Under the pieces are notes generated by a model. It saw only the letters and a program-made list of their open reading frames with translations. It was not told where the DNA came from and did no database searches. Shown one piece after another: positions 1-31,852 of a stretch of DNA of 31,852 bases (positions within the stretch are counted from its first letter, which is position 1; each line of letters opens with the position of its first letter). The DNA comes from an uncultured Oscillospiraceae bacterium (GTDB lineage Bacteria; Bacillota; Clostridia; Oscillospirales; Oscillospiraceae). The translations under genes and the position numbers were made by a program. The stretch is from positions 1 through 31,852 of the forward strand of contig CAAFLF010000024.1 of the NCBI GenBank assembly GCA_900763685.1. Direction: 5' to 3'.

Positions 1-477
1 AACTATCTGATAAAAAAAGTTATTACCGTCTCAAGAAAATACTCTATCTCCGTCCAAGAGATAACGCTCGGGATTGGAAGCAGTAGCATCACAGTACATT
101 ACGATAATAGTGATCGGGCTCTTGCATATAAATTGTGGGTTGAACTTAACACACGGAAAATCGGATTGGAATTCGACCAGGAAAACGATGTGATCGTGGA
201 AGTATATAATTCATGGTATGAGTATTTTCGCGTTGCTAGAGAATTGATAAAAGACTTGCCTATTGAAAAAATTGAATGTGCATCAGAATTGATAGAACTA
301 GCAACAAAAGTTCTTAACAATGGTTTACGTCCGCATCTAACAAAATGGCAAGCGCGGTACCGCAAATGGTATGAGAGCAGCGTAAAAGAAAGCGACGCTA
401 AACTTTCCCCGCAGGATATTCAAAAACAGTATCCGTATTACGATGAACTTCTCTCTGATTTAATTGAAACTAAATAA
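1..477 (+). CDS. Uncharacterised protein, C-terminal part (gene begins before the window)
   Basis: Frame 1 is open from the first base to a TAA at 475-477, so this is the last ~158 residues of a longer protein. A TTG at 133 could serve as a start, but the frame stays open and protein-like upstream with no ribosome binding site there, so a truncated longer gene is more likely. Visible character: an isoleucine/valine-rich beginning (YSISVQEITLGIGSSSITV), then a charged, aromatic-rich and probably helical region (WVELNTRKIGL, YNSWYEYFRVARELIKD, LRPHLTKWQARYRKWYE). No catalytic motif or membrane segment is seen in this part. Base composition is clearly AT-rich compared with everything after about 830, pointing to acquired DNA. 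I do not recognise a named family and assign no function. Confidence 0.6.
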   Translation, partial: NYLIKKVITVSRKYSISVQEITLGIGSSSITVHYDNSDRALAYKLWVELNTRKIGLEFDQENDVIVEVYNSWYEYFRVARELIKDLPIEKIECASELIELATKVLNNGLRPHLTKWQARYRKWYESSVKESDAKLSPQDIQKQYPYYDELLSDLIETK

Positions 478-660
478 GAGAATGATCGCTTACAAAGAGC
501 TAATGTATCAAATCGCCTTTAATAAAAAATGAAAAGTACAATGCCGTAAATGAAGGCGGTCGTATATTAAATGCTCATTTCCTGATTTATAGTAGTATAT
601 CACTAGTTTAATCGGGAGTTTGGCTCACTAGATAACATATCTGTAACGATTTATATGAAA

Positions 661-689
661 ACGCCGCCCGTTGTCCTGTTGGGCGGCGT
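661..689. terminator. Hairpin, possible bidirectional terminator
   Basis: A 9-bp perfect stem: ACGCCGCCC (661-669) pairs with GGGCGGCGT (681-689). Four A precede it, which read as TTTT on the minus strand, and the plus side is followed by T-rich sequence. It could end the partial left-edge gene, or be a backup for the leftward AraC-type gene. Confidence 0.45.
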
Positions 690-800
690 TGTTCTCGTCA
701 TTTTGAATTTTTAGAATAAATACCTCTTGCCGACTGCCAGCAAACCGTTGATATATCTGTGTTTTTTGAGATCCTATAATTACACTCCGACCAACGAAGA

Positions 801-829
801 AACCGCGGAACCATTGAGGTTCTGCGGTT
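801..829 (-). terminator. Terminator of the AraC-type regulator gene
   Basis: AACCGCGGAACC (801-812) pairs with GGTTCTGCGGTT (818-829) with one mismatch. It lies immediately past the regulator's stop codon on the minus strand and is followed there by TTTCTTCGTT. The plus-strand side is also T-rich, so it may work both ways. Confidence 0.55.
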
Positions 830-832
830 TTC

Positions 833-1735
833 TTATATTTCCGCGGCTTTGCGGGCCTTCTCAGCGCCCTCCGTCTGCCGCTTCCGGTACTCTCTGGGGG
901 ACATCCCCGTTTTCTCCCGGAAACGCTTGCCGAAATGGCTGAGATGGTCAAAGCCGACCTCCGCGGCGATGACGCTGATGGGCTCATCCGTCTGGCGCAG
1001 CCGTTCGGCGGCTTTGGCCAGCCGATACTCCGTGAGGTACCGGTAGGGCGTGGAGCGCAGAACGGTCTTGAAGCAGCGAAGACATTCGGACTTGCTGACG
1101 CTGGCGCTGGCGGCCAGGGCGTCCAGTGTGACCTCGGAGGAGTAGTGCTGGGCGATATAGCGCAAAAAGACTTCCACCCGTTCCTCGGCGGCGCTGCCCC
1201 GAGGCGGCCTTTCCGGGATGGAAACGGTCTGACTGAAGGCGAGCCAGAGCTGGCAGAGGGTCGTCAGCACCTCGTAGGGGTACCACGCCGACTTCCCCTC
1301 CTCCATGCGGCAGAGCTTCTGGAGCAGCCGCGTCACAGCGCCCTCTTCCTCCCGGATCGCCCGGATGGGAAGCTCCGGGCGACCAACGATCCGCTCCACC
1401 ATGCGTTCGGCGGGGCTTCCCGGATAGAATTTCAGGAAGCGCTCCGGGAAGAGGAAGCTCTTGTAGTGGCAGGCCGTGACCTTCCGCACCAGGTGCACCA
1501 CGTTCCGGTTGAGGAAGATGCCGTCGCCCCGCCGGAGGCGGACCCCCTCTGAGAGCGTGACGACCTCGATCTCGCCCTCCAGCACATAGATGAACTGCAG
1601 GTCCTCGTGCCAGTGCATGACCTGAAAGCCGGGGTTCCTGGGGTAGCTTTCGTCGTTGATCACTTCCAGCACCAGGTAGGGGAAGTCACTGTCCTGCTTC
1701 AGATTCACGGAGTTGAGATAGGAAGGGCCGCTCAT
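833..1735 (-). CDS. AraC/XylS-family transcriptional regulator with N-terminal cupin sensor
   Basis: A 300-residue DNA-binding regulator. The N-terminal part has the cupin signature of ligand-sensing AraC proteins (HWHEDLQFIYVLEGEIEV, residues ~41-58, followed by a GDGIFLNRNVVH stretch). The last ~100 residues are the double helix-turn-helix domain (VTLDALAASASVSKSECLR, then ISVIAAEVGFDHLSHFGKRF and GMSPREYRK). ATG at 1735 is preceded by a textbook AGGAGGTG. The gene is divergent from the alkylation-repair genes and its own promoter reads through a set of tandem repeats (1759-1815), suggesting it controls both itself and that operon. It has no Ada-type metal-binding methyl-acceptor domain, so any link to DNA alkylation would be through a different signal. 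The inducer is unknown. Confidence 0.9.
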   Translation of the reverse strand: MSGPSYLNSVNLKQDSDFPYLVLEVINDESYPRNPGFQVMHWHEDLQFIYVLEGEIEVVTLSEGVRLRRGDGIFLNRNVVHLVRKVTACHYKSFLFPERFLKFYPGSPAERMVERIVGRPELPIRAIREEEGAVTRLLQKLCRMEEGKSAWYPYEVLTTLCQLWLAFSQTVSIPERPPRGSAAEERVEVFLRYIAQHYSSEVTLDALAASASVSKSECLRCFKTVLRSTPYRYLTEYRLAKAAERLRQTDEPISVIAAEVGFDHLSHFGKRFREKTGMSPREYRKRQTEGAEKARKAAEI

Positions 1736-1758
1736 TGCGCTTCACCTCCTGGGTTGGA

Positions 1759-1815
1759 GATATTCTGATAGTAACCGGCGATATTCGGATAGAAAACGGC
1801 GGCAAACTGCGATAG
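1759..1815. promoter_or_regulatory. Tandem direct repeats, probable AraC-type operator
   Basis: Two adjacent 21-bp repeats (1759-1779 and 1780-1800) share GATATTC, GATAG and CGGC. A third, partial copy (GCGATAGAA) follows, with its GATAG at 1811-1815. The GATAG cores are 21 and 23 bp apart, i.e. two helical turns, as expected for AraC/XylS proteins, which bind tandem direct repeats. The array lies just downstream of the regulator's own start site and just upstream of a TATACT (1819-1824) that could be the -10 of the repair operon and lacks a good -35. Confidence 0.55.
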
Positions 1816-1816
1816 A

Positions 1817-1845
1817 ATTATACTCGACAAAGGGCCTGAAGTCAA
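1817..1845 (-). promoter_or_regulatory. Sigma-A promoter of the AraC-type gene
   Basis: On the minus strand, TTGACT (-35, plus coordinates 1840-1845) and TATAAT (-10, 1817-1822) are separated by exactly 17 bases. It is one of the best consensus matches in the window. Transcription would start near 1810 and run leftward through the repeat array. Confidence 0.7.
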
Positions 1846-1859
1846 TGGGGGTGATGCGG

Positions 1860-2504
1860 ATGTACTTTGACTATGGGGAGACGGAGCTCTCCTACCTGCG
1901 GAAAAAGGACAAGCGGCTATGCGAGGTCATTGACCGGGTGGGGCATATCTACCGTGCCGCGGACCCGGACCTCTTCTCCGCAGTCATCCACCACATCATC
2001 GGGCAGCAGATCTCCACAAAGGCGCAGGATACCGTCTGGCGGCGGATGCGGGAGACCCTGGGCGATGTGAATGCCGAGACCATCCTCTCGGCGGGGGTCC
2101 CGGCGCTGCGGGCCCTGGGCATGACCTTCCGTAAGGCGGAGTACATCACGGACTTCGCCGGAAAGGTCCACAGCGGCGCCTTTGATCTGGACGCCGTGGA
2201 GCGTATGAGTGACGAGGACGCCATCCGGGCGCTGAGCGGCCTGAAAGGCGTCGGCGTCTGGACGGCGGAGATGATCCTGCTCTTCTGCCTGCGGCGGCCG
2301 GATATCCTCAGCTATGACGACCTGGCCATTCGGCGGGGGCTGCGGATGGTCTATCACCATCGGGAGATCAGCCGGGAGCGGTTCGAGAGGTACCGCCGCC
2401 GCTTTCACCCCTACGGCAGCGTGGCGAGCCTCTACCTCTGGGCGGTGGCCGGCGGCGCGATCCCGAAAATGAGGGACCGCGGAGGCGGGAGTGGAGGAAA
2501 ATGA
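1860..2504 (+). CDS. DNA-3-methyladenine glycosylase II-like (AlkA, HhH-GPD superfamily)
   Basis: Base-excision-repair glycosylase that removes alkylated bases such as 3-methyladenine. The N-terminal half has DLFSAVIHHIIGQQISTKAQ, typical of the HhH-GPD fold. The helix-hairpin-helix is LKGVGVWTAEMIL. The catalytic aspartate is the second Asp of SYDDLAIRRGL (about residue 154). ATG 1860 is chosen because GGGGGTG lies about 6 bases upstream; ATG 1845 is in frame five codons earlier but has a poorer site and would leave only a very short leader if TATACT (1819-1824) is the -10. It has 214 residues, the usual size of short AlkA-like enzymes without the N-terminal TBP-like domain. It is first in an apparent operon with an O6-alkylguanine methyltransferase, which supports a role in alkylation repair. 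Confidence 0.87.
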   Translation: MYFDYGETELSYLRKKDKRLCEVIDRVGHIYRAADPDLFSAVIHHIIGQQISTKAQDTVWRRMRETLGDVNAETILSAGVPALRALGMTFRKAEYITDFAGKVHSGAFDLDAVERMSDEDAIRALSGLKGVGVWTAEMILLFCLRRPDILSYDDLAIRRGLRMVYHHREISRERFERYRRRFHPYGSVASLYLWAVAGGAIPKMRDRGGGSGGK

Positions 2505-2532
2505 AATGACGGTATTCTTGGAGGCGTGAGCC

Positions 2533-3066
2533 ATGACTTTCATTCAGCATTACCGGTCCCCGCTGGGCGGCATCCTGCTGGCGGCGGATGAGGCCGGACT
2601 GACCGGCCTCTGGTTTGATGGGGAGAAGTACTTTGCCGACAATCTCCCGGCGAGGCATACGGTGGGGGAGACGCCCATCCTCGCCGAGACCAAGCGCTGG
2701 CTGGATATCTACTTCACCGGCAGAGAACCCGGCTTCCTGCCGCCGCTGCACCCCATCGGCTCTGCGTTCCGGCAGTCTGTGTGGGAGCTCCTCCTGCGGA
2801 TCCCCTACGGCCAGACCACCACCTACGGTGAGATCGCCCGGCAACTTGCTGCGAAGCGGGGGCTTGCCCGGATATCCGCCCAGGCGGTGGGCGGCGCCGT
2901 GGGACACAACGAGATCTCCATCCTCATCCCCTGCCACCGGGTGGTCGGCATGAGCGGCAGTCTGACCGGGTATGCCAGCGGGATCTCGAAGAAGGCAAAG
3001 CTGCTGGAGCTGGAGCGGGCGGATATGAACGCCCTCTTCATTCCGAAGAGAGGGACAGCCCTCTGA
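2533..3066 (+). CDS. ogt: Methylated-DNA--[protein]-cysteine S-methyltransferase
   Basis: Suicide repair protein that transfers the alkyl group from O6-alkylguanine to its own cysteine. The active-site motif IPCHRVVG is present with Cys about residue 134. It is preceded by SAQAVGGAVGHN and followed by GSLTGYASG, as in the family; the Pro usual after GHN is replaced by Glu. The helix-turn-helix region IPYGQTTTYGEIARQLA lies about residues 95-112. It has 177 residues, the normal length for the Ogt type without an Ada domain. GGAGG lies 8 bases before the ATG, and the gap to the upstream glycosylase gene is 28 bases, so the two are almost certainly co-transcribed. Confidence 0.95.
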   Translation: MTFIQHYRSPLGGILLAADEAGLTGLWFDGEKYFADNLPARHTVGETPILAETKRWLDIYFTGREPGFLPPLHPIGSAFRQSVWELLLRIPYGQTTTYGEIARQLAAKRGLARISAQAVGGAVGHNEISILIPCHRVVGMSGSLTGYASGISKKAKLLELERADMNALFIPKRGTAL

Positions 3067-3142
3067 GGGACTGCCATCCGCTATGTGGAGACAGGAACCG
3101 GCGTTGACCGGAGCGATACGGAAAAGAAAGGACGGGAGAACG

Positions 3143-3943
3143 ATGCGATCAAGCAATCAGGCGGAGATCCAGCGAGCGTTCACGCGGCAGGCCGATGGAT
3201 TTGAGAGTGACAGGATGCATTTTTCCAGGAAAGCGTACTTGGATGACCTCGCCGCGAAGATCGGCGTCAGCGGGGAGGACGCTGTTTTGGAGGTGGCCGC
3301 CGGGACCTGCGCCTGCGGCCGGGCCATCGCGCCATCCGCGGGATGGGTGGTTTGCCTGGATATGACGCCCGCCATGCTCTCCGTGGGCAAGGCGGAGGCG
3401 GAGAAGGCGGCGCTCGGAAACATGACCTTTGTGCTGGGCGACGCGGCGGGACTGCCGTTTCTGGACGATAGCTTTGACGTCGTCCTCTCCCGGCTGGCGT
3501 TCCACCACTTCCCGGAGGTGGAGGGCCCCTTCGCTGAAATGGTCCGTGTCCTGCGGCCCGGCGGCAGGCTGGCCCTCATCGATATGGAGGCGGCGGAACC
3601 GTCCCTGCGGGAGACCGAGGACGGGATCGAGCGGGAGCGGGATCCCTCCCATGTCCGCAACCTCAGCCGGGACGAGATGCTGGCGCTCTTTGAAAAGCAC
3701 GGCCTCGCCGTGGAGCGCCGGGAGGCGGCCCGGATCCCGGTGAGCCTGGATAACTGGCTGGCCCTGACGAAAACGCCAGCTGACACGGGGCGGCGGATCA
3801 CGTCGCGGATGGAGAACGAGATACGGGGCGGTGAGAAGACCGGCTTCCGGCCCTATCTCCAGGGGACGGAGCTCCGGTTTGAGCAGAGATGGGTCATGAT
3901 CGTCGGCAGAAAGGGGAAACCCAGCGGCGAGGCGGACCAGTAG
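3143..3943 (+). CDS. Class I SAM-dependent methyltransferase (Methyltransf_11/UbiE-like)
   Basis: A 266-residue methyltransferase. Motif I is VLEVAAGTCACGRAI (residues ~48-62). The acidic loop is CLDMTPAML, and the motif IV region is LPFLDDSFDVVLSRLAFHHF, with VLRPGGRLALIDM after it. ATG 3143 is chosen because GGGAG lies 4-5 bases upstream; the frame opens 20 codons earlier but without a ribosome binding site. The gap to ogt is 76 bases with no terminator, so it is probably the third gene of the repair operon. The substrate cannot be told from sequence; small-molecule methylation is typical of this group. A strong terminator follows. Confidence 0.85.
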   Translation: MRSSNQAEIQRAFTRQADGFESDRMHFSRKAYLDDLAAKIGVSGEDAVLEVAAGTCACGRAIAPSAGWVVCLDMTPAMLSVGKAEAEKAALGNMTFVLGDAAGLPFLDDSFDVVLSRLAFHHFPEVEGPFAEMVRVLRPGGRLALIDMEAAEPSLRETEDGIERERDPSHVRNLSRDEMLALFEKHGLAVERREAARIPVSLDNWLALTKTPADTGRRITSRMENEIRGGEKTGFRPYLQGTELRFEQRWVMIVGRKGKPSGEADQ

Positions 3944-3952
3944 AAAGGAAAA

Positions 3953-3977
3953 AGCGGAGCGGCAATGCCGCTCCGCT
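3953..3977. terminator. Bidirectional terminator between converging operons
   Basis: A perfect 11-bp stem, AGCGGAGCGGC (3953-3963) with GCCGCTCCGCT (3967-3977) and loop AAT. CTCTTTT follows on the plus strand; the minus strand side reads TTTTCC. It ends both the rightward repair operon and the leftward MarR operon. Confidence 0.85.
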
Positions 3978-3983
3978 CTCTTT

Positions 3984-4526
3984 TCATTCCGCCAGGTCCC
4001 GGCCCAGCTGATAGGCCTGGTCCATGGCCGGGGAGTTCCGGATGTCGCCCGCGTCATTGGCGTTGGTGCCAAGGATCACGCCGCCCTCCACGGCCTCCGG
4101 CACGCGGCAGGTGAAGCCCCGGAGGGACGCCAGCATGGTCTCAGTAAGGGCATCGTCCGGCGCGGCGCAGGTGACAAGGAAGCAGAAGGTCTTTCCCACC
4201 AGCTGGGAGTAGAAGGCGTACGTCCGGTCCAGCACCGCCTTCAGCTGGGCGGGCATGGAGTAGAAGTAGATGGGGGAGGCCAGGACGATGATGTCCGCCG
4301 CCAGCATGGCTTCCCGGATCTCCGCCATGTCGTCGGTCTGGACGCAGGCGCCGCCGTTGCGGTAGCAGGCGTTGCAGCCGAGGCAGCCGGCGACCCGCTT
4401 CCGGGCCGCGGCGATGCGTGTCACGGTATGACCGGCCTCCTCCGCTCCCCGGGCGAAGGCGTCGCTGAGAAGGTGGGAGTTGCCGTTGGGCCGGGGACTG
4501 CCTTCCAAGATGAGAACGTTCTTCAT
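3984..4526 (-). CDS. Flavodoxin-fold NAD(P)H-dependent FMN reductase / iron-sulfur flavoprotein-like
   Basis: A 180-residue flavodoxin-fold protein. The FMN phosphate loop is GSPRPNGNS (residues ~9-17) and the flavin-binding loop is ASPIYFYSMPAQLKAVLDR. Between them lies a compact cysteine cluster, C48-x2-C51-x2-C54-x6-C61, followed by DDM. That spacing fits the CX2CX2CX4-7C motif known for archaeal Isf iron-sulfur flavoproteins, so a [4Fe-4S] cluster is plausible but inferred. ATG 4526 is chosen for its AGGAGGTCCCT upstream; the longer frame back to 4553 extends into the inserted 280-bp repeat and is not original. Last gene of the MarR operon; probably reduces quinones or other electrophiles, or passes electrons. 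Confidence 0.85.
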   Translation of the reverse strand: MKNVLILEGSPRPNGNSHLLSDAFARGAEEAGHTVTRIAAARKRVAGCLGCNACYRNGGACVQTDDMAEIREAMLAADIIVLASPIYFYSMPAQLKAVLDRTYAFYSQLVGKTFCFLVTCAAPDDALTETMLASLRGFTCRVPEAVEGGVILGTNANDAGDIRNSPAMDQAYQLGRDLAE

Positions 4527-4539
4527 AGGGACCTCCTTA

Positions 4540-4819
4540 CCCTCGGTTGACAAGGGTTGACAAGGGCAGACGCGCTTTCCGACGGCCCTGATGGGCGCTG
4601 GATGTCGTCATCGTCCTAGGCGGGCGTCAGCCCGCCGTCGTCCTCATCCTCGCCAGAGCCCATCATTGCTCGCCGGAAAGTCCTTCGGAGTTTTTCGGGA
4701 GCGGAAACGGCGGCCGGCGAGGCGGACGAGGCAGCCGGGCTGGCGCCCGGCAACAAGGAAAACGAAGCTGGTGGTCGTTTCAGCCCCGGAAAACCGTGTT
4801 TGCCCTTATCAACCGAGGG
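4540..4819. mobile_element. 280-bp MITE-like element with terminal inverted repeats and TA flanks
   Basis: The ends are inverted repeats: CCCTCGGTTGACAAGGG (4540-4556) and its reverse complement with one change (4803-4819). Weaker similarity runs further inward once a 10-bp tandem duplication (GGTTGACAAG, 4545-4564) is allowed for. TA flanks each side (4538-4539, 4820-4821), the target duplication of IS630/Tc1-mariner elements. The interior has no credible gene but several hairpins (4591-4601 with 4653-4663; 4619-4636; 4734-4750). Joining the flanks through one TA gives GGGTAAGGAGGTCCCTATG: a TAA stop for the upstream gene and the ribosome binding site and start of the downstream gene. This restoration of a compact gene junction is strong evidence for insertion. 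The transposase family is inferred from the TA only. Confidence 0.75.
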
Positions 4820-5421
4820 TACCCGTTGGTGATGCCCAGGCTCTCGTTGGCGCCCAGGGTCTCGTTTCGGACGATGTCGGCCATGCACTGGGCGATGGCC
4901 GCCCGGTCCACGGTCCAGCAGGCGGGTTTCTCCCCCTCCCGGGTCAGGGCGTAGCTCTCGCCCTCCCCATCCCGGATGCCGGGACAGCGCAGCAGGGTAG
5001 TGGCGGCGGAGCTGGCGGCGATGGTGTCCGCCGCCTGGATATACTCCGGCATCTTCTTCGCAAGCTGATTGAGCATGATGCCATGCAGCCCCTTGATCTC
5101 GTGGTGGATGTCCGTGCCGGTGATCCAGACGATCCGGTGGACGGAGGTCTCCTCCAGGGCGGAGACGATGTTTCTCGCCATGGTCAGCACGTCCCCCTCC
5201 AGGGAGCAGAGCAGGATGTCCTGGCCCTCCATGGCCCGCTTCACATCCTCCCTCTTCAGGGCGTCGCCCTGGAGGATATGGGTGTCGCCCAGATCCATGT
5301 CCCCGAACTTCCCGGGGTTCCGGACGAAGACGGAGAGCTGGACGTCCGGCTCTTGCGGCATCTTCCGGGTGAGGTACTTGCCGGTGTGTCCGGCGGCGCC
5401 AAAGATCACGACTTTCTTCAT
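4780..5421 (-). CDS. NAD(P)-binding oxidoreductase (atypical SDR, NmrA/YwnB-like)
   Basis: A 213-residue Rossmann-fold protein with the dinucleotide motif VVIFGAAGHTGKYL (G8, G11, G14) at the N-terminus. It has the usual features of short atypical SDR proteins of the NAD(P)H-binding family (LQGDALKREDVKRAMEGQD, HRIVWITGTDIHHE), with no classical YxxxK. ATG 5421 is preferred over the in-frame ATG 5430 because AAAGGA lies 8 bases upstream. Its last 13 codons (YPRLIRANTVFRG) are supplied by the inserted 280-bp element; the ancestral protein most likely ended at ...GITNG with TAA. It starts 17 bases after the MATE gene, in the same MarR operon. The substrate is unknown. Confidence 0.85.
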   Translation of the reverse strand: MKKVVIFGAAGHTGKYLTRKMPQEPDVQLSVFVRNPGKFGDMDLGDTHILQGDALKREDVKRAMEGQDILLCSLEGDVLTMARNIVSALEETSVHRIVWITGTDIHHEIKGLHGIMLNQLAKKMPEYIQAADTIAASSAATTLLRCPGIRDGEGESYALTREGEKPACWTVDRAAIAQCMADIVRNETLGANESLGITNGYPRLIRANTVFRG

Positions 5422-5438
5422 AACGATCATCCTTTCTG

Positions 5439-6786
5439 TCAGTTGACAGCCATTTCCGGCTGCCAGAGGGGACGGAACCTGCGGAAGTAGTAGAGGCTCA
5501 TGGTGACGCTGAGGATCTCACCCGCGGCCAGGGAAAGCCACACGCCGTCCATCCCCCAGAGGCGGGGCAGCACCAGCACCGGCAGCACCATAAAGACGAT
5601 GGTCCGGCAGAAGGAGAGGATGGCGGAGGTCCGGCCGTCATTCAGGGCGGTGAACCAGCCGGAGGCGAAGATGTTGCAGGCCATCATCACGAAGCTGACG
5701 GCGGCGATACGGAAGCCCCGGAGGGCCACGGCGGCCACATGGGCGTTGCCCTTGGCGAAAACGTCCACCACTGCGCCGCCGAAGAGGTAGCTGGCGGCGG
5801 TGACCGCCAGGGCGGTGACACCCAGAGTCCGGACGCTGATGCGAAAGAGCCGCTGGAGCCGGGCGGTATCGCCCTTGCCCAGGTTATAGCTCACCACCGA
5901 GGAGATGCCGTTGATATACCCCCGGAAGAGCCCGCCGAAGAGGCCCTGGGCGTACCAGATGATGGTGAGGGAGGCCACGCCGTCCGACCCGCCCAGGTCC
6001 ATGAGGATGCGGTTAAAGAGGATGGTGACCACGGAGAAGGCCAGGACGCTGACCATCTCCGAGGCGCCGTTGGCGCAGCTCTGCAGCAGGGTCCTGGGCC
6101 GCCATTTTGGCCGGACCACATAGAGGGCCAGGTCCCGGCGGACACAGAAAAAGACCGTTCCCACCAGGGAGGGGAAGGCGTAGCCGATGCTGGTGGCGAT
6201 GGCCGCCCCATGAGCCCCAGCCGAAGACCGCCATGAAAAGCCGGTCCAGCACGATGTTCAGCACCCCGCCGATGACGGAGAGGGCCGCCCCCAGCCCCGC
6301 CCGTCCCACGGTGATGAAGCTCAGCTGGAACACCATGCCGAAGACGGCGAAGGGGATGGAGACCAGCACCGGGACCATGTAGTCCCGGCAGTAGGGGAGC
6401 AGGGCCTCGTCCGAGCCCAGGAAGCGGCAGAGGGGGTCCAGGAAGAGGAAGCAGAGGAAGGCCAGCACCACGCTGAAGGCGAAGGCCACCGCCATCAGGA
6501 GGGAGAAGTCCTCCCGGGCTTCCGGCCCCTTGCCCTCCCCCAGCTTTTTCGCGACCAAAGCGTTGCCTCCGGTGCCGAACATCATGCCGAGGGCGGAGGC
6601 GAGATACGTCATGGGCAGGGTGATGTTGATGGCGGAGAGGGCGTCCGTGTCCACCCAGCGGGCTACGAAAATGCCGTCCACGGTGGTGTAGAGGTTCGCG
6701 AAGATGCTGGAGAAAATGGTGGGCAGGGCGAAGAGCAGCAGCCAGCGGAAGCTGACTTCATGCTCCAGTTTCATTTGCGGTTCCAC
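5439..6786 (-). pseudogene. MATE-family efflux transporter, frameshifted
   Basis: Two overlapping frames together make a full MATE (MOP superfamily) multidrug/Na+ antiporter of about 449 codons. The N-terminal half (VSFRWLLLFALPTIFSSIF ... VLDRLFMAVFGWG) breaks at about 6206-6220. The C-terminal half continues in another frame (GAAIATSIGYAFPSLVGTV ... to the end). The total length is 1 modulo 3, so one base is extra (for example in the GGGG run) or two are missing (for example GC, giving the usual WGAHGAAIAT). GTG 6786 is the start, with AAAGGAG 7 bases upstream. It may be a true mutation or a sequence error. It lies 80 bases after marR and 17 bases before the oxidoreductase gene, so it belongs to a MarR-controlled efflux/detoxification operon. 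Confidence 0.85.
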
Positions 6787-6827
6787 GGGAAGTCTCCTTT
6801 GTCAGAAAATTGGTCAAAATGGGATAT

Positions 6828-6843
6828 GGTCCCACTTGGGACG
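6828..6843. promoter_or_regulatory. Candidate MarR operator between marR and the MATE gene
   Basis: An inverted repeat, GTCCCA-CT-TGGGAC (6829-6842), lies upstream of the MATE gene. A related sequence, GGTCCAAACTCGTACC (7334-7349), lies at the marR start site, and both share ATGGTCC. MarR proteins bind such 16-20 bp imperfect palindromes. Prediction only. Confidence 0.35.
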
Positions 6844-6866
6844 AAATGGCCGAGGGAAAAGGGGCC

Positions 6867-7304
6867 TCACAGCCCCTTCATGGCGTTTTTGCAGCCGGTG
6901 ACGTAGCGCCTTGTGGCGGAGAGCAGCACGGCCCGCTCCTCCTCCGTCAGCTCCCCCATGGCCTGGCGCTCGCTCTCCCGGACTCTTCGCAGAACACGCT
7001 CCGCCTCCTCCCGCCCCGGGGCCGTCAGGTGGATGGTCTTGTTCCGGCGGTCCTCCGGCAGCTCCTCCAGCCGGACCCAGCCCTTTTGATAGAAGGCGGT
7101 GATGACGGCGTTGACGGTCTGCTTGGGCAGCAGACAGCGCTCGCTGAGGAGCTTCTGGGTGCACTGCTCCGTTTCATAGATGGCGCTGAGCAGGGAGAGG
7201 CTGGTATAGGACAGCCCCACGGACTTGGCGTACTCCCCGTAGGAGGCGTTCCACTCCTGCGGGCAGGCGCGGTATTGGCGGATCTGGTCCTGGGTATCCG
7301 CCAT
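6867..7304 (-). CDS. MarR-family transcriptional regulator
   Basis: A 145-residue winged helix-turn-helix repressor. The recognition helix region is CTQKLLSERCLLPKQTVNAV, and the wing is GWVRLEELPEDRRNKTIHL (the DRRNK motif is typical of MarR). C-terminal dimerisation helices follow. ATG 7304 has AAGGAGG 6 bases upstream; the frame opens 12 codons earlier without such a site. It is first in the leftward operon with the MATE pump and two redox proteins, which suggests that it represses the operon until a toxic ligand is bound. Confidence 0.92.
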   Translation of the reverse strand: MADTQDQIRQYRACPQEWNASYGEYAKSVGLSYTSLSLLSAIYETEQCTQKLLSERCLLPKQTVNAVITAFYQKGWVRLEELPEDRRNKTIHLTAPGREEAERVLRRVRESERQAMGELTEEERAVLLSATRRYVTGCKNAMKGL

Positions 7305-7333
7305 GGGCACCCTCCTTCGTCTTATAGCTGCAT

Positions 7334-7378
7334 GGTCCAAACTCGTACCTTTAAAGCGGCGTCACCCCAGCCTGTCAA
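7334..7378 (-). promoter_or_regulatory. Sigma-A promoter of the marR operon with candidate operator
   Basis: Minus strand TTGACA (-35, plus coordinates 7373-7378) and TTTAAA (-10, 7350-7355) with a 17-base spacer. The start would be near 7343, inside the imperfect palindrome GGTCCAAACTCGTACC (7334-7349), a good position for repression. Confidence 0.65.
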
Positions 7379-7439
7379 GCGGAAACCGCTGCCGGAAAAC
7401 GCCCAAAGCCCGCCCCGCTGGAAGAAAACCGGGAAAGAC

Positions 7440-7468
7440 TTGAAAAAAACGGCTCTTCGTGCTACCAT
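7440..7468 (+). promoter_or_regulatory. Probable promoter of mrnC-rqcH
   Basis: TTGAAA (7440-7445) and TACCAT (7463-7468) with a 17-base spacer. It would give a leader of about 150 bases to the mrnC ATG at 7622, containing a small GC-rich stem (7520-7534) and no other gene. The 7305-7621 intergenic stretch is thus made up of this promoter, its leader and the divergent marR promoter. Confidence 0.5.
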
Positions 7469-7621
7469 GACCAAGCCGGAGCTGCCGCCGATACGCCGCC
7501 GGAAGGCGTGCGGCCAGCGCCCTCCCAAGGAGGGGGGCCTCCGGACACATTTCAAATCCATCTCTCCCTTCGGGGGCCCGGATGGGGAATTGACCGCCAA
7601 GCGATGAAAGGGGCAATCACC

Positions 7622-8035
7622 ATGGAAGAGAACTATTTCGCGCCGAAGCTGACGAAGGACCAGCTCCGGGGCATCAGCGCCATCGGGCTTGCCCACATGG
7701 GGGACGCGGTCTTTGAGCTCCTGGCGCGCTCGTACCTCTGCGTCCACGGGAAGGCCACCGGCCGGGGCCTCCACCAGGCCACTATCCGCATGGTCTGCGC
7801 CGAGAACCAGGCGAAATGCGCCCAGCGGATACTGCCTCTCCTGACGGAGGCAGAGGCGGATGTCTTCCGCCGGGGGCGGAACGCCCAGGTCCACAGCGTC
7901 CCCAGCCACGCGAGCCGGGCCCAGTACGGCACCGCCACGGCCTTGGAGGCTTTGCTTGGCTGGCTCTACCTCCAGGGAGAGACGGAGCGGGTCCACGAAT
8001 TGTTCCTCGCCATGCTGCGAGAGGAAGGGGAGTGA
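7622..8035 (+). CDS. mrnC: Mini-ribonuclease III
   Basis: A 137-residue RNase III-like domain without a double-stranded-RNA-binding domain, which is the Mini-III form that processes 23S rRNA ends in Firmicutes. The catalytic motif IGLAHMGDAVFELLAR (D28, E32) and the second acidic helix (TATALEALLGWLYL) are present. ATG 7622 follows AAAGGGG, 8-9 bases upstream; the frame opens earlier but is unlike the family there. The stop is 4 bases before rqcH, so the two genes are translationally linked. The family normally lies near cysS and the rRNA methyltransferase gene rlmB, so the rqcH partner is less usual. Confidence 0.93.
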   Translation: MEENYFAPKLTKDQLRGISAIGLAHMGDAVFELLARSYLCVHGKATGRGLHQATIRMVCAENQAKCAQRILPLLTEAEADVFRRGRNAQVHSVPSHASRAQYGTATALEALLGWLYLQGETERVHELFLAMLREEGE

Positions 8036-8039
8036 TACC

Positions 8040-9824
8040 ATGGCGCTGGACGCTGTTTGCCTGCGGGCGGTTATCGAGGAGCTGCGTCCCCAGCTCCTGG
8101 ACCTGCGGGTCGATAAGGTGCAGCAGCCCTCCCGGGACCAGGTGATCCTCCTCCTGCGGGGCAGCCGCCGTCTCCTCCTGAACGCCGGCGCCGGGTCCCC
8201 CCGGATCCACTTCACGGAGCTTTTGCGGGACAACCCGGCGGAGCCCCCCATGTTCTGCATGCTGCTGCGCAAGTATCTCGTGGGCGGCCGGGTGGAGAGC
8301 CTCACCCAGCCGGGGATGGAGCGCTCCGCGGAGCTCACCCTCCGGGTGACGGATGAGTTCGGCCGGGAGAGCCGCCGCACCCTGGTACTGGAGGCCATCG
8401 GCCGCCGCTCTAACCTCATCCTCCTGGATGAGGAGCGCCGAATCATCGACTGCCTCCGCCGGGTGGACAGCGAGATGTCCCCGGAGCGGCAGGTGCTGCC
8501 GGGCCTCTTCTACGAGCTGCCTCCCACCCACGAAAAGCGCCCCTTCACGGAGGGGGACGAGGCGGACTTCCGCGCCGCGCTCGCCACCGCCAACCCGGAG
8601 CGCCCGGCGGACGCCTTCCTGTTGGATACCTACTTCGGCCTCTCGCCCCTGGTTGCCCGGGAGCTGGTCTTCCAGGCGGCGGGGGACAGCGGCAAGCGGG
8701 TCTATGAGCTGACGGAAGCCCAGGAAACTGCCCTCTGGCAGGCTGTCCTCTCCCTCCGCCAGCGGGTAGAGGACGGGGACTTTCAGCCCATCTGCCTCTA
8801 CCGGGACGGCAAGCCCGCGGAGTTTTCCTACCTCCCCATCCGCCAGTACGGGGACCTGATGGAGAACCGGGAGATGGAGAGCTTCTCCGCCCTGATGGAT
8901 GTCTTCTACGAATCCCGGGAGCGGGAGGAGCGGACCCGCCAGCGGGGCCAGGACCTGATCCGCTCCGTGACCTCCGCCCGGGACCGTTGCCGCCGGAAGC
9001 TGGCCCAGCAGCGCCAGGAATATGCCAAGTGCCAGGACCGGGACCAGCTCCGGATCAGCGGCGAGCTCATCACTGCCAACCTCTACCGCATGGAGCGGGG
9101 CCAGACCAAGCTGACGGCGGAGAACTACTACGACCCCGACTGCCGGGAGATCACCATTCCCTTAGACCCCCTGCTGACGCCCCAGCAGAACGCCGCTAAG
9201 TACTATAAGCGCTACACCAAGGCCCGGACGGCGGAGAAGTACCTGACGGAGCAGATGGCCCTGGCGGAGCGGGACGAGGCGTACCTCGAGAGCGTCCTGG
9301 AGGAGCTCCGTCAGGCGGAGACAGAGCAGGACTTCTTGGATATCCGCGCGGAGCTCCGGGAGAACGGCTTCCTCAAGCGCTCCGGCAAGGAGAAAAAGGA
9401 GCTCAAGCGGGCCACGAAGCCCCGGGAGTTCCGGACCTCCGGCGGCTGGCGGGTGCTGGTGGGCCGCAACAACCGCCAGAATGACCAGCTCACCACCAAG
9501 ACCGCCGACTACCGGGACCTCTGGCTCCACACCCAGAAGATCCACGGCTCCCACGTCATCCTCTGCTGCCAGGGACAGGCGGTGCCGGAGGAGGACCTTC
9601 TCCAGGCCGCCCGCCTGGCCGCCTACTTCTCCCAGGCAAAGGACAGCGCCAATGTCCCCGTGGACTGCGCCGTCGTCCGCTATGTGAAGAAGCCCGCTGG
9701 GGCCCGCCCCGGCATGGTGACCTACACCAACGCCAGGACCCTCTACGTGACCCCGGAGGAAGCCGAGGTCAAAGCCCTCTCCGCCGAGAGAAAGGGCAAA
9801 AACGGCGGCGAGGTCCGCCAGTAA
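8040..9824 (+). CDS. rqcH: Rqc2 homolog RqcH (NFACT family, ribosome-associated quality control)
   Basis: A 594-residue protein, formerly annotated as fibronectin-binding protein. It binds stalled 50S-peptidyl-tRNA complexes and adds C-terminal alanine tails that mark nascent chains for degradation. The N-terminal NFACT-N domain includes MFCMLLRKYL, GRRSNLILLD and RRVDSEMSPERQVLPG. A long charged coiled-coil region occupies the middle (~290-430). The C-terminal NFACT-R domain carries DLWLHTQKIHGSHVIL (from D493). ATG 8040 has GGAAGGGGAG upstream; the frame opens 60 codons earlier inside mrnC, out of family. A strong terminator follows. Length is normal for the family. Confidence 0.95.
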   Translation: MALDAVCLRAVIEELRPQLLDLRVDKVQQPSRDQVILLLRGSRRLLLNAGAGSPRIHFTELLRDNPAEPPMFCMLLRKYLVGGRVESLTQPGMERSAELTLRVTDEFGRESRRTLVLEAIGRRSNLILLDEERRIIDCLRRVDSEMSPERQVLPGLFYELPPTHEKRPFTEGDEADFRAALATANPERPADAFLLDTYFGLSPLVARELVFQAAGDSGKRVYELTEAQETALWQAVLSLRQRVEDGDFQPICLYRDGKPAEFSYLPIRQYGDLMENREMESFSALMDVFYESREREERTRQRGQDLIRSVTSARDRCRRKLAQQRQEYAKCQDRDQLRISGELITANLYRMERGQTKLTAENYYDPDCREITIPLDPLLTPQQNAAKYYKRYTKARTAEKYLTEQMALAERDEAYLESVLEELRQAETEQDFLDIRAELRENGFLKRSGKEKKELKRATKPREFRTSGGWRVLVGRNNRQNDQLTTKTADYRDLWLHTQKIHGSHVILCCQGQAVPEEDLLQAARLAAYFSQAKDSANVPVDCAVVRYVKKPAGARPGMVTYTNARTLYVTPEEAEVKALSAERKGKNGGEVRQ

Positions 9825-9833
9825 CGAAAAAAG

Positions 9834-9862
9834 GGACGGGAGCGCCGCTCCCGTCCTTTTTT
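9834..9862. terminator. Bidirectional terminator after rqcH
   Basis: GGACGGGAGC (9834-9843) pairs with GCTCCCGTCC (9847-9856), followed by TTTTTT. Six A precede the stem, so it also serves the leftward DUF378 gene. Confidence 0.9.
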
Positions 9863-9875
9863 CGGCCGCCGCTTC

Positions 9876-10091
9876 TCAGGCGACGCCCGGGCTCCGCTCA
9901 TTGCTGTCCCGGAAGAGCAGCGTGACGCACCAGATGCCGGCCAGGCCCACCAGGGTATAGATGATCCGGCTGAGGACGGCCATCTGCCCGCCGCAGAGGA
10001 AGGCCACGACGTCGAAGCCGAAAATGCCGATGCAGCCCCAGTTCAGCGCGCCGATAATGGTCAGCGTCAGGGCGATCTTGTCCCAAACCAT
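9876..10091 (-). CDS. DUF378 small membrane protein (YuzA-like)
   Basis: A 71-residue hydrophobic protein with two predicted transmembrane segments (KIALTLTIIGALNWGCIGIF, and RIIYTLVGLAGIWCVTLLF). The GALNWG-x-G-x-FGFDVV pattern is characteristic of DUF378 proteins. GGAGG lies about 8 bases before ATG 10091. It stands alone between terminator and upstream promoter region; its function is unknown. Confidence 0.9.
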   Translation of the reverse strand: MVWDKIALTLTIIGALNWGCIGIFGFDVVAFLCGGQMAVLSRIIYTLVGLAGIWCVTLLFRDSNERSPGVA

Positions 10092-10187
10092 GGGTTTCCC
10101 TCCATTCGTACAGTAAACTCGCTTCGCGGGATGCCGTTAGCATACCCATCCCACGCGGAAACCATGCGGGAAAACGCGGCTTTGCCA

Positions 10188-10216
10188 TTGAAAAGGGCGC
10201 CAGACTTTGGTACAAT
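10188..10216 (+). promoter_or_regulatory. Sigma-A promoter of thrH
   Basis: TTGAAA (10188-10193) and TACAAT (10211-10216) with a 17-base spacer. The leader to the thrH ATG is about 60 bases. Confidence 0.7.
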
Positions 10217-10284
10217 AAACCGAACCATACTTTTTGTGAGACCCGCGGAAGTTTTTTCCTTCCCCGGGAGAAGGGACCTATGCT

Positions 10285-10884
10285 ATGAACATTGTCTGCC
10301 TTGATATGGAGGGTGTCCTGGTGCCCGAGATCTGGATCGCCTTCGCCGAGGAGAGCGGCATCCCGGAGCTCAAGCGCACCACCCGGGACGAGCCGGATTA
10401 CGACAAGCTGATGCGCTGGCGCCTTGGCATCCTGAAAGAGCACGGCCTGGGCCTGCGGGAGATCCAGGCGACCATCGCCCGGATCGATCCCCTGCCTGGC
10501 GCCGAGGACTTCCTGGATGCCCTGCGCCAGGAGACCCAAGCCGTCATCCTCAGCGACACCTTTGAGGAGTTCGCGAAGCCCCTTATGGAGAAGCTGAACT
10601 GGCCCACCATCCTCTGCAACTCCCTGGAAGTCGCTGAGAGTGGCGAGATCACGGGCTTCAAGATGCGCTGCCCCCAGTCCAAGCTCACTACCGTCCGGGC
10701 CCTGCAGTCCATGGGCTACGAGACCATCGCCGCCGGGGACAGCCACAACGACCTCGGCATGATCCGAGCCAGCAAGGCCGGCTTCCTCTTCCGCAGCACG
10801 GACGCCATCAAGGCGGAGAATCCCGATCTCCCCGCCTATGAGGACTTCGGTGACCTCCTCTCCGCCATCCGGGCGGCACTCTGA
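10285..10884 (+). CDS. thrH: Bifunctional phosphoserine phosphatase / homoserine phosphotransferase ThrH
   Basis: A 199-residue HAD-superfamily enzyme matching ThrH closely. The catalytic aspartate motif is VCLDMEGVLVPEIWIAFAE (D7 nucleophile; ThrH has Glu where most HADs have the second Asp). Motif II is VILSDTFEEF, and motif IV is AAGDSHNDLGMI. Known ThrH removes phosphate from phosphoserine and can pass it to homoserine, joining serine and threonine synthesis. ATG 10285 is used; the upstream GGAGAAGGGA supports it. It is followed after 49 bases by a DUF1015 gene, a family often found beside serine-biosynthesis genes, which supports a serine role here. Confidence 0.9.
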   Translation: MNIVCLDMEGVLVPEIWIAFAEESGIPELKRTTRDEPDYDKLMRWRLGILKEHGLGLREIQATIARIDPLPGAEDFLDALRQETQAVILSDTFEEFAKPLMEKLNWPTILCNSLEVAESGEITGFKMRCPQSKLTTVRALQSMGYETIAAGDSHNDLGMIRASKAGFLFRSTDAIKAENPDLPAYEDFGDLLSAIRAAL

Positions 10885-10933
10885 GACGTTACGCTACCCG
10901 CAGCGGCGGGAAAAAATGAAAAGGGGACACAAC

Positions 10934-12214
10934 ATGAAGAAAAACTTTGAGAAGCTGGGATTCTATCCCGCCGACATCCTCCTGCCCAAGGACGCCGACA
11001 TGAGCAAGTGGGCCGTGGTGGCCTGCGACCAGTTCACCTCCCAGCCGGAGTATTGGGAGGCTGTGGAGAAGAACGTGGGCGACGCCCCCTCCACCCTGCG
11101 GCTGATCCTGCCGGAGGCCAAGCTGAATGACCCCAATGTGGACGAGCACATCGCCGACATCAACACCGCCATGAAGCGGTATCTGGACCAGGGCGTTTTC
11201 AAGACCCTGCCGGATTCCCTCCTCTACATCGAGCGCGAGCAGTCTGACGGCAAGATCCGCCACGGCCTCATCGGCATGGTGGACCTGGACCAGTATGACT
11301 TCACCCCCGGCTCCGGCGCCCTCATCCGGGCCACCGAGGGCACCGTCCTCTCCCGCATCCCGCCCCGGGTCCGGGTCCGGCAGGACGCCCCCATCGAGCT
11401 GCCCCACGTGATGCTCCTCATCGACGATCCCAAGGGCAGCGTCATCGAGCCCCTGACGGCGGAGAGCGCCAAGATGGAGAAGCTCTATGACTTCGATCTT
11501 CAGCAGGGCGGCGGCCACCTCACCGGCTGGCAGCTCACCGCCGACCAGGTCGCCGGCGTCGCGGATGCCCTGGCCGGCCTCTGCGCCCCCGAGGCTATGG
11601 AGGAGAAGTACGGCCTCCGGGACGCCCAGCCCCTGCTCTTCGCCGTGGGCGACGGCAACCATTCCCTGGCCACCGCCAAGGCCTGCTATGAAAACCTCAA
11701 GAAGGTGACGCCGGAGAGCGAGTGGAAAAACCTCCCCGCCCGCTACGCTCTGGTGGAGGTCGTCAACAACCACGATGACGCCCTGCAGTTCGAGCCCATC
11801 CACCGGGTGGTCTTCGGCGCGGACCCCGAGACCTTTATGGCCGAGTTCAAGAAGGCCTATCCCAACGTCCACGAGGGCAAGGGCGAGGGCCACACCATCG
11901 AGGTCTGCTGGGAGGGCCACGATGACTTCATCACCGTCCCCGATCCCAAGATGCAGCTGGCCGTGGGCACCCTCCAGAGCTTCCTGGATGAGTACCTGAA
12001 GGCACACGGCGGCGAGGTGGACTACATCCACGGCGACGAGGTCACCCGGGAGCTGGGCGGCAAGCCCGGCAACATGGGCTTTCTGCTGCCCGCCATGGGC
12101 AAGGAGCAGCTCTTCAAGACCGTCATGGCTGACGGCGTGCTGCCCCGCAAGACCTTCTCCATGGGCCACGCCCAGGACAAGCGCTACTACGTGGAGGCCC
12201 GGAAGATCAAGTGA
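10934..12214 (+). CDS. DUF1015 family protein
   Basis: A 426-residue protein with the DUF1015 features: an N-terminal FYPADILLPK region, IDDPKGSVIEPL, the conserved FAVGDGNHSLATAKACYE about two thirds along, and YALVEVVNNHDDALQFEPIHR. Biochemical function is not established. Members commonly sit next to serC/serA in Clostridia; here the partner is the phosphoserine phosphatase thrH, 49 bases upstream and in the same direction. ATG 10934 follows AAAAGGGGA; the frame runs back into thrH without a site. A very strong hairpin follows the stop. Confidence 0.9.
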   Translation: MKKNFEKLGFYPADILLPKDADMSKWAVVACDQFTSQPEYWEAVEKNVGDAPSTLRLILPEAKLNDPNVDEHIADINTAMKRYLDQGVFKTLPDSLLYIEREQSDGKIRHGLIGMVDLDQYDFTPGSGALIRATEGTVLSRIPPRVRVRQDAPIELPHVMLLIDDPKGSVIEPLTAESAKMEKLYDFDLQQGGGHLTGWQLTADQVAGVADALAGLCAPEAMEEKYGLRDAQPLLFAVGDGNHSLATAKACYENLKKVTPESEWKNLPARYALVEVVNNHDDALQFEPIHRVVFGADPETFMAEFKKAYPNVHEGKGEGHTIEVCWEGHDDFITVPDPKMQLAVGTLQSFLDEYLKAHGGEVDYIHGDEVTRELGGKPGNMGFLLPAMGKEQLFKTVMADGVLPRKTFSMGHAQDKRYYVEARKIK

Positions 12215-12220
12215 TCTCAC

Positions 12221-12254
12221 AAGCGTCCCCGGACGGCCCCGTCCGGGGACGCTT
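12221..12254 (+). terminator. Strong hairpin between the DUF1015 gene and ispE
   Basis: A perfect 14-bp stem, AAGCGTCCCCGGAC (12221-12234) with GTCCGGGGACGCTT (12241-12254), loop GGCCCC. Only three T follow, so termination may be partial. It ends 26 bases before the ispE start and could tune read-through into ispE. Confidence 0.6.
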
Positions 12255-12280
12255 TCCCATCCCAGAGGAGGAGCGTGACC

Positions 12281-13147
12281 ATGAAGCGGACTTTCCGGCG
12301 GGAGGCCCCCGCCAAGATCAACCTGGCCCTGGACATCCTGGGAAAACGCCCGGACGGCTACCACGAGCTCCGGAGCGTCATGCAGACGGTGTCCCTCTGT
12401 GACAGCGTGGAGCTGGCGGAGGGAGGGGAGGGCTTCACCCTCTCCATGGCGGGCTTCACCCCGCCGGAGGGGAAAAAGACCCTGGAGCAGCGGGCGGCGG
12501 AGGCCTTTTTCGCCCGCCTGGGCCGGGAAATGCCCCCTCTTACCGTCGCCATCACCAAGCGGACCCCGGCCTACGCCGGCCTTGGCGGCGGCAGCGCCGA
12601 CGTGGCGGCTCTCCTGCGCCTCCTCCGGGACCGCTACGCCCCAAAGATGGAGGACGCCACCCTGGAATCCATCGGCGCGGAGGTCGGCAGCGACATGCCC
12701 TTCTGCGTCCGGGGCGGGACGGCCCTGGCGGAGGGCCGGGGCGAGATTTTAACGGACCTGCCGCCCCTGCCGGACTGCTGGATCGTTCTCTGCAAGCCGC
12801 CCTTCCCCATCCCCACGCCCACGCTCTTCGCCCGGGCGGACAGTATCGCCATCCGGCGCCGCCCGGACATCCCCGGGATGCTGGAAGCCCTGGAAAACAG
12901 GGACTTGGAGGGGGGCGCCGCAAGGATCGGTAACGTCTTTGAGGAGGTGCTGCCGCCGGAATTCAGCGCGGTCTTCACTATCCGAGACACCTTGCTGGCG
13001 GCCGGGGCGCTGGGAGCCGGAATGAGCGGTTCCGGGCCTGCTGTTTTTGGGATTTTCAGGGAGGAATTCGCCGCCTGGGAGGCGCGAAAACGAACCATCC
13101 CGCAAGGGGAGAGTTACGTGGCAAAACCGTTGGGAAAGCTGTCGTAA
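12281..13147 (+). CDS. ispE: 4-diphosphocytidyl-2-C-methyl-D-erythritol kinase
   Basis: GHMP-family kinase of the MEP isoprenoid pathway; it phosphorylates CDP-methylerythritol at the 2-hydroxyl using ATP. The 288-residue length is normal. The substrate region is PAKINLALDILGKRPDGYHE at the N-terminus. The ATP-binding motif is PAYAGLGGGSADVAALL (GLGGGSAD from residue 100). The C-terminal glycine motif is GAGMSGSGPAVFGIF. ATG 12281 lies 7 bases after GAGGAGGAG; an in-frame GTG two codons earlier is too near that site. No ispE-linked ksgA or purR gene is adjacent; the next gene is spoIIR. Confidence 0.96.
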   Translation: MKRTFRREAPAKINLALDILGKRPDGYHELRSVMQTVSLCDSVELAEGGEGFTLSMAGFTPPEGKKTLEQRAAEAFFARLGREMPPLTVAITKRTPAYAGLGGGSADVAALLRLLRDRYAPKMEDATLESIGAEVGSDMPFCVRGGTALAEGRGEILTDLPPLPDCWIVLCKPPFPIPTPTLFARADSIAIRRRPDIPGMLEALENRDLEGGAARIGNVFEEVLPPEFSAVFTIRDTLLAAGALGAGMSGSGPAVFGIFREEFAAWEARKRTIPQGESYVAKPLGKLS

Positions 13148-13218
13148 TTTCGGAAAATTCCCCGATTTTCCCGGGAATTCCCCCAAATGAGATTTCAAAT
13201 TGCGGGTATAAAAAAGCG

Positions 13219-13289
13219 AGATCCCGTCCAGACTTTCGGAAGTAATCACGGCTCCGGCCGAAACTTTCCGGAAAAGGACGGGATCTTTT
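13219..13289 (+). promoter_or_regulatory. Large stem-loop ending at the spoIIR start codon
   Basis: GATCCCGTCC (13220-13229) pairs perfectly with GGACGGGATC (13276-13285), followed by TTTTA and the spoIIR ATG at 13292. The 46-base interior can fold further (TTTCGG with CCGAAA). The right arm overlaps the only purine-rich ribosome-site-like sequence before spoIIR. It can act as terminator of ispE transcripts, as a lid on spoIIR translation, or both. Confidence 0.55.
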
Positions 13290-13291
13290 AC

Positions 13292-13900
13292 ATGAAACGA
13301 GTGGCAAAATGGGAATTGGCCCTGCTAGTAGGACTGATGGTGAGCTTGGCCTGGGGATGCTGGGCGGAGCGGACAGAGGCCCAACTCTCCCAAAAAGTTG
13401 TGAGGCTCCATGTTTTGGCAAACTCAGACTCGGAGGCGGACCAGGCCTTGAAGCTGAAGGTTCGGGACAGCGTACTGGAGACAGCCTCCGCCGTCCTGGA
13501 GGGCTGCCTGGACCGGGAGACGGCGGAGCGGCGCCTCTCCGCCGCCCTGCCGGAGATTGAGGACGCCGCAAGAGCCCGGATCGCCGCCGAGGGCGAGACC
13601 CAGGCGGTGACGGCGGAGCTGCGGCCCACGGCCTTTCCCACCCGGGAGTATGAGGATTTCTCCCTGCCCGCCGGGGACTACTTGGCCCTCCGGGTGGTCC
13701 TGGGGGAGGGGGAGGGCCACAACTGGTGGTGCGTGGTCTTCCCGCCCCTCTGCGCCGAGACCACCTCGGATCTCTCCCAGACCGCCATGGCGGCGGGGCT
13801 CACAGAGGATGACATCGCTCTTATCACCGAGAGCGACGGCTACCAGCTGAAATTCAAGGCCGTGGAGCTTTGGGGACGGCTGAAGGCGTATTTTAGCTGA
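13292..13900 (+). CDS. spoIIR: Stage II sporulation protein R
   Basis: A 202-residue exported signalling protein made in the forespore. It activates the protease SpoIIGA in the mother cell so that pro-sigma-E is cleaved. There is an N-terminal hydrophobic segment (ELALLVGLMVSLAWGCWA). The family hallmarks are VRLHVLANSDSEADQALKL (~residues 37-55) and HNWWCVVFPPLC. ATG 13292 is chosen because the signal peptide begins there. The ribosome binding site is weak and lies in the stem-loop just upstream; no clear sigma-F promoter was found. It is one of the best markers that the host forms spores. Confidence 0.95.
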   Translation: MKRVAKWELALLVGLMVSLAWGCWAERTEAQLSQKVVRLHVLANSDSEADQALKLKVRDSVLETASAVLEGCLDRETAERRLSAALPEIEDAARARIAAEGETQAVTAELRPTAFPTREYEDFSLPAGDYLALRVVLGEGEGHNWWCVVFPPLCAETTSDLSQTAMAAGLTEDDIALITESDGYQLKFKAVELWGRLKAYFS

Positions 13901-13936
13901 GAAGGCATTTTCCCTTACAGATATTGAAAAAGGAGA

Positions 13937-13973
13937 CACCTGGCGGAAGCGGCGCTTCCGCCAGGTGCTTTTT
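13937..13973. terminator. Bidirectional terminator between spoIIR and the DUF1643 gene
   Basis: CACCTGGCGGAAG (13937-13949) pairs perfectly with CTTCCGCCAGGTG (13955-13967), with CTTTTT after it. GAAAAAGG precedes it, giving a T-run for the convergent leftward gene. Confidence 0.9.
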
Positions 13974-13977
13974 GGTC

Positions 13978-14607
13978 TCAGTCTCCCTTCTGGAAGCGGG
14001 GAGAGCGCAGGTATGCCGCCACGTCGAAGAGCTGGAGGGCGGTGGTGGCCTTCAGGTAGAGGGGATGGTGGGGATGACCGGACTTGAGGAGCGGCCCGGC
14101 GCTGAACCACTGGGCTTCCACGGCCTGGCCGTCCGTGAGGAAGTCCCCCACGCAGCGGGCAAGGTAGTCCCGCTTCTCGATGACATTGCCCCAGGCGCAC
14201 CAGACGGCAGGGGCGGGGGAGAGGGAGAGGAGGTAGCGGAAGGCCTTGCGGTTCTCGGCGTGGAGCTCCGGGTTCAGGGTACGCTCCATGTCGTCCGGCC
14301 GGGTGGCCCGCTGGGCATAGACATTGAACATGAGAAAGCTGTCATAGCCGTTGGAGAGGGCGATGCGCTGGACGGACTGCAGCGTGGGGTCCAGGGCATC
14401 CGGCGCGGCGGTGGAGGGGTTGATGCCCATGCAGATGAGGGGCTTCTGCCCTCGGGTGCCCAGGATGTACCGGTACTCGGAGTAGCGGTTGGGGACGTAG
14501 AGCCAGCGGGAGACGTCGTAATCCGGGGAGGGGAGCAGGGCGGCCTCCAGGGCCGGGGCGAAGCGCTCCAGGGTCAGGGCGGCGGTGGGGGAGGATGGGG
14601 TATGCAT
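13978..14607 (-). CDS. DUF1643 domain-containing protein
   Basis: A 209-residue protein with DUF1643 motifs: YRYILGTRG, PLICMGINPSTAAPDALDPT, and SNGYDSFLMFNVYAQRATRP, then AVWCAWGN. AAGGAGG lies 8 bases before ATG 14607. It is an isolated gene with its own promoter (14650-14678), divergent from addB. The family is found on chromosomes and in phages and mobile elements; its function is unknown. Confidence 0.88.
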   Translation of the reverse strand: MHTPSSPTAALTLERFAPALEAALLPSPDYDVSRWLYVPNRYSEYRYILGTRGQKPLICMGINPSTAAPDALDPTLQSVQRIALSNGYDSFLMFNVYAQRATRPDDMERTLNPELHAENRKAFRYLLSLSPAPAVWCAWGNVIEKRDYLARCVGDFLTDGQAVEAQWFSAGPLLKSGHPHHPLYLKATTALQLFDVAAYLRSPRFQKGD

Positions 14608-14649
14608 GGCGGGCCTCCTTGGGACGGGAAAACCGTCGGTTTTTTCCCC

Positions 14650-14678
14650 ATCATAGCACGTCCCGGAAAAAAAGGCAA
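14650..14678 (-). promoter_or_regulatory. Sigma-A promoter of the DUF1643 gene
   Basis: Minus strand TTGCCT (-35, plus coordinates 14673-14678) and TATGAT (-10, 14650-14655) with a 17-base spacer, about 35 bases upstream of the expected start of the mRNA leader. Confidence 0.65.
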
Positions 14679-14744
14679 TGAGGGCTGTTTCCGGAGGCCG
14701 TTCTATGGTAGAATGGGGCGAGAGAAACGAAAGGGGGGCTCACC

Positions 14745-17700
14745 ATGCTGACGATCCTTATGGGCCGGGCGAAGAGCGGAAAGACGGAGTGGATGCTGCG
14801 ACGGATCGCAGCATTGGGGGATTCCTCCCGGCAGGTGCTGCTGGTGCCGGAGCATGCCACCTACGCGGCGGAGATGGACCTCTGCCGCACCTGCGGCGAC
14901 ACCGCCAGCCACCACGCCGAGGTCCTGAGCTTCCGGCGGCTGGGGACCCGGGTGCTCTCCGTCACCGGGGGACTGGCCGATGTCTCGCTGGACCAGGGGG
15001 GCAAGCTCCTGACGCTGCAGAAGGCCCTGGGGGAGGTGGCGCCGGAGCTGAAGCTCTACCGTCGCCCCTCCCGGAAGGCGGCCTTCCTCACGGGGATGCT
15101 GGACCTCTTTGACGAGTTCCAGAGCTTCGATGTCTCGCCGGAGGACCTGAGCCGCCGGGGGGAGGAGCTGACGGGCGCCACCGGGGAGAAGCTCCGGGAC
15201 CTGAGCCTCCTCTACGGGGCCTACCAGGCGAGGCTCCAGCGGCCGGGCCTGGACGCCCGGGACCGGATGAGCAAGCTCTGCGACCACCTGGAGGAGTCCC
15301 ATATCGCAGAGGGCGTGGACTTCTTCCTGGATGGCTTCAGCTACTTCACGGCCCAGGAGCAGAAGGTGCTTTCCGTCCTGCTGCGGCAGGGGCGGAGCGT
15401 CACCGTCTCCCTGCTGGGGGAGGAGCGGGGCGGGCGCGGCGAGCTCTTCGACGCCTCGTACCGCACCCGGGACGCCCTTCTCCGGCTGGCGGAAGAGACT
15501 AGCTGTGAGGCGGAAGTGCTTTACATTAAACCGGCGGGTGAGGACAGCCCACTCCGCCGCCTGGAGCGGGGCTTCCTGGGCCCGGCCCAGCCCTGGGAGG
15601 GGGAGACGGAGGCCATCCGGCTGCTGGAAGCACCGGACCCCTATACCGAGGTGGAGGAGTGCGCCGCCGCCATCCGGCGGCTGGTGGCGGGGGGCAAATG
15701 CCGCTACCGGGACATCGGTGTGGGCGCCCGGAATATGGGGGACTACGAGTTTTTGCTGGAGAGCGTCTTTGAGCGCTACGGCATCCCGGCCTACCAGAGC
15801 TGCCGCAGCGATATTTTGGAGACCCCGGCCCTGGCCTTCGTTATGGGGGCCATGGAGACGCTGGGCTCCGGCTTTGAGGCGGAGGACCTCTTCCGCTGCC
15901 TGAAGACCGGCCTCGCCGGACTCACGGCGGAGGAGTGCGACCGGCTGGAAAACTATGCCCTGACCTGGGACATCCACGGGAGCCTCTGGCTCCGGGAGGA
16001 GGACTGGGTGGCCCATCCCGGCGGCTACGGCCAGAAGTGGACCGACGCGGACCGGGAGGAGCTGGCGGAGATCAACGCACTGCGGCAGCGGGTGCGGCAG
16101 CCCTTCCTCCTCCTGCGGGAGGGGATGAAGGCGGCGGAGACCGCCGGCGGGAAGGTGGAGGCTCTGTACCGCTTTTTAGAGAGCGTAAAGTTGCAGCAGT
16201 CCCTGGAGGAGCAGCGGACGCGCCTTGCCGAGGCGGGCCTTCTGCAGCGGGCGGAGGAGCGCACCCAGCTCTGGGAGATCCTCTGCGAGGCCCTGGACCA
16301 GTTCGTGGAGCTTTTGGGGGAGGAACCCATCTCGACGGACGAGTTCCAGCGGCTTTTGCGCCAGGTGCTGACCCAGTACAGCGTCGGCACCATCCCGGCG
16401 GCGCTGGACCAGGTGACGGTGGGGGACATCGGCCGCAACGACCGGCACACCTGCCGCTACTTCTTCCTGCTGGGGGCCAACGACCATGTGCTGCCAGCCC
16501 CCGCGGCGGCGGGCGGCATCCTCAACGAGAGCGACCGGGACGAGCTGGCGTCGGTAGGGCTGCGGCTGGCGCCCCGGGGCATGGAGCGGATGAGCCTGGA
16601 GCTGCAGAACCTCTACGCCGCCCTCTGCCAGCCAACGGAGGGGCTCTTTCTCAGCTATCCCGTCTCCGACGGGGCGGGGACGGCGCTGCGCCCGGCCTTC
16701 GTGGTGGAGCGGCTGCGGCTGCTCTTCCCGGATGTGCCCCCGCGGCGCTCGGACCCCGGGCGGCCCTACCGCCTGACGGCGGAGATCCCGGCGCTGGAGG
16801 CGGCGGGCCGCGGCGGCAGCGAGGCCCTGCGGGCCTACTTCCGCCAAAAGCGGCCGGAGGCCATGGCGGCCATGGACCGGGCGGCGGAGATGGACCGGGG
16901 ACGGCTGGACCGAAGCGCGGTCCGGGCCCTGTATGGGGACCGGTTCTCCTTCTCAGCCTCCCGGATCGAGCGGATGAATACCTGTCACTTCGCCTACTTC
17001 ATGGAGTACGGCCTGCGGGCCAAGGTCCGGGAGAAGGCGAGGTTCGACGCGCCCCAGATCGGCACCTTCCTGCACTTCATCCTGGAGAATGTGGTCCGGG
17101 ACGTGAAGCGGCTGGGGGGCTTTGCTCAGGTGGAGGACGACACCCTCCGCTCCCTGACGGAGAAATACATCGCCCAGTACGCCGAGAGCGAGCTGCGGAA
17201 CTTCCAGGATAAGTCGCCCCGGTTCCGCTACCTCTTTGACCGGCTCCGGCACGCGGCCTTCGCCGTGGTCCGGGAGACAGCGGAGGAGCTGCGGCACTCG
17301 GACTTCGTGCCGGTGGCTTTCGAGCTGGACTTCGGGGATGGGAAGACGCTGCCGGCGGTCTCCATCCGGGAGGCGGACAGCGAGCTGCGGGTCGGCGGCA
17401 AGGTAGACCGGGTGGACGGCTGGGTCAAGGACGGCAAGCTCTACCTCCGGGTGGTGGACTACAAGACGGGACGGAAGGAGTTCAAGCTCTCGGATGTGCG
17501 GATGGGGCTGGATATCCAGATGCTGCTCTATCTCTTCACGCTGCAGGCGGAAGGGGAGGGCTACTTCGGCATGCCCATCGAGCCCGCGGGAGTCCTTTAC
17601 TTCCCGGCCAGGGATGAGATTCTCTCCGAGGAGCGGAACGTGACGCCGGAGCGGTTGGCGGCGGACCGGTCCCAGGCGCTCCGGCGCTGCGGGCTGCTGC

Positions 17701-18071
17701 TGCGGGACCCGGAGGTGCTGCGGGCCATGGAGCACGAGGCCCTGGAAAAGCCGGTATACCTGCCGATCCGGGTGAATAAGGCGGGGGATATCTCCAAGTC
17801 CCTGGCCTCGGCCAAGCAGCTGGGGCAGCTGCGACGCTATGTGGACCGGCTGCTGCGCCAGATCACCCGGGAGATCCGGGACGGGAACATCGACGCGGAC
17901 CCGGTCTTTCAGACCACGGTGAAGGGCGCCTGCGATTACTGCCAGTGGGCGGGTGCCTGCCACTTCCAGGAGGGGCATGGCCGGGACCGGCGGCACTACC
18001 AGGAGAAGATGGACGAGGAAGAATTCTGGGAGACTCTGCGGAAAGAGGAAGGAGGCGAGGACAATGGCTGA
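14745..18071 (+). CDS. addB: ATP-dependent helicase/nuclease subunit B (AddB)
   Basis: The smaller-role partner of AddA in the Gram-positive RecBCD equivalent, which resects double-strand DNA ends for recombination. It has 1108 residues, near the family norm. The N-terminal Walker A is GRAKSGKT (G7-T14). The C-terminal RecB-like nuclease carries GGKVDRVDG and VVDYKTG (D905, K907). Four cysteines for the iron-sulfur cluster are visible: C747 (NTCHFAYF) and the C1063-x2-C1066-x5-C1072 group (CDYCQWAGAC). AAAGGGGGG precedes the ATG. It overlaps addA by 8 bases, so the two subunits are made together. A -10-like TAGAAT (14709-14714) lies upstream with a poor -35. Confidence 0.97.
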   Translation: MLTILMGRAKSGKTEWMLRRIAALGDSSRQVLLVPEHATYAAEMDLCRTCGDTASHHAEVLSFRRLGTRVLSVTGGLADVSLDQGGKLLTLQKALGEVAPELKLYRRPSRKAAFLTGMLDLFDEFQSFDVSPEDLSRRGEELTGATGEKLRDLSLLYGAYQARLQRPGLDARDRMSKLCDHLEESHIAEGVDFFLDGFSYFTAQEQKVLSVLLRQGRSVTVSLLGEERGGRGELFDASYRTRDALLRLAEETSCEAEVLYIKPAGEDSPLRRLERGFLGPAQPWEGETEAIRLLEAPDPYTEVEECAAAIRRLVAGGKCRYRDIGVGARNMGDYEFLLESVFERYGIPAYQSCRSDILETPALAFVMGAMETLGSGFEAEDLFRCLKTGLAGLTAEECDRLENYALTWDIHGSLWLREEDWVAHPGGYGQKWTDADREELAEINALRQRVRQPFLLLREGMKAAETAGGKVEALYRFLESVKLQQSLEEQRTRLAEAGLLQRAEERTQLWEILCEALDQFVELLGEEPISTDEFQRLLRQVLTQYSVGTIPAALDQVTVGDIGRNDRHTCRYFFLLGANDHVLPAPAAAGGILNESDRDELASVGLRLAPRGMERMSLELQNLYAALCQPTEGLFLSYPVSDGAGTALRPAFVVERLRLLFPDVPPRRSDPGRPYRLTAEIPALEAAGRGGSEALRAYFRQKRPEAMAAMDRAAEMDRGRLDRSAVRALYGDRFSFSASRIERMNTCHFAYFMEYGLRAKVREKARFDAPQIGTFLHFILENVVRDVKRLGGFAQVEDDTLRSLTEKYIAQYAESELRNFQDKSPRFRYLFDRLRHAAFAVVRETAEELRHSDFVPVAFELDFGDGKTLPAVSIREADSELRVGGKVDRVDGWVKDGKLYLRVVDYKTGRKEFKLSDVRMGLDIQMLLYLFTLQAEGEGYFGMPIEPAGVLYFPARDEILSEERNVTPERLAADRSQALRRCGLLLRDPEVLRAMEHEALEKPVYLPIRVNKAGDISKSLASAKQLGQLRRYVDRLLRQITREIRDGNIDADPVFQTTVKGACDYCQWAGACHFQEGHGRDRRHYQEKMDEEEFWETLRKEEGGEDNG

Positions 18072-21000
18072 GCTGGAGCTCACCCCGGAACAGAGAATGG
18101 TGGTGGATGACAGGGGCGGGAGCCTGCTCGTCAGCGCCGCCGCCGGATCCGGCAAGACCAAGGTGCTGGTGGACCGGCTCTTCCGCTACGTCCGGGAGGA
18201 CCACGCCAATGTGGACGACTTCCTCATCATCACCTATACCAAGGCGGCGGCGGCGGAGCTCCGGGGCAAGATCGCGACGGAGCTGAGCCGCCGGATCGCG
18301 GAGGCGCCGGAGGATACCCACCTGCGGGGACAGCTCCTGCGGGTCTATCAGGCGGATATCAAGACGGTGGACGCTTTCTGCGCGGGGCTGCTGCGGGAGA
18401 ACACCCACCTTCTGGCCCGGGAGGAGGACCGGCGGAGCCTGTCGCCGGATTTCCGGACCCTGGACGAGGAGGAGGCGAAGCTGCTGCGGGGCCGGGTGCT
18501 GGAGCGGACGCTGGATGGCTTCTACGGGGACATCGGCGAGGCCGGGACCCTGCTGGCGGATACCCTGGGCCACGGCCGGGACGATCAAAAGCTGGAGAAG
18601 CTGGTGCTGGAGCTCTATGGAAAGATCCAGAGCCACGCCTGGCCTCTGGCCTGGCTGCGGGAGAACCGGGATCGCTGGGCGGCCATGACGGCGGAGGGGG
18701 ATTTCGACGCCACGCCCTACGCTGACATTCTGAAGGAGAAGATCCGGCGGCGGGCGGCCCTTTGGGCCCGGCGGCTCCGGGACCGCGGGGAGCGGATGCG
18801 GGGCCATGAGCAGTTGGAGACCAAGCGTCTTCCGGCGTTTTTGAATGTGGCGGAGCATCTGGAGCGTCTCGCGGAGCGGGAGGACTGGGACAGCCTCGCC
18901 GCGGGGCTCGCCGGGCTTATCTTCCCCAAGCGGGGAGCGGTGCGGAACGGCGGACCGGAGAAGGAGCGGGGCGACGCCTGCTGGGAGGCCTGCAAGAAAG
19001 ACTTGGAAAAGCTGCGGGAGGGGATGGATGTCTCCGCCCGGGAGGCCATGGAGGACCTGGCCGCCATGGCCCCCGCCATGGTGGCGCTGCTGGACCTGGT
19101 GGCGCGCTTTGCCGAGGACTACCGGCAGGAGAAGCTGCGGCGGAACGCGGCGGACTTCTCCGACCAGGAGCACCTGGCCCTGACCATCCTGCTGGACGGG
19201 GAGGGCCAGCCCACGGAGCTTGCCCGACAGGTGGCCTCTCGGTACCGGGAGATCCTGGTGGACGAGTATCAGGACACCAACGAGGTCCAGGACCGGATAT
19301 TCCAGGCCATCTCCCGGGAGGGGAAGAACCTCTTCACCGTGGGAGACGTGAAGCAGAGCGTCTATCGCTTCCGGCTGGCGGACCCGGGGATCTTTCTGCG
19401 AAAGTACGAGACCTACCGTCCCGCCGGGGAGGCGGAGGACGGGGAGCCCCGAAAGATCCTGCTCTCCCGGAATTTCCGCTCCCGGGAGGAGGTCCTCAGC
19501 GCAACGAACTTTATCTTCCAGAACATCCTCTCCAAAAGGATGGGCGGCATGGACTACGGGGAGGGGGAGAAGCTGTACTACGGGGCGGCGGAGCAGTATC
19601 CTCCCCGGGAGGACTGCGCCGTGGAGTACCATCTGCTCCCGCGGGGCGGGGAGGAAAAGCCCAGGGATATCGAGACGAGATTCGTGGCACGGCGGGTCCG
19701 GGAGCTGCTGGCGAGCCGCTTCCCGGTGACGAAGGACAAGAGCCTTTGTCCCTGCCAGCCGAAGGACATCGTGATCCTGCTGCGCAATCCCGGCACTCGG
19801 GGGGCGGCCTTCGCCGCGGCGCTGGAGGCGGAGAACATCCCCACAGCCCTTTCCGAGAGCGAGGACTTCTTCTCCACGGTGGAGGTCTCCACCGTGCTCT
19901 CCCTGCTGGAGCTCATCGACAACCCCCGGCAGGATGTGGCCCTCATCGCGGCGCTGCGCTCGCCGCTCTACGGTTTTACCCCCTCCCGCCTCGCGGAGAT
20001 CCGGAGCCGGGACAAGGAGGGGGACTATCTGGACGCCCTGCGGGCGGACGGTGGGGCGGACTGCGAGGCCTTCCTCGCGGAGCTGGAGGATTTCCGGCTC
20101 CGGGCCCGGGACCTCAGCGTGGGCCAGCTCCTTTGGCACATCTATCACCGGCGCAACGCCCTGGGCGTCTTCGGCGCCATGGAGGGCGGGGAACGGCGGC
20201 GGGAGAACCTGATCTCCCTGACGGAGCAGGCCCGGCGCTGGGAGAGCGGCGGCAGCGGCGGCGGAGTCTACGACTTCGTGAGCCGGACGCGGCGGCTGCT
20301 GGAATCCGGCCGGAGCCCCCGGGTCAGCGCGGGGGAGGGGAACGGCGGCGTCCGTATCATGAGCATCCACAAGTCCAAGGGCTTGGAGTTCCCCATTGTG
20401 ATCCTGGCGGGACTCAGCGGGGAGTTCTCCCAGAAGGACTATCAGATGGCGGTCCTGGCGCACCCTGACCTGGGACTGGGACCGGACCGGGTGGACCTCA
20501 CGCGGCGCATCCGCTATCCCACCCTGGCCAAGGCGGCGCTGAAGGAGAAGCTCACCCGGGAGAACCGGGAGGAGGAGCAGCGGCTCCTCTACGTCGCCAT
20601 GACCCGGGCCAAGGAGAAGCTCATCCTGGTGGACGCCCGGGGCGGAAAGGTGGAAGGGCTGCTCCAAAAGCTGGCGGCGAAAGCAAGCTGCCCGGTGGAG
20701 CCCGAGGCCATCGCCGAGAGCAAGTGCTACGGCGACTGGATATTGCTGCCCCTGCTCTGCCGGATGGAGAGCGCCCCCCTCCGGGCCCTGGCCGGGGAGG
20801 CGCCGGAGCTGACGGAGAGCGAGGGGGCGTTCCCCTGGGAGGTCCGGGTCCATTGGGAGGAGGACCTCACCGATCCCGTTCCCCTGCCGGACTGGCGGGA
20901 GGTCCCGGAGACGCCGGGGGAGGAGCGGCCCTTTGATCCGGCGCTGCTGGAGTTCCGCTATCCCTATCAGGCGGAGACCACCCTGCCCGCCAAGATGACG

Positions 21001-21615
21001 GCCACCCAGATGAAGGGCCGGGAGGCGGACCGGGAGATCGCCGAGGACGCCCCCAGGCCCCCGTCCCTCCGGCCCCTGAGCCAGCCCCGGTTCCGCCGGA
21101 GCGGCGGGGACCTGACGGCGGCGGAGACCGGTACAGCGGTGCATCTGGCCCTTCAATACCTGGATTTCCGGGACTTTGACGTGGCGGGACAGCTGGCCAG
21201 GCTCACGGAGCGGCATCTGCTGACCCCGGCCCAGGCGGCGGCCATCCCGGTCTGGGAGCTGGAGCGCTTCCTGCGCTCCCCCATCGCGGAGGAGCTGCGC
21301 GGGGCGGAGACACTGCTGCGGGAGTACCGCTTCACGGTGCTGCTGCCGGCTCTGGCCCTCTCGGAGGACGCCGCGGCGGAGGACCATGTGCTGCTGCAGG
21401 GCATCGTGGACTGCTGTTTCGGCGGCAAGGACGGGCCCCTGACGGTGCTGGACTTCAAGACGGACCGGGTAAAGGGTGAGGAGCTGCGCCTTCGGGCGGA
21501 GCGCTACCGGCCCCAGCTGGAGGCCTACAGCGGCGCCCTCAGCCGGGTGCTGGAGCGGCCTGTGGGGCGGAGGGTCCTCTGCTTCCTCCATGCGGGGGAG
21601 ACGGTGGAGCTCTGA
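18064..21615 (+). CDS. addA: ATP-dependent helicase/nuclease subunit A (AddA)
   Basis: UvrD-type helicase and nuclease subunit of AddAB; 1183 residues. Walker A is SAAAGSGKT (K31). Walker B is LVDEYQDT (D400, E401). Later helicase motifs are VRIMSIHKSKGLEFPIV and RLLYVAMTRAKEKLIL. The C-terminal nuclease domain is GIVDCCFGG with VLDFKTDRV (D1130, K1132), so both nucleases of the complex look intact. ATG 18064 lies in the addB end, with AGGAGGCGAGG upstream; the frame reaches further back, but only as addB shadow. A GC hairpin (21615-21635) follows the stop. Confidence 0.97.
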   Translation: MAELELTPEQRMVVDDRGGSLLVSAAAGSGKTKVLVDRLFRYVREDHANVDDFLIITYTKAAAAELRGKIATELSRRIAEAPEDTHLRGQLLRVYQADIKTVDAFCAGLLRENTHLLAREEDRRSLSPDFRTLDEEEAKLLRGRVLERTLDGFYGDIGEAGTLLADTLGHGRDDQKLEKLVLELYGKIQSHAWPLAWLRENRDRWAAMTAEGDFDATPYADILKEKIRRRAALWARRLRDRGERMRGHEQLETKRLPAFLNVAEHLERLAEREDWDSLAAGLAGLIFPKRGAVRNGGPEKERGDACWEACKKDLEKLREGMDVSAREAMEDLAAMAPAMVALLDLVARFAEDYRQEKLRRNAADFSDQEHLALTILLDGEGQPTELARQVASRYREILVDEYQDTNEVQDRIFQAISREGKNLFTVGDVKQSVYRFRLADPGIFLRKYETYRPAGEAEDGEPRKILLSRNFRSREEVLSATNFIFQNILSKRMGGMDYGEGEKLYYGAAEQYPPREDCAVEYHLLPRGGEEKPRDIETRFVARRVRELLASRFPVTKDKSLCPCQPKDIVILLRNPGTRGAAFAAALEAENIPTALSESEDFFSTVEVSTVLSLLELIDNPRQDVALIAALRSPLYGFTPSRLAEIRSRDKEGDYLDALRADGGADCEAFLAELEDFRLRARDLSVGQLLWHIYHRRNALGVFGAMEGGERRRENLISLTEQARRWESGGSGGGVYDFVSRTRRLLESGRSPRVSAGEGNGGVRIMSIHKSKGLEFPIVILAGLSGEFSQKDYQMAVLAHPDLGLGPDRVDLTRRIRYPTLAKAALKEKLTRENREEEQRLLYVAMTRAKEKLILVDARGGKVEGLLQKLAAKASCPVEPEAIAESKCYGDWILLPLLCRMESAPLRALAGEAPELTESEGAFPWEVRVHWEEDLTDPVPLPDWREVPETPGEERPFDPALLEFRYPYQAETTLPAKMTATQMKGREADREIAEDAPRPPSLRPLSQPRFRRSGGDLTAAETGTAVHLALQYLDFRDFDVAGQLARLTERHLLTPAQAAAIPVWELERFLRSPIAEELRGAETLLREYRFTVLLPALALSEDAAAEDHVLLQGIVDCCFGGKDGPLTVLDFKTDRVKGEELRLRAERYRPQLEAYSGALSRVLERPVGRRVLCFLHAGETVEL

Positions 21616-21656
21616 GGGGCGGAGAGTACGCCCCTGGCCCAGTTTTTCCGGAAAAG
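21615..21656 (+). terminator. Weak terminator-like hairpin after addA
   Basis: AGGGGCG (21615-21621) pairs with CGCCCCT (21629-21635). The T-run comes later (AGTTTTTCC), so its efficiency is doubtful. Confidence 0.4.
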
Positions 21657-21679
21657 CGGCGGAAATGAGAAAAAAGAGC

Positions 21680-21708
21680 TTGCAATTCCAAAAAGTCTGT
21701 GGTAAACT
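21680..21708 (+). promoter_or_regulatory. Sigma-A promoter of rpmE
   Basis: TTGCAA (21680-21685) and TAAACT (21703-21708) with a 17-base spacer. The ~60-base leader can form a short GCGT/ACGC stem; L31 leaders in Firmicutes are sometimes autoregulatory, but a match here cannot be confirmed by eye. Confidence 0.7.
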
Positions 21709-21775
21709 AATCTAGCTTGCGTGGGGTGAAAGCTCTGACGCGGGTAGTTACAAGGGAAAGAGGTGAACGAGAGCA

Positions 21776-21976
21776 ATGAAGGAAGGAATCCATCCCAATT
21801 ATCAGCAGACTACGATTACTTGCGCCTGCGGTAATGTGATTGAGACAGGTTCTACCAAGAAGGATATCAAGGTGGAAGTCTGCTCTAAGTGTCACCCCTT
21901 CTTCACGGGCAAGCAGAAGCTGGTCGATACCGGCGGCCGTGTTGCCAAGTTCAACAAGAAGTTCGGTCTGGGCTAA
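21776..21976 (+). CDS. rpmE: 50S ribosomal protein L31, zinc-binding type
   Basis: A 66-residue protein with the canonical start [10 protein letters not shown] and four cysteines C16-x-C18 ... C36-x2-C39. These mark the zinc-containing (C+) L31 form rather than the zinc-independent RpmE2. GAGGTG lies upstream with rather long spacing. It has its own promoter and a strong terminator, so it is monocistronic. Codon use is markedly more like highly expressed genes than that of its neighbours. Confidence 0.97.
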
Positions 21977-21999
21977 GCATTACGAAGCAAGTCTTAAAA

Positions 22000-22028
22000 G
22001 GGTCTGCCGTTTCCGGCAGACCCTTTTT
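22000..22028 (+). terminator. Terminator of rpmE
   Basis: GGGTCTGCCG (22000-22009) pairs with CGGCAGACCC (22014-22023), followed by TTTTT. A textbook intrinsic terminator. Confidence 0.93.
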
Positions 22029-22081
22029 CTTCCTGTCGGGAAGATACACACGGCTGGGTGGAAAAGAAACGGCGATGGTTG

Positions 22082-22110
22082 TTTACTTTTCCCTGGGGAA
22101 CACTTATAAT
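22082..22110 (+). promoter_or_regulatory. Sigma-A promoter of the flavin reductase-hflX operon
   Basis: TTTACT (22082-22087) and a perfect TATAAT (22105-22110) with a 17-base spacer. Confidence 0.7.
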
Positions 22111-22171
22111 GCTTATCATAAGGTAAAATGGATTGGAGTGGCCTCGCGCCGCGCCGGGAAAGGGGATCGCA

Positions 22172-22687
22172 ATGGAGCCGCGCCGTTTGGAGAATATCGA
22201 GGAGCTGACGCCGGAAATCTTCTCCGTGTTCCGCCGCCAGCCGCCGCTGCTGACCGCCGGGAACCGGGAGAACTGCAACACCATGACCATCGGCTGGTGC
22301 CAGCTGGGGAGCCTTTGGAGCATCCCGGTGTGCACGGTCTTCGTCCGGCCGGAGCGTTACACCTATCAGTTTATGGAGGAGAGCCGGTACTTTACCGTCT
22401 CCGTCCTGCCGGAGGAGGCCAAGGCGGTCACCGCTTACTGCGGGACTAAGAGCGGCCGGGACACGGATAAGATCCGTGACTGCGGCCTGACCCTCCGCTA
22501 CGGCGCGGGGGACGCCCCCTTCTTCGCTGAGAGCGAGTGGGCCCTGGTCTGCGAGAAGCTCTACGCCCAGGACCTCTCGCCGGAGCACATGGTGGTGCCC
22601 GCTCCCATCGAGAAATACTATGACGCCGCCCACGGCGGCTGGCACCGGAGCTATATCGGCCGGGTGGTGGAGGTCTACCACCGGTAA
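22172..22687 (+). CDS. Flavin reductase-like domain protein (FMN-binding split barrel)
   Basis: A 171-residue protein of the flavin-reductase-like family. It has CNTMTIGWCQLGSLWSIPVC near residues ~38-57, FVRPERYTYQFMEESRYFTV, and a GTKSGRDTDKI segment, all as in FMN-binding split-barrel proteins. ATG 22172 follows AAAGGGGA at 6-7 bases; the frame opens 13 codons earlier without a site. It is the first gene of an operon with hflX (20-base gap). It probably binds FMN and reduces it or uses it on an unknown substrate. Confidence 0.88.
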   Translation: MEPRRLENIEELTPEIFSVFRRQPPLLTAGNRENCNTMTIGWCQLGSLWSIPVCTVFVRPERYTYQFMEESRYFTVSVLPEEAKAVTAYCGTKSGRDTDKIRDCGLTLRYGAGDAPFFAESEWALVCEKLYAQDLSPEHMVVPAPIEKYYDAAHGGWHRSYIGRVVEVYHR

Positions 22688-22707
22688 GTAAGGAGAACCG
22701 TTGGAAT

Positions 22708-23997
22708 ATGGATGAAATTCGCAATAAAGTCGTGTTGGTGGGTCTCAACTCCCCGGTCCTGAAGAAGGAAGAGAACGCCGACGAGGAGAGCATGGCGGAA
22801 CTGGCCGCCCTGGTGGAGACCGCCGGGGGCGAGACTCTGGGCACCGTGCTGCAGAACCGGAACTCCCCGGATCCCCGCTGCTTCATCGGCGAGGGGAAGG
22901 CGGCGGAGGTGCAGCTCTTCTGCGAGAATACCGGGGCGGACATGGTGATCTTTGACAACGACCTGTCCCCCTCCCAGCAGCGGGTGCTCACGGAGATGCT
23001 GGGGGTCCAGGTGCTGGATCGCTGCGGCCTGATTTTGGACATCTTCGCCCAGCGGGCCAAGACCAAGGAGGGTCGGCTCCAGGTGGAGCTGGCGGAGTAC
23101 CAGTACCTGCTGCCCCGGCTCACCGGCATGTGGACCCACCTGGAGCGCCAGGGCGGCAGCAGCGGCAAGGGAGCCATCGGCTCCAAGGGCCCCGGCGAGA
23201 CCCAGCTGGAGACCGACCGCCGCCTGATCCACAAGAAGATCGATAAGGTCCGCCGGGACCTGGAGGAGGTCCGACGGGTGCGGGCCACCCAGCGCCAGCT
23301 CCGGCAGAAGAACGAGACTCCGGTGGTGGCCATCGTGGGCTACACCAACGCCGGGAAATCCACCCTGCTGAATCAGCTCACCGGGGCGGCCATCCCGGCC
23401 AACAACCGCCTCTTTGACACCCTGGATACCACCACTCGCCAGCTCACCGTCAGCGACACGCTGGATGTGGTGATCTCGGACACCGTCGGCTTCATCCGCA
23501 AACTCCCCCACCAGCTGGTGGAGGCCTTCAAGGCCACCCTGGAGGAGCTGGAGTACGCCGACCTGCTGCTCCATGTCATCGACGTCTCCAACCCCGAGTG
23601 GCAGCAGCAGGCGGAAGTGGTGGAGAACCTCATCCGGGAGCTGGGGGCCGGAGACCTGCCCCGCATCGAGGTCTTCAACAAGGCGGACCTCTTTCCGGCG
23701 GGGGAGATCATGCCCCACGGGGAGGACATCTGCGCCATCTCCGCCCGCAGCGGCGAGGGCGTGGAGCGGCTGCTGGAGATGATCGACAAAAAGCTCGATA
23801 AGGGCACCCGGCGGGTGACACTGCACCTGCCCTATGACAAGGGCGGTCTTCTGGACATGCTCTATCGGGAGGCCAAGGTGGAGAGCGTGGAGTACGGCGA
23901 GACCATTGACGTCATTGCCGTTTGCGGCCCCCGGACGCTGGGCCAGGTCCGTGCCTATGCCGAGGGTCTGCCCCCGGAGGAGAAGGAAGAATGGTGA
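22708..23997 (+). CDS. hflX: GTPase HflX
   Basis: A 429-residue ribosome-binding GTPase that splits stalled or stressed ribosomes. The N-terminal HflX domain has NSPDPRCFIGEGKAAEVQ and PSQQRVLTEMLGVQVLDR. A coiled linker with GPGETQLETDRRLI follows. The G domain has G1 GYTNAGKST (211-219), G3 DTVG (258-261) and G4 NKAD (324-327). The upstream AAGGAGA has somewhat long spacing. It overlaps the following acetyltransferase gene by 7 bases. With mrnC-rqcH elsewhere in the window it adds to the ribosome-rescue genes here. Confidence 0.97.
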   Translation: MDEIRNKVVLVGLNSPVLKKEENADEESMAELAALVETAGGETLGTVLQNRNSPDPRCFIGEGKAAEVQLFCENTGADMVIFDNDLSPSQQRVLTEMLGVQVLDRCGLILDIFAQRAKTKEGRLQVELAEYQYLLPRLTGMWTHLERQGGSSGKGAIGSKGPGETQLETDRRLIHKKIDKVRRDLEEVRRVRATQRQLRQKNETPVVAIVGYTNAGKSTLLNQLTGAAIPANNRLFDTLDTTTRQLTVSDTLDVVISDTVGFIRKLPHQLVEAFKATLEELEYADLLLHVIDVSNPEWQQQAEVVENLIRELGAGDLPRIEVFNKADLFPAGEIMPHGEDICAISARSGEGVERLLEMIDKKLDKGTRRVTLHLPYDKGGLLDMLYREAKVESVEYGETIDVIAVCGPRTLGQVRAYAEGLPPEEKEEW

Positions 23998-24536
23998 CCT
24001 TGGAAACGCCCCGGCTGCTCCTTCGCCCCTGGCAGGAGGAGGACGCCCCGGCGCTCTACCGCTATGCCTCAGACCCCCAGGTAGGGCCGAGAACGGGTTG
24101 GAAGCCCCACGCCTCCCTGGAGGAGAGCCGGGAGATCATCCGGACTGTCCTCTCGGCGCCGGGGACTTTCGCCGTGATTTTTCGGGAGACCGGGGAGCCC
24201 ATCGGCTCCGTGGGCGTCTTCCCCACGGAGCTGCCGGAGGGGAAGGGCGAGAGCGAGATCGGCTACTGGATCGGTCGGCCCTACTGGGGCCAGGGGCTCA
24301 TTCCGGAGGCTGTCCGGGAGCTGCAGCGCTGGTGCTTTGAGGACCGGGGCGAGGAGCGGCTCTGGTGCGGCCACTTCCCGGGGAACGACCAGTCCCGCCG
24401 GGTGGTAGAGAAATGCGGCTTCGCCTATGTCTGCCAGGACCTGCCCAGGGAGTGGCCCTCCGGAGAGACCTTCGATAGCCGGATGTACGCCCTGACTCGG
24501 GAGGAATGGGAGAAACAGAGAGAAAAGAACGACTGA
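23991..24536 (+). CDS. GNAT-family N-acetyltransferase (RimJ/RimL type)
   Basis: A 181-residue acetyl-CoA-dependent acetyltransferase. It begins VTLETPRLLLRPWQEEDAPA, typical of the RimJ/RimL-like Acetyltransf_3 group. The acetyl-CoA loop region is IGYWIGRPYWGQGLIPEAV, and NDQSRRVVEKCGFAYV is the usual last motif. ATG 23991 lies inside the hflX end with GGAGAAGGAAG before it, so it is translationally coupled to hflX. The acceptor (protein N-terminus or small molecule) is unknown. Confidence 0.9.
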   Translation: MVTLETPRLLLRPWQEEDAPALYRYASDPQVGPRTGWKPHASLEESREIIRTVLSAPGTFAVIFRETGEPIGSVGVFPTELPEGKGESEIGYWIGRPYWGQGLIPEAVRELQRWCFEDRGEERLWCGHFPGNDQSRRVVEKCGFAYVCQDLPREWPSGETFDSRMYALTREEWEKQREKND

Positions 24537-24623
24537 CAAGGCGTTTCACTTCACGGCGAAAGCGGACAGTTCCCGCCCGCTTTCGCCCGCATGGCCCCGT
24601 CTAGGGGCGGAAAGAGAGGGAAA

Positions 24624-25912
24624 ATGAACGAGGATCATTCCACGGAGGGGAAGCCCGCCAATAAGCTCTGGACCCGGGACTTCACCATCATCACCTTGGG
24701 GAGCGTTGTCTCCATGGTGGGCGGCACCATGACGGGCTTCGCCATCAGCATCATGGTGCTGGATTACACCGGGTCCACCTTCCTCTATGCGTTATTCAAC
24801 ATCTGCTTCCAGATCCCTATGCTGGTATGTCCCCTGCTGGCGGGACCCGTGCTGGACCGCATGAGCCGGAAGAAGGTCATCTATAGTTTGGACTTCCTGT
24901 CGTCCTTCGTCTTCCTGGTATTCTACCTCGTGATGCGGAGCGGCTGGTTCAGCTATCCCTTCCTGCTGGCGGGGACGCTGCTCATCGGCGCCATCGACGG
25001 TGTCTACGTGGTGGCCTACGACAGCTTCTACCCCAACCTCATCTCGGAGGGGAACTACTCCAAGGCCTACTCGGTCTCCAGTATGCTCTGGCCCATCGCC
25101 GCCATGTCCACCCCCATCGCCGCCATGGTCTATGACCGGCTGGGCACGGTGACGCCGCTGTTCCTTTTCAACGCTTTGTGTTTTTCACGGCGGCGGCCTT
25201 TGAGCGGACCATCAAGTATCAGGAGACCCACATGGACAAGGCACCGCCGGCGGATGGCATGGGCCCCCTGAAGCGCTTCCGCCGGGATTTCCGGGAGGGC
25301 GTCACGTACATCGCCGGGGAGAAGGGACTTCTCGTCATCACGGCTTATTTCGTGGTGTCCAACTTCTCCGGCAGCGGAGCGGGAAATCTCTACCTGCCCT
25401 TCTTCCGCAACCACCCACAGCTTTTCGCCATGTGGCCCATTGCCGTGGTGACGCTTTACTCCATCGTCTCAAACTTCTCGGTGGCGGGGCGCTTTGTGGG
25501 TGGGCTCATCCATTACAAGGTGAAGTTCCCCACGGAGAAGAAGTTCGCCATCGCCATGACGGTCTATGTGACCATCTGCTTTTTGGAGATGGGGGAGCTC
25601 TTCATGCCTATCCCCATCATGGCGGCCATGTTCTTTCTGGAGGGGCTCCTCAGCGTCACCAGCTACAACATCCGCATCTCCGCCACCCAGTCCTACCTGC
25701 CGGACACCAAGCGGGCCCGGTTCAACGGCACCTTCACCATGCTCTGCTCCATGGGGAGTATCGCGGGGACCCTGCTCTCCGGCGCCCTGGCGGAGGCTCT
25801 GCCGGAGCGGGGCATCATCATTGCCTTCAACGTCCTGAGTCTCATCGCGGCCTACTTCCTGATGTATCGGGGCCGGGACCACGTGAAGAAGATCTACAAC
25901 CAGGCACTCTAA
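24624..25912 (+). pseudogene. MFS-family transporter, frameshifted
   Basis: Two overlapping frames form one 12-helix major-facilitator protein of about 429 residues. The first part runs from FTIITLGSVVSMVGGTMTGF through LDRMSRKKVIYSLDF (the loop 2-3 motif A position) to LFLFNALC. The second continues from FFTAAAFERTIKYQETHMDK to the stop. The break is at the T5 run 25181-25185; one more T restores ...NALCFFTAAAF. It may be a real deletion or a homopolymer sequence error. ATG 24624 has AGAGAGGG just upstream. A hairpin (24555-24587) without a T-run separates it from the acetyltransferase gene. Substrate unknown. Confidence 0.85.
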
Positions 25913-25924
25913 GGAGGAGCAGCC

Positions 25925-26557
25925 ATGACGGAGTATCGCGTACCCTTTCAGGACGCAGAGAGCGAGTTCACAGAGAAGCGCTCCCGCTTTTTGAGTCATC
26001 TCTTCCGGGTAGAGAGCGAGGCGGAGGCCCGCCAGCGGATCGAGGAGATGAGGAAGAAATACTACGACGCCCGCCACAACTGCTGGTGCTATCTCATTGA
26101 GGAGGGCGGCATCGTCCGCTACAGCGACGACGGCGAGCCCCAGGGAACGGCAGGCCAGCCCATGCTGAACGTCTTTCAGCGGCGGGAGGTCTGGAACGTC
26201 TGCTGCGTGGTGACCCGGTACTTCGGCGGTGTGCTGCTGGGAGCCGGAGGGCTCACGAGAGCTTACAGCCAGGGGGCGAGGGATGTACTGGACGCCGCCG
26301 GCACCTGCCGGATGGGGCTCTGGACCCTCTGGGACATCCCCTGCCCCTACGCCCTCTTTGAGCGGCTGCGGCTGGAAGTGGAAGCGGGCGGCGGCGTGCT
26401 CCGCAGTGCGGACTACGGGGCGGAGATCCTGCTCCACGCCGCCTTTCCGGCGGGACGGGAGGGGGCCTTCCAGGCCCGCCTCACGGAGCTCTCCGCCGGA
26501 GGCATCGCCATGGCCAAGGTGGGAGAGGAGTTCCTGCCCGGTCCCCGGGAGGACTGA
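25925..26557 (+). CDS. YigZ/IMPACT family protein (UPF0029)
   Basis: A 210-residue protein with the family core: SRFLSHLFRVESEAEA, DARHNCWCYLI, DDGEPQGTAGQPMLNV and VVTRYFGGVLLGAGGLTRAY. A C-terminal UPF0029/DUF1949-like domain follows. The bacterial role is unsettled; the eukaryotic relative IMPACT acts in translational control through GCN1. GGAGGAG lies 6 bases before the ATG, and the start is 12 bases after the MFS stop, so the genes are probably co-transcribed. A terminator follows. Confidence 0.93.
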   Translation: MTEYRVPFQDAESEFTEKRSRFLSHLFRVESEAEARQRIEEMRKKYYDARHNCWCYLIEEGGIVRYSDDGEPQGTAGQPMLNVFQRREVWNVCCVVTRYFGGVLLGAGGLTRAYSQGARDVLDAAGTCRMGLWTLWDIPCPYALFERLRLEVEAGGGVLRSADYGAEILLHAAFPAGREGAFQARLTELSAGGIAMAKVGEEFLPGPRED

Positions 26558-26576
26558 GCGACACAGAAAGAAAACG

Positions 26577-26613
26577 AGGACCGCCCCGCAGCGAAAAGCC
26601 GTGGGGCGGTCCT
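26577..26613 (+). terminator. Terminator after the YigZ-family gene
   Basis: AGGACCGCCCC (26577-26587) pairs with GGGGCGGTCCT (26603-26613), followed by TTCTCG. It has a long loop and a moderate T-tail. Confidence 0.75.
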
Positions 26614-26674
26614 TTCTCGCGTTTCGGCGCGACGGGCGGGAGAACGGAGACGTATTTCAGCTTGCGGGAAAGGG

Positions 26675-26708
26675 AAAGAGCCGGGACGCCATGGCGTCCC
26701 GGCTCTTT
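26675..26708. terminator. Perfect 34-bp palindrome, terminator of permease 1
   Basis: AAAGAGCCGGGACGCCA (26675-26691) is the exact reverse complement of the next 17 bases. It lies 21 bases past the permease stop on the minus strand, where it reads into TCTTTCCCTTTCC. Confidence 0.85.
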
Positions 26709-26729
26709 GAATCGGTAGGGGAGAGGGGC

Positions 26730-28235
26730 TTACTTGCCCTGCTTGGCCTTCTTCTTGTCGTAGTAGATGGCGTTGTGGGGGAGCTCCATGCCGCCGGGCA
26801 GCTTGCCGTCCTGCAACATCTTGGAGTAAAGGATATCCTCCACGCTGACGCCTTCCCAGCGGCCATGCTCGTAGTTGCCGCGGATCTGGAAGTAGAAGAT
26901 GAAGCCCAGGATGATCCACACGCCCAGAATGATCCAGGAGGGAACGGGCAGGAAGCCGGGCATGCCGGGGATGAAGGTGATGATAAGGAAGATGGAGGCC
27001 ACGGCGATGCCGAGAGCGCTGATGGCGAACTGCTTCTTGTTGCCATCGTGCTTGGCGAGGACGGTGGCGGAGCAGCAGGTGTAGAGGAAGCCGGCGCCGG
27101 CGCCCACGCAGGTCATATCGACGATCCAGGAGAGGACCTGACGGCCGAACCAGGGAGCGATGAGGGCCAGGATCATCATGAACAGCAGAGCGTTCTTGGG
27201 AGTGCCGGCCTTGCTGAGGTGGGCGAACTTGGAGGGCAGAGCGTCCGCGTAAGCCATGGAGTAAATGAGACGGCTGGACGCCATGTAGAAGCCGTTGATG
27301 CCGGAGACCACGGCGCAGAGCATCGCGATACCGCAGAAGAAAACGCCCACGTAGCCGATGTTCTTGAGGATCATCTCGCCAGTAGCCCAAGAGGGGTTGG
27401 AAGCCAGCATGGCCTGCCAGGGATCCACCACGGCGGTGACGAAGACCATGGCGGAGTAGATGAGGCCGCCCACGAGGATGGCGCCGATCATGAGGCCGAG
27501 GGCCGCCTTATGGGAGAAGCTGTATTCCTCGGCCGCTTGCGGGATCGTATCAAAGCCCACGAAGCAGTAGGGAGTGAAGGCCACCACGGCCATGATGCAG
27601 GAGAAGGAGGACTTGCCCTCCTGGAAGTAGGGCTGCAGGTTGGTATAGTCGGGCTTGCTGACGAGGGTCATGACCAGCACGAAGAGGACGGATGCGGCCA
27701 GAGCCACGGCCACGATGGTCTGGAACCAACCGGCGCTCTTGACGCCCCGGATGTTCACGATGCCGAGGCCGATGATGAAGGCGTAGGCCAGGATGATCTC
27801 ACCGATGTAGACGTCCCAACCGGCGATGGTGTAGAGATAGCCGAACTGGAAGGGAGAGCCGGGGAGGATGTAGCGGGAGACCATGGCGATGGCCGTGGAG
27901 TTCAGGGGGATCAGGGACCAGTAGGCCAGAACCAGAGACCAGCCGCAGACGAAGGCGTGCTTCTTGCCGAAAGCGGAGTCAGAGTACACGAACTCGCCGC
28001 CGGAAAGGGGGAACTTCTGGATCATGTAGCCATAGCTGAAGCTGATGATGGAAATGATGAGAGCGCCCAGCATCAGACCGACGATGGAACCGATGGGGCC
28101 CGCCTTGGGCAGGAAGGACGTGCCGGGCATGACGAAGCAGCCCCAGCCGATGATGGCACCCAGGGCCAGGGCCCAGATGTCGATCTTGCGAAGGTCTTTC
28201 TTAAATTGGCCTTCAGCCTGCGGTTGATTGGACAT
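26730..28235 (-). CDS. APC-superfamily amino acid permease (copy 1, intact)
   Basis: A 501-residue membrane transporter with about 12-13 hydrophobic segments. The first helix has the APC consensus glycines (LGAIIGWGCFVMPGTSFLP), followed by GSIVGLMLGALIISIISFSY and FPLSGGEFVYSDSAFGKKHA. Later come FTPYCFVGFDTIPQAAEEYS, and SGINGFYMASSRLIYSMA. The cytoplasmic C-terminal tail (VEDILYSKMLQDGKLPGG) is shared with copy 2. CAGGAGG lies 8 bases before ATG 28235. The leader contains a 7-bp stem (28282-28288 with 28299-28305). The substrate is not determined; amino acid uptake or exchange is likely. Confidence 0.92.
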   Translation of the reverse strand: MSNQPQAEGQFKKDLRKIDIWALALGAIIGWGCFVMPGTSFLPKAGPIGSIVGLMLGALIISIISFSYGYMIQKFPLSGGEFVYSDSAFGKKHAFVCGWSLVLAYWSLIPLNSTAIAMVSRYILPGSPFQFGYLYTIAGWDVYIGEIILAYAFIIGLGIVNIRGVKSAGWFQTIVAVALAASVLFVLVMTLVSKPDYTNLQPYFQEGKSSFSCIMAVVAFTPYCFVGFDTIPQAAEEYSFSHKAALGLMIGAILVGGLIYSAMVFVTAVVDPWQAMLASNPSWATGEMILKNIGYVGVFFCGIAMLCAVVSGINGFYMASSRLIYSMAYADALPSKFAHLSKAGTPKNALLFMMILALIAPWFGRQVLSWIVDMTCVGAGAGFLYTCCSATVLAKHDGNKKQFAISALGIAVASIFLIITFIPGMPGFLPVPSWIILGVWIILGFIFYFQIRGNYEHGRWEGVSVEDILYSKMLQDGKLPGGMELPHNAIYYDKKKAKQGK

Positions 28236-28751
28236 AGAATGAACCTCCTGTTTTCAGATGTGTGTCTCTCTCTGAAATGCATTGCGGCGAAATTATTTGC
28301 CGCAAAAGTATGTTAACAGATTTTTAGCAAGATGGATAGTGGAATTCTTAACAAAATGTAAATAAAGATTTTGTGAAGTTAAACAATTGACAATGTCCCG
28401 CAAAGCTCGAAAGAATCGAAAACTTTTTTGACGATTTCGTGCAAAAAGTCTGTTCAGCTAACAAAATTTTTGACAAATAAGCGGATGTTTAGGCGGTGAC
28501 ATCAAATGTTGGATTTCCGCCTTTTGGTGTTGGGAATAAACGAGTTTAGAGAAAAGAGGGGTCATATGTCTTGCGATTTGACCGGAAAACGCTGGAATCG
28601 CTGAAACCTCGTTTCTGCTCAATGGGAGAAAAATCAACGAATGTCCACGCCGGAAGGACAAACGAGGACAGAGGAAAGGACGCCTTTCGGCGTCCTTTCC
28701 TCTGTTGGGGGGAATATAGGAATGGGAATAAGGGAAAACAGGATCAGGGGC
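28236..28751. other. AT-rich intergenic region between the two permease genes
   Basis: No convincing gene. It holds the leader and upstream region of permease 1 with a TGTTAACA palindrome (28311-28318), further TTAACA/CTAACA-like repeats (about 28348 and 28458), several TTGACA-like boxes without a clean -10 partner, and the terminator of permease 2 at its right end. Confidence 0.6.
28668..28705. terminator. Terminator of permease 2
   Basis: A perfect 17-bp stem, 28668-28684 with 28689-28705 (core GGAAAGGACGCC / GGCGTCCTTTCC), loop TTTC. It lies about 46 bases past the permease stop on the minus strand. The T-tail is weak, but the stem is very strong. Confidence 0.75.
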
Positions 28752-30256
28752 TCACTTCGCGGCCTTGCGCTTGTCGTAGTAGATAGAGTTGTGAGGCAGC
28801 TCGGCGCCGTCCGGCAGCTTGCCGTCCTGGAGCATCTTGGAGTAGAGGATATCCTCCACACTGACGCCTTCCCAGCGGCCGTGCTCATACTCGCCCCGAA
28901 TCTGGAAGTAGAAGACCAGGCCCATGATGACCCAGACGCCCAGGATGATCCAGGAGGGGATGGAGAGGAAGCCGGGCATGCTGGGGATGAAGGTGATGAT
29001 GAGGAAGACAGAGGCCACGCAGATGCCGAGGGCGCTGATGGCGGTCTGCTTCTTGTCGCCGTAGTGCTTAGAGAGCACGGTGGCGGAGCAGCAGGTGTAG
29101 AGGAAGCCGAAGGCAGAGCCCACGCAGGTCATATCCACGATCCAGGAGAGGACCTGACGGCCGAACCAGGGAGCGATGAGGGCCAGGATCATGACGAAGA
29201 GCAGAGCGTTCTTGGGGGTGCCCTGGGGCGTCAGATGGGCGAACTTCTGGGGCAGGGCGTCGGCGTAGGCCATGGAGTAGATAAGGCGGCTGGAGGCCAT
29301 GTAGAAGCCATTGATGCCGGAGACCACAGCGCAGAGCATTGCGATACCGCAGAAGAAGACGCCCACGTAGCCGATGCTCTTGAGGATCATCTCACCGGTA
29401 GCCCAGTCGGGGTTGGCAGCCAGCATGGCCTGCCAAGGATCCACCACGGCGGTGACGAAGACCACGGCGCAGTAGATGAGACCGCCCACCATGATGGCGC
29501 CGATCATCAGGCCCAGCGCCGCTTTGTGGGAGAAGTTATACGCCTCCGCCGCCTGGGGAATGGTGTCAAAGCCCACGAAGCAGTAGGGGGTAAAGGCCAG
29601 GATGGCGATGATGCAGGAGAAGGGGGACTTGCCCTCCTGGAAGTAGGGCTGCAGGTTGCTGAAGTCCGGCTTGCTGATGAGAGTAACCACCAGCACGAAG
29701 AGGACGGAACCCGCCAGGGAGACGGCCACCAGGGTCTGGAACCAGCCGGCGCTCTTGACGCCCCGGATGTTCACGATGCCGAGGCCGATAATGAAGGCGT
29801 AAGCCAGGATGATCTCACCGATGTAGACATCCCAGCCGGCGATGGTGTAGAGGTAGCCGAACTGGAAGGGGGAACCGGGCAGGATGTAGCGGGAGACCAT
29901 GGCCACGGCGGTGGAGTTCAGAGGGATCAGGGACCAGTAGGCCAGAACCAGGGACCAGCCGCAGATGAAGGCGTGCTTCTTGCCAAAAGCGGAGTCGGCG
30001 TAGACGAACTCACCGCCGGAGAGGGGGAACTTCTGGATCATGTAGCCGTAGCTGAAGCTGATGATGGAGATGACCACAGCGCCCAGCAGCAGGCCCAGGA
30101 TGGCGCCCATGGGGCTGGCCTTGGGCAGGAAGTCCGTCCCGGGAAGAACGAAGCAGCCCCAACCGATGATGTGATGGCGCCCAGGGCCAGGGACCAGATG
30201 TCGATTTTCCGAAGGTCTTTCTTAAATTGACCTTCCGTTTGCGGTTGATTGGACAT
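28752..30256 (-). pseudogene. APC-superfamily amino acid permease (copy 2, disrupted by a 5-bp duplication)
   Basis: Paralog of the intact neighbour, nearly identical in protein sequence through most of its length. It starts at ATG 30256 (AGGAGG 8-9 bases upstream) with MSNQPQTEGQFKKDLRKIDI as in copy 1. At 30167-30176 the sequence TGATG occurs twice in tandem where copy 1 has it once. This shifts the frame after LGAI in the first helix; removing five bases restores LGAIIGWGCFVLPGT. The rest (28752 to about 30160) is a clean open frame, which could still start at ATG 30110 without the first helix. It is either a recent loss of function or a reversible switch. Repaired length would be 499 residues. 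Confidence 0.88.
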
Positions 30257-30627
30257 AAGCAAACCTCCTAGTTTGATCGCGCCCGGAGTGGGGAAGAGGC
30301 GCGGTGCCGCCCGCCGGAAAGGGTACGGAGAGAACTCTCGACGGTGGGTTTCTGGCGACATGTTAACAAAAGATGAACGTCTTGACTACTGATGGGAAGC
30401 ACAAAGAAACCTGCTGAAATTTGTGAAAAACAGCACTTGACGGCACTTTTTATTAAGGAAATCATTTTGCTTGCAAAAAAGTTGTGAAGGTTCTTACTCT
30501 ACATATAAAGGGGCTGTTAACAAAAAACGCTAAGGAAACGTTAAGGAACAGCGGAAAGGAACAGGACCACGGCCGAGCCTCGGCCGTGGTCCCTGATGGA
30601 TGGAGCTTTGTTTTTGGAAGACGGGCG
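30257..30627. other. Intergenic region upstream of permease 2
   Basis: No gene seen. It contains the permease 2 leader, two TGTTAACA palindromes (30360-30367 and 30514-30521), AT-rich sequence with TTGACG (about 30447) and TTGCAA-type boxes but no clear promoter, and the terminator of the DivIVA-like gene at 30564-30592. Confidence 0.6.
30564..30592 (-). terminator. Terminator of the DivIVA-like gene
   Basis: GGACCACGGCCGA (30564-30576) pairs perfectly with TCGGCCGTGGTCC (30580-30592). On the minus strand it runs into TGTTCCTTTCC. It lies 35 bases after the stop codon. Confidence 0.75.
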
Positions 30628-31236
30628 TCACTGGGGATCCCGCTCCGGGAGGATGGCGTCCAGCTTCTCCAGCTCCCGGCTTACGCTGTCCAGCGTCCGG
30701 GGAAGCTGGGAGAGATTCACCTCCACCTTTCGGAGCTCGGCGGTGACATGGGCGGAGGCGGCATCAAAGGTGCCGGTGAGGGCCTCGTACTGGGCCCGGA
30801 AGCTCTCCGCCATCTGGCGGAGCTGGGCCTGCGTGTCGGCTTCCAGCTTGGCGGCGCGCTGCTGGGCCTCACACTCAATGTTGCCGATGCGGTTGCGGAA
30901 CTCCACATAGGCCTCGGCGTCCGGCCGGAGGGCTTCCGCCTCGACACGCAGAGCCTCGTACTTCTCAGGATAGTCCCGGAGGGCGGCGACCTCCTCCAGC
31001 AGCTTCTCCGCCTGGGCGCTGAGCTGGGAGAGGGAGGCGGCCTGGGCGTCGCTCTGGGTTCGGAGGCTGCGGTTCTCCGCCTCCAGATGGGAGTTCTTCT
31101 CCTTCAGAGCGGCGTTCTCGCTCTGGAGGGCGGCCAGGGCCTCCTCGTGCTCCCGGGTGAGCTGCTCCATGTAGCGGGCCACGTCCTGCTTGTCGAAGCC
31201 GCCGAAGGTGACGGTCTTAAAGGTGTAGCTTTCCAT
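30628..31236 (-). CDS. DivIVA-domain coiled-coil protein
   Basis: A 202-residue protein. It begins with a DivIVA-type membrane-binding motif (TFGGFDKQDVARYMEQL, residues ~10-26). A heptad-rich coiled coil (~27-90) full of Ala, Leu and Glu follows, and then a second helical region (~105-195). DivIVA/GpsB proteins bind curved membrane and organise cell division, polarity or spore formation. This is not a canonical divIVA in the sepF-ylmG cluster but one of the additional DivIVA-like proteins common in Clostridia. GCAGGA lies about 7 bases before ATG 31236. It is a single gene with its own promoter and terminator. Confidence 0.85.
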   Translation of the reverse strand: MESYTFKTVTFGGFDKQDVARYMEQLTREHEEALAALQSENAALKEKNSHLEAENRSLRTQSDAQAASLSQLSAQAEKLLEEVAALRDYPEKYEALRVEAEALRPDAEAYVEFRNRIGNIECEAQQRAAKLEADTQAQLRQMAESFRAQYEALTGTFDAASAHVTAELRKVEVNLSQLPRTLDSVSRELEKLDAILPERDPQ

Positions 31237-31301
31237 CGTATTCCTGCTTTCTCGGGCGCCGAAGGGATCGGCGCCCGGTGGATTTCTATCTTACTGCTAT
31301 T

Positions 31302-31330
31302 AAAATAGCATAAGCGGAGCGCCTTGACAA
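31302..31330 (-). promoter_or_regulatory. Sigma-A promoter of the DivIVA-like gene
   Basis: Minus strand TTGTCA (-35, plus coordinates 31325-31330) and TATTTT (-10, 31302-31307) with a 17-base spacer. Confidence 0.6.
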
Positions 31331-31378
31331 GCCTGGGATGTCCCCACCGGAAAAAATGAAAAAACCTGAAAAAAAGAC

Positions 31379-31407
31379 TTGCATTTTCCGAGAGGCCGTG
31401 CTATGAT
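31379..31407 (+). promoter_or_regulatory. Promoter of tRNA-Arg
   Basis: TTGCAT (31379-31384) and TATGAT (31402-31407) with a 17-base spacer; the tRNA begins 23 bases after the -10. Confidence 0.75.
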
Positions 31408-31429
31408 AACTAAGCTGTCTGAAAGACAT

Positions 31430-31506
31430 GCGCCGTTAGCTCAGCTGGATAGAGCGTCTGGCTACGGACCAGAAGGCCGGGGGTTCGAATCCCTCACGGC
31501 GTACCA
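31430..31506 (+). tRNA. tRNA-Arg (anticodon ACG), CCA encoded
   Basis: A full cloverleaf is visible. The acceptor stem is GCGCCGT with ACGGCGT (the first pair G-U), the D-arm is GCTC...GAGC, the anticodon stem is TCTGG/CCAGA with loop CTACGGA (ACG at the wobble-first position), and the T-arm is GGGGG-TTCGAAT-CCCTC. The 3' CCA (31504-31506) is encoded. ACG is read as ICG after deamination and decodes CGU/CGC/CGA. It is a common integration target, and an integrase gene lies next to it. Confidence 0.97.
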
Positions 31507-31546
31507 AAAGTCCTCGAAATCGTCTGATTTCGAGGACTTTTGTTTT
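31506..31546 (+). terminator. Terminator of tRNA-Arg
   Basis: A perfect 16-bp stem, AAAAGTCCTCGAAATC (31506-31521) with GATTTCGAGGACTTTT (31526-31541), loop GTCT, followed by GTTTTT. Confidence 0.93.
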
Positions 31547-31579
31547 TCATAAGTTTCTATTTTCGGATGTTGCTTTTCC

Positions 31580-31603
31580 CTGACCCAAACGCTGACCCCA
31601 ACG
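31580..31603. repeat. Tandem 12-bp direct repeat next to the integrase end
   Basis: CTGACCCAAACG (31580-31591) is followed directly by CTGACCCCAACG (31592-31603), differing at one base. It lies between the tRNA and the integrase stop, where tyrosine-integrase arm-type sites are often found. That role is inference. Confidence 0.45.
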
Positions 31604-31623
31604 GGAGCGGGTAGCGGAAAGCA

Positions 31624-31852
31624 TCAGACGGCACGGGAGAGGATATTTCCCATCGTCTGCGCCGCTTTTAGCTGGGCGTCCGTGGTGACGTGGGCGTAGG
31701 TGTCCAGCGTGAAGCCCGCGGAGTAGTGCCCGAGCATACTGCTGACGGTTTTCACGTCCACGCCGTTCTGGAGCGCCATGGTCGCGAAGGTGTGGCGGAG
31801 ATCATGAAAGCGTATGCGGGGCAGCCCAGCCCGTTTCAGAACCCGCTGGAGC
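31624..31852 (-). CDS. Tyrosine recombinase / integrase, C-terminal part (gene continues past the window)
   Basis: The last 75 residues of a site-specific tyrosine recombinase are visible, ending at TGA (31624-31626). The catalytic HxLRHT motif is RFHDLRHTFATMALQNG. The second histidine/tryptophan box is MLGHYSAGFTLDTYAHVT, which contains the LGH histidine and the nucleophilic tyrosine (DTYAHVT). This is the Tn916/phage-type integrase catalytic core. Its 3' end faces tRNA-Arg about 118 bases away, a typical layout for a prophage or integrative conjugative element inserted at the tRNA 3' end. The element itself would extend to the right, outside the window. Confidence 0.9.
   Translation of the reverse strand, partial: LQRVLKRAGLPRIRFHDLRHTFATMALQNGVDVKTVSSMLGHYSAGFTLDTYAHVTTDAQLKAAQTMGNILSRAV

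Follow-up and report, generated by a model that had tools for sequence, protein, structure and literature searches.

The window analysed here, 31,852 nucleotides of DNA from an uncultured Oscillospiraceae bacterium, contains a structured, gene-free sequence lying between two co-directional genes, and the locus raises the question of what this sequence is and how it came to begin exactly where the upstream reading frame would be expected to stop. The explanation that we consider highly probable is that it is a non-autonomous DNA transposon (a MITE), which inserted into the TAA stop codon of a gene for an NAD(P)H-binding protein, at the TA dinucleotide with which that codon starts.

A probable insertion at a stop codon

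The principal features of the locus are as follows.

4822–5421, minus strand: gene for an NAD(P)H-binding protein (Pfam NAD_binding_10), 200 aa up to the codon inferred to have been its last
4780–4821, minus strand: C-terminal tail of 13 residues and stop codon supplied by the element
4538–4821, minus strand: whole element, 284 bp with both terminal TAs included
4795–4821, minus strand: terminal inverted repeat (TIR) on the side of the upstream gene, 27 bp, pairing with the other end in 17 copies
4690–4794, plus strand: hairpin unit A, core at about 4717–4767, purine-rich sense on the plus strand
4575–4680, minus strand: hairpin unit B, core at about 4608–4650, purine-rich sense on the minus strand
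4619–4636, minus strand: apical hairpin of the unit B core
4538–4574, minus strand: TIR on the flavoprotein side, holding the 10 bp duplication 4547–4556/4557–4566
3984–4526, minus strand: downstream gene for an FMN-reductase-like flavoprotein (Pfam FMN_red), with its Shine-Dalgarno sequence AGGAGG adjoining the element end

An earlier note on this DNA described an element of about 280 bp at 4538–4821 with 17 bp inverted ends containing one mismatch, TA on both sides, internal hairpins and no gene, and each part of this description holds. The coordinates are confirmed, the length is 284 bp, and, counting the TA, the terminal 19 bases of one end differ from those of the other at a single position. 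The TIRs extend to about 27 bp, and a repeat search of the window gives inverted arms of 28 nt with 82% complementarity. On the operon strand the element starts with TACCCTCGGTTGATAAGGGCAAACACG, and its other end is the inverse of this sequence enlarged by a 10 bp tandem duplication (TTGACAAGGG, at both 4547–4556 and 4557–4566); subtraction of this duplication leaves 274 bp, inside the 273–278 bp range of most full-length relatives. The folding z scores are -6.8 and -7.6 for the two strands, and none of 200 shuffled sequences is equally stable on either. Short length, terminal inverted repeats and the lack of a transposase gene are all features of MITEs, and all are present.

The upstream protein is extended by YPRLIRANTVFRG (13 residues), with a stop codon at 4782–4780 within the element, as in the earlier note. 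When the flanks are joined by eye without the element they read ...GGG-TA-AGGAGGTCCCT-ATG, and the single-TA junction gives the oxidoreductase stop followed by the ribosome site and start of the flavoprotein gene, as the earlier note had also proposed. That the NAD(P)H-binding protein originally ended ...GITNG-stop is supported by comparison with its homologues, 471 of which passed the threshold. Among the 120 of these in the matches listed, 118 terminate between -1 and +4 residues from the insertion point, including the nearest untailed homologue among the matches listed (P0003; 86%, 200 aa), which ends exactly at ...GITNG. The proposed splitting of a TAA stop is thus supported at the protein level, with the element-free homologues ending where the stop was predicted. 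The other two listed homologues both have the same element-encoded tail: P0002 (98%; a cluster of 112 member sequences, 4 contigs) and the shorter P0042. Because these proteins are also tailed, the insertion is unlikely to be an artefact of a single assembly. In two relatives for which the DNA was read (L001 and L002), the genes end one residue before and one residue after the insertion point respectively; their gene neighbourhoods differ from that in the window.

The two genes flanking the element seem to be linked in other genomes too, since in 14 cases, P0003/P0128 included, the longest contigs in the upstream-protein and flavoprotein homologue lists are equal in length. The upstream protein was found in none of 400 genomes of the family sampled below, in a search that had no positive control.

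Two other features of the window were observed. A MATE efflux gene lies upstream in the same direction (5439–6786, minus strand) as two overlapping frames (6013–6786 and 5439–6164), both with a MatE match, reflecting either a frameshift or a sequencing error; in L001 a MATE-like gene comes after the oxidoreductase homologue. Farther away (26730–30361, minus strand) are tandem amino-acid permease genes that are 88% identical over 452 residues, and the second of these, with its start out of frame (30038–30361), may be a young decaying duplicate.

Related copies and a hairpin core between different ends

We searched 400 genomes of one Clostridia family, which we take to be the Oscillospiraceae, in a sample centred on G037, the genome with the closest HflX protein (71%) among 291 Clostridia genomes sampled. 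Matches to the element are present in 53 of the 400, many of them spanning only 30–70 bp of the core. Closer searching of 14 matching genomes with inspection of the ends gave full copies of 273–277 bp with matching ends, and with further copies added the range is 273–278 bp. TA is present at both ends in 22 of 27 copies compared, all from genomes other than that of the window; this count is partly circular because many copy boundaries were picked with TA required, although the circularity does not touch the matching TIRs or the constant length of the copies. The flanks of the 27 copies are unrelated, with the exception of one orthologous pair, L027 and L028 (in G378 and G618), which appears to be one insertion retained in two genomes, with flanks 94–99% alike and decayed TA ends. 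Two copies that are 99% alike (L056 and L061) occupy different places of one genome, and four copies in G695, which is related to G661, are 89–92% like L045 and lie at other places. An empty site for L045 was not found among its relatives, in which the two flanks are not adjacent. BLAST searches of the element against plasmids and phages gave no match, nor did a 20-mer TIR pattern in viral contigs; the single viral match to a 17-mer TIR pattern (L003) lacks a second end and was set aside as chance.

Elements with like ends fall into length classes of 44–73, 113–171 and 238–331 bp, with 10 pieces in the first class and 4 in the second. A strict core finder, which also misses the core in some two-unit copies, reports it in one of the four 113–171 bp pieces, and a modular reading of the window's TIR type is based partly on length. 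Several TIR-only palindromes of 44–66 bp with TA ends were also seen (L098 at 6653–6696, L198–L203, L102 and L110), in which both halves have the identical variant of the outer TIR bases.

These copies bear on an alternative explanation, that the sequence is not mobile but is a locus-specific regulatory RNA such as an attenuator or terminator of the operon. Its strong fold between two co-directional genes is consistent with this, but related copies are found elsewhere at unrelated, mostly TA-flanked sites, and 118 of the 120 listed upstream-protein homologues end without the element. Moreover, no promoter-like site was found in the element, and its lone terminator-like site is on the strand opposite to the operon, with 0.5 such sites expected by chance. 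We regard a regulatory RNA confined to this locus as very improbable indeed. The earlier note had called for a search for further TA-flanked copies, and their presence in other genomes favours the MITE interpretation.

To describe the architecture of the MITE we aligned 17 full two-unit copies (alignment A1), leaving out L048 (331 bp, with an insertion), L051 (238 bp, with a deletion), L027 and L028 for their decayed ends, the distant L098, partial hits and copies fetched later. The consensus fold consists of a TIR stem, unit A, a tiny hairpin and unit B; the two units are roughly the inverse of each other, and each has a core near GGACGCAGGCGGGCTGNCGCCCGCCAAGGACGA on one strand. Changes on both sides occur in 59 of 97 pairs, a count inflated by related rows, and 93.7% of cells are paired compared with 77.1% in shuffled and 38–46% in slid alignments, the last comparison being flattering because these sequences had themselves been used to fit the structure. 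On comparison of G-U with A-C cells, the strand test on the fitted structure is clear for unit B only. The signal is weakened when only strand-shared pairs are used, with unit A in A1 leaning to the core-sense strand (4 versus 24 cells; 2 versus 9 columns, p 0.07) and unit B and the one-unit elements being neutral (8 versus 6 cells each). On strand-shared pairs we read this test as a hint for unit A, short of proof, and as neutral elsewhere. The folded hairpins of the family look as though they are preserved by selection.

A hairpin core of about 33 nt recurs in TA-ended elements of 155–162 bp whose TIRs are quite different. Both this core and the two-unit architecture go beyond the earlier note. 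A core pattern matches 33 places in 9 of 200 family genomes, 16 of them in one genome, and a control pattern matches none. We examined 39 distinct core places, of which 12 are near contig ends and 27 could be judged; TA-ended inverted repeats flank 16 of the 27, among which are the known two-unit copy L153 and a few closely related elements, and the other 11 lack clear ones, compared with 0 of 400 random positions having such repeats. The ends around the core differ widely, for example TACTATTCACCG, TAGTGGTGCATC, TATAGTCGACGC and TAGTACTCCACC. In the IMG/VR viral collection the core is present in two contigs, L122 and L123, which overlap and contain the same 156 bp element. The genome with 16 core matches (G321, loci L155–L180) has many of them no more than about 60 bases from the end of a contig, a pattern suggestive of a 160 bp element that multiplied recently and broke the assembly.

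In a second alignment (A2) of 15 core elements, two of which (L047 and L057) do not have TA at both ends, both-side changes occur in 41 of 53 pairs, including isolated pairs inside a purine-rich internal loop. The most conserved columns of the core flank the apical hairpin within this loop and are largely unpaired, and the consensus energy is -70.6 kcal/mol for the core-sense strand and -30.0 for its complement. These observations bear on a further reading, which would add to the MITE interpretation, that the hairpin units are the part under selection, acting as folded RNA or single-stranded DNA, and that the element is the vehicle of a structured module. The both-side changes in the two alignments, the conserved and mostly unpaired positions, the difference in energy between the strands and the shared core between different TIRs are consistent with this. 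Set against it, the structures were fitted to the same sequences with generous controls, the strand tests are limited as above, template switching can homogenize inverted repeats in the absence of selection, and clear TA-ended TIRs are missing at 11 of the 27 core places that could be judged. There is also no Rfam match: a search of the whole window with Rfam 15 at gathering scores reports only a tRNA at 31430–31503 and nothing in the element, and none of four sub-gathering hits from six element loci searched at E up to 1 falls inside an element. We therefore put forward this reading only tentatively, and think it somewhat unlikely as things stand. In its fullest form, the purine-rich bulged hairpin core would function as folded RNA or single-stranded DNA and would have been joined, in Clostridia and their phages, to several TA-transposon ends unrelated to one another, with zero, one or two units per element; the fold would be selected while the ends turn over, a proposal that we hold with the same reserve.

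Candidate mobilizers

The earlier note attributed mobilization to the IS630/Tc1-mariner group on the basis of the TA duplication, and TA ends do fit IS630. Genes with the IS630-type domain DDE_3 are present in 42 of the 400 family genomes and in 5 of 17 element-bearing genomes, and are absent from G657 and G661, which hold most copies. Two IS630 elements with TACT ends, L115 (1116 bp) and L140 (1104 bp), contain genes matching NCBIfam IS630 transposases. Their 45 bp ends resemble those of eight of nine sister elements of the TACT/TACG type (z 3.9–7.7; 1.9 for the ninth), compared with z values of at most 2.7 for four sisters with other TIRs and at most 3.3 for five two-unit elements (2.2 for the window element), each z being the best of 8 comparisons. 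The sisters with IS630-like ends carry the same hairpin core as the window element.

The full element with the same ends that the earlier note suggested looking for was not found in the genomes searched. Window-type TIRs that face each other at the spacing of an IS are absent from the TIR matches in 21 genomes and from 90 G695 relatives, 5 of which gave any hit. Around 12 solo TIR-like places, a search out to 3 kb that allowed up to 6 mismatches found no second end. The TIR pattern matches 88 times in the 21 genomes and its reversed control 22 times; because the control is not negligible, some solo matches will be chance. The solo TIR-like sequences without a second end include L097, L099, L101, L103, L105–L109, L111 and L112; several are just upstream of start codons, and they are either remnants or chance matches.

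Because the likeness of ends is confined to the TACT/TACG sisters, and no autonomous partner was found for the TIR type of the window element, mobilization by IS630 is supported by sequence comparison for the sisters, and for the window element we infer it. For the window element the earlier attribution is kept as the likeliest one; no transposase with its TIR type was found in the genomes searched. Another possibility is that elements with TACC/TAGC-type ends were moved by a different TA-targeting transposase, not of the IS630 group and perhaps gone from the host. The lack of facing TIR pairs agrees with this, as do the lack of IS630 genes in the richest genomes and the dissimilarity between two-unit element ends and resident IS630 ends, but the core and architecture are common to the TACT/TACG sisters with IS630-matching ends, and the TA ends are as expected for IS630. 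We consider a non-IS630 mobilizer unlikely, and IS630 our working assignment.

Consequences and comparison with known elements

Before insertion, the locus would have had a TAA stop overlapping the next ribosome site (TAAGGAGG). The element, comprising two inverted hairpin units between TIRs and having shorter counterparts with like ends, would then have transposed in trans into the TA by means of a transposase that targets this dinucleotide, the IS630/Tc1-mariner group being its likeliest source, with duplication of the target TA, such that the far TA of the element restores TAAGGAGG ahead of the flavoprotein gene. The protein would gain a short C-terminal tail, translation of the two genes would probably be uncoupled by loss of the overlap between stop and ribosome site, and the mRNA would acquire about 240 untranslated, folded bases between the cistrons. 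By analogy with other MITEs, as described in the available portions of two accounts, RNase III could cleave this spacer, or the spacer could protect the 5' portion of the message (PMC3049150, PMC2229807).

Survival at a stop codon is expected if selection removes TA insertions inside genes. In 5 of 20 other loci (L048, L025, L033, L021 and L045) the end of an ORF of 100 aa or longer lies no more than 6 bp from the element, a count with no null model from which we claim no preference for stop codons; Pfam domains are present in three of the five ORFs but not in those of L033 and L021, and the L033 ORF also has no homologue. In L019 a frame of 501 aa terminates within the element; it lacks a Pfam match and is unlikely to be a gene. 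The insertion at the stop codon illustrates neatly which sites in a compact genome can tolerate a TA-targeting element. Of wider interest is a family of gene-free elements in which internal hairpins with compensatory changes and conserved, unpaired tracts of purines are found between transposon ends of different kinds. Were the core to act as RNA or single-stranded DNA, it would be a structured motif without an assigned family, and these MITEs would amount to more than IS remnants produced by internal deletion.

Within the open-licence literature searched, the element family and the core common to different TIRs look undescribed. The family is absent among the matches listed for MITEs in Faecalibacterium, Ruminococcaceae, Oscillospiraceae and Flavonifractor, and the terms 'stop codon', 'IS630' and 'Clostridi' do not occur in the available text of a MITE review (PMC10969869).

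Several well-described elements are similar in part, as judged from the portions of the sources available. The Correia/NEMIS elements of Neisseria have TA ends, long TIRs and transcript hairpins proposed to be RNase III substrates, but are 107 or 155 bp long, and no inverted pair of hairpin units is described in those portions (PMC2229807). CIR repeats of Caulobacter and Brucella have an RNA fold of two arms and a linker, but are only partly MITE-like and have a conserved GANTC loop motif rather than the core found here (PMC2229807). The RUP elements of Streptococcus pneumoniae use TA targets and are linked to IS630 through TIR similarity, as are the TACT/TACG sisters here, but are 107 bp, and the TIR type of the window has no such IS among the genomes searched (PMC3049150, PMC2229807). 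BOX elements of S. pneumoniae, compared here by description, are modular in length with predicted stem-loops, TIRs and target site duplications, but are built of boxA, boxB and boxC modules with tandem boxB, and their TIRs are similar to those of ISSpn2 (PMC3049150). The enterobacterial ERIC/IRU/RU-1 elements have TA termini, a TA duplication and a long stem-loop, but are about 127 bp with a single long stem-loop, and the available text reports no core common to different TIRs (PMC2759123, PMC2229807). There are published precedents for TA-ended MITEs that form hairpins in transcripts and change stop codons: BOX supplies the stop codon in 36 of 58 overlapping coding sequences (PMC3049150), and an RU-1 element situated at a gene's 3' end seems to have eliminated the stop codon and lengthened the protein (PMC2759123).
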